Assembly (NCBI GenBank): GCA_902635545.1
Contig: CACPOL010000002.1
Coordinates: 1 to 64,000, forward strand
DNA from: an uncultured Pelagibacteraceae bacterium
Lineage (GTDB): Bacteria; Pseudomonadota; Alphaproteobacteria; Pelagibacterales; Pelagibacteraceae
DNA: 64,000 nt
Reading direction: 5' to 3'
Shown: positions 1 to 64,000 of the stretch, one piece after another
How positions within the stretch are numbered: position 1 is the first letter of the stretch
Layout of the letters: the number at the start of each line of letters is the position of its first letter
Made by a program: the position numbers and the translations under genes
The notes under the pieces: model-generated
What the model was told of the DNA's origin: nothing
What the model saw: only the letters and a program-made list of their open reading frames with translations
Database searches by the model: none

Positions 1-1469
1 ATGAATATATTCCTCAAGAAGAAATTAAAAATTTAATTCAAGAAGACTTACCATTTATAAAAAATGAAAATAAAGAAAAAAATTTTAAAATAAAATTTGA
101 ACTTCCATCTTTAAATTTACTAAAGATGCCATCGAAAAGTGAAAAAATAAAAGATAAAAGTGATGAAAATTCTGACCCTGAATTTTTAGAAAAAATTCTT
201 TTGGATTTTGGTGTAAATGGTAAAATTAAAAAAGTAAGTTATGGACCAGTCGTAACTTTAAATGAGTTTGAGCCAGCTGCTGGTGTTAAAGTATCAAAAA
301 TAGTTAATCTTTCAGATGATATTGCCAGAAATACAAGCTCTGAGTCTGCTAGAATTTCTACTATACCGGGTAGAAACACAATAGGAATAGAATTACCAAA
401 CTCTAGAAGGGAAAATGTCTATTTACATGAAATCCTAAACACTTCCGATTTTAATAAAAAAGAAATTAGATTACCCATAGCCCTTGGAAAAAGTATTTCT
501 GGTTTACCTCTCATTGGTGACCTTTCTTCAATGCCTCATCTTTTGATCGCTGGAACAACTGGCTCAGGAAAATCTGTTTGTATAAACACAATTATATTAT
601 CTCTTCTTTATAGACATTCACCAAATAAATGTAAGTTTATTTTAATTGATCCAAAAATGTTAGAATTGTCTACCTATGAAGGAATTCCTCATTTATTATG
701 TCCTGTTATTACTGAGGCTAAAAAAGCTGCATCAGTTTTAGGGTGGGTAGTTAAAGAAATGGAAAGCAGATATCGTTTAATGACTAAAGAAGGTGTAAGA
801 AATATAGACGGTTACAATTCAAAACATAAACTTCCAATGCCCTACATAGTTGTTGTTGTAGATGAAATGTCAGATTTAATGTTAGTAGCTGGAAAAGAAA
901 TTGAGAATTATATTCAAAAATTGTCTCAAATGGCTAGAGCAGCAGGCATTCATATAATAATGGCAACTCAGAGACCAAGTGTAGATGTAATAACTGGAAC
1001 AATTAAAGCAAATTTTCCTACACGAATTTCTTTTCAGGTAACTTCTAAAATAGATAGTAGAACTATTTTAGGTGAACAAGGTGCTGAACAACTACTTGGT
1101 AAAGGTGATATGCTTTATATGTCATCTGCTAATAAAATAGTAAGAATCCATGCTCCTTATGTTACAGAAGAGGAAATTGAGAAAATTAATAATTTTTTAA
1201 GATCACAATCTGAACCTGATTATGTAGATGAAATTCTAAATTTTGCTGATGAAAAAGAAGCTCTCGAAAATTCCTCAAACCAAAATGATAAAGATGAATT
1301 ATATAATACTGCTCTAGAAATTATCAGATCTGAAGGGAAAGCCTCTACTTCTTTTCTTCAAAGAAAATTGCAAATTGGTTACAATCGAGCTGCAAGAATA
1401 ATTGATATGATGGAAGCGGAAGGTGTAGTTAGTAAAGCTAATCATGTTGGTAAAAGAGATGTTCTCTAA
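1..1469 (+). CDS. ftsK: DNA translocase FtsK, 3' part (5' end outside window)
   Basis: FtsK pumps DNA through the closing septum and activates XerCD recombination at dif. The frame is open from base 3 with no start, so the N-terminal membrane domain lies outside the window; an internal ATG at 126 is not the real start. Visible are the linker, the RecA-like motor with Walker A GTTGSGKS (552-575) and Walker B VVVVDEMSD (849-875), and a C-terminal winged-helix gamma domain (from about 1300, FLQRKLQIGYNRA) that in this family reads polar KOPS-type sequences. The stop overlaps the next start by one base (TAATG), so lolA is translationally coupled. Family assignment is certain. Confidence 0.97.
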   Translation, partial: EYIPQEEIKNLIQEDLPFIKNENKEKNFKIKFELPSLNLLKMPSKSEKIKDKSDENSDPEFLEKILLDFGVNGKIKKVSYGPVVTLNEFEPAAGVKVSKIVNLSDDIARNTSSESARISTIPGRNTIGIELPNSRRENVYLHEILNTSDFNKKEIRLPIALGKSISGLPLIGDLSSMPHLLIAGTTGSGKSVCINTIILSLLYRHSPNKCKFILIDPKMLELSTYEGIPHLLCPVITEAKKAASVLGWVVKEMESRYRLMTKEGVRNIDGYNSKHKLPMPYIVVVVDEMSDLMLVAGKEIENYIQKLSQMARAAGIHIIMATQRPSVDVITGTIKANFPTRISFQVTSKIDSRTILGEQGAEQLLGKGDMLYMSSANKIVRIHAPYVTEEEIEKINNFLRSQSEPDYVDEILNFADEKEALENSSNQNDKDELYNTALEIIRSEGKASTSFLQRKLQIGYNRAARIIDMMEAEGVVSKANHVGKRDVL

Positions 1470-2026
1470 TGTTAAAATATTTTATAATTATATTTTTTTT
1501 TTTATCAAATTCATTAGCTTTAGCAGTAGATAAAAACAAAATTATCCAAAAACTTGAAACAATTGACAATATAGTTTTTGAATTTCAACAGACAATTAAT
1601 GAAGAAAGTGAAAATGGTATCTGTTTTATTAAGTATCCAAAAAAAATACATTGTAAATATAATGATATTAATAAAAAAATTTTAGTTTCTGATGGTAAAC
1701 GACTTGTAATTAAAAAAACTAAAAATAGTAAAGCTTATTATCTTTATCCTTTAAAAAAAACACCCTTAGAATATATTTTAAACAAAGATTACTTGATTGA
1801 AAAAATTAAAATTTTGAAAGCAAGAAATATTGATAATCAATTTATAAACTTTAAATTAAATGAGAATGATAATGAAATAAATATTTTTTTTGACATCAAA
1901 TCTTTAAATTTAATTGGTTGGCAAACTGAAGATATTTATCAAAACTTAAGTATCACATTTATTTCATCATTAAAAATAAATCAAAAGATTGATGACAGAT
2001 TATTTAAAATTCCAGAAAGAGATTAA
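1469..2026 (+). CDS. lolA: LolA-like outer-membrane lipoprotein carrier
   Basis: Probable periplasmic chaperone that takes lipoproteins from LolCDE to the outer membrane. The 185-residue protein starts with a signal peptide (hydrophobic residues 3-18, cut likely after ALA) followed by the LolA-type opening IQKLETIDNIVFEFQQ and alternating beta strands (GKRLVIKK, KAYYLYPLKKTPLEYIL) as expected for the unclosed beta barrel. Its place directly after ftsK is the usual alphaproteobacterial order. Sequence identity to well-studied LolA looks low, so the call rests on fold pattern plus context. It ends two bases before the convergent acetyltransferase gene. Confidence 0.85.
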   Translation: MLKYFIIIFFFLSNSLALAVDKNKIIQKLETIDNIVFEFQQTINEESENGICFIKYPKKIHCKYNDINKKILVSDGKRLVIKKTKNSKAYYLYPLKKTPLEYILNKDYLIEKIKILKARNIDNQFINFKLNENDNEINIFFDIKSLNLIGWQTEDIYQNLSITFISSLKINQKIDDRLFKIPERD

Positions 2027-2028
2027 AA

Positions 2029-2532
2029 TTACCTAATAATTGTCTCAGTTTTAAAAATTTTCATTCCTCTTGCTAAATAATTTTTTAGAGCGTTTTCATG
2101 ATCTAAATTGCAAGTATGTAGCCATGTTCTTCTTGATCCTTGATGGAAGGATTCTTTTATTGCATAAGATAATAGATAACCACCTAATTTTTTTCCAAAA
2201 TATTCTTCTAAAATTCCAAAATATGCGATTTCTATTTCTTTTTTATTTTTGTGTAAGATAAATTCAAAATATCCAACTAAATCATCACTATTTTTTAATA
2301 TATAAGTTATAACATTTTCATCTGAGACGTAATCAATCCATTTTTTTTCATTCCAAGCTAATCTATCAAACCATTCATATTTTTTTCCAATATTCTTATA
2401 AAAAAATTTATTTAGCTGAAAATCTTTTGAGCCTAATCTATTAATGCAATAATTTTCTGAGTCCTTTTTAACTTCTTTTAAGTCTTGAGGAGATCTTATC
2501 TCTAAAAAATATCTATTAATATTTCTTTTCAC
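2029..2532 (-). CDS. GNAT-family N-acetyltransferase
   Basis: Small (167 aa) acetyl-CoA-dependent acyltransferase of unknown substrate. The GNAT core is recognisable: beta strands around LVGYFEFIL (about 85-95), the EIAYFGILEEYFGKKLGGYLLSYA segment containing a degenerate acetyl-CoA loop (GKKLGG), and the late motif WLHTCNLDHENALKNYLARGMK typical of the family's C-terminal half. The start codon is GTG (2530-2532) and overlaps the HIT gene stop by four bases, so it is the last gene of the his-HIT transcript. Nothing in the context reveals the substrate. Confidence 0.82.
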   Translation of the reverse strand: MKRNINRYFLEIRSPQDLKEVKKDSENYCINRLGSKDFQLNKFFYKNIGKKYEWFDRLAWNEKKWIDYVSDENVITYILKNSDDLVGYFEFILHKNKKEIEIAYFGILEEYFGKKLGGYLLSYAIKESFHQGSRRTWLHTCNLDHENALKNYLARGMKIFKTETIIR

Positions 2533-2894
2533 TCAACCATTTTTCCTACTTTTTCTCCACCAAATAAATGAAAGTGTAAGTGGGGAACTTCTTGTCCTCC
2601 ATGTTCACTAATATTTGATAATGCTCTATAACCTTTACCATTATTGACTGATATTCCCAACTTTGTTGCTACAATATTTATTCCTTTTAATAATCCCACC
2701 ATCTCACCTGGAGAAGCTTTTTCACAAAAATCATCAAGATCAACATATTTTCCTTTGGGTATAACTAAAGCATGGATCTTTTTTTGGGGATTTATGTCGT
2801 AAAAGGATAAAACATAATCATCTTCATAAATTTTTTTACATGGAATTTCACCTCTTATAATTTTTGCAAAAATATTATTATTGTCGTAACTCAT
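2529..2894 (-). CDS. HIT-family nucleotide-binding hydrolase (HinT-like)
   Basis: Histidine-triad protein, in this family a purine nucleoside phosphoramidase or dinucleotide hydrolase acting in the cytoplasm. The protein is 121 aa, the normal HinT length; it begins FAKIIRGEIPCKKIYEDD, the standard HIT N-terminus, and carries the triad HLHFHLF at about residues 105-111. It overlaps hisE by four bases upstream and the acetyltransferase by four bases downstream, so it is co-transcribed with histidine genes. A functional link with HisE, which handles phosphoribosyl-ATP, is only an inference. Confidence 0.93.
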   Translation of the reverse strand: MSYDNNNIFAKIIRGEIPCKKIYEDDYVLSFYDINPQKKIHALVIPKGKYVDLDDFCEKASPGEMVGLLKGINIVATKLGISVNNGKGYRALSNISEHGGQEVPHLHFHLFGGEKVGKMVE

Positions 2895-3154
2895 TTTTTC
2901 CTTTTAACTAATTCTTTCATAACATCCTCAATTTTGATGTTATTTGCCTCTAAATAAACTGCAAGATGGTAGAGAACATCTGCACTTTCATGAACTTTAT
3001 TCGTATCTTTTTCTACTGACTCAATAAGTTCATTAATTTCCTCTAAAACCTTGGCTTTAATTAATGATCTATCATTAAGTAATCTATTTGTATACGAACC
3101 TTCAACTGGTTTTTTTTTTCTATTACGGATTATTTTAATTAATTCTTCAATCAT
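2891..3154 (-). CDS. hisE: Phosphoribosyl-ATP pyrophosphatase HisE
   Basis: Second step of histidine biosynthesis: hydrolyses PR-ATP to PR-AMP. The 87-residue all-helical MazG-like protein shows the expected acidic metal-binding helices (KVLEEINELIESVEKD and HESADVLYHLAVYLE). It is a stand-alone HisE; no HisI domain is fused and no hisI lies in the window, so the next step must be encoded elsewhere. It sits at the 3' end of the his cluster, separated from hisF by the inserted methyltransferase gene. Confidence 0.95.
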   Translation of the reverse strand: MIEELIKIIRNRKKKPVEGSYTNRLLNDRSLIKAKVLEEINELIESVEKDTNKVHESADVLYHLAVYLEANNIKIEDVMKELVKRKK

Positions 3155-3156
3155 TA

Positions 3157-4056
3157 TTAGCCATTAAACTTTTTTAAATTTTTTTTATAAAAAACACCTT
3201 GTCCTGTTGGTAAATTTACGAAGTGCCCGGACTTATTTGAGAAAAAATTATCAATTTTTAATCTTGTTTTTTCAAAGCCTCCATAATCATCAAACAAAAT
3301 TATACCATTATTTACAACTCTCTCATATAAAAACTCAAGAGAAGAAATAGTTGCCTCTTCTGAGTTTAAATCAATATGCAGCCAACTAATTTTATCGGGG
3401 TTTTGAGCTGTATCAAATATCTCTGGAATAAAACCTTTGTTGTATATTGAGTTATTTGAAAATTGTTTCAAATTATTTTTTGTAATTTCTATATCAAGAT
3501 AAGAATACTTAAATCTTAAATTTTCTTTTTTTTTTATAGATAAATCGGTCCAAGCATCATACATAAAACCTTTAAAATTTATTTTTTTTTTATCACATAA
3601 GCTCATTGCAAAGTTCATGGTTAAACCATCACAAACTCCACATTCAACAATATTTTTTTGATCTTCTTCAGTAAAATTTAATACATACAAAACCGAGTTA
3701 AAAACAACATAATGTCTCCAAGATAATTCCTCTAATATTTTACGATAATTTGCATCTTTATATTCAAATTGAGTTAAAAAGAATTTTCTATTTTGCACTC
3801 TTTCAATTAAATCTTTATTTATCTTATTAAAGATTACATTATTTTGCTCGGAAAGATTATTCCAAGGCGAACAAGTAAAATCAGTGGTCAAACCCCAGCC
3901 AGAAAAAGTCTTCTTTTTTTTTTTAAAATCTTTAAATTCGTAAAATTTTGGAAAAATTATTCTTAAAAAACTCTTTATCTTATTATTTATTTTACTTAAA
4001 AAAGAGTTTTTTATTTTTTTTTCTTTTGCGTTCAACACTCGCTCTATTTCAGACAT
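3157..4056 (-). CDS. TylF/MycF-like SAM-dependent methyltransferase, inserted in his operon
   Basis: Predicted methyltransferase of 299 aa. A Lys-rich N-terminal extension of about 60 residues precedes the core. The core has a Rossmann nucleotide-binding segment NIVECGVCDGLTMNFAMSL (about 135-153), the strand and loop KGFMYDAWTD, the conserved SWLHIDLNSEEATISSLEFLYERV stretch and the metal-site-like NNGIILFDDYGG, which is the TylF/macrocin O-methyltransferase pattern. Substrate unknown; relatives methylate sugars of macrolides or glycans. It lies two bases from hisE and three from hisF, so it is embedded in the histidine transcript although it has no known role there. Confidence 0.8.
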   Translation of the reverse strand: MSEIERVLNAKEKKIKNSFLSKINNKIKSFLRIIFPKFYEFKDFKKKKKTFSGWGLTTDFTCSPWNNLSEQNNVIFNKINKDLIERVQNRKFFLTQFEYKDANYRKILEELSWRHYVVFNSVLYVLNFTEEDQKNIVECGVCDGLTMNFAMSLCDKKKINFKGFMYDAWTDLSIKKKENLRFKYSYLDIEITKNNLKQFSNNSIYNKGFIPEIFDTAQNPDKISWLHIDLNSEEATISSLEFLYERVVNNGIILFDDYGGFEKTRLKIDNFFSNKSGHFVNLPTGQGVFYKKNLKKFNG

Positions 4057-4059
4057 TAT

Positions 4060-4815
4060 TTACAATCTAACAGGTATTCCTTTTGAATCCAAATATTCCT
4101 TAGCATCTCTTATCGAATATTTTCCATAATGAAATATTGATGCAGCAAGTACAGCGCTAGCATTTCCTAATTTTATACCATCTACTAAATGATCTAAATT
4201 ACCAACACCACCAGATGCTATAAGAGGTATATTAATATTTGATGATATCTTAGAAATTAATTCAATGTCGTAACCAATCTGAGTCCCATCTTTATCCATT
4301 GAAGTTACTAATAATTCACCAGCACCACTTTCTTCCATTTTTTTTGCAAATTCTAAAACATCAATACCTGTTTTATTTCTTCCACCATGTGTAAATACTT
4401 CCCATTTTTTTCCATTAAATTTTGCGTCGATTGCCACAACAATGCATTGTGAACCGAACTTTTTAGAACTCTCTATTATTATTTCTGTATTTTGTACTGC
4501 TGCTGTATTGATAGAAACTTTATCAGCACCACAATTAAGTAACTTGTTGATATCTTCAACATTTCTCACTCCACCACCGACTGTTAATGGAACAAAACAC
4601 TTTTTAGAAGTTTTTTCAACAACATCAAAAATTGTATCTCTGTTTTCATTGGAAGCAGTTATATCTAAAAAGCAAATTTCGTCAGCTCCCCCATCACTGT
4701 AAATTTTAGCTTGCTCAACAGGATCTCCCGCATCTTTTAAGTTAACAAAATTTATACCTTTCACAACTCTTCCATTTTTTACATCTAAACAGGGAATAAT
4801 TCTTTTTTTAAGCAT
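4060..4815 (-). CDS. hisF: Imidazole glycerol phosphate synthase cyclase subunit HisF
   Basis: TIM-barrel subunit that uses ammonia from HisH to convert PRFAR to IGP and AICAR. Full length (251 aa). The N-terminal catalytic Asp lies in [15 protein letters not shown], the phosphate-binding loops are LTVGGGVRN and IASGGVGN, and the second catalytic Asp is in [11 protein letters not shown] (about 130). The start overlaps the hisA stop by eight bases, as expected for coupled translation. It works with hisH, which here is separated from it by hisA and an inserted gene. Confidence 0.98.
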
Positions 4816-5527
4816 CTATTTCTCTAACTAATTCTTCAAGATTTATGTCTCCATCATATATAGCTTTACCAACAATAATACCCTCAATATTTGTTAAACT
4901 CTTCGCCCTTCTAACATCTTTAATTGAAGAAACACCTCCAGAAATAACCACTGGACAATTTGAAATATTAGCTATTTTAATTGTTTCCTCAAAATTAGGA
5001 CTTTGTTTAGTTCCATCTCTATTTATATCAGTATAAATCAGTCTACTCACTTCGTAATCATTTATCTCTTTTAGAAAGTCTAAGGTCAATTGATTTGAAT
5101 TTTCCTTCCAACCAGAAATTGATAAATAACCATCTTTTGAGTCAAGACCTAGTGCAATTTTACTTGGAAATTTTTTACATGCATCTTTAAGAAAATTTTT
5201 ATCTTTTATAGCAGCACTTCCTAAAATGACTTTATCAACGCCTATATCAATATATTTTTCAATACTATTTAAATTTCTAATCCCACCTCCAATTTCAATC
5301 TTTAAATCAAATTTTAGAATTATTTCTTTTATGATTTCTAAATTTATTGTTTCTCCAGCTAATGCTCCATCCAAATCTACAATATGAATATTTTTAAAAC
5401 CATAATCATTATATTTAGATGCTTGATCTATTGGGGAAATTTTATAATCAGTCTGATTATTAAAATTTCCTTTTATTAATCTTACACATTTTTTATCTTT
5501 TATATCTATTGCGGGAAATATTTTCAT
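4808..5527 (-). CDS. hisA: ProFAR isomerase HisA
   Basis: Phosphoribosylformimino-AICAR ribonucleotide isomerase, a TIM barrel paralogous to HisF. The start is set at the ATG 5525-5527, giving [20 protein letters not shown]; an in-frame TTG 15 bases upstream adds residues that do not match the family. About 239 aa, normal length. Catalytic Asp in AIDIK (residue 8) and in YTDINRDGT (about 165-173), phosphate loops IEIGGGIRN and VVISGGVSS. It overlaps hisF by eight bases. Confidence 0.98.
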
Positions 5528-5554
5528 TTCAATTCTATGCAAAATTTTATTTTT

Positions 5555-6301
5555 TTAATCATTTTTTTTATTTTTAATAATTAAATTTTTATAAGAAAAA
5601 CTTGTTGTACCTGTGTCTCCGATTCTATAAATTCCAATTTTTATATAAGGTTTACTTGGACCATATGGCCCATCTGTATTTTTTTTATACAATGGTACGT
5701 CAACGTGCCTTGCAATCATCTCATTGTTTAAATAATAAAAAACTGTCAATTTTTTTGAATTTTTTTTATAGTCAATACTTGCTTTAAATCTATAATTTTT
5801 TCCAGGTTTTAAATAAGCAGTTTTTATTATTTTACATTTTTCTGACGAACATTCACCTTTTGGAAACTTATATTTAATCTTCCAGTCCATTCCAATTCCT
5901 ATCCAACTTGGAGGTGCACCTTTGTTTCTACCATCGTGAATTTGAAAAATAGTCGATCTGTATTGAGGTGATCCCTCGATGTAAATATCTGTTTCAAAAA
6001 TAGTTTTACCAATAGGCAATCTATGTGTAATCTCTTGTCTTCCAGAATAATTATACTTATAAGCAGGTTTTTTGTCAGTCGGGCAGCTGCCAATATCGCC
6101 TTTATCAAGCTTAAAAACAACATTTTTTAATTTGAACTCATTTTTATTAAATCTAATCCTTGGCTTTCCATTTATAACCAAGGACTCTTTATCTACAATT
6201 CCACAAGAAATTTTCCATTTATTTTTTTGTTTCCATTCTTTTGAAAAGCCTACGGAAAAATAGAAAATAAATAATACCAAGAAAATTATAATTTTTTTCA
6301 T
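5555..6301 (-). CDS. Secreted polysaccharide-lyase-like protein, inserted in his operon
   Basis: Exported protein of 248 aa with a clear signal peptide (MKKIIIFLVLFIFYFSVGFS). The mature part is beta-rich with Trp/Tyr and Gly-Pro turns (TIFQIHDGRNKGAPPSWIG, NDGPYGPSKPYIKIGIY-type strands), which resembles the concanavalin-like heparin/alginate lyase folds (polysaccharide lyase, PF14099-like). I cannot identify catalytic residues with certainty, so the enzyme activity is an inference; a glycan-binding role is equally possible. It sits between hisA and hisH, adjoining the hisH stop directly, so it is probably co-transcribed with histidine genes. Confidence 0.5.
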   Translation of the reverse strand: MKKIIIFLVLFIFYFSVGFSKEWKQKNKWKISCGIVDKESLVINGKPRIRFNKNEFKLKNVVFKLDKGDIGSCPTDKKPAYKYNYSGRQEITHRLPIGKTIFETDIYIEGSPQYRSTIFQIHDGRNKGAPPSWIGIGMDWKIKYKFPKGECSSEKCKIIKTAYLKPGKNYRFKASIDYKKNSKKLTVFYYLNNEMIARHVDVPLYKKNTDGPYGPSKPYIKIGIYRIGDTGTTSFSYKNLIIKNKKND

Positions 6302-6928
6302 TTATAAATTTATAAAATTTTCAATTATTTTTAGTCCATCTTTGTCACTTTTTTCAGGATGAAATTGAGTACCAAAAATATTTTCTTTCTCTATCGAGCT
6401 TACTATCTTTGATGAGTAATTAGTAGTTGAACTTATTACGTTTTTATTTTTAGGAATAATTTCATAACTATGAACAAAATACATATGTGAATTATTTTTA
6501 ACACCTTTGTAAATTTTACTATCTTTAATAATATTAATTTGATTCCACCCTATATGTGGAAGTTTAAATTTACCTTTTTGATTATCAATTTTAGAAACTT
6601 TTCCAGATATCCAACTTAAGCCTTTTGTTTCTGTCTCCTCATAACCAAAATCTGCAAACATCTGAAGACCTACACAAATTCCAAAAAGGGGTTTTTTTTT
6701 GTGAACAGCAAATTCATTTAGTGTATCAATCATACCATTAATATTATTAAGAGCTTCAAAGCAGTTTTTAAATGAACCCTGGCCAGGTAAAACAATCTTG
6801 TCACTTGATTTAATCTTATTTAGATCAGAGGTTATTTCTATATTTACTTTACTTTTAGCGGCTTCTCTGAAAGAATTAATTACTGAACTTATATTTCCAG
6901 ATTTATAGTCAACAATTGTGACATTCAT
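6302..6928 (-). CDS. hisH: Imidazole glycerol phosphate synthase glutaminase subunit HisH
   Basis: Class I glutamine amidotransferase that feeds ammonia to HisF. Full length at 208 aa. It starts MNVTIVDYKSGNISSV, has the oxyanion loop VLPGQGSF, the nucleophile Cys in LFGICVGLQMF (about residue 85) and the His-Glu of the triad in GTQFHPEKS (near 190). The stop adjoins the start of the lyase-like gene, and the gene begins five bases after hisB. Confidence 0.98.
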   Translation of the reverse strand: MNVTIVDYKSGNISSVINSFREAAKSKVNIEITSDLNKIKSSDKIVLPGQGSFKNCFEALNNINGMIDTLNEFAVHKKKPLFGICVGLQMFADFGYEETETKGLSWISGKVSKIDNQKGKFKLPHIGWNQINIIKDSKIYKGVKNNSHMYFVHSYEIIPKNKNVISSTTNYSSKIVSSIEKENIFGTQFHPEKSDKDGLKIIENFINL

Positions 6929-6933
6929 TAAGC

Positions 6934-7524
6934 TTATAAAGAGCCTTTAGTTGAAGGAATTGATTTTTTATTCCTAGGATCCATCTCCAATGCAGTTCTC
7001 AAAGATCTAGCTAGTCCTTTAAAACATGACTCTATAATATGGTGACTGTTATCTCCATAGATATTTTCAACATGTAAGGTAATCCCTGCGGCTTGAGAAA
7101 ATGCTTGAAACCATTCCTTAAATAACTCTGTATCCATTTCTCCAAGTTTTTCAACTTTGAGCTTTACTTTCCAAATTAGATAAGGTCGATTAGATACATC
7201 AATAGCTACTCTTGTTAATGTTTCGTCCATTGGTATGATTGAGTGTGCATATCTTCTAATTCCAATAAATTTTTTTGAAGCCTTTTTAAGTGCTTCTCCA
7301 ATAGCGATACCAGTATCTTCAGTAGTATGATGTAAATCAATATGTGTATCTCCTTTGGCTTTAATATTCATATCAATCGAAGAATGTTTTGAAAGTTGTT
7401 CAAGCATATGATTTAAAAATCCAATTCCAGTATCAATTTTATATTTTCCTCTACCGTCAATATTAACATCAACACTAATACTAGTTTCTTTTGTTTTTCT
7501 TGATATTTTTCCTTTTCTGCTCAT
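6934..7524 (-). CDS. hisB: Imidazoleglycerol-phosphate dehydratase HisB
   Basis: Dehydrates IGP to imidazole-acetol phosphate. It is the monofunctional 196-residue form without a histidinol-phosphatase domain. Manganese-site motifs are intact: [10 protein letters not shown] (about 36-45), [17 protein letters not shown], the [16 protein letters not shown] segment and the C-terminal STKGSL. It is the first gene of the minus-strand his transcript and is divergent from hslV with 90 bases between, the usual alphaproteobacterial arrangement. Confidence 0.98.
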
Positions 7525-7614
7525 ATTATTTCTAAGGTATATATAGATTATTTAAGTATATCAATAATAGTAATCACTACTTGAAGAAATTAAATTAATA
7601 TCCATTTATACAGT

Positions 7615-8130
7615 ATGACTACTATTGTATTAATAAGAAAAAATAATGATGTTGTTGTGGCTGGAGATGGTCAAGTAAGTATGGGAAATACTGTAATAAA
7701 AAGCACGGCGTCAAAAGTAAGAAAAATTGAGAAAAGGAATGTCGTAGCAGGGTTTGCTGGATCAACAGCAGATGCACTGACTTTATTTGAACGCCTTGAG
7801 GCAAAGCTTGAAAAACATGCTGGTAATCTTTCTAGAGCAGCTGTTGAACTTGCCAAAGATTGGCGAACAGATAAATATTTAAGAAGATTAGAGGCACTAA
7901 TGGCAGTGGCTGATAAAGATCATAGCTATATAATTTCTGGAACAGGTGATGTATTAGAGCCTGAAGGGAATGCAATAGGAATTGGGTCAGGAGGAAATTA
8001 TGCTTTGGCAGCTGCCAAAGTCTTGTTAGATACTGATTTAAAAGCAGATGAAGTAGCAACAAAAGCAATAAAAGTCGCTTCTGAGATTTGTGTATTTACA
8101 AATAACAATATTAAAATTGAAAGAATTTAA
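7615..8130 (+). CDS. hslV: ATP-dependent protease subunit HslV
   Basis: Proteasome-like peptidase of the HslVU (ClpQY) complex. The initiator Met is followed by [20 protein letters not shown]; by family knowledge Met is removed and Thr2 becomes the N-terminal nucleophile. Length 171 aa is normal, and [18 protein letters not shown] and the sodium-site region [13 protein letters not shown] are conserved. Its stop overlaps the hslU start by one base (TAATG), coupling synthesis of the two subunits. Confidence 0.98.
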
Positions 8131-9503
8131 TGGAAAAGTCAAATATAACCAAACTAGTTCCAAAAGATAAAAATAACAATGAAGATAGCTCGTTAGTAAG
8201 TTCTTTATCTCCAAGAGAAATAGTTTCTGAACTAGATAGATTTGTTGTGGGGCAAAATAAAGCTAAAAAAGCAGTAGCTATTGCATTAAGAAACAGATGG
8301 AGAAGACAAGCTCTAAAAGGTGAAATGAAGAATGAAGTTTTACCAAAAAATATTTTAATGATCGGGCCAACAGGGGTTGGAAAAACAGAAATTTCAAGAA
8401 GATTATCAAAGTTGGCTGAAGCACCTTTTGTAAAAGTAGAAGCTACTAGATTTACAGAAGTTGGATACGTGGGTAGGGATGTTGAGCAAATTATAAGAGA
8501 TCTAATTGAAATTGCTATTGCTATGGAAAAAGTAAAAAAAAGAAAAGAAGTTTATGCAGAAGCTCAAAAAAGAGCTGAAGAAAAAGTCTTAGATGCCCTA
8601 GTTGGAGATAAAGCAAGTCTCGCTACAAGAGAAAGTTTTAGAAAGAGATTACGAAATGGAGATTTAGATGAAAATGAAATTGAGATAGCTGTTAGTGATA
8701 GTGGAAATAATGCTTCTTTTGAAATTCCAGGTATGCCTGGTGCAAATATTGGCATGATAAATATTAGTGATATGATTGGTAAATCAATTGGAGGTCAAAA
8801 AGAAAAAAAGAAAAAAATGACTGTGAAAGAGTCTCATGAAATATTGATAAATGATGAGTCAGATAAATTAATAGAACAGGACAAGATTATTAAGAAAGCA
8901 AAAATTTCGACAGAAAATAATGGAATAGTTTTTTTAGATGAAATAGATAAAATATCTGGAAGAACAGACAGAGTTGGTGGGGACGTATCAAGAGAAGGAG
9001 TCCAAAGAGATTTACTTCCATTAATTGAAGGAACTACTGTAAGTACAAAGTATGGGCCAATTAAAACAGATCACATATTATTTATTGCATCTGGTGCCTT
9101 TCAGTTAGCGAAACCATCAGATTTATTACCTGAGCTTCAGGGTCGATTACCAATCAGAGTTGAGCTAGAAGCTTTGACAAGTGATGATTTTAAGAGAATT
9201 TTGAAAGAACCAGACTACAGTTTAATAAAACAATATATAGCACTTCTTAAAACGGAAAACGTTGAATTAGAGTTTTCTGAAGATGGAATTGAGACAATAG
9301 CTAATATAGCTTCAGAAGTGAACTCAACAGTAGAAAATATTGGAGCTAGAAGACTCCAAACAATTATAGAAAAAATTTTAGATGATATAAGCTTCACAGC
9401 TACTGACCGATCTGGTGAAAAAATAATTATTAATTCTGAATATATTAAAAATAATCTTGGAAATTTAGTAAAAGATACAGACTTATCTAAATTTATTCTT
9501 TAA
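8130..9503 (+). CDS. hslU: HslU ATPase subunit of the HslVU protease
   Basis: AAA+ unfoldase that feeds substrates into HslV. 457 aa. Walker [10 protein letters not shown] (about 75-83), the pore-loop region [16 protein letters not shown], an intermediate I-domain (about 115-260, with a Lys-rich GQKEKKKKM stretch), Walker [12 protein letters not shown], sensor-2 region [14 protein letters not shown], and the C-terminal tail ending DLSKFIL that in this family docks into HslV. The 3' end overlaps the convergent smr gene by 11 bases. Confidence 0.98.
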
Positions 9504-9912
9504 AGTTTTTTTTTAAATAAATATAAAAAGCGCCATCACCACCATCTTCTATTTTTGCATTAGATATTTCTTTTATTTTGCTCATTAATTTTCGATCTGA
9601 TTTCACAAAATTTGGTACTGAATATTTCAAAATACTAAAATCTTTTGAAAGATAAGGATTCTGTTCAATATTAGAATGAAGGCCTTTGCCAGTTATAACA
9701 ATAATTTTTTTAACGTTTTGTGAAAAACACTTATTAATAAAATCTTCAATTGTTTTATTAGCTTCTTCTAAAGAATAACCATGGAGATCAATTGATTTTT
9801 GATAAAATTTTTCATTTTCAATATTTACAGAGTCTTTATTTGGTAATTTTTCTTTACCTGTAATAAATTCTTCCCAATTTTTTTTATCATTGTTTGAAAG
9901 TTTTTTATTCAA
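9493..9912 (-). CDS. Smr-domain protein
   Basis: 139-residue protein with a C-terminal Smr (MutS2-related) domain, in the family a nucleic-acid-binding or nicking endonuclease fold. Motifs are DLHG at residues 42-45 and GKGLHS at 75-80. The N-terminal 40 residues are charged and probably flexible. The start codon is TTG (9910-9912), abutting the stop of the upstream Tim44-like gene. This Smr/Tim44/FxsA/SecB neighbourhood is conserved in alphaproteobacteria. The exact substrate is unknown. Confidence 0.9.
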
Positions 9913-10506
9913 TTAAGCTACGGTATCAATTAACATCCAATTGGGATTATTAGATTTTATATCTCTTGAAAAAATCCAAGTATCATAAACTTTTTTGATC
10001 TTTTCTGAGTCTCCAGAAATAATTTTATTGTCTTTATCCTTTATACAAGTAATAATTTCGCTTACAAAATCAACTGTTACCTCTAAAGTATCATTTATTT
10101 TTTTATGTTCTTTTATAATAGCAGAATTAATTCCAATAAATGTAATCTGAGCGTAATGTCCTTTATTTTTCCTTTCATCTAAAGCTTTTATAAATTGATC
10201 ATAAATTTTTTTACTTAATAGATTTTTACATTTTGTTAACTTATTATCACTATCACTAAAATCAGTTATTATTGTTTCATAAGCTATTTTAGCACCTTTT
10301 AGAAAATCTTGTTGCGCAACCTGATCAAAATTTTCATTTTTAATTTTTTTGTCTATTACCGTCTTCACAAATTCTCTATCCATTGCTGGGGAGATTTTTC
10401 CATCAAAACCTGTACGTTTTCCTAATATTCCTCTAAGCCTTAAAAAGATAAAACCAGCAATCATGGCAAGAAGGATGATATCTATGTATTCTAAACTATA
10501 ACTCAT
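9913..10506 (-). CDS. Tim44-like domain membrane protein
   Basis: About 197 aa from the ATG at 10504-10506 (MSYSLEYIDIILLAMIAGFIF); an upstream in-frame TTG would add 14 unlikely residues. One N-terminal transmembrane segment is followed by a linker (GILGKRTGFDG) and a Tim44/MRPL45-type domain (about 65-197) with FLKGAKIAYETIITDFS and the terminal VYDTWIFSRDIKSNNPNWML. In mitochondria this domain tethers mtHsp70 to the translocon; in bacteria the role is undefined but is probably at the inner membrane. It is divergent from fxsA and near secB. Confidence 0.88.
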   Translation of the reverse strand: MSYSLEYIDIILLAMIAGFIFLRLRGILGKRTGFDGKISPAMDREFVKTVIDKKIKNENFDQVAQQDFLKGAKIAYETIITDFSDSDNKLTKCKNLLSKKIYDQFIKALDERKNKGHYAQITFIGINSAIIKEHKKINDTLEVTVDFVSEIITCIKDKDNKIISGDSEKIKKVYDTWIFSRDIKSNNPNWMLIDTVA

Positions 10507-10564
10507 AATTAAATAGTAATTACTATGTTGATTAATTTCAACTGGCAATTTAGACTATTAACAT

Positions 10565-10990
10565 ATGAAGCCATTATTTTTAATTATTGGAGTTCCTTTG
10601 ATAGAAATATACTTATTTATAAAAATTGGGGCAAAAATAGGTGCTTTTAATACTATTGCTTTAATTTTGATAACAGCAACCATGGGAATTCTGTATGCAA
10701 GATATGAGGGATTTAATACTTTAAAATCTGGGTTGTCTCAATTAATTAAAAATGAAATACCAGTTTATGAAATGCTTTCTGGCGCAGCTATTGCATTTGG
10801 AGCGATGCTATTGATATTACCCGGGTTTGCTACTGATTTTTTGGGTCTATTATTAATTATTCCATTTAGTAGAAAGCTCCTGTTCAAAAATATTTCAGAT
10901 AAATATAATAAAAAAGATACAATTAAAAAAAATTTCATAGAAGGCGAATATGAAGATTTAGATGATAATAATGATGACAGAAAATTATAA
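10565..10990 (+). CDS. fxsA: FxsA-family inner-membrane protein
   Basis: Polytopic protein of 141 aa, in E. coli associated with suppression of F-plasmid exclusion of phage T7; its true function is unknown. It starts MKPLFLIIGVPLIEIYLFIKIG, then has the TATMGILYARYEG motif, a further helix IAFGAMLLILPGFATDFLGLLLIIP and an acidic tail, all typical of FxsA. The 3' end overlaps secB. Confidence 0.92.
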   Translation: MKPLFLIIGVPLIEIYLFIKIGAKIGAFNTIALILITATMGILYARYEGFNTLKSGLSQLIKNEIPVYEMLSGAAIAFGAMLLILPGFATDFLGLLLIIPFSRKLLFKNISDKYNKKDTIKKNFIEGEYEDLDDNNDDRKL

Positions 10991-11396
10991 AATTCTCGCA
11001 GAATATATTAAAGATATGTCAAGTGAAACCCCTGATGTACAAACATATTTGTTTGTAAAAGATAATATTTCTAAATATCAGCTTAACATAGATATAAATT
11101 CTAGAGCTCTAAAAAATAAACTTATAGAAACAAATACAACACTTAAATTTGAGGATAAAGAAGCTAACGAAAAAAAATCTCATTTCGAAATTGTATATGC
11201 TACAATTGTGCAAGTTAATGAAAAAATCAAAGAAAAAGATGAATTAGAAAAGATTATTTTATGTGACATTCAAAACAAAATCTACCCAAATTTAGAAAAA
11301 GCATTTTTAAATTTACTTCATAATTCAGGTTTTCCAGGGATAAAATTTGAAAAAAAAATTGATTTTAATAAGTTATATAACGAAAAATTTAATTAA
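10974..11396 (+). CDS. secB: Protein-export chaperone SecB
   Basis: Tetrameric cytosolic chaperone delivering preproteins to SecA. About 140 aa from the ATG at 10974 (MTENYKILAEYIKDMSSETP); ATGs at 10962 and 10971 add only a few residues. The beta-sheet core (LNIDINSRAL, FEIVYATIVQVNE) and C-terminal helices (IYPNLEKAFLNLLHNSGFPG) match SecB, including the FPG segment. The gene overlaps fxsA by 17 bases and, at its 3' end, convergent dnaQ by eight bases. Confidence 0.93.
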   Translation: MTENYKILAEYIKDMSSETPDVQTYLFVKDNISKYQLNIDINSRALKNKLIETNTTLKFEDKEANEKKSHFEIVYATIVQVNEKIKEKDELEKIILCDIQNKIYPNLEKAFLNLLHNSGFPGIKFEKKIDFNKLYNEKFN

Positions 11397-12054
11397 AAAA
11401 ATTTTTTTTTAAATTTATCTTTAAATAATTTTTATGACTCTCAAGTTCTTTTTCTGAGGGCTTGACTACTTTTTTATAATAAATAATTTTTTGTGAAGGA
11501 AAATTAGAATTTTCATTTTCTAAATTTTGAAAATTTAAAGTTGGTTCTTTTTGATCAAGCAAATTAATATAAACCTTTGAAAGAAGTTCACAATCAATTA
11601 GAGCTGTATGCTGTTTTCTTCTTGAATTATCAATTCGATATCTCCTACACAATGAGTCTAGATTAATTTGAGAACCTGGAAATTTTTCTCTTGCTAATTT
11701 GAGTGTATCTATGACTTCATTATCTAGTGTATTTTTTTTAATTAATCTTAATTCATTATTTAAATGTGATAAATCAAACTCAGCGTTATGAATTATAAGT
11801 TTTTTTCCTTTTATAAAATTTAGAAAATCTTCTACAACTTCTGAAAATTTTTTTTTTGATGATAAAAATTCATCAGTATAACCGTGTACTTCAAGTGCTT
11901 TCTCTGAAACTTTTCTTTCAGGATTTAAATAACAATGAAATATATTTTTAGTTGGCACTAAATCTTCTAGCTCTATACAGCCAATTTCAACGATTCTATG
12001 TCCTTCTTTTACCGATAGTCCAGTAGTTTCAGTGTCTAAAACAATTTCTTTCAT
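11389..12054 (-). CDS. dnaQ: DNA polymerase III epsilon subunit (3'-5' proofreading exonuclease)
   Basis: Proofreading subunit of the replicative polymerase. 221 aa. DEDDh exonuclease motifs: IVLDTETTGL (ExoI, residues 4-13), IIHNAEFDLSHL (ExoII, about 92-103) and KQHTALIDCELLSKVY (ExoIII, about 156-171). The C-terminal part (after about 180) is the flexible region that in E. coli binds the alpha subunit. The start overlaps the coaE stop by one base. It lies in a minus block transcribed away from the candidate origin. Confidence 0.96.
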   Translation of the reverse strand: MKEIVLDTETTGLSVKEGHRIVEIGCIELEDLVPTKNIFHCYLNPERKVSEKALEVHGYTDEFLSSKKKFSEVVEDFLNFIKGKKLIIHNAEFDLSHLNNELRLIKKNTLDNEVIDTLKLAREKFPGSQINLDSLCRRYRIDNSRRKQHTALIDCELLSKVYINLLDQKEPTLNFQNLENENSNFPSQKIIYYKKVVKPSEKELESHKNYLKINLKKNFFN

Positions 12055-12623
12055 TATAAAATTTTTTTTAAAATATTCTTAACTTCTCTTTTAGCAGAAT
12101 TTTTTTTGAAATCATTTTTAATAATGTAAGTAGATTTTTTTTTCTTGAATTTTGTACTTTTTTGAATCTTTTTTAAAAAACTATAAATCTTGTGATTAAA
12201 ATTCTTTCTTTTTTTTAATCTAGTAGAAATTGTATTTTTTTTTGCATCTACGAAAACGAATATGTCATTTTTTTTTTCAAGTTTATTTTCTAAATACAAT
12301 GGAATATCTAATACAACTATTTTTTTAAGTTTATTCTTTTTTAAAAAAAGGTTCATTTTTTTTCTTACTAAAGGATGGATAGTTTTTGATAACTTCTTTA
12401 AATTCCATTTATTTTTTAATAACATCAAAATTATTTCTTTTTTTTTTATTGGAAATTTTTTGAAAAAATTAGGAAATTTTTTTTTTAACTTTTTAAAAAA
12501 ATACCTATCAAATTTATAAATTTTTGATACTTCTAAATCAGCATTGAAAACTGGATATCCAAAAAGTCTTGCTATAAAACTTTTTCCTGATCCAATTTCT
12601 CCCAAAATTATAATTTTTTTCAT
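12054..12623 (-). CDS. coaE: Dephospho-CoA kinase
   Basis: Last step of coenzyme A synthesis. 189 aa, P-loop GEIGSGKS (residues 8-15), substrate motif FNADLEVSKIYK, and LDIPLYLENKLEKKNDIFVFVDA in the position of the Walker B and CoA-binding region. The protein is unusually Lys-rich and the DNA unusually A/T-homopolymer rich, even for this genome, but the frame is intact. It overlaps aroE by four bases upstream and dnaQ by one base downstream. Confidence 0.93.
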   Translation of the reverse strand: MKKIIILGEIGSGKSFIARLFGYPVFNADLEVSKIYKFDRYFFKKLKKKFPNFFKKFPIKKKEIILMLLKNKWNLKKLSKTIHPLVRKKMNLFLKKNKLKKIVVLDIPLYLENKLEKKNDIFVFVDAKKNTISTRLKKRKNFNHKIYSFLKKIQKSTKFKKKKSTYIIKNDFKKNSAKREVKNILKKIL

Positions 12624-13417
12624 TTTTTTAATATCCTTATAATTTCTTCATCGATTTCGGGTAAAATATTGTTCCAAATTTTAAAAGCTAGTTGTGCTTG
12701 ATATAAAAACATCATCAAACCATTTTCAATATTATTGTCATTTTTTTTTGCATCTTTTAAAAATTGTGTTTGATTGGGTTTATATATGACATCATAAAAC
12801 AATATTTTATTTTTAATTTTACTAAAATCTAAATCAATTTTATCTGTTGAATTTAAACCTAAGCTAGTTCCATTTATAATTAAATCACAATCAGTGGGCA
12901 ATGTTCCCCAATCAATAATTTCCAATGTATCGAACTCTTTTTTTAATTCTAAAGCTTTTTCTTTAGTTCTATTGGTTAATAATATATTAGATATACCAAG
13001 TTGTTTAAGAGCTATAATCAACGACGGTGCTACACCTCCGGCACCTAAAATTAATGCTTTTTTATTTTTTACAGGAAAATTTATTTTTTTAAGCGCTAAC
13101 TGAAATCCAGGTATGTCAGTGTTATCACCTATAATTTTATTATTTTTTTTAAAAACAGTATTTACTGAATTCGCTTCCTTGGCCAAAGGTGTTAGTTCAT
13201 CTAAAAAAGAGATTACTTTTTTTTTAAATGGTACAGTTACATTCATTCCATCTATTTTTCCTAACCTTAAATTTTTTACAACATTAGAGATTTCATTTTC
13301 TTCAATCAAAGATTTTTCATACATTGCATCAATCTTGTTTCTTTTAAACCACAGGTTATGAATTGTTGGTGAAAGGGAATGCTTAACTGGATTTCCAATA
13401 ATCAAGTACTTTTTCAT
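12620..13417 (-). CDS. aroE: Shikimate dehydrogenase
   Basis: Reduces 3-dehydroshikimate with NADPH in aromatic amino-acid synthesis. 265 aa, normal length. Shikimate-binding residues occur in HSLSPTIHNLWF (about 13-24), GMNVTVPFKKKV with the catalytic Lys (about 58-69), and GDNTDIPGF. The NADP-binding loop is ILGAGGVAPSL, followed by LTNRTKEKA. It belongs to the dnaQ-coaE-aroE-maf operon. Confidence 0.97.
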   Translation of the reverse strand: MKKYLIIGNPVKHSLSPTIHNLWFKRNKIDAMYEKSLIEENEISNVVKNLRLGKIDGMNVTVPFKKKVISFLDELTPLAKEANSVNTVFKKNNKIIGDNTDIPGFQLALKKINFPVKNKKALILGAGGVAPSLIIALKQLGISNILLTNRTKEKALELKKEFDTLEIIDWGTLPTDCDLIINGTSLGLNSTDKIDLDFSKIKNKILFYDVIYKPNQTQFLKDAKKNDNNIENGLMMFLYQAQLAFKIWNNILPEIDEEIIRILKK

Positions 13418-13437
13418 TTTTTTAAAACCTTTATTAA

Positions 13438-14028
13438 TTATTTATAACTATTTAAATATTCTTTAATTTTTTTAACAGGCAGCCCCATAATTGTATTTTC
13501 ATCTCCTTCGATTTTAGAAAATAACGTTTTTCCTTCCCCCTCAATTTGATACACATTGTAAGCGTAAAGATTTTCATCTGATATTTTTGATAAATATTTT
13601 TGCAAATCTTTAGTCGAAAATTGTTTCATAGTTAAAAGAGCTTTATCAGTATAATTCCAAATCATTGACCCGTTTAAAGAAATACAAACCGAGCTTATAA
13701 GATTATGTGTTTTTCCATTTAAATCCTCTAATATTTCTAAAGCTTTAATTCTATTAAGTGGCTTTGAAATTATTTTTCCTTCTAGATCTATAACGCTATC
13801 AGCACCTAAAACTAGTATATTAGAATTTAGCTTACTTATTTTATTTGCTTTAAGTTCTGCTAAATTTTTTGATATTAATTCTGGAGTTGCATTTTCTCTC
13901 AATAAGCTTTCTTTGATATCGTCTTCATTGATATTTGAAGGTTTAACACTTACTCTAATACCATTTTTGATCAATATTTTCTTTCTCACATTACTTTTAG
14001 AAGCAAGAATTAGATCATTTTTTTTCAT
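13438..14028 (-). CDS. maf: Maf-family nucleotide pyrophosphatase
   Basis: House-cleaning nucleoside triphosphate pyrophosphatase, in the family acting on dTTP/UTP or modified nucleotides. 196 aa. Start ILASKSNVRKKIL replaces the more usual SASPRRxxLL signature, a modest divergence; the central LVLGADSVIDLEGKIISKP and LEDLNGKTHNLISSVC, and YAYNVYQIEGEG with ENTIMGLP, are conserved. It overlaps ppsR by 14 bases, so the two are translationally linked. Confidence 0.92.
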   Translation of the reverse strand: MKKNDLILASKSNVRKKILIKNGIRVSVKPSNINEDDIKESLLRENATPELISKNLAELKANKISKLNSNILVLGADSVIDLEGKIISKPLNRIKALEILEDLNGKTHNLISSVCISLNGSMIWNYTDKALLTMKQFSTKDLQKYLSKISDENLYAYNVYQIEGEGKTLFSKIEGDENTIMGLPVKKIKEYLNSYK

Positions 14029-14842
14029 TTTTATATATTTCGTGTATTTTAATTATTGAGGCAGCAGTTTCTTCAACAGATTTGCGTGTAACATCTATTG
14101 TGGGCCAATTATATTTCTTAAAAGTTTTCTTTGCTTCATCAACTTCTTTTTTAATTTTTTCTATGTTAGTATAATTTATATTTTCAGTTTCTTTCAAAGA
14201 GTTCATTCTATTTTTTCTAATTTCCACCAACCTTTCGGCTTCTGATGTTAGACCAATTACACAGGATAATTTAGGATCTTTTTTTAAAATATCCGGTATA
14301 GATTTTTCATTTACTAATGGAATGTTAGATGTTTTAAATCCTCTATTTGCTAAATAAATTGATGTTGGGGTTTTGCTTGTTCTGCTAACTCCTAATAAAA
14401 TTAAATCTGATTTATGTATTTCGTTAATTAGGTTACCGTCATCATGATTCATCGTAAATTGAATTGCCTCGATTCTTTCATAATATTCCTCGTTTAATGC
14501 ATGCTGACCACTTGGTATGTGCGAAGCTTTTTGATTTAACAATTTAGAGAAACTCAATATTAAATTTCCTAAAACTCCAAAACATGGAATTTTTTTTTCA
14601 TCACTTTGATTTGCAAGAAACTTAGCCAAATTATTATCTACAATTGTATATAGAATTATAGAATTTTCTTTTTTTGAAGCTGTATCTAATATTTTTAATA
14701 TTTGGTTCTCTGTTCTAGTAAAAAAAAATGAGTTTATTTTATAGTTTATATTTTTAAACTGTGCTTTGATAGCTAAAAAAACTCTATCCAAAGTTTCTCC
14801 AGTAGAATCGGATATTAGATATATATTATATGTATTGGTCAT
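14015..14842 (-). CDS. ppsR: Pyruvate,phosphate dikinase / PEP synthase regulatory kinase-pyrophosphorylase (DUF299)
   Basis: Bifunctional ADP-dependent kinase and Pi-dependent pyrophosphorylase that switches PPDK or PEP synthetase off and on. 275 aa. Signature IYLISDSTGETLDRVF at the N-terminus, HALNEEYYERIEAIQFTMNHDDG, and a P-loop GVSRTSKTPTS (about 152-162). It is the first gene of the minus-strand operon leaving the candidate origin at 14843-15126. No PPDK gene is in the window. Confidence 0.95.
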   Translation of the reverse strand: MTNTYNIYLISDSTGETLDRVFLAIKAQFKNINYKINSFFFTRTENQILKILDTASKKENSIILYTIVDNNLAKFLANQSDEKKIPCFGVLGNLILSFSKLLNQKASHIPSGQHALNEEYYERIEAIQFTMNHDDGNLINEIHKSDLILLGVSRTSKTPTSIYLANRGFKTSNIPLVNEKSIPDILKKDPKLSCVIGLTSEAERLVEIRKNRMNSLKETENINYTNIEKIKKEVDEAKKTFKKYNWPTIDVTRKSVEETAASIIKIHEIYKNEKK

Positions 14843-15126
14843 GAATAAAATGTTAATAGTTGTGTATTAATTTTAATAAGTTTAGCATTTTAAATTATTT
14901 TATTTTCTTTTTGTAAAAGTGTTTTTTTATCAACATAAACAAACATGTTTACTAATAATATACATTTTATCTAATAAATATAAATAGAGCTTCAATTTAA
15001 GCAATATTATAGGATAAGATTAAGTAGTATTTGTTAGTAATTAGTGAAAAAAATGTGAAAAACAAATAATCACCGTTATTCACATATTATATTACTAATA
15101 CTATAATTAAATATTTATTAATTATT
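14843..15126. other. Candidate chromosomal replication origin (oriC)
   Basis: The longest gene-free stretch of the window, lying between ppsR and hemE. In alphaproteobacteria such as Caulobacter the origin lies beside hemE, close to rho-mnmE-mnmG-parAB. It contains one consensus DnaA box (15076-15084), three one-mismatch boxes (14861-14869, 14927-14935, 15054-15062) and an almost pure A/T stretch after 15082 that could unwind. Minus-strand operons leave to the left and plus-strand operons to the right, as expected for leading-strand genes. Assignment rests on synteny, boxes and gene direction; no skew was computed. Confidence 0.6.
15076..15084 (+). promoter_or_regulatory. Consensus DnaA box TTATTCACA
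   Basis: The nonamer TTATTCACA matches the consensus TTATNCACA at all positions. It is placed 42 bases before the hemE start and immediately before an A/T-only region. Near matches with one mismatch are TGTGTATTA (14861), TTATCAACA (14927) and TGTGAAAAA (15054). Confidence 0.6.
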
Positions 15127-16128
15127 ATGACACCAATTAGAAAAGTAATTAAGGAAAATAAATCAAATAATATACCCATTTGGATAATGAGGCAGGCTGG
15201 TAGATATTTACCTGAATTTAGAGAGATTAGGAAAAAGAATCCAGATTTTATAAAACTATGTTTAGATTCAACAATTTCAACCGAAATCACTCTTCAACCT
15301 ATTAGAAGGTATGGTTTTGATGCTGCAATAATTTTTTCAGATATATTAATGATTCCATATGGAATGGGACAGAAAGTAGAGTTTAAAAAAGATTTTGGAC
15401 CGCAACTAGGTGCCTTGAATATTAATGATATATTAAAAATTAATGAAGAAACCTTTGTTAAAAAATTATCTCCAATTTATGAACTAATAAAGAATCTTAA
15501 AAATAATAAAGATTTAAACAATAGAGATATTATTGGTTTTGTGGGAGCTCCCTGGACTTTATTAGTTTACATGATTAATAAAATTTCACCAAAAAATGGA
15601 TTGAACAATCTGTTTTTTAAGGATGAAGATTTAATAGAAAAAATTTTAATTGTTTTAGATAAATTCATTAAACTTCATATCAAAAATCAAATTAAAGCTG
15701 GCGCAACAGTAATTCAAATTTTTGATAGTTGGGCAGGACTATTATCAAAGGATTTAGAAAGATTTATTTATAAACCAACAATTTCTCTTGTAGAATATGT
15801 GAAAAGTTTAAATGTACCAGTAGTTTGTTTTCCAAGACAAATTATTAATTATGTAGATTTTTGTAACGTTGTTAATCCAGACATGATAAGTATAGATTAT
15901 AATATTAATCCTAAATATTTATTAAATAAAATAAATATTCCAATTCAAGGAGGTCTAGATCCTAAAGTGTTGTTAACAAATAAAGAAAATTTAAAAAAAG
16001 AAACTATCAAATATTTAGAATTATTTAAAAACCATCCCTACGTTTTTAATTTAGGGCATGGAATTTTACCAGAAACTAATACTGATATGGTGGAAGAATT
16101 AGTAAATATTGTTAGGTCATATAAATGA
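15127..16128 (+). CDS. hemE: Uroporphyrinogen decarboxylase
   Basis: Heme pathway enzyme converting uroporphyrinogen III to coproporphyrinogen III. 333 aa. The PIWIMRQAGRYLPEFR signature (about 19-34) provides the substrate-binding Arg residues; IIFSDILMIPYGMG carries the catalytic Asp; GFVGAPWTLLVYMI and FNLGHGILPET are also conserved. First gene of hemE-hemH-hemJ, overlapping hemH by four bases (ATGA). Confidence 0.98.
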   Translation: MTPIRKVIKENKSNNIPIWIMRQAGRYLPEFREIRKKNPDFIKLCLDSTISTEITLQPIRRYGFDAAIIFSDILMIPYGMGQKVEFKKDFGPQLGALNINDILKINEETFVKKLSPIYELIKNLKNNKDLNNRDIIGFVGAPWTLLVYMINKISPKNGLNNLFFKDEDLIEKILIVLDKFIKLHIKNQIKAGATVIQIFDSWAGLLSKDLERFIYKPTISLVEYVKSLNVPVVCFPRQIINYVDFCNVVNPDMISIDYNINPKYLLNKINIPIQGGLDPKVLLTNKENLKKETIKYLELFKNHPYVFNLGHGILPETNTDMVEELVNIVRSYK

Positions 16129-17120
16129 TAAATGATCATCCAAAAGTAAAATTTGGCAAGACAGGTGTATTAATAATTAACTTGGGAACTCCTGACTCAA
16201 CCAGTTGGTTTGATATTAGAAAATATTTAAAAGAATTCTTATCTGACAAAAGAGTCATTGAAGTGAACCCACTTATTTGGCAAATTATTTTAAATTTATT
16301 TATTCTAACCTTTAGGCCTTCTAAAACCGCAAAGGCTTATAAAGAAATTTGGATGAAAGAAGAAAACATTTCTCCTCTTTTATACTATACAAAAAAACAG
16401 AGTGAAAAACTTTCAAAGCAAATATCCAATGATGATGTAATTGTAGATTTCGCAATGAGATATGGGAATCCGAGTATTAGAGATAAAATCAGCAAATTAC
16501 ACAATCAAGGATGTGAGAATTTAGTTATACTTCCATTATACCCTCAATATGCAGCACCAACTACTGCAACAGTATGTGATGAAGTATATAGAACATTAAT
16601 GAAAATGAGATGGCAACCATCTTTAAAAATTATTCCTCATTACGAGTCAAATCCGCTTTATATTGATGCTTTAGTTAATTCTATAAATGAAAAATTAAAA
16701 AAAATAAGCTGGAAACCAGATTTAATAATAGCTTCTTATCATGGAGTACCAAAAAAATATTTTGATAAAGGAGATCCCTATCACTGTTATTGTCATAAAA
16801 CAACTCGGCTTATTAGTGAAAAATTTAAATTAATTGAAATTAAAACTACATTTCAATCTAGATTTGGTCCAGATGAATGGCTAAAACCTTATACAGATAA
16901 AACATTAGAAAATTTACCCAAGGAAGGAAAAAAAAATATTTTAATCATATGTCCTGGCTTTGCATCAGATTGTGTTGAAACCTTAGAAGAAATTTTAATT
17001 CAGGGAAAGGAAAGCTTTATGGATTCCGGTGGTGAAAATTTTGATATGATTCCTTGCCTGAATGATAATGATGATCATATAATTTTACTAAGAAAACTTA
17101 TTGAAAAAGCTATTTTATAA
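16125..17120 (+). CDS. hemH: Ferrochelatase
   Basis: Inserts ferrous iron into protoporphyrin IX. 331 aa. It has GVLIINLGTPDS at the N-terminus, RYGNPSI, LPLYPQYAAPTTATV, the metal-site His in IIASYHGVPKKYF (about 203-215), and the acidic proton-conducting segment CPGFASDCVETLEEI. An additional CHCYC-like stretch, YHCYCHKTTRLI, follows. It abuts hemJ directly, so three consecutive heme steps share one transcript. Confidence 0.97.
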   Translation: MINDHPKVKFGKTGVLIINLGTPDSTSWFDIRKYLKEFLSDKRVIEVNPLIWQIILNLFILTFRPSKTAKAYKEIWMKEENISPLLYYTKKQSEKLSKQISNDDVIVDFAMRYGNPSIRDKISKLHNQGCENLVILPLYPQYAAPTTATVCDEVYRTLMKMRWQPSLKIIPHYESNPLYIDALVNSINEKLKKISWKPDLIIASYHGVPKKYFDKGDPYHCYCHKTTRLISEKFKLIEIKTTFQSRFGPDEWLKPYTDKTLENLPKEGKKNILIICPGFASDCVETLEEILIQGKESFMDSGGENFDMIPCLNDNDDHIILLRKLIEKAIL

Positions 17121-17552
17121 ATGAATTTATATCTTCTTTTTAAGTCTCTTCATTTAATAGCAGTAATTTCTTGGATGGCTGGTTTACTATATCTACCTAG
17201 AATATTTGTATATCACTCAGAAAATAAAAATGAAATAATCACTTCTGTATTTAAAACAATGGAGAGAAAATTATTTTTTTTTATAATGATGCCAGCAATG
17301 ACTTTAAGCTGGATATTTGGTTTGTTACTAATATCCGAAATTGGTTTTGCTCAATTAAGTAATTTTTGGTTAAAAATGAAATTATTATTGGTTGTTTTAT
17401 TAACTTTATATCACTTTTATTTGGGCTATCTTTTAAAAAAGTTTTCATTAGATGATAATAAAAAATCATCTAAATTTTATAGATATTTGAACGAAATACC
17501 TACATTATTGCTAATTTTAATAGTTTTTATTGTAGTATTTAAACCACTCTAA
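17121..17552 (+). CDS. hemJ: Protoporphyrinogen IX oxidase HemJ (UPF0093 membrane protein)
   Basis: Membrane protein of 143 aa with four predicted transmembrane helices. It carries the HemJ pattern: LHLIAVISWMAGLLYLPRIFVYH near the N-terminus with the conserved His, then WLKMKLLLVVLLTLYHFYLG with a second His and the Lys. In alphaproteobacteria and cyanobacteria HemJ replaces HemG/HemY. Position after hemE and hemH strongly supports the heme role. Confidence 0.93.
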   Translation: MNLYLLFKSLHLIAVISWMAGLLYLPRIFVYHSENKNEIITSVFKTMERKLFFFIMMPAMTLSWIFGLLLISEIGFAQLSNFWLKMKLLLVVLLTLYHFYLGYLLKKFSLDDNKKSSKFYRYLNEIPTLLLILIVFIVVFKPL

Positions 17553-17554
17553 GG

Positions 17555-17582
17555 TTGAATTTTTAAAATGAGTATATATATT
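17555..17582 (+). promoter_or_regulatory. Putative sigma-70 promoter for rho
   Basis: A -35-like TTGAAT (17555-17560) and a -10-like TATATT (17577-17582) are 16 bases apart, in the 62-base gap between hemJ and rho. The same two hexamers at the same spacing occur upstream of nusA. Transcription would start about 26 bases before the rho ATG. Sequence match only. Confidence 0.5.
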
Positions 17583-17614
17583 AAAACTATCTTAAATTCC
17601 TTAATATAAAAATC

Positions 17615-18883
17615 ATGAACATTCAAGAACTAAAATTGAAATCCTCGGAACAGTTGATCGCACAAGCTGAAAAATTAGGAATAGAAAATGCGAGTACATT
17701 AAGAAAACAAGAAATTTTATTTGCAATATTAAAAAAAGTTGCAGAAAAAGAGGAAATTACTGGAGCAGGTGTATTACAATTACTTCAAGATGGCTTTGGA
17801 TTTCTAAGAGCTATGGAGTCAAATTATTTACCAGGTCCTGATGATATTTATGTAAGTCCCAGTCAAATAAGAAAATTTGGTTTAAGAACTGGAGACACAG
17901 TTGAAGGACCTGTGAGAGCGCCTAAAGAAGGTGAGAGATATTTTGCTTTATTACAAGTTAGTAAAATAAATTTTGAAGACCCAGAAAAGGCTCGTCATAA
18001 GATAGCCTTTGATAACTTAACTCCTCTTTATCCTGATAAACAATTAGTTATGGAAGTTGAAACTATTAAAATAGAGAAAAAACAAGACCTTACTCCACGT
18101 TTAATTGATTTGGTAAGTCCAATTGGAAAAGGACAAAGATCAATAATTATTTCTCCTCCAAAGGCAGGAAAAACAATGATTTTACAAAGTATAGCAAATT
18201 CAATTGCTAAGAATTATCCAGAATGTTATCTGATTGTTTTATTAATCGACGAGAGACCCGAAGAAGTCACTGATATGCAAAGAACAGTCAAAGGAGAGGT
18301 AATAAGCTCAACTTTCGATGAACCAGCTCAAAGACACGTTGCTGTTGCGGAAATGGTAATTGAAAAAGCAAAAAGACTTACAGAACATAAAAAGGATGTT
18401 GTTATACTTTTAGACTCAATAACAAGATTAGGCAGAGCTTATAACGCTGTTATTCCTAGCTCTGGTAAGGTTTTAACTGGTGGTGTAGATGCGAACGCTT
18501 TACAAAGACCAAAAAGATTTTTTGGTGCAGCAAGAAATATTGAAGAGGGCGGCTCACTAACAATTATTTCAACTGCTTTAATAGATACTGGAAGCAGGAT
18601 GGATGAAGTAATTTTCGAAGAATTTAAAGGCACTGGTAATAGTGAGACTGTACTTGATAGAAAAATTGCAGATAAAAGAATTTATCCAGCAATTGATATA
18701 ACTAAATCAGGAACAAGAAGAGAAGAATTATTATTTAATAAGGATGATTTACAAAAAATGAATGTTCTTAGAAGAATTATTGCTCCTATGGGCACAATGG
18801 ATGCAATTGAGTTTATTAATTCAAAATTAAAAGATACTAAAAATAATTCAGAATTTTTTAATTCGATGAATAAACCGGTTTAA
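17615..18883 (+). CDS. rho: Transcription termination factor Rho
   Basis: Hexameric RNA-dependent ATPase helicase that ends transcription. 422 aa. Rho N-terminal domain (1-48), OSB cold-shock RNA-binding domain with [16 protein letters not shown] (about 50-65), Walker A SPPKAGKT (about 180-187), [15 protein letters not shown] and the R-loop region [11 protein letters not shown]. It matters here because most convergent gene pairs leave no room for intrinsic terminators. Its stop interlocks with that of the convergent sulfotransferase gene through a shared TTAA (18880-18883). Confidence 0.98.
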
Positions 18884-20415
18884 GATTGAAGTTCTTTTTT
18901 GAGATTTTCAAGTTGATTTGAAAATTTTTCCCATTTTTTTACAGATGTATTATAGATTGGCTCTCTTACTTGGGCTACACTAGCTGTTGAAACTGTCTTT
19001 TTATTTTTATGAAATTCAAGACAATTTTTATCCCAATTTAATTCACAAAATTTAAGCAGTTTTTTTGTTTCATCTTCTAAATTATTCACTAGATTTTCGT
19101 ATTTTAATTCAAAGATATTTTCTTTAAACTCTTTGTTCCAAAAATCCATTAATTCATCATATAATTTATAATATGATGATAAGGATTTAAAATTATAACT
19201 ATAATCTTGAAGACTTGAACTAAAAGTATTTTTAAAATTAGACCAGCAAATATCCATAGGGTCTCGTTTACAATGTATAATTTTTGAATTAGGAAAAGCT
19301 TTTATAATAAATCCTATCCATCTAAAATTTAACGGGGCTTTGTCAATTATATATTCCTGATTGTAATCAAAAAAACTTAATTTTGAAATATAATCTTTTT
19401 GTATTTTATTTAATTCGTCTTTTTTTATTCTTTTTAAATTAGGTTTTAGAATATTTTTATCGATAGTTTGTGATAAAAAAGAAAGCTCCCCTGCTCCATA
19501 AACTTTATCATGGGATGAGAGAATTTGTTCTACTAAGGTTGTTCCAGATCTAGGCATTCCAACTATAAAAATTATTTTTCGTGTTGCATCACTTAAATTG
19601 TCTATTTGATTTAAGTCAAATAAATTTTTTAGATTTTGAAATAACTTCTTATCTTTTTCAATGTCATATTTTTTAACCTTACTTAAAATATCATTTCCAC
19701 TTTTATAACAATTAAATGCTTTTTGATATTCCTTAATATCCTCATAAGCTTTACCCAATGAAAAATTTAATTGTGCTAAATTAGATTCGTTAGAAATATT
19801 ATTAATTTTTTTTTCTAAAGATTTTAGATGCATATCATCTTTACTTTTGTATTTATGTATTTGGCTTAAAGATTTGTCTGCTGAAGTATTATTAGGATTA
19901 TTTTCTAAAATTTTTAAATAAATTTTTTCAGCCTCTGTAAAATCACCAATTTGGCTATAACAATGGGCTAATGAAATATTAATTGCCTCAAGATCCTTAT
20001 TTATTTTAAGAGCTGTTAAATAAAGTTCTTTAGCTTCTTGGCTTTTGTTTTGTCTCATTTTCAAATTACCTAGATTAACGAGAGAATCAATATAATCTGG
20101 TTTTAATTTTAGAGCTTCCTTAAAATATTTTTCTGCCTCTATATCCTCTCCCGAAGTAGATAACACTAATCCTAAATTATTTATGACAAATATATTATTT
20201 GGATTTTGTTTAAGACATCTTTTTAAAAGATTTTTTGCTTCATCAAATTTTTTAAGTTGATTGTATGCTAATGAGACTGCATTATAAAAAACGACTTGAT
20301 CTGGAAATTTTTTAATAAGTGGAATTCCTTTATCAATTAATTCTTCATATTTTTTAACATTATAAAGATTGATAAGTATTGTAGCTTTTTGTTTAAGATA
20401 ATCTATATTTTCCAT
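18880..20415 (-). CDS. TPR-repeat sulfotransferase
   Basis: 511-residue two-part protein. Residues about 1-250 are tandem tetratricopeptide repeats (for example [20 protein letters not shown] and the following helices); residues about 275-500 are a PAPS-dependent sulfotransferase with the 5'-phosphosulfate loop [15 protein letters not shown] (about 285), the 3'-phosphate motif [15 protein letters not shown] (about 380-394) and the terminal [20 protein letters not shown]. Substrate unknown; relatives modify glycans or proteins. It is a lone minus-strand gene inside the otherwise plus-strand rho-mnmE block, so it looks like an insertion into the conserved origin region. Confidence 0.9.
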
Positions 20416-20472
20416 ATTTATTTGATTTTTTAATAATAAGATTAATATACAAAATACTATATTTAATTTAGT

Positions 20473-20492
20473 TTTATTTTAATTAAAATAAA
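20473..20492. repeat. 20-bp perfect A/T palindrome in the sulfotransferase/mnmE divergent region
   Basis: TTTATTTTAATTAAAATAAA is its own reverse complement with no spacer. It lies 58 bases upstream of the sulfotransferase start and 20 bases before mnmE. It could be an operator for a dimeric regulator or simply an A/T-rich coincidence. Confidence 0.6.
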
Positions 20493-20511
20493 CTATTTAT
20501 ATGCTCTATAT

Positions 20512-21843
20512 ATGACAATTTATGCATTATCGACTGGATCTGGAGTTTCTGGAATAGCTGTTATTAGGGTGTCTGGAAAAAAAACAAAAAAAGTGATTGA
20601 ATTATTAACAAATAAAGAATTACCCCAACCAAGAGTGGCAACCCTTAGAAAAATAAACAATATCAACACTTCTGAGCTGATTGACGAAAGCATAATTCTT
20701 TGGTTTCCGGGGCCACAAAGTTATACAGGAGAAGATATGGCTGAAATTCATGTTCACGGAGGTAAAGCTGTTGTGAGTGCCGTCCATAATGAAATATCGA
20801 AAGTAGAAAACTGTCGTTTAGCAGAGCCAGGAGAATTTACAAAAATGGCGTTTCAAAATGGTAAAATTAATTTATTAAAAGCTGAAAGTATAGCCGATTT
20901 AATTTCTGCAGAAACAGAAATGCAGAGAGTACAAGCTTCCAAAATGATGAAAGGAAGATCTGCAAAAAAATTTAATGAACTAAGAGAAAAATTATTAAAA
21001 ATTTTATCCTTTGTGGAGGCTAAAATTGATTTTCCAGAGGAAGAATTGCCAGAAGCAAATATCAAATTAATTAGAAAGAATTCTACCGAAGTCTTAAATG
21101 AAATAAAAAAAATATTAGATGATCAAAAAGTTGGTGAAATAATTCGAGAGGGGTTCAAAATTGCAATAGTCGGTCCAGCAAATGCTGGAAAATCTACATT
21201 AATAAATAGTCTATCTAAAAGAGAAGTAGCAATAGTGTCAGAAATAGCAGGCACAACAAGAGATGTCGTTGAAACACATTTAAATATCGATGGATATCCG
21301 GTGATTATTTCAGATACAGCTGGTATACGCGACGCAAAGGATGAAATAGAAAAAAAAGGTATTAATTTATCTTTAAAAAAAGCTGAAAATGCTGATTTAA
21401 AATTAGTAATAGTAGATGCTAAAAATGTTGATTTAAAAGGGTTTTTGAAGGATTTATTAAAAAATGATGCGATTTTGGTACTTAATAAGTCAGATTTATT
21501 AAAAAAAGAATTGAGTCCAGAAATTATTAAGTTAGATCATGTTTTAATTTCATTAAAAAAAAATTTAAATTTGGATAAACTAATTTTAAAAATTAAAAAT
21601 AATTTAAAAAATAAATTTAAATTAGAAGAAGACACTTTAATCACTAGAGAAAGACACAGACAACATTTAATCAGTTGTGTTAATTATTTAAAAAATTTTT
21701 TAGAGAAAAATGATAAAGAAGATTTTGATAAATCAGCTGAGGATTTAAGGTTGGCGACAAGACATTTAGGTATGATTGTTGGAAAAGTTGATGTAGAGGA
21801 GATATTAGGTAGTATTTTCAACGATTTTTGTATAGGTAAATAA
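20512..21843 (+). CDS. mnmE: tRNA modification GTPase MnmE
   Basis: With MnmG it installs the cmnm5 group on U34 of certain tRNAs. 443 aa. N-terminal tetrahydrofolate-binding domain (MTIYALSTGSGVSGIAVIRVSG onward, with the first Met at the TATATATG start), helical domain, and an inserted G domain: P-loop GPANAGKSTLINSL, switch-II DTAGIRD, NKSD. The catalytic C-terminal motif is FCIGK. About 116 bases separate it from mnmG. Confidence 0.98.
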   Translation: MTIYALSTGSGVSGIAVIRVSGKKTKKVIELLTNKELPQPRVATLRKINNINTSELIDESIILWFPGPQSYTGEDMAEIHVHGGKAVVSAVHNEISKVENCRLAEPGEFTKMAFQNGKINLLKAESIADLISAETEMQRVQASKMMKGRSAKKFNELREKLLKILSFVEAKIDFPEEELPEANIKLIRKNSTEVLNEIKKILDDQKVGEIIREGFKIAIVGPANAGKSTLINSLSKREVAIVSEIAGTTRDVVETHLNIDGYPVIISDTAGIRDAKDEIEKKGINLSLKKAENADLKLVIVDAKNVDLKGFLKDLLKNDAILVLNKSDLLKKELSPEIIKLDHVLISLKKNLNLDKLILKIKNNLKNKFKLEEDTLITRERHRQHLISCVNYLKNFLEKNDKEDFDKSAEDLRLATRHLGMIVGKVDVEEILGSIFNDFCIGK

Positions 21844-21959
21844 TATCAATTTTCCTGCTTTTTTAAGAGATTTAAAAGAAAAATCATTGATAAATAAGGC
21901 TTTTTTAAGATAAAAAACACACATCTTGTAAATATTTTAATCAAATATAAATTCATTAC

Positions 21960-23834
21960 ATGAAAAAAGATTTATCATTTGATGTGGTTGTAATCGGCGG
22001 TGGGCACGCAGGGTGTGAAGCGGCAGCAGCATCAGCTCGCCTTGGTGTTAACACAGCATTATTTACTCACAATAAAAATACTATTGGTGAAATGTCGTGC
22101 AACCCAGCAATAGGAGGCTTAGGTAAAGGTCATTTAGTTCGTGAAATCGATGCACTAGACGGTGTTATGGGAGAGATAGCAGATAAGTCTGGTATTCAAT
22201 TTAGGTTGCTAAATAGAAGTCGAGGTCCCGCTGTGAGAGGTCCTCGAACACAATCTGATAGATCATTATACCGAAAATTTATGCAAGAAAAACTTGTAAA
22301 CTACTGTAATTTAAGCATTTTTTCTGATCCTGTTATTGAGTTTGTTTTTAAAAATAACATAATAAGTGGCTTTAAAACATATAAAGGGAATAAAGTAATT
22401 TGTAACAAGTTAATACTTACTACTGGGACTTTTTTAAATGGTTTGATTCATATAGGTAACGAACAAACTCCCGCAGGCAGATATAATGAAAAACCTTCTA
22501 CTGGTTTGAGTGAACAATTAGTCAAACATAAATTTAAAATGGGTAGATTAAAAACAGGAACTCCTCCAAGATTAGACGCACGTACTATCAACTTTGTAAA
22601 TTTAGAAAAACAATTAGCAGATAGAGAACCTTATTTTTTTTCTTTTTTAACAAAAAAAAATTTGAATGATCAAGTATCATGTTCAATGACTTATACGAAT
22701 GAAAAGGTACATAAAATTATAGAAAAAAATTTATCTAAAAGTGCGATGTACTCAGGCAGTATTGAAGGTATCGGGCCGAGGTATTGTCCATCAATAGAAG
22801 ACAAAATAGTTAAGTTTTCAGAAAAGACTAGACATCAAATATTTTTGGAGCCAGAAGGTTTAAATGACAACACTATATATCCTAATGGGATATCTACTTC
22901 ACTACCTGAAGTTGTGCAAAAGGAAATACTTAATAATATCAATGGTTTAGAAAACGTAAAAATAATTAGGCCAGGATATGCTATTGAATATGATTATGTT
23001 GATCCCAGAGAGCTATTTCTTACTCTTGAGACAAAAAAAATTAAAAATTTGTATTTAGCTGGTCAAATAAACGGTACAACTGGGTATGAAGAAGCAGCAG
23101 CACAGGGTCTTATAGCTGGTATAAATGCAGCCTTAGCAATTAAAAAACAAGAACCATTTATTTTAGATAGATCTGATGCTTATATTGGCGTTATGATAGA
23201 TGACTTGGTGACAAAAGGAGTAGCAGAGCCTTATAGAATGTTTACTTCCAGAGCTGAATACAGACTTAGTTTGAGAGCTGACAATGCTGATTTAAGACTA
23301 ACAGAAAAAGGTATTAATATTGGTTTAATTTCAAATACTCGAAAGCTTATATTTGAGGATAAGTTTACCAAATTAGGAAAAATATCAATTCAAATGGTAA
23401 ATTTAAGTATATCACCAACTAAAGCTGATAAATTTAACATAAAAATTGCAAAAGATGGGGTTTTAAGATCAGCTGATGAAATTTTAAGTCAAAAAGGCGT
23501 AGATATGGGTAAAATTAGAAATATTTGGCCTGAAATAAGGGATTATGGAGCAGAAATAGATGAGCAGATTGAAATTAATTCTCATTATAGGGGATATTTA
23601 AAAAAGCAAAAAGCTGATATATTGGCTTTTAAGAGAGATGAAAATTTAAAAATACCTGAAAATATTAATTATGACCAATTTTCAGGCTTATCTAACGAAG
23701 TTAAATCAAAATTCAAACAAATTAGACCAAAAACATTAGGTCAAGCCCTAAGAATTGATGGAATTACGCCAGCAGCCGTATATATTTTGTTGTCACATGT
23801 TAAAAGAAAGTCTATTAAGCTTAATACAGCTTAA
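21960..23834 (+). CDS. mnmG: tRNA uridine 5-carboxymethylaminomethyl modification enzyme MnmG (GidA)
   Basis: FAD-dependent partner of MnmE. 624 aa. FAD-binding [21 protein letters not shown]-type N-terminus (Rossmann [10 protein letters not shown]), the GidA signatures [18 protein letters not shown] and [15 protein letters not shown], second FAD region [21 protein letters not shown], and the C-terminal tRNA/MnmE-binding helical domain ending in [15 protein letters not shown]. Its stop overlaps the rsmG start (TAATG). Confidence 0.98.
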
Positions 23835-24478
23835 TGCACGAAGATTTGTTAAAAAATTACCAATTGATAAAGGATCTCAATGTTTCACGTGAAACTTGTA
23901 TAGATTTTGAGCAATATATATCGTTAATATTAGATGAGAATAGAAAAATAAATATTATTAGTAAAAAAAATGCTAATAAAGAGATGATAAGAACAAGGCA
24001 CATAATGGATTCATCGCAAATCGTTGATTTTGTTAATTTAAATTACAATACAACCTATGATTTAGGATCTGGGGGTGGATTTCCAGGAATAGTTCTCGCA
24101 ATAATGCTCAAAAATATTAAAAAAGATATGAAATTTGTTTTAATTGAAAAAAGTTTTCGCAAAAGTGAATTTTTAAAGCTTGTATCTAAAAAACTTAATT
24201 TAAATACAGAAATAATCCAAAAAGATATTTTTAAATTAAAAAATTTAAAAACTGGAACAATAGTTTCTAGAGCATTTAAACCATTACCCATTTTATTGGA
24301 CTTAATAAATAATAATTTTAGGAAATATAAAAACATTATTCTATTTATGGGTACTAATGGAAAAAAAATTTTAAACATAACACAAAAAAATTGGAAAATG
24401 GAATTTGTTAAAAAAGAAAGCTTAACCTCAAGTAATTCTTTTTTTTTAAATATTGAAAAAATTAAAAAATTAACATGA
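23834..24478 (+). CDS. rsmG: 16S rRNA m7G527 methyltransferase RsmG (GidB)
   Basis: SAM-dependent methylation of G527 in 16S rRNA. 214 aa. It has NVSRET near residue 17, RHIMDSSQIVDF, the SAM loop DLGSGGGFPGIVLAIM (about 76-91), FVLIEKSFRKSEFL and VSRAFKPLPILLDL. The codons for NVSRET form a parS centromere site (see 23881-23896). It overlaps parA by four bases, so modification and segregation genes are one transcript. Confidence 0.96.
   Translation: MHEDLLKNYQLIKDLNVSRETCIDFEQYISLILDENRKINIISKKNANKEMIRTRHIMDSSQIVDFVNLNYNTTYDLGSGGGFPGIVLAIMLKNIKKDMKFVLIEKSFRKSEFLKLVSKKLNLNTEIIQKDIFKLKNLKTGTIVSRAFKPLPILLDLINNNFRKYKNIILFMGTNGKKILNITQKNWKMEFVKKESLTSSNSFFLNIEKIKKLT
23881..23896. promoter_or_regulatory. 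parS centromere-like site inside rsmG
   Basis: TGTTTCACGTGAAACT matches the 16-bp ParB site TGTTTCACGTGAAACA at 15 of 16 positions, with the palindromic core GTTTCACGTGAAAC perfect. It lies about 1.4 kb upstream of parB and about 8.9 kb from the candidate origin. ParB spreading from here would load partition complexes and SMC. It is the only such site I found in the window. Confidence 0.88.
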
Positions 24479-25269
24479 AAGTTATTTCTGTAATAAATCA
24501 AAAAGGTGGTGTAGGTAAAACAACAACAGTAATAAATCTTGCAGCGGGACTTTCAAAACAAAACAAAAAAATATTGGTTATCGACTTAGATCCACAAGGT
24601 AACGCCACAACAGGTCTAGGTCTCTCAAATATAACTAATTCCGAAGAAACTATATATGGAGCTCTAAATGGTTCAAAACATATTTCAGATATAATTAAAA
24701 AAACAAACTTTAACAATCTTGATATTATAACTTCAAATGTTGATTTATCTGGATTGGAGGTCGAAACTGCCGGGGATGAAAAAAGAGCCTTTATATTAAA
24801 GGCTAGATTAAGCACATATTTCAATGAAAACGAAGCATTTTACGATTATGTTTTAATAGACTGTCCACCCTCTTTAAGCCTACTAACCGTTATGGCACTT
24901 GTAAGTTCTAACGCATTACTAGTACCACTTCAAACTGAATTCTTTGCTTTAGAGGGCTTAACTCAGCTAATGAAAACAATCGAAAGGATAAAAGTCAATT
25001 TAAATCCAAGTTTAGATATCAGAGGCATATTGTTAACTATGTACGATAAAAGAAATAAACTATCTGCACAAGTTGAAAAAGAAGCAAGAGATTATTTTAA
25101 AGATAAAGTTTATGAAACAGTAATACCAAGAAACGTAAGACTTTCAGAGGCCCCTTCACATGGTATGCCCGTTTTAATTTATGACAAAACCTGCCCGGGC
25201 AGTAAATCTTACTTTAGCTTTACCGATGAATTTATAAACCAAGAAACCGAAATAGGGAGTGCTGCATAA
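24475..25269 (+). CDS. parA: Chromosome-partitioning ATPase ParA (Soj)
   Basis: Deviant-Walker ATPase that moves ParB-parS complexes. 264 aa, starting MKVISVINQKGGVGKTTTVINLA with the signature Lys-containing Walker A (about 10-18), VIDLDPQGNATTGLG, DYVLIDCPPSLSLLT, and VPLQTEFFALEGLTQL. It has no N-terminal HTH, so it is the short chromosomal type. Stop overlaps the parB start by one base. Confidence 0.98.
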   Translation: MKVISVINQKGGVGKTTTVINLAAGLSKQNKKILVIDLDPQGNATTGLGLSNITNSEETIYGALNGSKHISDIIKKTNFNNLDIITSNVDLSGLEVETAGDEKRAFILKARLSTYFNENEAFYDYVLIDCPPSLSLLTVMALVSSNALLVPLQTEFFALEGLTQLMKTIERIKVNLNPSLDIRGILLTMYDKRNKLSAQVEKEARDYFKDKVYETVIPRNVRLSEAPSHGMPVLIYDKTCPGSKSYFSFTDEFINQETEIGSAA

Positions 25270-26117
25270 TGGATTCTAGTAAAATTAAAAAGGGTCTTGG
25301 AAGAGGTTTATCTTCCTTAATAGGTGAAACAAAGAAAGATTTTGATACAAGTAAATTATCTATAAGTGAACTTTCACCCAATAAATATCAACCAAGAAAA
25401 TCTTTCGATGATGAAAGTCTGGAAGAACTCACAAATTCAATAAAAGAAAGAGGTATTATTCAACCAATTATTGTTCGACTATCCAAGGACTCAAGATCAA
25501 AATATGAAATAATAGCAGGAGAAAGAAGGTGGTTGGCTGCACAAAAGGCTGGTCTTCATAAAGTACCTGTTGTAATTACCGAGGCTGATGATTTGAAATC
25601 TTTAGAATTCGCAATAGTGGAGAATGTACAGAGACATGATTTAAATCCTATTGAAGAAGCTCAAGGATATCAAAGATTAATTAAAGATTTTTCTTATGAT
25701 CAAGAAAAAGTTGCTAAATTTATAGGAAAAAGTCGTAGCCATATTACAAATTGTTTAAGACTTTTAAGTCTGCCGGAAGATATATTAGATTTAATTAAAC
25801 ATAAAAAATTATCTTCGGGGCATGCTAGAGTTCTAGTAGGGCTTGAAAATGCTTCGTTTGTAGCAAAAAAAGTTCTAGAAAAGAAACTTTCAGTCAGACA
25901 AACGGAAAGTTTTGTCAAAATATTTAAGAAGAAAAATAAGTTCTTAAAAGACTCAAGAGATCCAAATTTAAGAGCTCTAGAATTATCTATTTCTGAAAAA
26001 ATAGGTTTAAATGTTTTTATTAAAAATAAAAAAGATAATAGTGGTTCAATTGTTTTTGAGTATAAAGACAATGATCAACTAAATAAAATTATTGAAATAA
26101 TTAAGACTAATTACTAG
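25269..26117 (+). CDS. parB: Chromosome-partitioning protein ParB (Spo0J)
   Basis: CTP-dependent clamp that loads at parS. 282 aa. N-terminal KKGLGRGLSSLIGE (ParA-contact region), CTP-binding ParB/Srx domain with IKERGIIQPIIVR and the arginine patch IIAGERRWLAA (about 80-90), ENVQRHDLNPIEEAQGY, HTH domain (FIGKSRSHITNCLRLL, about 155-170) and a C-terminal dimerisation segment. The 3' end overlaps convergent holA by 11 bases. Confidence 0.98.
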   Translation: MDSSKIKKGLGRGLSSLIGETKKDFDTSKLSISELSPNKYQPRKSFDDESLEELTNSIKERGIIQPIIVRLSKDSRSKYEIIAGERRWLAAQKAGLHKVPVVITEADDLKSLEFAIVENVQRHDLNPIEEAQGYQRLIKDFSYDQEKVAKFIGKSRSHITNCLRLLSLPEDILDLIKHKKLSSGHARVLVGLENASFVAKKVLEKKLSVRQTESFVKIFKKKNKFLKDSRDPNLRALELSISEKIGLNVFIKNKKDNSGSIVFEYKDNDQLNKIIEIIKTNY

Positions 26118-27102
26118 TCTCAGAGACTTGTTCTAAAATAAAATTTGATAAAATATTAAGGGAATTTTGAGAATTTTTTTTAATTAACAATTCAATTTCA
26201 TTTAATTTAAAAATTAAATTCTCAGTTTCTTTATAATTCCAATTTTCCAATTGTTTTTTTATTATTTCTTTCTCCTTCCAAAATATTGGAGGTTTATATG
26301 ACAATATTGCTTGGTCTATATTTTTTTTCTTATCTAATTCTTCACATAACTTAAGAAGCCTTTTAGACTTATTTAAAAATGTTCTAATTATGAAAATACA
26401 ATCCTCTAAAGAATGTTTGTTTTCATTTAAAATATTTATTGTTTTATTCTTATTTTTCGCAAGGCAATTATCAATCAATTTAGATATGTCATAATTTTCT
26501 GCTAGGTTTGTTAATTTAATAATTTCATCAATACTTATTTTTTTTTTATTGACTATGAAACTGTTGATCTTTGACAATTCATTTTTTAAATTTTGTCTAT
26601 CTCCCATAGATCTTTCTACTAATAAATTTAACGACTCCTGTGATATTGATATTTTGTTATCTCTAAAAAAAGAATGTACTATTTTTGAAAGAGTTTGAAA
26701 ATTATCTTCATAAAATGCAATACAAATTGTTTTTTTATTTTCTTCAAAAAATTTTCTAAGCTTTGATTTTTTCTCTAAGATATTTGAATTTAGAACCAAA
26801 ATTATATCATCTATTCCTTTTTCAACTATTTCCTCGATTATATTTTTTATTTTATCAGTTGTTCTATGAATTATTATCAATTTTTCATTTTCAAAAAAAG
26901 ATTTTGCCAAAATTTCATTAAAGAAATTTTCTTGATTATTCAAAATTTCATTTTCATCATATTGGTAGGTATTATTTAAAAAAAATTTTTTAAAGATTTT
27001 ATTAATAATATCGTTTTTGTGTCCTTGGTTTTCTCCATATAAAAGAAAAAATTTATTATTTTTTAAATTAATTTTATTTATTTCAAAGTTTTTTATAATC
27101 AT
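26107..27102 (-). CDS. holA: DNA polymerase III delta subunit
   Basis: Clamp-loader subunit that opens the beta clamp. 331 aa. It starts with the delta fold pattern NNKFFLLYGENQGHKNDIINKIF, contains LIIIHRTTDKI and the central SMGDRQNLKNELSKINSFI segment with TNLAENYDISKLIDNCL, and a helical collar domain. Identity is low, as usual for delta. The lptE-holA order after leuS is the standard alphaproteobacterial one; the start overlaps the lptE stop by one base. Confidence 0.9.
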   Translation of the reverse strand: MIIKNFEINKINLKNNKFFLLYGENQGHKNDIINKIFKKFFLNNTYQYDENEILNNQENFFNEILAKSFFENEKLIIIHRTTDKIKNIIEEIVEKGIDDIILVLNSNILEKKSKLRKFFEENKKTICIAFYEDNFQTLSKIVHSFFRDNKISISQESLNLLVERSMGDRQNLKNELSKINSFIVNKKKISIDEIIKLTNLAENYDISKLIDNCLAKNKNKTINILNENKHSLEDCIFIIRTFLNKSKRLLKLCEELDKKKNIDQAILSYKPPIFWKEKEIIKKQLENWNYKETENLIFKLNEIELLIKKNSQNSLNILSNFILEQVSETSN

Positions 27103-27581
27103 TACATAATTTGAAGTTTTAAAATTATTTTTTCGTAAATTTTATTTGTTAAATTTTCTTCAATATTCTTTTTATATCTATTAAGATCAAATTTATTAGA
27201 TTGATTATTGTAACTAAAGCTTTCTTCTAATTTAATTGTACTTACAGGTCTATCAATATTAAAGTAATGTCTCTTCTCTTTTTCAATAATGTCTATATCA
27301 ACTTTTACGACCATCTTATAAATTTTTGGATTTCCTTTAGAGTCTTTAGAAACTATTAAATTATTTTTTTCAGAATTTATTTTTAGAAAGTAGGCTTTTT
27401 TTCTGTAATCTTCATTTTTATAGGCTTGAAGTTTTTTCTTAATATCTCTTGAAATTTTATTATTTTTTATAATGTCTATATCAGCTATAAAATAATTGAC
27501 ATTTTTCTTTGAAAATATTGGTTTATATCCATTACATCCAATTAATAATAAAAAGCAAATAAGATAAAATATTTTTTTCAT
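27102..27581 (-). CDS. lptE: LPS-assembly lipoprotein LptE-like
   Basis: Predicted outer-membrane lipoprotein of 159 aa that plugs LptD. Lipoprotein signal peptide with lipobox LLIGC (Cys at about 16) followed by [10 protein letters not shown], the GYxP opening common to LptE. The body is a short beta/helix domain with [21 protein letters not shown] near the C-terminus. Assignment relies on lipobox, opening motif and the leuS-lptE-holA order; sequence similarity in this family is weak. Confidence 0.85.
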
Positions 27582-30139
27582 TTAATTATTAAATTTATTA
27601 GTCTATCTTTAACATAAATAGTTTTTATTATTTTTTTATTTATTAAAAATTTGTCATAGTTTTTATCAGATTTTATCTTATCTAAAATTTCCTTTTCTTC
27701 TATTGTTTCACCATTAAATTGAATAATATCTCTTTTTTTACCATTTATTTGAAAAACTATTTTAATCGTCTTCTTAACAATGTGCTTTTTGTCAATCGTT
27801 GGCCATTCGTAAATATTTTTTTCATTGAGTTGCTCTAGACACTCAGAAATTAAATGAGGGATGACTGGTGACATTACTTTTAAAATTTTTACGTAATTTT
27901 CAAGTAACGTAGTATTTTTAATTTCGTTAAGCTTAATTTTGGAAATAAAATTATAAGTTTCATAAAAGTTGGCTATAATCACATTGTAGTGAAAATTTTC
28001 TAAATTTTTGGTGATTTTTTCAATTAAAGCATTTGTAAATTCAATTAAAGAGTCAGATACTTCTTTTTGAAAATTTTTATTAATATTATTTGCTTCTATT
28101 TCATTTTTAATGTTGTTATGAAGTAGCCAAAATTTTTGTAAAAACTTATAAGCTGCAAGCATTCCTTGTTCAGACCACATTACATCTTTTTCTGGAGGAC
28201 TATCTGATAATATAAAAAGACGTACCGAGTCTGCTCCATAATTTTCAATCATCTCCTCAGGATCAATAGTGTTTTTTTTTGATTTAGACATAGATTCAGA
28301 TGGCCCAACTATTATTTTTTCATTTGGTTTACTTCTTAAAAAATAGTCTTTACCATTTTCTGTAGCTACTTCATTTGGACTGACCCAGTGATTATTCTTA
28401 GTTTTATAGGTTTCATGACAAACCATTCCTTGGGTGAATAATCCTTTAAATGGTTCATTAAAGCTGAAATTCTTTTCTTTAAAATTCAATGCTCTCAAAA
28501 AAAATCTTGAATATAGCAGGTGTAAAATAGCGTGTTCAACTCCACCAATATATTGATCAACTGGCATCCAATAATTTATTTCTTCTTTATCAAACCCATA
28601 TTCATTATTTTTAGGTGAACAAAATCTCAAATAATACCAAGAGGAGTCAACAAATGTATCAAGAGTGTCGGTTTCAAGTTCACATTCTTCACCATTAATA
28701 TTAATCTTTTTCCATTTATGTTGCTGGTCAAGAGGATTGCCTTTGGTATTTAAATCAATATTTTCTGGAAGTTTTATAGGCAATAAATCTTTAGGAATTT
28801 TTACAATTTCTTTTTTTTTATTATAAGCAATAGGTATTGGGCATCCCCAATATCTTTGTCTAGAAATACCCCAATCTTTTAATCTAAAGTTAATTTTTTT
28901 TTTCCCTAATTTTTTTTCTTCGAGTATCTCAATAGTTTTAATAATTGATTCTTCAGGGGCTTTTAAATTATTCAAAAATTTTGAATTTATAATGACACCA
29001 GAATCTGTGTAAGCCTCGTTAGTGACCTTAAAATTATCATTTTCATTTAATGGTTTAACAACTGTTAATACATTAAGATTATATTTTTTTGCAAAATCTA
29101 AATCTCTTTGATCGTGTCCAGGACAACCAAAAACAGCACCAAAACCATAATCCATTAAAACAAAATTTGCAAAGTAAACTGGAACTTTAATTTTATTTTC
29201 TAGGGGATTAATAGCAACAAGATTAGTTTTAAAACCAATTTTTTCTGCTCGAGCTATTGATTCTTCAGTTGTGCCTGATTTAGAACATTCTTTTTTAAAT
29301 TCTTTAAATTTTTCGTCATTTTCAAAAAATTTTGAAATAGGATGATCAACAGATAATGCTAGGAATGAAAATCCAAATAATGTGTCAGGCCTAGTGGTAA
29401 AACATTTAATCTTGTCCACTGGCAAATCACCTTCAATCTTGAAATCTATTTCACAACCAAAAGATTTTCCAATCCAATTTTTTTGCATTGTTTTAACTTT
29501 GTTTGGCCATTCATTAAGATTATCTAAGCCTTCTAAAAGTTCTTCAGAAAATTTAGAGATGTTAAAAAACCATTGTTTTAATTTTTTTCTTTCAACAATA
29601 GCCCCTGATCTCCACCCTTTTCCATCTATTACTTGTTCATTTGCTAAAACAGTTTGATCAACTGGGTCCCAATTTACATAATTTTCTTTTTTATAAACCA
29701 AACCTTTGTCATAAAGTTCTAAAAAAAATTCTTGTTGATGTTTGTAATATTCTGGTGAGCAAGTTGAAATTTCTCTATTCCAATCAATAGATAATCCAAG
29801 TTGTTTTAATTGGGATTTCATTTTTTTAATATTTTTTTCTGTCCATTCCTTTGGATCTAAATTGTTCAATTTAGCTGCATTTTCAGCTGGCATTCCAAAA
29901 GAGTCCCATCCCATTGGATGTAAAACATTATAACCCTTAAGTTTTTTGTATCTAGATAGAACGTCTCCAATTGTATAATTTCTTACATGACCCATATGAA
30001 TATTTCCTGATGGGTAGGGAAACATTTCTAGACAGTAAAATTTCTTTTTTGATTTTTCAATTTTTGAATGAAAAATATTGTTTTTATCCCAATATTTTTG
30101 CCATTTGTTTTCTAAAATTTTAAAGTTATATCTTTCCAC
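27578..30139 (-). CDS. leuS: Leucyl-tRNA synthetase
   Basis: Class I aminoacyl-tRNA synthetase, 853 aa. HIGH motif [15 protein letters not shown] (about 42-56), CP1 editing domain with the conserved [15 protein letters not shown] and [10 protein letters not shown], tRNA-binding region, and KMSKS loop [10 protein letters not shown] (about 610-620). The start codon is GTG (30137-30139), giving [17 protein letters not shown]. It overlaps lptE by four bases. Confidence 0.98.
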
Positions 30140-30160
30140 TTAGATTACTTGATAAGAGTT

Positions 30161-30715
30161 TTAGTCTTTGTTCTCGTAAATACTTTTTTTAACTTTATTG
30201 ACACCTGTTTTTTTCTGTTCTTTTTCAAAGACAGCAGCTTTCCTTAAAATTTTGTCTTTAATTTCAAAGGTCAAATTACTATCGATTTTTTTTACAGTAC
30301 AATTTAAATTCGAACATATTTTTTTATGAATATCAATTTTAAGCCCATCAGCTCTAATTTCATTGCTTAAAAATCTTATTGTTATTTTCACAGCCTCGTT
30401 GGGATTGTCTTCACTATACCAGTCAGTAATAATTAAACCTCCTGCATAATCGACATTTGAAAGAGACATAAAATCTAATATTTCAAGTGATGCTCTCCAC
30501 ATTGGATTTGAAGAAGCGAATAAAAAATCTCCTCCTCTTTTTTTACCTGTACCAAAATTAAATCCTCTTCCTTCTAAAACATTTTGTTGTGCTCTTTTTC
30601 TTCCATCCGGCTCAGCAGTTTTAGACCAATCGGGTTTTAATGGACCACAAGAACTTAATAACACCGTCAGTGTTAGAAAAAACATTGTTTTAATAATATT
30701 TTTAAAAATTGGCAT
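30161..30715 (-). CDS. DUF3576-family lipoprotein
   Basis: 184-residue predicted lipoprotein with lipobox LLSSC (Cys about 23). The mature chain has GRGFNFGTGKKRGGDFLFASSNPMWR-like sequence, then DYAGGLIITDWYSEDNPNEAVKITIRFLS, which is the DUF3576 pattern. In alphaproteobacteria it usually precedes leuS, as here. Function unknown; an envelope or outer-membrane role is inferred from export alone. Its start is divergent from the porin, 165 bases away. Confidence 0.85.
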   Translation of the reverse strand: MPIFKNIIKTMFFLTLTVLLSSCGPLKPDWSKTAEPDGRKRAQQNVLEGRGFNFGTGKKRGGDFLFASSNPMWRASLEILDFMSLSNVDYAGGLIITDWYSEDNPNEAVKITIRFLSNEIRADGLKIDIHKKICSNLNCTVKKIDSNLTFEIKDKILRKAAVFEKEQKKTGVNKVKKSIYENKD

Positions 30716-30763
30716 ATATTTAGTGGTTTAACTCAATAAACGGCTAATTCAAAAGACTAATTA

Positions 30764-30781
30764 TGTTGTAAAAATACAACA
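30764..30781. repeat. Inverted repeat in the DUF3576/porin intergenic region
   Basis: Seven-base arms TGTTGTA and TACAACA are separated by AAAA. It lies about 100 bases upstream of the porin start and about 50 bases from the lipoprotein start, so it could be an operator or a short hairpin in the leader. No regulator is identified. Confidence 0.45.
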
Positions 30782-30880
30782 CATTATTAAAAAAACCTAG
30801 AAAAATAATATATTTATTAAGTAAATCACTCAAGATGTTAAAAACCTTACATTCATATGAATAATAACAAAAGGAGTACT

Positions 30881-31903
30881 ATGAATAACTTTAAAAAAGT
30901 AGGACTTACAGCTTTAGCTGGAACTCTTGCTGCTACTTCTGCAAGTGCTGTTGATTACGCTATGACTGGTGGCTTAGTTGCTACATTCACAACGCAAGAT
31001 TCACCTTCATCTGCAGAAAGCGTAAACGGTAAAGGTCTTGGTGTTGCTACTGACTTAACATTTAAAGCTTCTGGTGAACTAGATAATGGTTTTACAGTTG
31101 ATTATACAATGGTTGTAGACACTGACGGTGCTTTATCAAATACATCATCACAAATGGCTGTTGGTATGGGAGGAATGGGATCATTCCACATAAACAACAA
31201 AGCTGGATCAAAAGCTAATGGTATTGACGACGTAATGCCTGCTGCATACAATGAAACATGGGATGGTCATTCACCTGATAACCCATCTTTCTTTGGTAGT
31301 TCAACTGCTTCTGGTTCTGTTGATTACAGAATCCCTGCTGTTGAGTTAGCTGGTGCAACAATTAATGCATCATACACTTACGATCCAAGTTCTGGAGTAG
31401 GACCTGCAACAAAAGGTTCAGTTGAAACATCTTCAGTTAGTGGAGATGCAGTAACATTAACAGTTGACCACGAAAGTGGAGTATCAATTGGTGGTGGTCT
31501 TGAAAGTCTAGATGATGAACAAGGTAAAACTTTAGGTTCAGGCACAACTAGATCAACTGCGTATGTTAAATACTCAAATGGTCCTTTAACTGTTGGATAC
31601 CAAGAAGCTTACGAAAACAATGTAAATGCTACTGGTGTTGAAGGTGCTGACAAAGAAGCTGAGTTCTGGGCAATCGCTTACACAGCTGGTGACATGTCGT
31701 TTTCATACGGTGAGTCTACACTTCAGACAAAAGGTGTATCAGATACAGCTGCTGGAGCAGAGATTGAACTAGAATCAATCCAAGCTTCATACACAATGGG
31801 AGCTATGACTTTATCAGCTTCATTGAACGAAACATCTAATACTGGTGGAACTGCTGGAAACAAATATGAGGAAACTCAAATTGCTGTTTCTTTTGCGTTC
31901 TAA
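30881..31903 (+). CDS. Outer-membrane porin
   Basis: Predicted beta-barrel porin of 340 aa. The ATG at 30881 follows a strong ribosome-binding site AAAGGAG (30870-30876) and gives MNNFKKVGLTALAGTLAATSASA, a classic signal peptide; an ATG 24 bases upstream lacks this. The mature protein is Gly/Ser/Thr-rich with amphipathic alternating strands and ends in a beta-signal-like ETQIAVSFAF with terminal Phe. Its base composition and codon choice are clearly more GC-rich than its neighbours, consistent with very high expression. An intrinsic terminator follows. Confidence 0.9.
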   Translation: MNNFKKVGLTALAGTLAATSASAVDYAMTGGLVATFTTQDSPSSAESVNGKGLGVATDLTFKASGELDNGFTVDYTMVVDTDGALSNTSSQMAVGMGGMGSFHINNKAGSKANGIDDVMPAAYNETWDGHSPDNPSFFGSSTASGSVDYRIPAVELAGATINASYTYDPSSGVGPATKGSVETSSVSGDAVTLTVDHESGVSIGGGLESLDDEQGKTLGSGTTRSTAYVKYSNGPLTVGYQEAYENNVNATGVEGADKEAEFWAIAYTAGDMSFSYGESTLQTKGVSDTAAGAEIELESIQASYTMGAMTLSASLNETSNTGGTAGNKYEETQIAVSFAF

Positions 31904-31919
31904 TTAGTTAGAATAAAAA

Positions 31920-32483
31920 TTACAAAACCGGCCTGATTTTATTAGGCCGGTTTTTTTTTATCCAATTAATAGATGAAAAACTTTTAGCGCTCGTTAATTT
32001 TAACTTTCTAATATTTAAATTATTAATTCCTCCAAGTGCCACAATTTTTTTTGATGAATTTCGAGCTATAGTATTAAATTTACTAATATCTAGGTAACGA
32101 TCAGATTTTTTATTCTTAAAAATTGGTGAAATGAGAATTTCGTTACAACCCTGATTTTCCTTTATTTTTAGTTCAACTATGTTGTGACAAGAACCAATTA
32201 ATTTAAAATTTTGTCTCACGTTTAAGTTTTGAAAGTTGTTTAGTTTATTAAAAGCAGGAATATAGACACCATCTAAATTAAGATCTTTTGCAATCTTAAC
32301 ATTATTCGCAATATAAAATTTTCTTCCTTTTTTTTTACATATTTTTTTGATTTTTCTTAATAGATTCATATTAATTTTTTTTTTATAATTTCTATAAATA
32401 ATTGAAATTTTAACATCTAAAAATTCAATTTCTTTGCTATTAAAATCTTCAATAAAGTAGTAAATTTCATTTAATTTATGCAT
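31920..32483 (-). CDS. Thiamine-phosphate synthase (ThiE/TenI)-like protein
   Basis: 187 aa TIM-barrel fragment resembling ThiE/TenI. Recognisable are KFYIANNVKIAKDLNLDGVYIPA (the position of the LNDxxxLAxxxxADGVHLG motif), KLIGSCHNIVELK, GCNEILISPIFKNKKS (GPIFxTxTK position) and KIVALGGINNLNI (phosphate loop). Key ThiE acidic and Lys residues look altered, and the C-terminus runs through the porin terminator, so catalytic activity is doubtful. Its start codon at 32481-32483 sits next to and overlaps the yggS coding start. Confidence 0.72.
   Translation of the reverse strand: MHKLNEIYYFIEDFNSKEIEFLDVKISIIYRNYKKKINMNLLRKIKKICKKKGRKFYIANNVKIAKDLNLDGVYIPAFNKLNNFQNLNVRQNFKLIGSCHNIVELKIKENQGCNEILISPIFKNKKSDRYLDISKFNTIARNSSKKIVALGGINNLNIRKLKLTSAKSFSSINWIKKNRPNKIRPVL
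31924..31959 (+). terminator. Rho-independent terminator of the porin gene
   Basis: Stem AAAACCGGCCT (31924-31934), loop of nine bases, complementary AGGCCGGTTTT (31944-31954) and a T run to 31959. By far the strongest hairpin in the window. Because the A tract precedes the stem it can also act on minus-strand transcripts, and it lies within the last codons of the convergent ThiE-like gene. Confidence 0.93.
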
Positions 32484-33122
32484 AATCCAGTAGATAAATT
32501 ATTATCAATTGAAAAAGAAATATATAAAAAAAGTTCAAACATCAAAATTATTGCAGTTTCTAAGACTTTTCCGATCAGCAAAATAATTCCTTTAATAAAA
32601 CATGGACATGAGCATTTTGGTGAAAATAAAGTGCAAGAAGCTGTTGAAAAATGGACGTCAATTAAGAATGATTTCCCAAATATTAAATTACATATGATTG
32701 GTAAGTTACAAACTAATAAAATAAAATTTGCTTTACCATTATTTGACTACATTCATTCATTAGATAATTTAAAACTTGCTAAAAAAATATCTAATGAACA
32801 AAAAAAGTTTGATAAAAAACCCAAAATTTTTATTCAAATAAATATAGGAGAAGAGGAACAAAAATCTGGAATAAACGCTTCTTCTTTACAAAATTTTTAC
32901 TCTCAATGTATAAACGATTTGGATTTAGATATAATAGGAATTATGTGTCTACCTCCTAATGATCTTAACCCAGAAAAATACTTTAAAGAAATGAAAAAGC
33001 TTTCAAAAGAAACAAATCTTAAAGAAATCAGTATGGGTATGTCTAATGATTATTTAAAAGCTGTTGAAAACAACGCTACATTCTTAAGAATTGGCTCAAG
33101 TATATTTGGTCCAAGATCTTAA
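32478..33122 (+). CDS. yggS: PLP homeostasis protein YggS/PLPBP
   Basis: Pyridoxal-phosphate-binding single-domain TIM barrel that buffers PLP. 214 aa. PLP Lys in IIAVSKTFP (about 24-32), FGENKVQEAVEKW, HMIGKLQTNKIK, IQINIGEEEQKSGI, GIMCLPP and SMGMSNDYLKAVENNATFLRIGSSIFG are all conserved. It shares the palindrome ATGCAT with the divergent ThiE-like start, leaving no intergenic promoter space; its stop interlocks with that of the L,D-transpeptidase gene via TTAA (33119-33122). Confidence 0.96.
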   Translation: MHNPVDKLLSIEKEIYKKSSNIKIIAVSKTFPISKIIPLIKHGHEHFGENKVQEAVEKWTSIKNDFPNIKLHMIGKLQTNKIKFALPLFDYIHSLDNLKLAKKISNEQKKFDKKPKIFIQINIGEEEQKSGINASSLQNFYSQCINDLDLDIIGIMCLPPNDLNPEKYFKEMKKLSKETNLKEISMGMSNDYLKAVENNATFLRIGSSIFGPRS

Positions 33123-33610
33123 GATATAATTATTTTTGTTCTTTTATTAATTAATTTTAATAAAATAAAAAAATCTTTTTTTTTAAGTGCTATACATCCT
33201 TTTGTTTTTTTATAATTTTTTGTTAGATGAATAAAAATTGCGCTTCCTTTGTATGGAATTATTTTTTTTGTATTATAATTTAGTGGTATCAAAAAATCAT
33301 AGATATTATCCTTTCTATATAATTTTTCGCATTTGATATTTTTACCTAATGTACATTCTTTGTTATAATATTTACTTTTTGGGTCATCACACCAACCCAT
33401 TTTAGGAATTATAAACTTTGTTTTTATTTTAGTTTTGGGTTTATTTTCTCTATCCTTTCTAAAATATAATTTACCAAGGGTAAATTTTCCTTTTGGTGTA
33501 GATCTGTCACCCTCTACTTTTTTTGATTTGATGCCATTTTCTCCGATAACACATTTTAAAGCGAAATCGCCAATAATTAAGGTGTCTTTATTTTTTAGCC
33601 TTATTAGCAT
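33119..33610 (-). CDS. L,D-transpeptidase (YkuD/ErfK family)
   Basis: Single YkuD catalytic domain, 163 aa. The active-site motif is present as SAIFIHLTKNYKKTKGCIALKK: the His and the Cys nucleophile of the HxxxxxxxxxxGC signature (about 125-142). STPKGKFTLGKLYFRKDR is the usual upstream motif. No signal peptide or membrane anchor is visible, which is seen in the alphaproteobacterial short version. The family forms 3-3 peptidoglycan cross-links or attaches proteins. Start is 13 bases from the divergent regulator. Confidence 0.9.
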   Translation of the reverse strand: MLIRLKNKDTLIIGDFALKCVIGENGIKSKKVEGDRSTPKGKFTLGKLYFRKDRENKPKTKIKTKFIIPKMGWCDDPKSKYYNKECTLGKNIKCEKLYRKDNIYDFLIPLNYNTKKIIPYKGSAIFIHLTKNYKKTKGCIALKKKDFFILLKLINKRTKIIIS

Positions 33611-33623
33611 AAGTTATATTTTA

Positions 33624-34208
33624 ATGGTTAAACAATCCATAGTTTTAATAAACTTTGACGAACTTTATAATATTCTAGATGAAGTTAATCATTTATTGAA
33701 GTTTAAAATTTCTAATTATAACGATCTTAAAGATCCTAAAAAAGAGAATGAAATGATTTCAAATTCAATAATCGTTGTAAAAGATAAGAAAAATGTTGTA
33801 TTTGAAAATAATAAAATTAATAAAGACAATGTCGTAGTTTTTGAAGATTTGCCTTTAAGAATAGAAAAAATTATTGAAACAATTAATATTAAGTTAATAA
33901 AGCAAAAATATAATTCACAATCAAATTTATCTATTAAAGACTACTTATTAGATTTAAATTCTAGAATAATTTTTAAAAACCATATTAAACTTAAGCTAAC
34001 TGAGAAAGAGATAGATATAATTTTATTTCTAAATGATAGTAAAATACCAAAAACTGTTGAAGAATTTCAAAATGATGTATGGGGTTATTCATCTGGTCTT
34101 GAGACACATACAGTAGAGACACATATTTACAGATTGAGAAAAAAAATAAATGAAACATTTAAAGATGACACATTTATACTTAGTACTGAAAAGGGTTATA
34201 AAATTTAA
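33624..34208 (+). CDS. OmpR-type winged-helix response-regulator-like protein with degenerate receiver
   Basis: About 194 aa from the ATG at 33624 (MVKQSIVLINFDELYN); the frame is open further upstream but that region belongs to the opposite-strand transpeptidase. Residues about 100-194 form an OmpR/PhoB winged helix: KLTEKEIDIILFL, VWGYSSGLETHTVETHIYRLRKKI, and the terminal STEKGYKI wing. Residues 1-90 have receiver-like strands but lack the usual acidic pair and an obvious phospho-acceptor Asp, so it may be signal-independent. No histidine kinase gene is nearby. It abuts the ArfA-like gene. Confidence 0.78.
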   Translation: MVKQSIVLINFDELYNILDEVNHLLKFKISNYNDLKDPKKENEMISNSIIVVKDKKNVVFENNKINKDNVVVFEDLPLRIEKIIETINIKLIKQKYNSQSNLSIKDYLLDLNSRIIFKNHIKLKLTEKEIDIILFLNDSKIPKTVEEFQNDVWGYSSGLETHTVETHIYRLRKKINETFKDDTFILSTEKGYKI

Positions 34209-34349
34209 ATGAAAAAAATTAATCTTATCGCTAAAGATTTAAAAACAACAAAATACAAACAAAGAATAGTTAAAGCAAAAAAAGGCAAAGGTAGTTTTAA
34301 AAGAAAAAAAAAATTAAAGTCTCGCTCCGACCTGTTGAATTACTTTTGA
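34209..34349 (+). CDS. arfA: ArfA-like alternative ribosome-rescue factor (46 aa)
   Basis: Small gene whose ATG immediately follows the regulator stop. The product MKKINLIAKDL... carries KYKQRIVKAKKGKGSFKRKK, aligning with the E. coli ArfA core [20 protein letters not shown]. ArfA recruits RF2 to ribosomes stalled on mRNAs without a stop codon. The protein is shorter than E. coli ArfA (72 aa) and ends soon after the core (DLLNYF). Its last 36 bases overlap the convergent PfkB kinase gene, so antisense transcription could influence it. Identification is by motif reading only. Confidence 0.75.
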   Translation: MKKINLIAKDLKTTKYKQRIVKAKKGKGSFKRKKKLKSRSDLLNYF

Positions 34350-35243
34350 TGACATTTCCGTACCTTTTTTTAAACAATCTTCAAAAGAAAGATTATTTAT
34401 AATTCCATGCAGATATCCACTAGCAAACAAATCTCCTGCTCCTGTTAAATCAGTTATTTTTATATCCTTTTTTGCATCAACTTTTTTTATTACATCTCCA
34501 TTAATTACAATTGCACCTTTTTCACCTCTGGTAACAATTAATTGCTTTTTTATTTGTTTACCAAATGAAAGAACTTCATCAAAATTTTTTGCATCTATAA
34601 GAGCAGTAATTTCAGCTTCATTAGAAAAAATTATATCTAATTTATTTTTAACTAAATCTAAAAAATGTTTTTTATGTCTTTCCACACAGAATTGGTCTGA
34701 AAGAGACATTGCAACTTTATTTGAATTATTAATAGCTTTTTCAAAAGCTTTCTTTGGCTCTCCTTCATCCCACAAATATCCTTCTAAAAAAATTATTTCA
34801 CTTTTTTTTAATAAATCTAAGCTTATATCATTTTCGTTTATTTTACCTGCTATTCCTAAAAATGTGCACATCGTTCTTTCGGAATCAGGTGTAACTAAAA
34901 TCAAACAGGTTCCAGTTGGTAACTTCTCCTTTTTTTTGTTACAAAAAAAATTAACTTTTTCATTTTTAAGGCCCTCTTCATATTTACTCCCCAATTCGTC
35001 ATTAGAAACCTTTCCAATAAAACCAACATTATTATAAAGTTGTGATAAACCTACAATTGAGTTTGCAACTGATCCACCAGAAATAGTTTTCTCAATTTTT
35101 AAATCAGATAGTAGTTTTTTAAACTCATTTTCATTGAAAATTAGTTTCATAGTTCCTTTAGTCAAACCATTATTTTTAATGAAATTTTCATCAACTTTAC
35201 AAATAACATCAACAATTGCGTTACCTATACCTAAGATTTTCAT
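34314..35243 (-). CDS. PfkB-family kinase, probable adenosine kinase
   Basis: Ribokinase-fold sugar/nucleoside kinase, 309 aa. GIGNAIVDVICKVDENFI at the N-terminus, TISGGSVANSIVGLSQL (substrate Gly-Gly), VGFIGKVSNDELG, VTRGEKGA, and the catalytic-base and anion-hole motif ITDLTGAGDLFASGYLHG (about 265-282). The pattern fits the adenosine-kinase branch best, but fructokinase-type activity cannot be excluded from sequence reading. It is the last gene of a minus-strand run beginning with dnaK. Confidence 0.87.
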   Translation of the reverse strand: MKILGIGNAIVDVICKVDENFIKNNGLTKGTMKLIFNENEFKKLLSDLKIEKTISGGSVANSIVGLSQLYNNVGFIGKVSNDELGSKYEEGLKNEKVNFFCNKKKEKLPTGTCLILVTPDSERTMCTFLGIAGKINENDISLDLLKKSEIIFLEGYLWDEGEPKKAFEKAINNSNKVAMSLSDQFCVERHKKHFLDLVKNKLDIIFSNEAEITALIDAKNFDEVLSFGKQIKKQLIVTRGEKGAIVINGDVIKKVDAKKDIKITDLTGAGDLFASGYLHGIINNLSFEDCLKKGTEMSSKVIQQVGARL

Positions 35244-35244
35244 T

Positions 35245-35898
35245 TTAAGCTTTATTGGTTTTTACAGGTTTATTTCTTTTAGGATAACAAGTAGTGCAAA
35301 TTTTACAAGTTATTCCATAACAATCTCTCGCTTTACAGTACTCTCTTCCATAATAAATAATTTGAAGATGTAGTTTATTCCACCTCTTTTTTGGAAATAA
35401 TCTTTTTAAATCTTTTTCTGTTTGGATAACGTTTTTTCCATTAGTTAAACCCCATCTTTGGGCTAATCTATGAATATGAGTATCAATAGGAAATGCGGGT
35501 TGACCGAAACCTTGTGACATGACAACACTTGCAGTTTTATGACCAACACCAGGCAATTTTTCTAATTCTTCAAAAGTTTGTGGAACTTTTCCTTTATGTT
35601 TTTCAATTAATATTTTAGAGAGATTATAAATTGATTTAGCTTTTATTCTAAATATTCCTATTTTTTTAATTAAATTTTCAATTCTTTTTCTTCCTAATTT
35701 TACAAAATGATCTGGTTTATAATACTTAGGATAAATATTCTTCGTGACATTATTTACGTTTATGTCAGTACATTGTGCTGAAAGTAAAACGGAGATTAAT
35801 AATGTAAAAACATTTCTACTTTTTAATGGTACATTTATTTTTGGGTATGTTTTGTTAAGAATCTTTGCTATTGTGTTTGCTCTTTGAATTTCATCCAT
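35245..35898 (-). CDS. nth: Endonuclease III (DNA glycosylase/AP lyase)
   Basis: Removes oxidised pyrimidines and cleaves AP sites. 217 aa. Helix-hairpin-helix LPGVGHKTASVVM with the catalytic Lys (about 115-127) and FPIDTHIHRLAQRWG with the catalytic Asp. The C-terminal cysteine loop reads YCKARDCYGITCKICTTCYP, whose Cys spacing differs from the E. coli 6-2-5 4Fe-4S loop. Stop is one base from adoK-like start; start overlaps dapB stop by one base. Confidence 0.94.
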   Translation of the reverse strand: MDEIQRANTIAKILNKTYPKINVPLKSRNVFTLLISVLLSAQCTDINVNNVTKNIYPKYYKPDHFVKLGRKRIENLIKKIGIFRIKAKSIYNLSKILIEKHKGKVPQTFEELEKLPGVGHKTASVVMSQGFGQPAFPIDTHIHRLAQRWGLTNGKNVIQTEKDLKRLFPKKRWNKLHLQIIYYGREYCKARDCYGITCKICTTCYPKRNKPVKTNKA

Positions 35899-36674
35899 TA
35901 TTCAAAATTCATAAAATTTCTCATCGAATACAGTCCTGGTTTTTTTTTCATCAACCATTTCGCAGCAGATAGTGCACCTTCAGAATATAAAGCTCTATCA
36001 AATGCCTCGTGATTTAAAGAAATTATTTCTTTACCGCTGGAAAATTTTACCTCATGTTCACCTATAATTTCTCCTTTTCTTATTGAATTAAAATTAATTT
36101 TGTTTCCATATGGAAACTTTTTTTTATTTAAAAACTTTTTTCCTATCATGTTATAAAACTCTTTTCTTTTTCCTTGAGCTATACCTTTGCCTAGCATTAG
36201 AGCAGTCCCTGATGGGTAATCTTTCTTGTGTATATGGTGTATTTCATTAATTTTACTTAAAAAATTTTTTCCTAAAGATCTAGATGCAATCTCTGTTAAA
36301 TACATTAGAAGATTGACACCAAGACTCATATTTCCGGCTTTTAGGATTGGAATTTTTTTTGAAAATTTTTTAATTAATTTTTCCTCTTTTTTAGTAAATC
36401 CAGTTGTTCCTATTACTATTCTTTTTTTTAGTTTTGCTGCAATTTTTAACACCTCAAAAGTACATTTTGGAATTGTGAAATCTATTATCAGATCTACTTT
36501 TTTAAATGATTGTTCAGTATTTAAGTCTGGTATTATTCCATTTATTCTTTTTCTTATTTTTTTACTTTCCGTCAAAGAAATTAAATTAAAATTTTTATCA
36601 TATTTTACAGATTTTATAATCTGTTGTCCCATTCTTCCCATACAACCAGTTATTGCTAAATTTATTTTTTTCAT
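35898..36674 (-). CDS. dapB: 4-hydroxy-tetrahydrodipicolinate reductase
   Basis: Lysine/diaminopimelate pathway. 258 aa from the ATG at 36672-36674 (MKKINLAITGCMGRMGQQII); upstream in-frame codons overlap the small membrane gene. NAD(P)-binding GCMGRMGQ, VIDFTIPKCTFEVL, IGTTGFTKKE, and the catalytic EIHHIHKKDYPSGTALMLGK with the His and Lys residues. Start overlaps the stop of the 54-residue membrane gene by one base (TAATG). Confidence 0.97.
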   Translation of the reverse strand: MKKINLAITGCMGRMGQQIIKSVKYDKNFNLISLTESKKIRKRINGIIPDLNTEQSFKKVDLIIDFTIPKCTFEVLKIAAKLKKRIVIGTTGFTKKEEKLIKKFSKKIPILKAGNMSLGVNLLMYLTEIASRSLGKNFLSKINEIHHIHKKDYPSGTALMLGKGIAQGKRKEFYNMIGKKFLNKKKFPYGNKINFNSIRKGEIIGEHEVKFSSGKEIISLNHEAFDRALYSEGALSAAKWLMKKKPGLYSMRNFMNFE

Positions 36675-36838
36675 TAGATAATTTTTAAAAGTATCACAAG
36701 AAACAAGACAATTATACCCCAAATAGAAAGGTTCTTGATGATCTGATTTAATTTAGAATTTGTATGAATAAAACTTGGTAAAACTAATATCAAAACTGCT
36801 ATTAAAGCGATAGCTGGAATAATTTCCTCTAGGCCCAT
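36674..36838 (-). CDS. Small two-helix membrane protein (54 aa) between dnaJ and dapB
   Basis: Encodes MGLEEIIPAIALIAVLILVL..., 54 aa, with two predicted transmembrane segments (about 6-24 and 37-54) separated by a polar loop HTNSKLNQIIKN. It starts three bases after the dnaJ stop and its stop overlaps the dapB ATG (TAATG), spacing that matches real operon genes here. I do not recognise a family; similar tiny membrane proteins are often left unannotated. Function unknown. Confidence 0.72.
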   Translation of the reverse strand: MGLEEIIPAIALIAVLILVLPSFIHTNSKLNQIIKNLSIWGIIVLFLVILLKII

Positions 36839-36841
36839 TGT

Positions 36842-37966
36842 TTAACTTTTCCAAAAGTTTTTAGCTTTTTGGAAAAATTTTTTAATACTTGGATTTGATT
36901 TTTCGTTTTCAATCTCTTTAAATTTTTTAAGAAGTTCTTTTTGTTCTTTGTTTAAATAAATTGGAACTTCTGTTTTTATTTGTACATAAAGATCACCATA
37001 ATCACCCCTGCGCATAAATGGCATTCCTTTTCCTTTAAGTCTAAATTGTTTACCATTTTGTGTTCCATCAGGTATTTTAATTTTTGCTTTACCACCATCA
37101 ATTGTTGGTATTTCAATCGTTGTTCCAAGCGCTGCATCTGTAATAGATATTGGGAATTCAAAAAATAAATTTACGTCTGATCTTTTAAAAAGATCATGTG
37201 CTTCGACATTTATGAATAAATATAAATCTCCACTAACACCTCCTCTTGTACCTGCTTCTCCTTTTCCGGCAAGTCTAATTCTTGTTCCATCGTCCACACC
37301 TTTTGGAATTGTTACAGATATTTTTTTTGAGGTTTGTCTATTTCCTTGGCCATTACAATCCTTACATGGATTAGTTATTTCTTCACCACTACCTGAGCAT
37401 TGAGGACATGTTTGTTGAACTGTAAAAAAACCTTGATTAGAACGTACTCTTCCATTTCCTCCACAATATGTACATCTGTCCGCAGAATACCCTGGCTTAG
37501 AACCATTTCCTTTGCAAGTATTACATATTTCAGAAGTTGAAAATTGAATATTTTGCTTTTTACCAGTGTAAGCTTCTTCTAAAGATATTGATAAATCATA
37601 TCTTAAATCTGAACCTCTATTGTTGGAAGATCTTTTTCTACTTCTTCCCGAACCACCAAAATCACTAAAAAAGTCTTCGAATATGTCTGAGAAATCTGCT
37701 CCACTAAAACCACTAAAACCCCCTCGACCACCACCACCATTCTCGAAAGCAGCATGACCAAAATTATCATAGTTTTGTTTTTTTTCTGTGTCGGAAAGTA
37801 TGCCATAAGCTTCACTGGCTTCTTTAAACTTATCTTCGGCCTTTTTATCACCTGGGTTTTTATCTGGATGATATTTTACGGCTAATTTTCTATAAGCTGA
37901 TTTAATTTCTGCGGCACTTGCATTTTTATTTACACCCAAGACATCATAATAATCTCTTTTAGCCAT
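36842..37966 (-). CDS. dnaJ: Chaperone DnaJ
   Basis: Type I J-protein co-chaperone of DnaK, 374 aa. J domain with HPD (YHPDKNPGD, about 32-40), Gly/Phe-rich linker (about 75-110), zinc-finger domain with four CxxCxGxG units ([32 protein letters not shown]), and C-terminal substrate-binding barrels. It follows dnaK after 34 bases; together with grpE the complete DnaK system is encoded in one run. Confidence 0.98.
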
Positions 37967-38000
37967 AAGTTACTTTAGACTAATAACAGTAGGTTGGTTC

Positions 38001-39926
38001 TTAAGCGCTTTTCTCTTTATTTTCGTCTTTTACTTCTTCAAAATCCGCATCAACTACATTATCGTCTTTTTTCCCTTCATCATTTTTACCGTCATCTTTA
38101 GATGTATCAGGTTTAGTTTTTTGTTGAGATTTATAAATAGCCTCTCCTAATTTCATAGAATCTTTAACTAAACTCTCAGTTTTTTTCTTTATATCTTCTA
38201 TGTCTTCCCCCTTAAGAGCTTCTTTTAGGCTAGACGATGAGTCTTCAATAGCTTTTTTTTCAGCATCAGAAATTTTTGAACCATGTTCTTTTAGATTTTT
38301 TTCTGTTGAATGAATTAAAGTATCAGCTTGATTTCTCGCATCAACTGACTCTCTTTTCTTTTTATCTGCTTCTTTATTAGCTTCTGCATCTTTAACCATT
38401 TTTTGAATTTCTTCTTCACTTAGACCTCCAGAAGCTTGAATTTGAATTTTCTGTTCTTTACCAGTTCCTTTGTCTTTTGCCGATACATTAACAATACCAT
38501 TTGCGTCAATGTCAAAAGTAACTTCAATTTGTGGCACACCTCTAGGAGCCGGCGCAATTCCAACTAGTTCAAAATTACCAAGCATTTTATTGTCTGTTGC
38601 CATCTCCCTTTCTCCTTGAAGAACTCTAATGGAAACAGCGGGTTGATTATCTTCTGCAGTAGAAAAAACTTGGCTTTTCTTTGTTGGGATGGTTGTATTT
38701 TTTTCAATTAATTTTGTAGAAACACCTCCTAGCGTCTCGATACCCAGTGAAAGAGGAGTAACATCTAAAAGTAATACGTCTTTCACATCACCTTGAAGTA
38801 CACCTGCTTGTATAGCAGCACCCATTGCAACAACCTCATCAGGATTAACACTTTTATTAGGATCTTTGCCAAAAAAGTTTTTTACCTCAGATAGCACTTT
38901 TGGCATTCTTGTCATTCCACCAACCATGACTACTTCATTAATCTCACTAGCTGTAATTCCAGCATCTTTAAGAGCTGTTTTACAAGGTGGGATTGTCTTA
39001 GCAATTAAATCTTCTACTAAAGCTTCTAATTTTGCTCTAGTCATTTTTAAATTAATATGTTTTGGACCGGTTTTATCAGCAGTTATAAAAGGTAAATTAA
39101 TATCTGTTTGTTCAGCAGATGATAATTCAATTTTAGCTTTTTCAGCTGCTTCTTTTAATCTTTGTAAAGCTAATTTGTCTGTTTTAAGATCAATACCATT
39201 ATCTTTTTTAAATTCTGTAACTAAATAATCAACAACTGCGTTATCAAAATCTTCTCCACCTAAGAACGTATCTCCATTTGTAGATTTTACTTCGAATACT
39301 CCATCGCCCAGTTCAAGGATTGAAACATCAAAAGTTCCACCCCCTAAATCATATACGGCAATCTTTTTATTTTGTTTTTTATCCAATCCATATGCTAATG
39401 ATGCAGCAGTTGGTTCATTAATAATTCTCAGAACCTCAAGACCTGCAATTTTCCCAGCATCTTTTGTAGCTTGTCTTTGAGCATCATTAAAATAAGCCGG
39501 AACAGTTATCACAGCTTTTGAAACTTCTTGGCCTAAATATTTTTCTGCTGTTTCTTTCATTTTTTGAAGAATGAATGCAGAGATTTGTGAGGGTGAGAAT
39601 TTTTCTTTTTTTGCCTCTATCCAAGCATCACCTTTATCAGAATTAACAATTTTGAATGGTGCTGCGTCTATATCTTTTTTTACAGTTGGATCTTCAAAGC
39701 TTCTACCTATCAGTCTCTTAACAGCAAAAATAGTATTTTCAGGATTTGTAACTGCTTGTCTTTTAGCAGGTTGTCCAATTAATTTTTCGCCTTCATTATT
39801 AAAAGCTACAACAGAGGGTGTAGTTCTTGCACCTTCAGCATTTTCCAATACTTTAGCTTGGCTACCTTCCATAATAGCTACGCAAGAATTTGTTGTACCT
39901 AAGTCTATTCCAATTATTTTGCTCAT
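38001..39926 (-). CDS. dnaK: Chaperone DnaK (Hsp70)
   Basis: 641 aa. ATPase domain beginning [17 protein letters not shown], with [31 protein letters not shown]-type phosphate loop and [10 protein letters not shown]; substrate-binding domain from [14 protein letters not shown]; and an acidic disordered C-terminal tail ([14 protein letters not shown]). Highly conserved throughout. A possible promoter lies upstream at 39945-39972. Confidence 0.98.
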
Positions 39927-39944
39927 TTTTTAAATACCTACTTT

Positions 39945-39972
39945 CATATATGTGTTAATTTAAATTGTACAA
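39945..39972 (-). promoter_or_regulatory. Possible promoter of dnaK
   Basis: Reading the minus strand, TTGTAC (39972-39967) and TATATG (39950-39945) are separated by 16 bases, within the 59-base gap between grpE and dnaK. No CIRCE inverted repeat and no clear sigma-32 -10 box were seen. Weak match. Confidence 0.3.
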
Positions 39973-39985
39973 GTCACTATAAATA

Positions 39986-40615
39986 TTATTTATCATCAAT
40001 TTTTTCTTTATTTTCATTGGTTTTTTTGCTGTCCGTTTCACTTTTTTTTGAAACTGCAACCAACGCAGGTCTTAAAAGTCTTTCTTTTATCATAAAGCCT
40101 TTTTGAATTTCTTGAACGATAGTACCCGGTTCTTTTTGGTCATCCTCTATCTCCATCATAGCTTGATGAATATTAGGATCTAATTTTTTATTTATAGATT
40201 CTATCGGATTAATATTATTTTTAGAAAAGATTGAGATTAAATCTTTATTTATTATACTTAAATGGTCTAATATTTTTTTTAATGCTTCAGAATTTTTTAA
40301 AGTTTCATCATTCTCCATAACCTGCTTTGATCTTTCTAAGTTATCAATTAAATTTAACGCTTCTTTGGCAAACGTATACCCACCATATTCAAAAGCATCC
40401 TCTTTTTCTTTTTGAAACCTTCTTCTTTGATTTTCCATTTCAGCGAAGGTTCTAGTAATTTTATCTTCTAAGTTTTTAATTTTATCTTCTAGAGAAATCT
40501 CTTTTTCTTGTTTACTTTTATTTTCAACATCATTACCTGAATTTTCTTCAGAATAATTTTCATTTTCTAAAGATTTATCCTTATTTTCTTCGTTTAAATT
40601 TTGTTCTTTTTCCAT
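39986..40615 (-). CDS. grpE: Nucleotide exchange factor GrpE
   Basis: Releases ADP from DnaK. About 209 aa from the ATG at 40613-40615 (MEKEQNLNEENKDKS); an upstream in-frame extension reaches into the rdgB region and is unlikely. Acidic N-terminal region, long coiled-coil helix (EDKITRTFAEMENQRRRFQ), and a C-terminal beta domain with IQKGFMIKERLLRPALVAVSK, the family signature. It is divergent from rdgB with only 35 bases between starts. No hrcA is adjacent. Confidence 0.96.
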   Translation of the reverse strand: MEKEQNLNEENKDKSLENENYSEENSGNDVENKSKQEKEISLEDKIKNLEDKITRTFAEMENQRRRFQKEKEDAFEYGGYTFAKEALNLIDNLERSKQVMENDETLKNSEALKKILDHLSIINKDLISIFSKNNINPIESINKKLDPNIHQAMMEIEDDQKEPGTIVQEIQKGFMIKERLLRPALVAVSKKSETDSKKTNENKEKIDDK

Positions 40616-40650
40616 ACATGATATATGGTATGAATTTTCATTATTTCTAG

Positions 40651-41253
40651 ATGTCAAATAAAATAATTACAAAAATAATTGTTGGTACTAATAACCAAGG
40701 AAAACTCAAGGAAATTAAGGATTTACTCCCTAAAGAAATAATTGTTTTTTCACCAAATGATTTCAAATTTAAAAGTCCAAAAGAAGATGGAAAGACTTTC
40801 GAGGAAAATTCTTTAATTAAAGCAAAATTTTTTTCACAAAAAGCTAAGATGATTTGTTTGGCAGATGACTCAGGTTTAGAAATTGATATTCTTAACAACG
40901 ATCCAGGTATTTACTCTGCAAGATGGGGAGGAAAAAATAGTGATTTTAAAAAAGCGATAAAAAAGGTTTTCCATAAACTTGATCAAAAGGATCCCAAGTG
41001 GAAAAAAAAAAAAATTAAAGCACAATTTGTCTGTGCGTTAACAATTTATTGGAATCATAAAAAAAATATTACAGTTACTGGAAAAATAAAAGGTTTTATT
41101 TCACCTAAGCCAAAAGGAAGAAATGGTTTTGGATATGATCCAATTTTTATACCAATAGGTTACAAAAAAACATTTAGCCAGATGAAACCAATTAAAAAAT
41201 ATAAAATAGATCATCGTTTTAAAGCTTTTAAAAAAATTAAAAAATTTTTTTAA
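40651..41253 (+). CDS. rdgB: dITP/XTP pyrophosphatase RdgB (Ham1)
   Basis: Removes non-canonical purine nucleotides. 200 aa. IIVGTNNQGKLKEIKDLLP (substrate loop), FEENSLIKAKFFSQ, LADDSGLEID with the catalytic Asp (about 70-79), GIYSARWGG, NGFGYDPIFIP and the terminal DHRFKAFKKI. The 3' end overlaps the convergent LpoA-like gene by 17 bases. Confidence 0.96.
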   Translation: MSNKIITKIIVGTNNQGKLKEIKDLLPKEIIVFSPNDFKFKSPKEDGKTFEENSLIKAKFFSQKAKMICLADDSGLEIDILNNDPGIYSARWGGKNSDFKKAIKKVFHKLDQKDPKWKKKKIKAQFVCALTIYWNHKKNITVTGKIKGFISPKPKGRNGFGYDPIFIPIGYKKTFSQMKPIKKYKIDHRFKAFKKIKKFF

Positions 41254-42388
41254 ATTCAGAATTTTCTACTTTATAAAAATTTAAAACATGGTCTATCTTA
41301 TTATCTTTGATTTCAAAAATTCCTATCTTACCTTTAAATTTATTTTTCTTAATGAATAATTTTTCATTAACTTCTAAATTATTTTGTAATACTAGGTAAT
41401 ACACAAGTCCTACTAAGTCAAAGCTTAGAAAAGAAAGTTGATTTGGATAATGATTAAATTTTTCAAAATATTCTTTTTTAAATTCTTCATAATTTTTTTT
41501 ATTTACCGATGGAAAGTACATTGGTTGAGAACTTGTTTCCTTTAAAAGGGACTCATCAAACCATTGGTTCAAAGTTATAAAATATTTTTTTTTTGGTAAT
41601 ATATCGGTATATAAAAGTGAAGTTGTAACACTTTTTAAACTTTCCTCAAAATCTGCAATAATTAATGAGTCAAAAGAAACTGATCCAAGAGTATCTCTTT
41701 TTTTTAACTTCTCAATTAATCTCTCCTTATTTTTCTCATCTGACTTTTCTAATCTAGTAATTTCATCAATTAAATTTTGTTTTCTTCTTTTATAATTTGT
41801 TATTTTTTCAATTTGTTTTGTAAGTTTTGTAGGTTCAGAATCATAAATGTAATTTTTGAATATTCTAATTTTTGAATCTTTAATTCCTTTTCTTATTTCA
41901 TTTTTATAATCAACGTTAGGAGTAAGAAATATAGTTTTTTTAATTTCTTTTTGATTTATAAATTTCTTGATTGCTAATAATTGGGAACTTGCATTTATTC
42001 CTGTGCTAATAACATTCTTAGAATTATTATGAATTTTATTGGTTAATGATAAAAATTTAATATTAGTTAATTTATCTAATTTCCTCAAATTTTTTTGGAA
42101 TACGGGTCCAATAACAATTTTTACACCTAATTCTTCAAGTTCTAAGGCGCTAGTTAATGTTTTGTCTGGATCAGAATTGGTGTCTTTAGGAATTATCTCA
42201 ATTGATTTATCATTAATTTTATTTACTGCTAGTCGTGTAGCTTTAGTTATTGATTGACCTATAACACTATCTTTTCCTGTTAAAGGAACTAGTAAACCAA
42301 TCTTTATTTTTTCAGTTGCTAATAAGATTTGTAAATTAAACAATAATATTAATGGAACAATTGAGATAATTTTAAAAATTTTAATCAT
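41237..42388 (-). CDS. Periplasmic-binding-protein-like lipoprotein-pathway protein, LpoA-type penicillin-binding protein activator candidate
   Basis: 383 aa with a signal peptide (MIKIFKIISIVPLILLFNLQILLA) and a type I periplasmic binding fold: KIGLLVPLTGKDSVIGQSITKATRLAVNKI, VKIVIGPVFQKNLRKL, and a C-terminal half with LSFLSFDLVGLVYYL. No lipobox Cys is visible. It is divergent from rsmI, the same pairing as lpoA-rsmI in E. coli, which supports an LpoA-like role in activating peptidoglycan synthases. An ABC-transporter solute-binding role is the alternative; no transporter genes are adjacent. Confidence 0.65.
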   Translation of the reverse strand: MIKIFKIISIVPLILLFNLQILLATEKIKIGLLVPLTGKDSVIGQSITKATRLAVNKINDKSIEIIPKDTNSDPDKTLTSALELEELGVKIVIGPVFQKNLRKLDKLTNIKFLSLTNKIHNNSKNVISTGINASSQLLAIKKFINQKEIKKTIFLTPNVDYKNEIRKGIKDSKIRIFKNYIYDSEPTKLTKQIEKITNYKRRKQNLIDEITRLEKSDEKNKERLIEKLKKRDTLGSVSFDSLIIADFEESLKSVTTSLLYTDILPKKKYFITLNQWFDESLLKETSSQPMYFPSVNKKNYEEFKKEYFEKFNHYPNQLSFLSFDLVGLVYYLVLQNNLEVNEKLFIKKNKFKGKIGIFEIKDNKIDHVLNFYKVENSEFKKIF

Positions 42389-42420
42389 TTTGATGATATG
42401 ATTATAACGATTAAATATTC

Positions 42421-43284
42421 ATGATTCTACACTCTGACGAAAAAAAAGATAAAATAAAAAAAGGATTGTATGTAATTTCAACTCCGATAGGTAATTTACA
42501 AGATATAACTTTTAGGGCACTAGATGTTCTTAGAAATTCTGATTATATACTTTGTGAAGATACAAGAGTATCGAGAAACTTATTTGATAAATACCATATA
42601 AAATCAAAACTAATTTCCTATCATAAATTTAACGAAAGAAAAAATTTAGTAAAAATAATTGAAATATTAAAATCCAGTTTTATCGTTTCACTCGTTTCAG
42701 ATGCTGGAACGCCTTGTATTTCAGACCCTGGTGCTATTCTTGTCAAAGAATGTTTGTCAGAAAATATTAATATATATCCTGTGCCAGGACCGTCAGCTAT
42801 TTCAGCAGCTGTCTCAATTAGTGGTTTTAGTGAAAAATATTTTTTTTATGGTTTTTTTCCTGATAAAAAAAATCAAATAAAAAAAGATTTTGAAAAACTT
42901 AAAAATTTTGAGGGCTCAATAGTATTTTTTATTTCACCGAGAAAATTTAATAAGTCAGTTGAAGAATTAAAGAAGTATTTTTCTGGTAGAGACATTTTAA
43001 TTTGTAGAGAGATGACAAAATTTTATGAGGAGTACATTCGAACTAATATTGATAAGCTTTTGCCTTTTGCCACTGAAATAAAGGGTGAGTTAACATTGGT
43101 GATTTCAGAAAATATAAAAAATAAAAAAAAATCGCTATCATTAAAAGAATCAGATAAAAAAAGCATTAAAAAGATGATTAAAAAATTGAGTGTAAAAGAT
43201 ATTGTTGATCTTATAGTTTTGAAAAGCGATGTTCCAAAAAAACTTATTTACGATTATTGTTTAAAATTGAAAAATGAAAAATAA
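42421..43284 (+). CDS. rsmI: 16S rRNA 2'-O-ribose C1402 methyltransferase RsmI
   Basis: 287 aa tetrapyrrole-methylase-fold enzyme. GLYVISTPIGNLQDITFRAL is the signature start; CEDTRVSRNLFDKY, VSDAGTPCISDPGA (SAM-binding loop), VPGPSAISAAVSISGF and ICREMTKFYEEYIR follow in order. The C-terminus overlaps the BON lipoprotein gene by 11 bases. Confidence 0.97.
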   Translation: MILHSDEKKDKIKKGLYVISTPIGNLQDITFRALDVLRNSDYILCEDTRVSRNLFDKYHIKSKLISYHKFNERKNLVKIIEILKSSFIVSLVSDAGTPCISDPGAILVKECLSENINIYPVPGPSAISAAVSISGFSEKYFFYGFFPDKKNQIKKDFEKLKNFEGSIVFFISPRKFNKSVEELKKYFSGRDILICREMTKFYEEYIRTNIDKLLPFATEIKGELTLVISENIKNKKKSLSLKESDKKSIKKMIKKLSVKDIVDLIVLKSDVPKKLIYDYCLKLKNEK

Positions 43285-43867
43285 AATATTTATAACTATA
43301 TCCATTTGCATATTTTTGTCAGGATGTGTTGGGACTGGTTCAAAAGGATTTTTTGGAACAGGAGTTAGTGTTGCTCTTGATCCAAGATCTGTTGGAACAC
43401 AGATTGACGATTCAATAATGCAAAAAAATCTTGCAGCTAGAATATTAGTTAGAGATAAAGGATATTTTTTAAAAGTTAAAACTAAAGTTATTGATGGTAG
43501 AATATTTTTAACTGGTAAAGTGGATAACCCAGAAGAAAAACTTCAGTTAACTAAATTAGCATGGGAAACCCAGGGAGTTAGATCAGTTAAGAACGATATA
43601 AAAATAAAAGAGGACTTTAACTTTAAACAATCAGCTAAGGATTTACTGATCACTTCACAATTAAGGGCAGCATTGATTATGAATAAGAATATTAAAGCAA
43701 CAAATTACCAGATTGATACATATAGAAAGAAAATTTTTATTTATGGTATTGCTCTTGACGATAAAGAAAGAGATAAGGTAATTGCTGAGGCCAAACAAAT
43801 TTTAGATGTAGAAAAAGTTATAGCAAGTATTTTGCTAGTTGAAGATTTAAGAATTCAAAAAAATTAA
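43274..43867 (+). CDS. BON-domain lipoprotein, DolP/YraP-like
   Basis: 197 aa lipoprotein: signal peptide with lipobox FLSGC (Cys about 15) followed by two BON domains (about 45-115 and 120-190; VDGRIFLTGKVDNPEEKLQLTKL, and YQIDTYRKKIFIYGIALDDKE). In E. coli DolP (YraP) is an outer-membrane lipoprotein binding anionic lipid at division sites and is encoded near rsmI-lpoA, the same neighbourhood as here, but yraN and diaA are absent between. Stop interlocks with maeB through TTAA (43864-43867). Confidence 0.88.
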   Translation: MKNKIFITISICIFLSGCVGTGSKGFFGTGVSVALDPRSVGTQIDDSIMQKNLAARILVRDKGYFLKVKTKVIDGRIFLTGKVDNPEEKLQLTKLAWETQGVRSVKNDIKIKEDFNFKQSAKDLLITSQLRAALIMNKNIKATNYQIDTYRKKIFIYGIALDDKERDKVIAEAKQILDVEKVIASILLVEDLRIQKN

Positions 43868-46152
43868 TTTTTTTTATTATAACTTATAACGCTAGCCGAG
43901 TAAGCTGCAATGGATGCTAAATTTAAAATATCTGATGTAGAAGATCTTAATGGTGCAATTTCAATTGGTTGTCCAAGCCCAACTAAAAGTGGACCAATAA
44001 CTTTAGCTCCACCTAGTTCGCGCATCATTTTATATGAAATTGCTGCACTATGTTGACCTGGCATGATTAATATATTTGAATTTCCAACTATCTCTGAAAA
44101 TGGATATAGTTCTTTATATTCATTGTTTAATGCAACATCAGGCTGCATGTCCCCATCAAACTTGAAATCAACCTCTTTTTCTCTCAAAATTTCAACTGCT
44201 CTTCTAATATGTTTTGTTCTACTAGTTAAAGGTTGTCCAAAAGTAGAATGAGACACAAATGCAACTTTTGGATCAAAACCAAAAAGTCTTACAACTCTAG
44301 CAGATGATATAGCTATTTCAGCTAATTGTTCTGATGTTGGATATTCATGCACACTGGTATCACCAACAAATACAGTTTTTCCTTTATTTACAATCATATT
44401 AAGCCCAAACATAATTTCACCTGGTCTAGCTTCAATTACTTTTGAAATTTTTTCTAGCGACGCTCCATACCTTCTAGTATTACCCGTAACAGCTCCATCA
44501 GCATCTCCGCATGAGACCATGCAAGATGCCCATATAACTCTATCGTTTCTTACCATTCTATCACAGTCTCTTTCTAATAAACCCTGTTCTCTTTGCATTT
44601 TTTTAAATAAGAAATTTACATAGTTTTCTCTTTTTTGTTTGTCAGTAGAATTAGTAATTTCAATGTCAAAATTTTCACTATATCCAATTTCTTTTAATTT
44701 TTTTTTAATGGTATCTTTTTTCGCTACTAGAACTGGTATCCCTAAACCACTATTTTTAAAAGCTATTGCAGCTTTAAGAGTATTTTCATCTTCGCCATCT
44801 GCAAAAACAATTTTCTTTGGGTTTTTTTTAATTTGATTATTGATTCCTTGCATGATTGTTACAGAGGGATCTAATCTTTGTTTAAGTTGTTCTTTATAAA
44901 GTTCAAAGTCTTTTATTTCTTTTCTAGCAACTCCACTTTTCATAGCAGCCCCAGCTACTGCTGCAGGAATCACACTTATCAATCTTGGGTCAAAAGTAGA
45001 AGGTATAATATATTCTTTTCCATAATGAGGTCTTTCACCTCCCATAGCTGCAACTACTTCATCTGGCACATATTCTCTTGCTAATGCAGCAATAGCATGA
45101 GCAGCTGCAACCTTCATTTCTTCATTTATTGTTTTTGCTCTAACATCTAATGCACCTCTAAATATATATGGGAAACCAATCAAGTTATTCACTTGGTTTG
45201 GATAGTCAGATCTACCAGTAGCAATTATTGCATCTTCACGAACTTCCATAACTTCTTCAGGAGTAATTTCAGGATCAGGGTTTGCACATGCAAAAATTAT
45301 AGGGTCTTTTGCCATTTTTTTTACCATATTCTTTGACAATGTACCTTTAGCTGATAACCCCAAAAATACATCTGCATTTTCAATTGCATCATTTAAAGTT
45401 CTATTTTTTGTTTCTATTGCATGTTCAGCTTTCCACTTATTTAATTCTTCCCTACCTTTATAAATTACTCCTTTTCTATCAACCATAGTAATGTTTTTTT
45501 GTGAAACACCACTTTTTTTAAATAAGTTTGTACAAGCCATTGCTGACGCTCCAGCACCATTAACTACTACTTTTATATCTTTTATAGATTTATTATTAAT
45601 ATCTAATGCATTGATTAATGCTGCGGTCGTAATAATTGCAGTACCATGTTGATCATCATGAAAAACTGGGATATCTAAAATTTTTTTTAGTTTTTCTTCA
45701 ATGATAAAACAATCTGGGGCTGCGATGTCTTCTAAATTAATTCCACCAAAACTAGGTGCAAAGTTTTTAATACTATTTATTATTTCATCTGCATTGGAAG
45801 AGTTAATCTCTAAGTCTATCGAGTCTATATCTGCAAATCTCTTAAATAAAACAGCTTTACCTTCCATCACTGGTTTAGAAGCTAAAGCCCCTAAATTTCC
45901 CATTCCTAAAATTGCGGAACCATTACTAATTACTGCAACTAAATTTCCTTTCGTGGTATAATCATATGCAAGTTCAGGGTTTTTTGAGATTGCTCTAACT
46001 GGTGCTGCAACACCTGGTGAATATGCCAGGGCTAAATCTCTTTTCGAAGTCATTGGTTTTGATGAATTGATCTCAATCTTGCCTGATTTATTACTATTAT
46101 GATAATCTAAGGCTTCTTTATCTGTGTAATGATCAATTTTTGTTTTTTTCAT
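43864..46152 (-). CDS. maeB: NADP-dependent malic enzyme with C-terminal phosphotransacetylase-like domain
   Basis: 762 aa fusion. Residues 1-425 are malic enzyme (DLALAYSPGVAAPVRAI, VISNGSAILGMGNLGALASKPVMEGK, the NADP fold VVNGAGASAMACTNLF). Residues about 430-762 are a phosphate acetyl/butyryltransferase-like domain (IVFADGEDENTLKAAIA, FVGDTSVHEYPTSEQLAEIA, PGQHSAAISYKMM). In proteobacteria this C-terminal domain is regulatory (acetyl-CoA sensing) and lacks PTA activity. It links the TCA cycle to pyruvate. Normal length. Confidence 0.97.
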   Translation of the reverse strand: MKKTKIDHYTDKEALDYHNSNKSGKIEINSSKPMTSKRDLALAYSPGVAAPVRAISKNPELAYDYTTKGNLVAVISNGSAILGMGNLGALASKPVMEGKAVLFKRFADIDSIDLEINSSNADEIINSIKNFAPSFGGINLEDIAAPDCFIIEEKLKKILDIPVFHDDQHGTAIITTAALINALDINNKSIKDIKVVVNGAGASAMACTNLFKKSGVSQKNITMVDRKGVIYKGREELNKWKAEHAIETKNRTLNDAIENADVFLGLSAKGTLSKNMVKKMAKDPIIFACANPDPEITPEEVMEVREDAIIATGRSDYPNQVNNLIGFPYIFRGALDVRAKTINEEMKVAAAHAIAALAREYVPDEVVAAMGGERPHYGKEYIIPSTFDPRLISVIPAAVAGAAMKSGVARKEIKDFELYKEQLKQRLDPSVTIMQGINNQIKKNPKKIVFADGEDENTLKAAIAFKNSGLGIPVLVAKKDTIKKKLKEIGYSENFDIEITNSTDKQKRENYVNFLFKKMQREQGLLERDCDRMVRNDRVIWASCMVSCGDADGAVTGNTRRYGASLEKISKVIEARPGEIMFGLNMIVNKGKTVFVGDTSVHEYPTSEQLAEIAISSARVVRLFGFDPKVAFVSHSTFGQPLTSRTKHIRRAVEILREKEVDFKFDGDMQPDVALNNEYKELYPFSEIVGNSNILIMPGQHSAAISYKMMRELGGAKVIGPLLVGLGQPIEIAPLRSSTSDILNLASIAAYSASVISYNKKN

Positions 46153-46202
46153 TTATGATAATTAGCTATACAAATGGAGCAAATTTAAGACTAATATGAT
46201 TT

Positions 46203-47732
46203 ATGAACCTTATTAAGTCAACAGGCACATTTAGTTTTTTTACCTTAATTAGCAGACTGTTGGGCTATCTGAGAGATATATTTATTGCTATTTTCCTGGG
46301 AACGGGTCCGTTAGCAGATGTTTTTTTTGTTGCTTTTAGAATTCCAAATACTTTTAGAAGATTATTTTCTGAGGGTACTTTTAATGCAGCATTTGTTCCT
46401 AGTTATGCGTCAGAATTATCACAAGGAAAAGACAGATCAGATAATTTTGCTAACAGCATTTTTAATTTTTTGGTTTTAGGGCTTTTTTTCTTAGTTTTAA
46501 TAATTGAAATTTTTATGCCATTGTTCGTATTTTTAATTGCTCCAGGTTTTAATGGTGAAACTGAAAAAATGGAATTAGCTATTTCATTAACTAGAATTAC
46601 ATTTCCTTTTTTATTTTTTATAAGTTTGGCATCATTTTTTTCTGCAATCTTAAACTCTCATAATAGATTTGCAGTTGCATCTGCTGCACCGATTATTTTA
46701 AATTTACTTTTAATTAGTGTTTTGTTTTATGGGAATTATTTAGATGATAAACTAGTTTATTATTTATCTTATGCAGTTACAATAGCTGGATTTTTACAAC
46801 TATTGCTTCTTTATTTTTTTGTAAAAAAATTTTACTCACCAACACTCAGTTTAAAAATTAATTTTGATAAAAAAGTTAAAGAATTTTTTAAAAAATTATT
46901 ACCAAGTATATTTTCTTCAGGTGTTACACAAATAAATATTCTAATAGGTACTATAATAGCTTCATTTCAGACCAGTGCAGTCTCATATTTATATTATGCT
47001 GATAGGATTTATCAAATAAATTTAGCTATTGCTGGAATTGCTATCGGGACAGTAATATTACCTCAACTTTCAAAATATATCCAAGAAGACAAGAATGAAG
47101 AAATAATTTTAATTCAAAATAAATCATTAGAATTAAGTTTGTTTTTGAGTATTCCAGCTTCGATAGCTTTGATTTTGGCCTCAGAACAAATTATTTCTGC
47201 ATTATTTGGCTATGGATCTTTTTCGGAGTCCGGGGTAAGTAATTCTGCTCAAGCATTATTTTATTTTAGTTTAGGATTACCGGCTTTTTCTTTGATTAAA
47301 GTATTTTCGAGTTTCTTTTTCGCAAGACATAATACAAAAATTCCTTTTTACATTTCTTTATTTTCTGTTTTATTAAATGTATCAATTAGCGTTTTCTATT
47401 TTAAAGATTTAGGTTTTATAATTATACCAATTGCAACATCAATTTCATCATGGATAAATGCTTTCATATTATTCTTTTTTTTAAATAAAAAAAAATTATT
47501 TGTATTTAATCTATTATTCCTTAAAAATTTTATTAGAATAATTATAGCTTCTTTTTTTATGGGTATTTTGTTTTATTATTTAATCAATTTTTTTAATGAT
47601 AATTTAGAATATAATTATAATTTAAAATCAGTTTATTTAATTGGAATAGTGATTTTAGCACTAAGTTTTTATTTATTATTCGCTATTTTGATCAAGGCTT
47701 TTAAAATTAGTGATATTAAACTAAAGTATTAA
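46203..47732 (+). CDS. murJ: Lipid II flippase MurJ (MviN)
   Basis: MOP-superfamily transporter moving lipid II across the inner membrane. 509 aa with about 13-14 hydrophobic helices. GTFSFFTLISRLLGYLRDIFIA, ADVFFVAFRIPNTFRRLFSEGTFNAAFVPSY is the family signature region with the conserved Arg residues; FFARHNTKIPFYISLFSVLLNV is also typical. Followed four bases later by trpS, the conserved murJ-trpS pairing of alphaproteobacteria. Confidence 0.97.
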   Translation: MNLIKSTGTFSFFTLISRLLGYLRDIFIAIFLGTGPLADVFFVAFRIPNTFRRLFSEGTFNAAFVPSYASELSQGKDRSDNFANSIFNFLVLGLFFLVLIIEIFMPLFVFLIAPGFNGETEKMELAISLTRITFPFLFFISLASFFSAILNSHNRFAVASAAPIILNLLLISVLFYGNYLDDKLVYYLSYAVTIAGFLQLLLLYFFVKKFYSPTLSLKINFDKKVKEFFKKLLPSIFSSGVTQINILIGTIIASFQTSAVSYLYYADRIYQINLAIAGIAIGTVILPQLSKYIQEDKNEEIILIQNKSLELSLFLSIPASIALILASEQIISALFGYGSFSESGVSNSAQALFYFSLGLPAFSLIKVFSSFFFARHNTKIPFYISLFSVLLNVSISVFYFKDLGFIIIPIATSISSWINAFILFFFLNKKKLFVFNLLFLKNFIRIIIASFFMGILFYYLINFFNDNLEYNYNLKSVYLIGIVILALSFYLLFAILIKAFKISDIKLKY

Positions 47733-47736
47733 ATAA

Positions 47737-48738
47737 ATGATAAAAAAAATTTTTTCTGGTGTTCAACCTACTGGTAATCTGCATCTAGGAAATTATTTAG
47801 GAGCTATTAAAAATTTTGTTAAATTAAACAATAACAAAGATAATGAATGTATTTTTTGTGTTGTTGATTTGCACGCAATAACAACAAAGCAAGATCCTAA
47901 AGAATTAAAAAGAAACATTAGAGAGACCGCGGCAACTTTTATTGCTTGTGGTATAGATCCAAAAAAAAGTATAATATTTAATCAGTCTATGGTCCCAGCT
48001 CATGCGGAGGGTGCTTGGATTTTCAGCTGTGTATCTAGGATCGGTTGGTTAAATAGGATGACTCAATTTAAAGAAAAAGCTGGTAAAGATAAGGAAAAAG
48101 CGAGTGTTGGATTATATTCATATCCAGTATTAATGGCCGCCGATATACTTCTTTATGATGCAACTCATGTTCCTGTTGGTGAGGACCAAAAACAACATTT
48201 GGAATTGTGTAGAGATATTGCTCAAAAATTTAATAATGAGTTTATTAAAGATAATTTTTTAAGGATACCTGAACCTTTAATACAGAAAGAATTTTCGAGA
48301 ATAATGAGTCTCAAGGATGGAAAAAAAAAAATGAGCAAGTCGGATCCGTCAGACTTAAGTAGAATAAATCTTTCTGATGATAAAGATCAAATTTTAAATA
48401 AAATTAAAAAAGCAAAAACTGATACACTCCCAATACCTAATAGTCATCAAGACTTAAAAAATAGACCAGAGGCAGAAAATTTGTTGGGTATTTATGCAAG
48501 TTTAATCGACAAAGATTTGAATTATTCGATTGATGAGTTTAAAAACAAAAATTTTTCTGAATTTAAAGATAAACTATCAGAAGTAGCGATTGAAAAAATT
48601 GCACCAATATCAAAAGAAATAAAAAAATTATTGAACGATGAGAAATATCTCGATGAGATACTAAAAGATGGATCTAATAAGGCTCAAGAAATTTCATCTA
48701 AAAAAATCAAAGAAATAAAAGAAATAATAGGTTTTTAA
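47737..48738 (+). CDS. trpS: Tryptophanyl-tRNA synthetase
   Basis: Class I synthetase, 333 aa. HIGH-like motif [17 protein letters not shown] (about 7-23), [30 protein letters not shown], and KMSKS loop [18 protein letters not shown] (about 195-212). A 9-bp inverted repeat spans its stop codon (48725-48750) but has no T tract. Confidence 0.98.
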
Positions 48739-48789
48739 AATAACCTATTAAAAGGTTTAAATTTTTAAAATTATGATTATATATTAATT

Positions 48790-49332
48790 ATGTTCGTTCA
48801 AACTGAAATAACGCCGAATCCAAACTCTCTAAAATTTATTCCTGGAAAGATTGTATCTAAGGTTGGATCTTTAGAAATTAATAATAAAGATCAAACGGAT
48901 AATAAATTGGTAAGAGACCTTCTTTCAATTAATGGAATTAAGGGTATTTTTTTAGGTGATGATTTTTTATCAGTTATGAAAGAAGAAGCTACGAACTGGG
49001 ATGATATAAAACATATTGTAATTTCATTTATTAATGAGTTTTATTCTGATGGAAATGAATTTGTTATAGGCAAAAAACTTAATGAAAAAAATATTGAGGA
49101 TTTAATTGATGTAGAAAAAAAAATTATTCAAATATTAGATCAAAAAATAAGACCTGCAGTGGCAAGAGATGGTGGAGATATAAAATTTAAAGAGTTTTCG
49201 AATGGTATTGTAAAGGTGGAATTACAAGGGAGCTGTTCAGGATGCCCAAGCTCAACGATGACTTTAAAACAAGGAGTTCAAAATTTATTATGTCATTATA
49301 TTCCAGAAGTAAAAGGGGTAGAGGCAATTTAA
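48790..49332 (+). CDS. Nfu-type iron-sulfur cluster scaffold protein
   Basis: 180 aa. N-terminal Nfu_N domain (MFVQTEITPNPNSLKFIPGK; GIKGIFLGDDFLSVMKE) and C-terminal NifU-like domain (from about 105: IRPAVARDGGDIKFKEF) with the cluster-binding CSGCPSS at about 155-161. Such proteins carry [4Fe-4S] to targets such as MiaB and lipoyl synthase; miaB lies downstream. The murJ-trpS-nfu-tsaB-fur-miaB order is typical except for inserted envelope genes. Confidence 0.96.
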   Translation: MFVQTEITPNPNSLKFIPGKIVSKVGSLEINNKDQTDNKLVRDLLSINGIKGIFLGDDFLSVMKEEATNWDDIKHIVISFINEFYSDGNEFVIGKKLNEKNIEDLIDVEKKIIQILDQKIRPAVARDGGDIKFKEFSNGIVKVELQGSCSGCPSSTMTLKQGVQNLLCHYIPEVKGVEAI

Positions 49333-49333
49333 A

Positions 49334-50455
49334 ATGATTTATAAAAAAATACTATTAAAAAGCAGGGTTTACTTAAAAAGAAAAGTATTATCTATTTCAA
49401 ATCCAAAAATTTCTACTAAATATCTTAAAGACAATAACTTTAATGTTTTTTTAAAAACAATTTTAGGAAGTATAACGGTAATTTTAACGTTTTTCTTTAT
49501 TCCATTGTTAATAGATTTTAACAAAGAAAGAGTTTTATTTTCAAAAGAATTTCAAAACGAATCTAAAAAAAATTTCAATAATAAATTGGAGAGAAAAAAT
49601 ATAGAAGAAAATGAGGAAACTTTAGAAAAAGATCTGTTTGCAGATATCATTCAATTAAATGAGCTTCCGAGTGATACAGTTAGACTTAATGCTTCTACAA
49701 TAGATCAATTATTCAAAGAAACAAAATATAGTTTAGATGATGTAAGAAAGAAAAAATTAGTAAAACCTGTATCATTAACTTTACTCCCTAATGAAATGAA
49801 GATGATAGAGAGCACTAAAAAAAGGAAAGAATTATTTATCCAAATTATTTTACCCCTTATTATAAAAGAAAATAATTATATTAAGTTAGATAGAAAAAGA
49901 CTTTTTAGTATTTTAAATAAGAGCAACAATACTAAAAAAGAAAAAAGATGGCTTAAAAAAAAATTTAAACAATATGGAGTAGCCAATCAAGATGTCTCGA
50001 CGTTGAAAATAAGAATGGATGAAATTCCAACATCAATGGCAATTGCACAAGCTGCGAAAGAAACTGGTTGGGGTACATCAAGATTTGCTCAAGAAGGTAA
50101 TGCTCTTTTCGGACAATGGACTTGGACAGGAGAAGGAATAAAACCAGCAGGAGCAGATGATGATAAGACACATAAAGTTATGAAGTTTAAAGTTTTACAA
50201 GCTTCGATAAGAGCTTATCAAAGAAACTTAAATACACATTCATCTTATAGAGAATTTAGGAGTGCTAGAGCGGAGTTAAGAGATGAAGGAAAGCCTTTGG
50301 ATAGTTTATTACTTTCAAAATATTTGGATAAATATGCAGAGACTGGAAAAGAATATGTAAAAATTTTACAAAAGATCATAGAGCAAAATAAATTAACTGA
50401 TTTTGATGATGCTAAATTACTTCCTTCTAGTCTAGAATTAGAGAGTTTAATTTAA
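49334..50455 (+). CDS. Bax-like glucosaminidase-domain protein
   Basis: 373 aa. One N-terminal transmembrane helix (about 38-58, LGSITVILTFFFIPLLI) preceded by a basic cytoplasmic segment, a Lys/Glu-rich periplasmic linker, and a C-terminal endo-N-acetylglucosaminidase domain with the Glu in SMAIAQAAKETGWGTSRFAQEGNALFGQWTW (about 232-262) and RAYQRNLNTHSSYREFR, as in E. coli Bax. It probably trims glycan strands of peptidoglycan. It ends nine bases inside the convergent deacetylase gene. A pairing with that enzyme is inferred from location. Confidence 0.87.
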   Translation: MIYKKILLKSRVYLKRKVLSISNPKISTKYLKDNNFNVFLKTILGSITVILTFFFIPLLIDFNKERVLFSKEFQNESKKNFNNKLERKNIEENEETLEKDLFADIIQLNELPSDTVRLNASTIDQLFKETKYSLDDVRKKKLVKPVSLTLLPNEMKMIESTKKRKELFIQIILPLIIKENNYIKLDRKRLFSILNKSNNTKKEKRWLKKKFKQYGVANQDVSTLKIRMDEIPTSMAIAQAAKETGWGTSRFAQEGNALFGQWTWTGEGIKPAGADDDKTHKVMKFKVLQASIRAYQRNLNTHSSYREFRSARAELRDEGKPLDSLLLSKYLDKYAETGKEYVKILQKIIEQNKLTDFDDAKLLPSSLELESLI

Positions 50456-51508
50456 TTGAATTGAAAATTGGACGCCAAACCATCTCCACTTACCATTGTC
50501 ATTTAGTGAACAGTTTATTCTCCCTCTTCTAAACGAAAATTTATCCCTAAAATTTATTTTTAATGTTTGTTCATTAATTGAAGTGTTTGATTTTTTCCAT
50601 TCATTTCCTTCGTCAGAGAAACAATTAATATTATCTAAGTTTTTTTGTTCTTTAAAAAAGTGTACTAAGAAATTAGGAGGATTATTAGATAGTAATACAT
50701 ACTTATCCGATGGGATTAATTCTTTATACTGCAGAGGAAATAAATTTATTAGAAATTTGAATCTTTTTAAGTCACCATATTTTTCATTTATAGGAAATCT
50801 AGGTAACTCATATGGATCTTTATTGATATCTATAACTCCAGAATGTTGTCCAAAAGCAAATTTAAAATTTTTAGAAACATAATTTTTTATTTCTTCACTA
50901 TATTCTCCAAAGGGATAGGAGAAAAAAATTGGATTATATTTTAATTTGGATTTGAAAATTTTACTTGCAGTTTCAATATCATTTATGAAATCTTTTTTTT
51001 TCATATCAATAAGATATTCATGTGTATGAGCATGATTACCAATGAACGCAAAAGGTTCATTTTCGATCTCTTTTATTTGTTTCCAAGTCATATAACCTTT
51101 TTTACCAACAGGTTCAGTAGAAACAAAAAGGATAAAGGGGATTTTATTTTTTTTTAGATATGGCCAAGCATTTTGATAAAAGGATAAAAATGCATCATCA
51201 ATTGTAAGTAATATTTTTTTTTCCTTTTTAGGTATTGTAAAATTTTTTTCAAAATTACCAGGGTTAAAAAATGTATAACCAGATTTTTTAATTATTTCTA
51301 TTTGTTCTACGAATACATCAATCTTAATATTGGTTGATGGATATTTGTTTTCCTCGAATCTATGATACATTAAAGAAAGTATTCCACTGTCGTCATAAAA
51401 ACGTTTGATATTATTTTCACCTGCATTAGAATTACCTACAATAAATAAAAAACACATGAGTAACTTAATACTAGATGCTGCTAAAGATAAAATATTTTTG
51501 ACACTCAT
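50447..51508 (-). CDS. Secreted polysaccharide deacetylase
   Basis: NodB-fold deacetylase of 353 aa with a signal peptide ending near NSNAGENN. GILSLMYHRFEE (about 44-55), ILLTIDDAFLSFYQNAWPYLKK with the metal-site Asp pair, IGNHAHTHEYLID (metal His residues), and IFFSYPFGEYSEEIKNYV are conserved. The start at 51508 gives a basic n-region and overlaps tsaB by 53 bases; an alternative ATG at 51455-51457 shares the bases CATG with the tsaB start but leaves a weak signal peptide. Substrate could be peptidoglycan or an exopolysaccharide. Confidence 0.88.
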   Translation of the reverse strand: MSVKNILSLAASSIKLLMCFLFIVGNSNAGENNIKRFYDDSGILSLMYHRFEENKYPSTNIKIDVFVEQIEIIKKSGYTFFNPGNFEKNFTIPKKEKKILLTIDDAFLSFYQNAWPYLKKNKIPFILFVSTEPVGKKGYMTWKQIKEIENEPFAFIGNHAHTHEYLIDMKKKDFINDIETASKIFKSKLKYNPIFFSYPFGEYSEEIKNYVSKNFKFAFGQHSGVIDINKDPYELPRFPINEKYGDLKRFKFLINLFPLQYKELIPSDKYVLLSNNPPNFLVHFFKEQKNLDNINCFSDEGNEWKKSNTSINEQTLKINFRDKFSFRRGRINCSLNDNGKWRWFGVQFSIQLN

Positions 51509-51842
51509 AGATAAACAAAATATTTATAGCGTTAGCCATGAGAATAGTAAAATTAATTTTGAAGGGTTAGTGGTTTTAATCAATGATTTTTTAGCTAAAA
51601 ATAATTTTAATCTCAAAAATATAAAAAAAATTTATGTAAATAGAGGGCCGGGAAGTTTTGCTGGTATTAGAAATTCATTATCTATCACCAAAGCTCTCTT
51701 TTTAACAAATAAAATAGATTATTATTGTTATAGTTTTCTAGATTTTAATAAAACAAGTCAGATAAAACATGAAGATATTCCAAAATTATGCGATAAATTT
51801 GAGGTAAAAAAAAATTTGATTAATCCAGTCTATATAAGTTAA
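51456..51842 (+). CDS. tsaB: TsaB-like tRNA t6A biosynthesis protein, internally shortened
   Basis: ASKHA-fold partner of TsaD in threonylcarbamoyladenosine formation. The start at 51456 gives MSNLILDAAKDKIFLTLI. The conserved VNRGPGSFAGIRNSLSITKAL (about 62-82) is intact. The protein is only 128 aa against about 200-230 in most bacteria, yet the end NPVYIS matches the usual C-terminal P-x-Y-L/I motif, so the second lobe appears deleted rather than the gene truncated. No frameshifted remainder follows; fur starts eight bases later. The usual rimI neighbour is absent. Confidence 0.85.
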   Translation: MSNLILDAAKDKIFLTLIDKQNIYSVSHENSKINFEGLVVLINDFLAKNNFNLKNIKKIYVNRGPGSFAGIRNSLSITKALFLTNKIDYYCYSFLDFNKTSQIKHEDIPKLCDKFEVKKNLINPVYIS

Positions 51843-51850
51843 AATTAGTT

Positions 51851-52279
51851 ATGTCAGAGTTGATTGAAAAAAAATGTTTAGATAAAGGCGTAAAACTCAC
51901 TGATCAAAGAAAAGTTATTGCTAGAGTAATATCTGAATCAAAAGAAACATACGGAGAGTCTGATCATCCAGATGTAGATGAGTTGTATAATAGAGTTTCT
52001 AAAATTGATCCAAAAATTAGTATTGCAACAGTATATAGGACCGTAAAAATTTTTGAAGAAGCTGGTATTTTAGTGAAACATGACTTTAAAGCTGGTAAGG
52101 CGAGATATGAGCAAATTAGAGAGAGTCATCATGACCATTTGATTGATGTTAAAACTGGAGAAATTATAGAATTTGTTGATGAAGAAATAGAGAAACTTCA
52201 AAAAAAAGTTGCTGAAAAATATGGGTATAAATTAGTTGATCATAAATTAGAATTGTATGGAATTAAAAAGAAACCCTAA
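51851..52279 (+). CDS. fur: Ferric uptake regulator family protein
   Basis: 142 aa metal-responsive repressor. N-terminal winged helix (KLTDQRKVIARVI, ISIATVYRTVKIFEEAGIL) and C-terminal dimerisation domain with YEQIRESHHDHLIDVKTGEIIEFVD. The HHDH metal site is present, while the CxxC zinc motif of E. coli Fur is replaced by DVKTGE, as is normal for alphaproteobacterial Fur/Mur. It could sense iron or manganese. Its 3' end overlaps miaB by 23 bases. Confidence 0.95.
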   Translation: MSELIEKKCLDKGVKLTDQRKVIARVISESKETYGESDHPDVDELYNRVSKIDPKISIATVYRTVKIFEEAGILVKHDFKAGKARYEQIRESHHDHLIDVKTGEIIEFVDEEIEKLQKKVAEKYGYKLVDHKLELYGIKKKP

Positions 52280-53612
52280 TTCAAAAAATAAAAAAATTTT
52301 TATTAAAACTTTTGGATGTCAAATGAATGAATACGACACAAACCGTATTTATGATACGGTAAAAAAAATCGGTTTTTATAAAACAGCAAATTCTCATGAT
52401 GCAAATTGTTATTTGTTAAATACTTGTCATATAAGAGATAAGGCAAAACAAAAAGTTTATCATGAAGTTGGGAGAGTAAAAAAAATATTTAAGTCAAAAG
52501 AAAAGCCAATTGTAATTGTAGCAGGTTGTGTAGCTCAAGCTGAAAATGAAGAAATTTTGAAGCGTGAACCTTATGTGGATATAGTTATAGGACCACAATC
52601 TTATCATAAGATAAATGATACGATTTTAAATTATTTAAATAAAAAAAAAAAAGAGGAAGAAACAGAATTTGATACAATTTCAAAATTTAACTATTTGAGT
52701 AAAGTAAAAAATAAAAATAGTAAAGTTTCTTCATTTCTAACAATTCAAGAGGGATGTGATAAATTTTGTCATTTTTGTGTTGTCCCCTATACTAGAGGCC
52801 CAGAGTATTCTCGACCTTTCAAGCAAATAATTGATGAAGCTAAAGATTTAATTAATAATGGAGCTAGGGAAATTATTCTTTTAGGACAAAATGTAAATGC
52901 TTATAAGTATAAAAATTTTAAATTGTCAAATTTGATTTTAGAAATTGAAAAATTCCGAGAAATAAAACGCATTAGATATACTACATCACATCCAAGAGAT
53001 ATGAGCAATGATTTAATAGATGTTTATAAGAATAGCAAAAAATTAATGCCTCTTGTTCACTTACCAATTCAGAGTGGATCGAATAATATACTTAAATTGA
53101 TGAACCGGAAACATTCTGTAAAAAATTATTTAGATATCTATGAAAGATTAAAAAAGATTAATCCAAAAATTGAATTCTCAAGTGATTTTATTGTTGGATA
53201 TCCTGGTGAAAAAGATGAAGATTTTGAAGATACTTTAAAACTTATTGATAAAATAAAGTTTATTAATTCTTATTCATTTGTATACAGTACAAGACCTGGA
53301 ACAATAGCTTCTCAACTTAAAACTATTAATCACGAGATTTCAATAAAAAGATTAAATAAAATTCAAGATCTGCTATTTAAAAATCAAATTGAGGTTAATA
53401 AATCTTTAGAAAATAAAGTAGTTGATGTTTTAGTTGAAAATCAAGCCAAGGAACTCAACAAACTTTTTGGTAGATCGGAGTATATGACTTCAGTAATTTT
53501 TTCAGGGCCAAAAGAATTAATCGGTAAAATAGTACCGGTAAAAATTTTAAAAAGTAATCGAACAACTTTATTCGGTAAGTTGAATTATGATTCTGATAAA
53601 AAGGTAGCTTAG
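52257..53612 (+). CDS. miaB: tRNA-2-methylthio-N6-dimethylallyladenosine synthase MiaB
   Basis: Radical-SAM methylthiotransferase, 451 aa. N-terminal UPF0004 domain with FIKTFGCQMNEYD, LLNTCHIRDKA and VAGCVAQAENE providing three cluster Cys; radical-SAM CxxxCxxC in EGCDKFCHFCVVPYTRGPE (about 165); C-terminal TRAM domain. The ATG at 52257 lies inside fur, giving an overlapping start. Four bases after its stop comes phoH. Confidence 0.97.
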   Translation: MELKRNPNSKNKKIFIKTFGCQMNEYDTNRIYDTVKKIGFYKTANSHDANCYLLNTCHIRDKAKQKVYHEVGRVKKIFKSKEKPIVIVAGCVAQAENEEILKREPYVDIVIGPQSYHKINDTILNYLNKKKKEEETEFDTISKFNYLSKVKNKNSKVSSFLTIQEGCDKFCHFCVVPYTRGPEYSRPFKQIIDEAKDLINNGAREIILLGQNVNAYKYKNFKLSNLILEIEKFREIKRIRYTTSHPRDMSNDLIDVYKNSKKLMPLVHLPIQSGSNNILKLMNRKHSVKNYLDIYERLKKINPKIEFSSDFIVGYPGEKDEDFEDTLKLIDKIKFINSYSFVYSTRPGTIASQLKTINHEISIKRLNKIQDLLFKNQIEVNKSLENKVVDVLVENQAKELNKLFGRSEYMTSVIFSGPKELIGKIVPVKILKSNRTTLFGKLNYDSDKKVA

Positions 53613-53616
53613 AAAA

Positions 53617-54618
53617 TTGAATAATACTGTAAAAAATAAGATAAATTCATCATTAAAATTTGTTTATTCTGACAATAATTCATTAAGTGTTATTTTTCCC
53701 AATAATGATTTATTAATGGGTGTTGTGGGTGAGTTTAATGAAAATCTTAAAGAGTTGGAAAAGATTACAAATTCGAACCTTTACTCAAGAGGCAATTCTA
53801 TTTTGATTAAATCTACCCCAGAAAAAAATGAAATTATAAAAAATGCTATTCAATTTATGGTGAATCAATTTATTAATAATGGAAATATTGAAAAAAAAGA
53901 TATTATATCTTCATTAAATAAATTTATGATTGAAGAAAAAGTTAAAAAACAAAACATTTCAGACATTATTAAGACACCAAAAAAGTCTGTAATACCTAGA
54001 TCTGAAAGACAAAAACATTATGTCCGGGCCTTAAGACAAAAGGATATAATTATATCTGCTGGCCCAGCTGGAACAGGAAAAACATTTTTAGCAGTAGCAG
54101 TTGGTCTGACAATGTTATTAGATAAAAAAATCGAGAGAATTATTTTATCAAGACCAGCGGTTGAAGCTGGAGAAAGATTAGGTTTTTTACCGGGTGATAT
54201 GAAAGAAAAAGTAGATCCATATTTAAGGCCGTTATACGATTCTCTTTATGATTTATTTGATTTTGAAAAAATTCAAAGGATGATTGAAATCGGGGATATA
54301 GAAATTGCTCCATTGGCATTTATGAGGGGAAGAACTTTAAAAAATTCATTTGCTATTTTAGATGAAGCTCAGAATGCAACAGACACTCAGATTAAAATGT
54401 TTCTAACACGTATAGGTGATAATTCAAAAATAATCATAAATGGAGATCCTTCTCAAATTGATTTACCAAATAAAAATTTATCTGGTTTGGATAGATCTAA
54501 AAAGTTATTGGAACATTTGTCAGAGATAGAAGTTATTGATTTTGATCATTCAGATGTTGTTAGACATCCGTTAGTTTCTAAAATTGTGAAAGCTTATTCT
54601 GATATAAAGAATGATTAG
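53617..54618 (+). CDS. PhoH-like ATPase
   Basis: 333 aa RNA-associated P-loop ATPase of the PhoH/YbeZ family. The start is probably the TTG at 53617; the first in-frame ATG (MGVVGEF) would remove part of the N-terminal KH-like domain. Walker A is SAGPAGTGKTFLA (about 148-160), followed by RPAVEAGERLGFLPGDMKEKVDPYLRPLYD, Walker B FAILDEAQNAT and IINGDPSQIDLP. It overlaps ybeY by eight bases; YbeZ and YbeY proteins cooperate in rRNA processing. Confidence 0.95.
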   Translation: MNNTVKNKINSSLKFVYSDNNSLSVIFPNNDLLMGVVGEFNENLKELEKITNSNLYSRGNSILIKSTPEKNEIIKNAIQFMVNQFINNGNIEKKDIISSLNKFMIEEKVKKQNISDIIKTPKKSVIPRSERQKHYVRALRQKDIIISAGPAGTGKTFLAVAVGLTMLLDKKIERIILSRPAVEAGERLGFLPGDMKEKVDPYLRPLYDSLYDLFDFEKIQRMIEIGDIEIAPLAFMRGRTLKNSFAILDEAQNATDTQIKMFLTRIGDNSKIIINGDPSQIDLPNKNLSGLDRSKKLLEHLSEIEVIDFDHSDVVRHPLVSKIVKAYSDIKND

Positions 54619-55081
54619 TATAAAAGTTTTAACAGATAACGATTTATGGAAAAAAAAATTGTACAAAAAAGAAAAATTTTTTAATCTATTAGTTAAATCA
54701 TTTCCAAAAAAATATAGGTTTATAAATAAAAGAATTGATTTAACAGTATTACTATCAAATAATTCTAACATTAAAAAATTGAATAAAAAATTTAGGAAAA
54801 AAAATAAGCCTACTGATATATTGTCTTTTCCATCAGGAGAAAATTATAAAAAAAAAAAAATTTCATATTTAGGTGATATAATTATAAGTTATGAATTTAT
54901 GAATAAACCAAAAAAGACAAGTCTTTTAGCGTTTAAAAAAAGAATTATTAAAATTTTTATTCATGGATTTTTACATTTGATTGGTTTTGATCATTTAAGG
55001 ACCAAAGATTTTAAAAAAATGATTAAAGAAGAAGAAAAAATTTTTAAATCGGTAAATTTAAATTTTGAAAAATTTGCTTAA
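54611..55081 (+). CDS. ybeY: Endoribonuclease YbeY
   Basis: Metal-dependent RNase needed for 16S rRNA 3' maturation and ribosome quality control. 156 aa. The zinc site HxxxHxxxxxH is seen in IHGFLHLIGFDH (about 117-128); KPTDILSFPS and YLGDIIISYE precede it. Very Lys-rich. In most alphaproteobacteria corC/hlyC-type gene follows; here lnt overlaps directly by 17 bases. Confidence 0.96.
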   Translation: MISIKVLTDNDLWKKKLYKKEKFFNLLVKSFPKKYRFINKRIDLTVLLSNNSNIKKLNKKFRKKNKPTDILSFPSGENYKKKKISYLGDIIISYEFMNKPKKTSLLAFKKRIIKIFIHGFLHLIGFDHLRTKDFKKMIKEEEKIFKSVNLNFEKFA

Positions 55082-56606
55082 TCATTATTTTTTTAGTGGT
55101 ATCTATATTTTATTTTTGGGGATTCTATCTGCTTTTAGTTTACCTCCGTATAATCTTTTTTTCATAAATTTTATAACTTTTAGTCTTTTTTTTATTTTTC
55201 TTTTTAGAAAAAAAAGAGAAATTTCAAAAAAAATTTTTTTTCTATATGGTTGGATTTTTGGTTTTGGTTATTTTTTATTTAGTTTGTATTGGATATCTAT
55301 TTCTTTAACATTTGATGAAAATTTTAGATATTTGTTACCTTATTCAATCATTATAGTTCCATCTTTTCTTGGTATTTTTTATGGATTGATTACATATATA
55401 TTTTCCATTTTCGATTCAAAAAAATTAATTAATTCTTTTTTATTATTCTCTATTATTTTTGGGTCAATAGAATTTTTAAGGGGCTATATATTTACAGGTT
55501 TTCCTTGGAACTTAATTGCTTTTTCTTTTTCTGAATTTAAGATTTTTTTACAAATTTTATCTGTTATAGGCACTTATTCTTTTAATCTTATATGTGTTTC
55601 AATATTTACATGTCCAGCAATTTTTTTTTTAAGACAATCTTCAAAAGAATTATTTATAATTTTTCTATTTTTATTAATTAGTATTGGGTTTGTTACTTTT
55701 GGTTTTATAAAAAATGATAATTTTCTAAAAAAAAATATTGAAAAAAATGATTATATAATAAGATCAATTTCCTCAAATATAAGTCTTGATCGGTTTTATA
55801 ATGAAAATGAAGAGGAAAAAATCTTAGAAGATTTAATTTTTTTAAGCAAACCTGATAAAAAATTTCCTACAATTTTCATTTGGCCTGAAGGTTTAGTTTC
55901 TTCAAATAATATCAAATATTTTAATTATCAACTTTCAAATAATTTTAGTGAAAAGCATATTATATTAATGGGTGTAACAAATATAAAAAAAATAGATGGG
56001 GTTGAAAAATATTTCAATTCGATTGCAGTGCTTGATAATAATTTTAATTTAATTGATCAATATGATAAAGTTAAATTAGTTCCATTTGGGGAGTTTATTC
56101 CTTTTCAGAGAATTCTGGGAAAAATTGGCTTTAAAACAATAACTAACAATTATCAATCATTTTCTAATGGTGACACAAGAAACATTTTCAATATTAAAAG
56201 TAACAATTTAGAAGTAAAACTTTTACCTTTAATTTGTTATGAAATAATTTACTCAGGTGAAATTTTTAAAAAGCAAAATTTTGATTTCATTATAAATATT
56301 TCTGAAGATGGGTGGTTTGGTAAATCTATTGGTCCAAAACAACATTTTGCTCATAGTATATTTAGGTCTATTGAAAATGGAAAATACATAATTAGATCAG
56401 CAAATAATGGTATTTCAGCTATTATAAATCCTTTAGGAGAAATAGAAAAAAAAATAAAATTTGGAGAATCTGGATTTATTGATTTTATTGAAAGTAGATC
56501 TATTGATACCACACTCTTTGCAAAATACGGTAATAAAATTTTTTTATTTATAATTTTATTGTATATTTTTTTAATATTTTCATTTAATAAAATTGAAAAT
56601 GAATAA
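55065..56606 (+). CDS. lnt: Apolipoprotein N-acyltransferase
   Basis: Inner-membrane enzyme that adds the third acyl chain to lipoproteins. 513 aa, about six N-terminal membrane helices then a periplasmic nitrilase domain. Catalytic triad: Glu in FIWPEGLVS, Lys in [14 protein letters not shown], Cys in [13 protein letters not shown]. The likely start is a TTG at 55065 inside ybeY. Several lipoproteins in this window (LptE-like, DUF3576, DolP-like) are its probable clients. Confidence 0.96.
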
Positions 56607-57768
56607 TTTAAAAAACTTTTTATTTACAAGTGAGTCAGTATCAGAGGGTCATCCTGATAAAGTTTCAGATAGGATTTCAGATATGGTAGTTGATAGCTAT
56701 CTTTCTAAGGATCCTTTTTCAAGAGTAGCATGTGAAACTCTTACCACTACGAACAAAGTAGTTTTAGCAGGTGAAGTAAGAGGACCAGAACTAAAAAAGG
56801 AGGAATTAATTCAAAAAGTCAGAGATTGTATTAAAGATATAGGTTATGATCAAAAAGGTTTTACTTGGAAAGAGGCAACTAAAATCGAGAGTCATTTACA
56901 TTCACAATCCTCTGATATTGCAATGGGAGTCGACTCCTCAGGAAATAAAGATGAGGGAGCTGGTGATCAAGGTATAATGTTTGGCTATGCATGTAATGAA
57001 ACTGAGGAACTTATGCCAGCACCAATTCAATATTCACATAAAATTTTAAGATTAATGGCTGAAGACAGAAAGTCTGGAAAGTTGAAGAATATTGAGCCAG
57101 ATTCTAAAAGTCAAGTGACGTTTGAATATATTGATGGTAAGCCTGAAAAAATAAAATCAGTTGTTATTTCTTCTCAACATTCGCATAATATAAACCAATC
57201 TCAAGTCAGAGAATTATTAAGACCATATTTATTAAAAGCTATTCCAAAAAAATATTTAAATGATTTTAATGATGAAGAATTTTATGTTAACCCTACTGGT
57301 AACTTTGTGATCGGAGGACCAGACGGAGATTGTGGATTAACTGGAAGAAAAATAATTGTTGATACTTATGGAGGTGCTGCACCGCACGGAGGAGGTGCAT
57401 TTTCAGGTAAAGATCCAACAAAAGTGGATAGATCAGCTGCATATGCAGCCAGATACATAGCTAAAAATATTGTAGCATCAAAAATTAGCGATAAATGTTT
57501 AATACAACTTGCTTATGCAATTGGAGTTTCTAAACCATTGTCAATTTATGTAAATTTATTTGATGAGGATAAAGATAAAAATAAATTTGTATCTGAAACT
57601 ATTTCAAAAAATTTTGATTTGAGTCCAAGAGGTATTAGAGAGATGTTGAATTTAAACAAACCTATTTATGAAAAAACAGCTGCATACGGCCATTTTGGTA
57701 GAATACCAGAATCTAATGGTCAATTTTCTTGGGAAAAAGTAGATAAAAGTGATATTTTTTCTCATTAG
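56599..57768 (+). CDS. metK: S-adenosylmethionine synthetase
   Basis: Makes SAM from methionine and ATP. 389 aa from the ATG at 56599, eight bases inside lnt; a TTG two codons earlier is less likely. [20 protein letters not shown] at the N-terminus, [13 protein letters not shown] (signature 1), [19 protein letters not shown], and the P-loop-like [19 protein letters not shown] (signature 2). No SAM riboswitch is visible upstream, since the gene starts inside lnt. Confidence 0.98.
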
Positions 57769-57772
57769 ATCC

Positions 57773-57800
57773 TTGAATAAACTTAAATAATTTATATATT
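57773..57800 (+). promoter_or_regulatory. Putative sigma-70 promoter for the nusA operon
   Basis: TTGAAT (57773-57778) and TATATT (57795-57800), 16 bases apart, directly after the metK stop. Hexamers and spacing are identical to those before rho. The predicted transcript starts near 57807 and would carry a leader of about 60 bases containing the hairpin at 57824-57850. Confidence 0.5.
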
Positions 57801-57823
57801 GCATTTACATTATTGAAGTTACC

Positions 57824-57850
57824 AAAATGGGCTTTTGCCCATTTTTTTTT
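57824..57850 (+). terminator. Terminator-like hairpin in the nusA leader
   Basis: Stem AAAATGGGC (57824-57832), tetraloop TTTT, GCCCATTTT (57837-57845), then T to 57850. A GGGAG ribosome-binding site and the nusA ATG follow within 17 bases, leaving no room for a promoter between. It can end metK transcripts, but nusA transcription must also pass it, so it may be an attenuator. Confidence 0.75.
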
Positions 57851-57866
57851 GGGAGAAAATAAAATT

Positions 57867-59420
57867 ATGTTAAACAAAAGAGCTGATAAACTAGAATTGT
57901 TAAGAATAGCAGAAGCTGTTGCATTGGAAAAATCAATTGATAAAGAACTAATTATTAATTCTATGGAAACCGGTATAGCAAAGGCTGCTAAGTCAAAATT
58001 TGGTCAAGATAATGATATTCAAGTTTTAATAAATAGAGATAACGGCGATATAGGAATCTTTAGAAAATTAAAAATTGTTGAAAATCCTGAAAACAATAAT
58101 ACTGAGATAAATTTAAAAGATGCAATAGACTTAAATCAATTAAATAAAGATAAAAAAATTGGTGATGAAATTTTACAACCTTTACCATCTTTTGATTTTG
58201 GAAGGATAGCAGCTCAAACAGCAAAACAAGTAATAAGTTTTAATGTCAGAGAAGCAGAGCGAGAGAGACAGTATAATGATTTTAAAGACAAAAAAGATAC
58301 TATTTTAAGCGGAATAGTTAAGCGGTTAGAATTTGGAAGTATAATTGTAGATTTAGGTAGAACGGAAGCAATTATACAAAAAAATGAGTTGATACCAAGA
58401 GAAAATATTAAAGCAGGCGATAGAATTAAAGCATATTGTTATGATGTCAGACGAGAAACAAGAGGGCAACAGATATTTCTATCGAGAGCACATCCAAAAT
58501 TCATGGAAAAATTATTTGTTCAAGAAGTTCCAGAAATTTACGATGGTTTAATTGAAATTAAATCATCAGCTAGAGACCCCGGTAGTAGAGCAAAAATTTG
58601 TGTTAAAGCAGTTGATACATCATTAGATCCTGTTGGTGCTTGCGTTGGAATGAGAGGTTCTAGAGTACAAGCAGTGGTAAACGAACTTCAAGGAGAAAAA
58701 ATTGATATTGTTAATTGGTCTGAAGATCCTGCAATTGTTGTCTCAAACGCCTTATCACCAGCTGAAGTTCAAAGAGTTAATGTTGATAATGATGGAAAAA
58801 AATTAGATGTAATTTTGACAGAGGAAAATTTAAGTAAGGCGATTGGAAGAAGAGGTCAAAATGTTAGATTAGCTACAAAACTTTTAAATTATGAAATTAA
58901 CATAATGACTGACCAAGAGGACTCTGAAAGAAGACAACAGGAGTTTAAAGAAAAAACAGAAAATTTTGTAAAAAATTTAGAATTAGATGAGACTTTAGGA
59001 CAATTGCTTGTAGCAGAGGGATTTTCTTCTATAGATGATATTAAAGATAGCTCTCAAGAAAATTTAATTAAAATTGAGGGAATTGAAGAAGATACTGCCA
59101 AAGCTTTGATAGAAAGAGCAAAAGAATTTTATTTAAAAGATCAAGAGGATATTTCAAAAAGAATTAAAGATTTAGGTTTAGAGGATACTTTAATTAATCA
59201 TAAAGGCCTCACTCCAGGTATGTTAGTAACTCTTGGAGAACAAAAAATTCTAAAATTATCTGATTTTGCAGACCTTGCTTCAGATGAGTTAACTGGAGGA
59301 TATGATATTATAAAGGGTGAAAGAGTAAAAATTCAAGGATATTTAGAGGATTTTGCTTTGTCAAAATCAGAGGCTGATGAATTGATAATGTCAGCTAGAA
59401 AAATTGTATATAAAGATTGA
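57867..59420 (+). CDS. nusA: Transcription termination/antitermination factor NusA
   Basis: 517 aa from the ATG at 57867 (MLNKRADKLELLRIAEAVA); upstream in-frame codons cross the hairpin and do not resemble NusA. N-terminal RNAP-binding domain (1-120), S1 domain (DTILSGIVKRLEFGSIIVDLG, about 130-200), two KH domains (KICVKAVDTSLDPVGACVGMRG; LSKAIGRRGQNVRLA) and C-terminal acidic helix-hairpin-helix repeats. NusA enhances pausing and hairpin termination, relevant to the hairpin in its own leader. The usual rimP gene upstream is missing. Confidence 0.97.
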   Translation: MLNKRADKLELLRIAEAVALEKSIDKELIINSMETGIAKAAKSKFGQDNDIQVLINRDNGDIGIFRKLKIVENPENNNTEINLKDAIDLNQLNKDKKIGDEILQPLPSFDFGRIAAQTAKQVISFNVREAERERQYNDFKDKKDTILSGIVKRLEFGSIIVDLGRTEAIIQKNELIPRENIKAGDRIKAYCYDVRRETRGQQIFLSRAHPKFMEKLFVQEVPEIYDGLIEIKSSARDPGSRAKICVKAVDTSLDPVGACVGMRGSRVQAVVNELQGEKIDIVNWSEDPAIVVSNALSPAEVQRVNVDNDGKKLDVILTEENLSKAIGRRGQNVRLATKLLNYEINIMTDQEDSERRQQEFKEKTENFVKNLELDETLGQLLVAEGFSSIDDIKDSSQENLIKIEGIEEDTAKALIERAKEFYLKDQEDISKRIKDLGLEDTLINHKGLTPGMLVTLGEQKILKLSDFADLASDELTGGYDIIKGERVKIQGYLEDFALSKSEADELIMSARKIVYKD

Positions 59421-59430
59421 GTGATGAGAT

Positions 59431-61647
59431 ATGGGCAACAAAAAAACAAAACTTACACTTTCTGGAATTGCAAAGAAATCTATTGAAAATATAGAGTTAG
59501 CAAAAACTCAAGGTAAAAATTCAGTTGTAATAGGAAAAAAATCAAATAAATTTTCTGGAAGAGGTAGTTTTAATAGGTCAAATACAACTAAAACAAAATC
59601 TTTTTTACAAGAGGAAAAATTTAAAGCAAGACCTTCATTCAATTCTAAACCATCTCCAACTTCTAATGATTATGAAAAAAGAAAATTAGCTGAGCAGAGA
59701 GCAACTAGAAGACTTAAAGGTGAAGGTGGTGAAAAAGATAAAAAATCTAAAACAGGCTTTAAGAAACGAGAATTAAAGTTGACCATTTCAAGAGCTTTAA
59801 GTGATGAAATAGAGTCAAGATCGAGAAGTATGGCTTCACTTAAAAGAGCCAAGTTAAAAGAAAATAGGACATTAACAAAAGAGGAAATTAAAGAAAATTT
59901 AAAACCCATCAAGAGAGATGTAAATATTCCAGAAGCAATTACTGTGAGAGAGCTTGCAAATAGGATGGCGGAACAATCAAGTAATGTAATTAAACATTTG
60001 TTTGGAATGGGTGTTACAGTTACAATCAATCAAAATTTGGCTGCAGATACAGCAGAATATTTAGTCAAAGAATTTGGTCATAATCCAATTCGAGAGACTA
60101 AAGCTGAGGAAATAATAAAGAAGATTAAAGAGATCAAATCTGATAATCTAAAAAATAGACCTCCAATCGTAACAGTAATGGGGCATGTAGACCATGGTAA
60201 AACTTCTGTATTGGATGTTTTAAGAAGTGCAAATGTTGTTTCAGGAGAATTTGGTGGTATTACTCAACATATAGGTGCTTACCAGATTGAACATAATTCA
60301 AAAAAATTAACTTTTATAGACACTCCTGGTCATGCTGCTTTTACTGAAATGAGAGCGAGAGGCTCAAAATTAACAGATGTAGTGGTTTTAGTCGTTGCAG
60401 CAGATGATGGCGTCAAACCTCAGACAATAGAGTCAATTAAACATGCAAAAGCAGCGAATGTACCAATTGTTGTAGCTATAAACAAATGTGATTTACCCGA
60501 GGCAGATGTTCAAAAAGTAAAAAATCAATTATTAGAACATGAGTTAATTGCTGAGGAGTTATCAGGTGATACTTTAATGGTCGAAATTTCAGCTAAAAAA
60601 AGATTAAATTTAGATAAATTGATAGAAGCAATAGTTTTACAAGCTGAAATTTTAGATTTGAAAACTGATTATGAGTCAAATGCTACGGGGATAGTTTTAG
60701 AGTCAAAAATTGATATTGGGAGAGGACCTGTTGCAACTGTAATAGTTACTTCAGGAACAATAAAAAAAGGGGATTTTTTTGTTAGTGGATTAAAATGGGG
60801 TAAAGTTAGAGCTTTGATTAATGACAAAAGTGAAAATTTAATTGAAGCTTATCCATCCACACCAGTTGAAATATTAGGGATAAATGGTGCGGCTAAGGCA
60901 GGAGATGATTTTATAGTTTTAAGTAGTGAAAAAGAGGCAAAAAACTTAAGTGAGAATAGAGCCCAAGAGAGCAATGATGGAAAGAACCCTTTAACTTTTG
61001 CAACTCAAGAATCTGCTTTCTCTAATAAAACTATTGATGAATTAAATATAATTGTAAAATCTGACGTTCATGGTTCATCTGAGGCCATTAAAAGTGCAAT
61101 TACTCAAATTAAACATGATGAAGTAAAACCAAAAATAATTTTATCTGACATTGGGATGGTTACTGAAACTGATGTGTCTCTTGCTAAAGCATCTAAAGCA
61201 GTTTTAATAGCATTTAATGTTAAACCGAGCAAAGAAGCAAAAAAACTTGCAGAAAATGAAAAAATTACAATTTCCTCATACAATATAATATATGAAGTTC
61301 TTGATTATATTAAAAAAAGAATGTCAGGTCTTTTGACACCAGATGTAAAAGAAACAATTACAGGCACCGCCCAAATTTTAGAAATTTTCAAGGTTTCAGG
61401 AACTGGTAAAGTAGCTGGATCTAAAGTAATTGATGGTGAAATTTTAAGTGGATCTGAGGCAAGAGTGATTAGAGATGGATCAATAATTTACAGCGGCAAA
61501 GTAAGCACAATCTTTAGAGAAAAAAATCAGGTAAAACAAGTTAATACAGGTCAGGAATGTGGAATTACTTTGAAAGATTTTATTGATTTTCAAAAAAACG
61601 ATACAATTGAGGCTTATAACATAGTATCAACAGAGAGGACTATATAA
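59431..61647 (+). CDS. infB: Translation initiation factor IF-2
   Basis: GTPase placing fMet-tRNA on the ribosome. 738 aa, compact for a proteobacterium because the N-terminal region (1-170) is short and basic. G domain: GHVDHGKTSVLD (about 251-262), DTPGHAAFTEMRARG, NKCDLP; then domains II-IV ending with GQECGITLKDFIDFQKNDTIEAY. The ylxR (DUF448) gene common between nusA and infB is absent; only ten bases separate them. Confidence 0.98.
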   Translation: MGNKKTKLTLSGIAKKSIENIELAKTQGKNSVVIGKKSNKFSGRGSFNRSNTTKTKSFLQEEKFKARPSFNSKPSPTSNDYEKRKLAEQRATRRLKGEGGEKDKKSKTGFKKRELKLTISRALSDEIESRSRSMASLKRAKLKENRTLTKEEIKENLKPIKRDVNIPEAITVRELANRMAEQSSNVIKHLFGMGVTVTINQNLAADTAEYLVKEFGHNPIRETKAEEIIKKIKEIKSDNLKNRPPIVTVMGHVDHGKTSVLDVLRSANVVSGEFGGITQHIGAYQIEHNSKKLTFIDTPGHAAFTEMRARGSKLTDVVVLVVAADDGVKPQTIESIKHAKAANVPIVVAINKCDLPEADVQKVKNQLLEHELIAEELSGDTLMVEISAKKRLNLDKLIEAIVLQAEILDLKTDYESNATGIVLESKIDIGRGPVATVIVTSGTIKKGDFFVSGLKWGKVRALINDKSENLIEAYPSTPVEILGINGAAKAGDDFIVLSSEKEAKNLSENRAQESNDGKNPLTFATQESAFSNKTIDELNIIVKSDVHGSSEAIKSAITQIKHDEVKPKIILSDIGMVTETDVSLAKASKAVLIAFNVKPSKEAKKLAENEKITISSYNIIYEVLDYIKKRMSGLLTPDVKETITGTAQILEIFKVSGTGKVAGSKVIDGEILSGSEARVIRDGSIIYSGKVSTIFREKNQVKQVNTGQECGITLKDFIDFQKNDTIEAYNIVSTERTI

Positions 61648-61649
61648 TA

Positions 61650-62018
61650 ATGGCTGATAGAATAGGAAAACCAGTTTCTCAAAGACAATTAAGAGTTGGA
61701 GAAATGATTAAACAATCTTTAGGAATGATTTTTGTGAGAAATGAGGCTAAAGTTCCAAATTTAGAAACTAATACTATAACAGTGACTGAGGTCAAAATGA
61801 GTCAAGACTTGAAAATTGCAAAAGCTTACGTCTTACCGTTAGGAGGAAAAGACGCAGATGAAGCTATTATAAAATTAAAAGAATATTCTTTTTTAATTCG
61901 AAAAGTTTTGTCGCAAAAAGTAATTTTAAAATTTTTACCAAAAATACTTTTTGCAAAAGATGAGTCTTTTGAATATGCAGAAAAAATTGAAAATTTAATA
62001 AAACAAACTAATAAATAG
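61650..62018 (+). CDS. rbfA: Ribosome-binding factor A
   Basis: KH-like 30S maturation factor, 122 aa. SQRQLRVGEMIKQSLGMIF, ITVTEVKMSQDLKIAKAYVLPLGG and LRxxLSxxxxLKFxPxxxFxxDESFEYA-like C-terminal half (FLPKILFAKDESFEYAEKI). It begins two bases after infB. truB, normally next, is missing; rpsO follows after ten bases. Confidence 0.96.
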   Translation: MADRIGKPVSQRQLRVGEMIKQSLGMIFVRNEAKVPNLETNTITVTEVKMSQDLKIAKAYVLPLGGKDADEAIIKLKEYSFLIRKVLSQKVILKFLPKILFAKDESFEYAEKIENLIKQTNK

Positions 62019-62028
62019 GATAAAATAA

Positions 62029-62277
62029 ATGATTAAAAAGATAGATGAGTTAGCAATACATGAAAAAGATAGAGGATCATCTGAAATTCAAATTGCTTTA
62101 CTTACAGAAAAAATTGAAATTCTTTCTAAACACATTAAAAAATTTAAGAAAGACAAACACTCTTCTGTTGGGTTGCTAAAAGCTGTAAATAGAAGGAAAA
62201 AATTGTTAGATTATCTCAAAAGAAATAAGGTAGATTCTTACAAGAATGTATTATCGAAATTGAATTTAAGAAAATAG
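62029..62277 (+). CDS. rpsO: 30S ribosomal protein S15
   Basis: 82 aa, slightly shorter than the usual 89 because a few N-terminal residues are missing. GSSEIQIALLTEKIEILSKHIK, DKHSSVGLLKAVNRRKKLLDYLKR are the 16S rRNA-binding motifs (HxxDxHSRRGLL position). Four-helix S15 fold. Paired with pnp as in most proteobacteria. Confidence 0.97.
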   Translation: MIKKIDELAIHEKDRGSSEIQIALLTEKIEILSKHIKKFKKDKHSSVGLLKAVNRRKKLLDYLKRNKVDSYKNVLSKLNLRK

Positions 62278-62294
62278 AAGTAAATATAGATAGA

Positions 62295-62333
62295 ATGAGA
62301 TGGAACGAAACGAACGAAACGAAATGGAAATGA
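62295..62333 (+). other. Twelve-codon leader ORF with tandem 9-bp repeats before pnp
   Basis: An ATG at 62295 opens [12 protein letters not shown] and stops at TGA one base before the pnp ATG. The DNA holds two exact copies of AACGAAACG (62304-62312, 62313-62321) followed by AAATGG, AAATG, AAATG. It is nearly all purine. It may be a leader peptide, a protein-binding RNA stretch or chance. Confidence 0.35.
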
Positions 62334-62334
62334 A

Positions 62335-64000
62335 ATGTTTAAAGTATATAAGAAGGAAATTGAAGTAGCTGGAAAAAAAATAAGTTTAGAAACAGGTAAA
62401 GTAGCAAGACAAGCAGATGGAGCAGTAATCGCAACATGTGGAGAGACAGTTGTTTTAGCAACAGTGGTGGGAGCAAAAAAAGTAAATCCCGATGTGGATT
62501 ATTTTCCACTATCTGTAAATTACCAAGAAAAATATTATGCAGCTGGAAAGATCCCAGGTGGATATTTTAAAAGAGAGGCGAGGCCTACCGAAAGTGAAAC
62601 ATTAATCTCTCGATTAATTGATAGGCCGATTAGACCGTTGTTTCCAAGTGAATTTAAAAATGAAGTTCAGTTATTACCAACTGTAATTTCATACGATAAA
62701 GAAAATGAAGCAGATATTTTATCAATAATAGCGTCATCAGCGGCTCTAGCTATATCAGGAATGCCTTTTATGGGCCCTGTTGGAGCTTCTAGAGTTGGTT
62801 ATATTGATGGAAAATATGTTTTAAACCCTTCAAAGATAGAACTAGAAAAGTCTAAGTTAGATTTAGTTGTAGCAGGTACAAAAGATGCAGTGCTAATGGT
62901 CGAGTCAGAAGCAAAAGGTTTAACTGAAGAAGAAATGTTAAATGCTGTTAAATTTGGTCATGAGAGTTTTGTTCCAATTATTGAAATGATTGAGAAGCTC
63001 GCGAAAGAATGTAAGAAACCTGAATGGACTGTTGAAAAAAAAGATTTATCTGAAATAAAGAAAAAACTTGAAAAAACTTTTACAAGCGATCTTCAAAAAG
63101 CATTCGCAACAAAAGATAAACAAGATAGATCAAATCAAATTTCAGAAATTACTGATAAGGCAAAAAAACTTTATGAAGAGGATGAAAATTATACTGATCT
63201 AGATGTAAATTCAGAGCTTAAAAATTTAGAAAAATCAATTGTTAGAACTGATATTCTTAAAAATAAAAATAGAATTGACGGCAGAGGCTTATCAGATGTA
63301 AGACCAATTTCTTGTGAGGTTGGTATTTTACCAAGAACTCATGGCTCTGCTTTGTTTACTAGAGGAGAAACTCAGGCAATTGTAACAGCTACTTTAGGTA
63401 CTTCTGATGATGAACAAAGAATTGAAAGTTTAGATGGACTACAAAGGGAAAGATTTATGCTTCACTATAACTTTCCTCCTTTTTCAGTTGGTGAAACAGG
63501 TAGAATAGGCACTGGTAGACGAGAGATAGGTCATGGTAAATTAGCATGGAGAGCTATTCACTCATCATTACCCTCAAAAGAGTCTTTTCCATATACATTT
63601 AGAGTTGTATCAGAAATAACAGAATCGAACGGCTCTTCCTCTATGGCAACAGTTTGTGGAACTTCGCTTGCACTTATGGATGCAGGAGTTCCCATTAAAG
63701 AACCTGTTGCAGGAATAGCAATGGGTTTAATTAAAGAAGGAGAAGATTTTAGTGTACTTTCAGATATTTTAGGTGATGAAGATCATTTAGGAGATATGGA
63801 CTTTAAAGTTGCTGGAACTAAAGATGGAATTACTTCACTTCAAATGGATATCAAAATTACCGGTATTACTTTTGAAATTATGGAGCAGGCTTTAAGTCAA
63901 GCAAAAGATGGAAGAGTTCATATTTTAGGAGAGATGAATAAAGCTCTATCAGCATCAAGAGCTGATGTTGGAAAACATACTCCTAAAATGGAAAAAATTA
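62335..64000 (+). CDS. pnp: Polyribonucleotide nucleotidyltransferase, 5' part (runs off window end)
   Basis: Phosphorolytic 3'-5' exoribonuclease of the degradosome. The open frame covers 555 codons to the window end. First RNase PH domain ([33 protein letters not shown]-like [16 protein letters not shown]), helical PNPase domain (about 245-320), second RNase PH domain with [46 protein letters not shown] and [17 protein letters not shown]. The KH and S1 domains must lie beyond the end. Confidence 0.97.

Follow-up and report, generated by a model that had tools for sequence, protein, structure and literature searches.

The non-coding gap between ppsR and hemE is very probably the DnaA-dependent oriC of this uncultured Pelagibacteraceae (SAR11) bacterium. 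A first-pass annotation had nominated the gap as a candidate origin, and that reading is now backed by computed features: its place among neighboring genes and the conservation of that place, clustering and fixed registers of DnaA boxes, a periodic trio-like tract, DNA instability, proximity to parS and gene-strand bias. The window, meaning the whole stretch of DNA analyzed, is 64,000 bases long and represents bases 1-64000 of contig C2 (158,616 b) in a 968-kb, 30-contig, 82%-complete genome.

Gene neighborhood and its conservation

14843..15126, no strand: candidate oriC, the non-coding ppsR-hemE gap, 284 bases from ATG to ATG
14015..14842, minus strand: ppsR (Kinase-PPPase), PF03618, E 7.2e-89
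15127..16128, plus strand: hemE, uroporphyrinogen decarboxylase, PF01208, E 2.3e-82

The reported gap length of 284 bases is exact, counted from the ppsR ATG (minus strand) to the hemE ATG (plus strand). Its description as unusual in a nearly gapless genome also holds: counting ORFs of at least 60 aa, only one of the window's 34 non-coding gaps is larger, and only four of the contig's 90, which have a median of 30.5 b. GC content is 16.2% in the gap versus 27.8% in the window. The longer one, at 33123-33434 (312 b by ORF count) and thus the window's largest, is without a relaxed DnaA box as defined below. Operons were said to point away from the gap, which is true of the nearest genes (11389-14842 to the left, 15127-18883 to the right) but fails farther out, where genes at 7615-9503 and 10565-11396 (plus) and 18880-20415 (minus) are aimed towards it.

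Farther from the gap lie maf, aroE, coaE and an RNase_T-type exonuclease on one flank, and hemH, a UPF0093 protein, ORFs that we take from their sequence to be rho-, mnmE- and mnmG-like, and rsmG on the other. The dnaA gene (C2:78558-79970) is 64 kb from the gap. We equate PF03618 with DUF299/COG1806, the gene bordering published alphaproteobacterial origins. The origins of Caulobacter and Rickettsia are reported to sit between hemE and COG1806 (PMC1914354), and the PF01208 and PF03618 flanks seen here match that neighborhood, in keeping with the earlier remark that the gap adjoins hemE as in other alphaproteobacteria. The gap is thus flanked by hemE and a COG1806/DUF299 gene, as is the alphaproteobacterial hemE-COG1806 origin.

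A first set of 61 genomes (our own and 60 relatives) yielded a HemE match in 51, of which 30 belong to the same genus; in all 30 genus loci, window included, ppsR and hemE diverge across 261-285 b. Thirteen named HemE relatives, all uncultured Pelagibacteraceae, show 52-67% identity, which places the organism in the SAR11 group. In a larger set that overlaps the first (115 genomes, our own and 114 of the genus, with completeness of at least 90% asked), HemE was detected in 111/115 and PpsR in 110/115. The two genes are divergent on one contig in all 110 genomes with both, at a median hit-to-hit distance of 300 b, and the gap is of normal size in 109. In the exception, G115, they are 1.7 kb apart.

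DnaA boxes occupy fixed registers

Under the consensus TTATNCACA, the one perfect box reported earlier (15076-15084) is present, as are the three one-mismatch boxes, 14927-14935 on the plus strand and 14861-14869 and 15054-15062 on the minus strand. Contig-average expectations per 284 b are 0.01 perfect and 0.37 one-mismatch boxes, the gap itself having a higher A/T content than the contig as a whole. Under the strict consensus TTATCCACA, the gap contains no perfect and two one-mismatch boxes. The strict count over the whole window, considered as a signal, was rejected as chance (20 matches versus 20.5 in shuffles); consequently, only clustering within the gap is meaningful.

Comparisons used a relaxed box, TTATNNACA, searched as TTATN[ACT]ACA, in 42 gaps comprising the 30 first-set genus loci (window included) and 12 of the 13 named loci; L072 was excluded because its hemE is truncated by a contig end. 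The 42 gaps are related to each other, with an effective number of 23.4 at 75% identity. They carry 3.02 relaxed boxes per gap versus 0.37 in dinucleotide shuffles (sd 0.09, 40 rounds), with at least three boxes in 29/42 and two exact boxes in the window's own gap. No exact relaxed box was found in L070 or L071 in the 42-gap scan, and the terminal box of L074 is unrecognizable in the alignment of gaps. Nine further genomes outside the 42 (L157-L164 and L166) have 1, 4, 1, 4, 4, 4, 3, 3 and 1 relaxed boxes; L165, L167 and L168 stand outside all gap counts.

Over the 460 kb sampled from G012, a complete relative, 284-b segments with three boxes occur only over the ppsR-hemE gap. In the contig, the only non-coding pair of neighboring boxes within 284 b is in the gap, the three other pairs being coding. 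The six largest contig gaps include that between ppsR and hemE; among the other five, one has a single box and four, including the gap upstream of dnaA, have none. The gap therefore has the box cluster of a DnaA-dependent bacterial oriC.

Across the 42 gaps, boxes (at most 1 mismatch to TTATNNACA) hold fixed registers; the background rate is 0.014 per position.

14851..14859, minus strand: DnaA-box register CTATTAACA, 1 mismatch to TTATNNACA; at most 1 mismatch in 36/42 gaps
14927..14935, plus strand: DnaA-box register TTATCAACA, exact relaxed box; at most 1 mismatch in 37/42
14946..14954, minus strand: weak box-like register TAGTAAACA, uncertain, 2 mismatches
15032..15040, minus strand: DnaA-box register TTACTAACA, 1 mismatch; at most 1 mismatch in 27/42
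15043..15051, minus strand: DnaA-box register TTTTTCACT, 2 mismatches in the window; at most 1 mismatch in 25/42
15054..15062, minus strand: DnaA-box register TTTTTCACA, 1 mismatch; at most 1 mismatch in 20/42
15076..15084, plus strand: hemE-proximal DnaA box TTATTCACA; at most 1 mismatch in 38/42, 28 exact

The hemE-proximal box is the most conserved block of the gap (highest mean information). Minus-strand registers at 15032, 15043 and 15054 are spaced by 11 b, about one helical turn. Near the weak register at 14946, exact boxes fall at gap positions 104-106 in 11/42 sequences and at the single column 14947 in 0/42. Alignment with kin thus gives six or seven registers, several degenerate in this species. 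The box set had been called sparse and the origin minimal; it looked sparse because most registers are degenerate here. The aligned gaps show a degenerate set, not a reduced one, and the gloss of a minimal origin is unsupported.

Residues 20-461 of the genome's DnaA can be aligned with the 8btg DnaA chain, which we take to be that of B. subtilis; the RDHTT motif seen in that chain, presumably the part that reads the box, is intact.

A trio-like tract and the contig's least stable 40-mer adjoin the hemE-proximal box

15089..15103, plus strand: DnaA-trio-like tract ATA TTA CTA ATA CTA (minus strand 3'-TAT AAT GAT TAT GAT-5')
15085..15124, no strand: probable unwinding element, less stable than any other 40-mer of the 158.6-kb contig
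15079..15107, plus strand: sigma-70-like promoter candidate for hemE (TTCACA, 17 b, TATAAT), overlapping the box and the trio tract

Downstream of box 15076, conservation recurs every three bases: A occupies offsets 7, 10, 13 and 16 in 0.87-0.96 of weighted sequences, and T occupies offsets 6, 9, 12 and 15 in 0.63-0.79. Four NTA repeats at box offsets 5-16 match at 6.48 of 8 positions versus 3.33 elsewhere in the same gaps, with at least 6 of 8 in 35/42 sequences, and offset 5 is unsurpassed over the scanned range of -59 to +30. Exact trio runs are hardly longer than in shuffles (2.98 versus 2.67 per sequence), so the claim of a trio tract rests on positional conservation.

The minus strand of the tract resembles the DnaA-trio, 3'-GAT-5'; written from the opposite strand, a perfect trio is 5'-CTA-3' (PMC8235120). 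To identify a basal unwinding system (BUS), the published rule calls for a box, a 0-16 b spacer and at least three trios (3'-NAN-5'), with box-to-trio distances peaking at 10-13 b (PMC8287927). Allowing up to 2 mismatches in the box, the window shows TTATTCACA (1 mismatch to TTATCCACA), a 4 b spacer and five trios, a combination easily reached in such A/T-rich DNA. The central adenine of the trio is reported to matter in B. subtilis (PMC10721633); in the window's family it is present in 63-79% and is not the best conserved base. A BUS at the gap is probable, judging by this conserved pattern.

None of the 158,577 contig 40-mers is computed to be less stable than 15085-15124; at other lengths the region is not extreme, being undercut by 9 segments of 30 b, 30 of 50 b and 977 of 60 b. 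By computed instability, then, a probable unwinding element adjoins the boxes, as in a DnaA-dependent oriC. An A/T-only stretch noted earlier is real (15102-15128, 27 b); the window contains 58 A/T-only runs of at least 20 b, the longest being 44 b. The -10 positions of the hemE promoter candidate (offsets 18-23) vary among kin.

CtrA, IHF and GANTC sites

15107..15121, no strand: TTAA-N7-TTAA match, judged fortuitous, single copy in the gap

This single match corrects the statement that the gap has no TTAA-N7-TTAA site. The motif is present in 19/42 gaps, at 0.57 per gap versus 0.25 in mononucleotide shuffles. We do not take this enrichment for a CtrA signal and ascribe it to TTAA within boxes such as TTATTAACA, the putative cause. 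With CtrA model NF045991, no protein of four genomes passed (best 133 versus a cut-off of 350 bits), the model being of Rhodobacter form and passed by only 1/14 control genomes. One published comparison lists no ctrA orthologue for Pelagibacter (PMC2877005). Absence of CtrA control is plausible.

The IHF consensus is not found in the window's gap and occurs in 4/42 gaps, a frequency equal to that in shuffles (0.10 and 0.10), so that the gap shows no IHF site. GANTC is likewise missing from the window's gap and is rarer over the 42 gaps than in mononucleotide shuffles (0.05 versus 0.34 per gap, sd 0.08). Pelagibacter GANTC is reported to be methylated, with a methylated fraction that in one strain declines from origin to terminus (PMC9516812).

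Chromosome-scale signals

23881..23896, no strand: parS-like site TGTTTCACGTGAAACT, 1 mismatch, inside rsmG, 8.9 kb from the gap

Searched with the familiar parS consensus, the contig gives a next-best match with 3 mismatches. Among seven single-contig genomes of the genus, four complete relatives were sampled (G012, G064, G168 and G065; 1.66 Mb in total). The sampled DNA holds four parS-like sites of 2 mismatches or fewer, two of them in G064 and the others in G012 and G065; each lies on the hemE side of the gap, at a distance of 6.9-8.2 kb. No such site was found in G168, whose hemE-side flank is outside the sampled DNA. The leading-strand coding fraction peaks at +28 (G012), 0 (G064), -41 (G168) and -12 kb (G065) from the gap, placing the peak of gene-strand bias within 41 kb in 4/4 relatives.

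Base skew is less uniform. A cumulative GC-skew minimum had been expected at the gap; within the window it falls near 44-46 kb instead. For the relatives, we fitted models of third-codon-position GC and AT skew with an antipodal terminus, the sign of the AT skew (more A on the leading strand) being fixed after G012 had been seen. In G012 the modeled origin lies at +8 (GC) and -2 kb (AT), with 2-log-likelihood support from -17 to +48 and from -32 to +8 kb, respectively, and 298/300 bootstrap best points fall within 100 kb of the gap. In G168 it lies at -11 (GC) and -76 kb (AT), with the gap 2.3 and 2.1 log units under the best point. The G065 fits (GC +233, AT -52 kb) are nearly flat and bring little gain (1.4 and 4.6), and those of G064 (GC +525, AT +530 kb) go against its own strand bias and parS, perhaps owing to rearrangement or weak skew. 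Best points for GC and AT combined are -2 (G012), -11 (G168), -52 (G065) and +530 kb (G064), and interpolated raw GC-skew minima fall at +31 (G012), +121 (G064), -26 (G168) and +165 kb (G065). When stretch order was shuffled, the best point came within 20 kb of the gap in 5/100 (G012) and 3/100 (G168) trials, within 51 kb in 13/100 (G065) and within 530 kb in 80/100 (G064). Third-codon skew in the sampled relatives thus places the origin roughly at the gap in G012 and G168, a fit in 2/4; it is weak in G065 and indicates another place in G064. Base skew is partly discordant with the gap; strand bias and parS are concordant with it.

At four-fold sites, the GC skew of G012 favors a different axis and was judged uninformative. 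A search for dif with the familiar pattern stayed at the level of reversed controls (3 versus 6 in G000, 6 versus 4 in G012) and left the terminus unplaced.

A similar element in the sister family

In a sister family of the order, PF03618 was found in 0/24 genomes searched. HemE hits numbered 21, and 20 loci were fetched (L076-L095; G055 left out); these are closely related and mostly carry one genus label. In 20/20 loci a maf-like ORF, named by eye, faces hemE over about 250-280 b. The order before hemE is a box-like ...CACA or ...AACA, GG (19/20), a spacer, C-W-A repeats and TATATA-like DNA. Within the C-W-A tract, C is invariant in the 20 loci at offsets 11 and 17, as is A at 10, 13, 16 and 19; at offsets 10, 13 and 16 the repeats are in phase with those of the window's family. 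The trio central adenine is present in 35%, 95% and 35% at three trios. From this shared order and phase, we take the hemE element of the sister family to be the same origin, kept without ppsR.

Alternative explanations

That the gap is merely a divergent ppsR/hemE promoter region with regulator sites, the origin lying elsewhere nearby, is very improbable. A divergent gene pair does require promoters, and a good sigma-70-like candidate (TTCACA-17-TATAAT, 15079-15107) overlaps the best box; yet the strongest three-base periodicity in conservation lies between its -35 and -10, where a promoter has no need of it, and the -10 itself varies. Moreover, the conserved blocks are DnaA boxes in both orientations spread over the gap, parS and strand bias center on it, and like elements persist in the sister family, where ppsR was not found (0/24). 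Readability as boxes on both strands also weighs against a structured RNA or riboswitch for hemE, which the conservation of non-coding DNA ahead of a biosynthetic gene might otherwise suggest; Rfam over 14500-15500 returned one sub-threshold match (mir-1892, E 0.26), which lies in ppsR and not in the gap, and we give an RNA almost no credence.

Equally close to negligible is the probability that the true origin adjoins dnaA, as in many bacteria. A 290-b non-coding gap does sit immediately upstream of dnaA (C2:78268-78557), but it contains no relaxed box, more than 50 kb separates dnaA from parS in both G012 and the contig, and the G012 dnaA, 63 kb from the ppsR-hemE gap, is beyond the 2-log-likelihood support of both skews.

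A model for the origin and its relation to known systems

With the ppsR-hemE gap as oriC, we infer the following course of initiation. DnaA would bind the six or seven relaxed boxes (TTATNNACA), including those at 15032, 15043 and 15054 (minus) and 15076-15084 (plus). A DnaA filament would grow from box 15076-15084 onto the minus strand of the three-base repeats at 15089-15103 and open the A/T-rich DNA at 15085-15124 beside hemE, where helicase would be loaded and replication would begin. Segregation of the newly copied origins would fall to ParB, acting on parS sites that lie 7-9 kb from the gap towards hemE. The model requires no role for CtrA.

E. coli oriC, with R1 and arrayed low-affinity boxes, is probably alike in having a terminal box that faces the unwinding region and an array of degenerate boxes; it differs in its neighbors, and the window's gap is without an IHF consensus. 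The Caulobacter/Rickettsia type has the same hemE-COG1806 flanks, an A/T-rich gap and DnaA boxes (PMC1914354). Caulobacter oriC is described there with five CtrA sites and an IHF site, whereas the SAR11 gap has one chance-like CtrA match and no IHF consensus. The origin is of the known alphaproteobacterial hemE-side kind, lacking an IHF site and apparently also Caulobacter's CtrA control. As in the BUS, first shown in B. subtilis, a box and a short spacer are followed by three or more 3'-NAN-5' motifs, carried by the strand that pairs with that of the box. The origin differs from the BUS in that the first motif comes 4 b and the first perfect 5'-CTA-3' 10 b past the box, T stands opposite the trio's central adenine in only 63-79% of weighted sequences, and the genus has no GC-rich spacer.

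Modest surprises are the drifting center of the trio-like tract, the avoidance of GANTC and the similar origin of a family without ppsR. One could speculate, at rather long odds, that Pelagibacterales have a CtrA-free origin with a drifted trio code, 3'-G[A/T]T-5', in which the outer bases and not the central adenine are fixed, and from which GANTC has been purged, so that timing would be set by DnaA alone. A compact, apparently CtrA-free alphaproteobacterial origin would suit experiments on what DnaA alone requires. No title among the literature matches listed describes a SAR11 oriC sequence, a statement about those titles and not about the literature at large. The study PMC9589681 was anchored on an empirical coverage minimum (terminus), with oriC and dnaA absent from its main text; a sequence-level origin map offers such work a fixed anchor.

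Genomes with unusual loci

In G080, G109, G124 and G147 (completeness 92-96%), neither hemE nor ppsR was found, perhaps reflecting a putative assembly gap at the origin. In G115 (L156, G115:C2:71500-76500), two additional ORFs at 2153-3414 lie between the hemE-side origin and ppsR; ppsR is broken into two frames, and four relaxed boxes remain with hemE.
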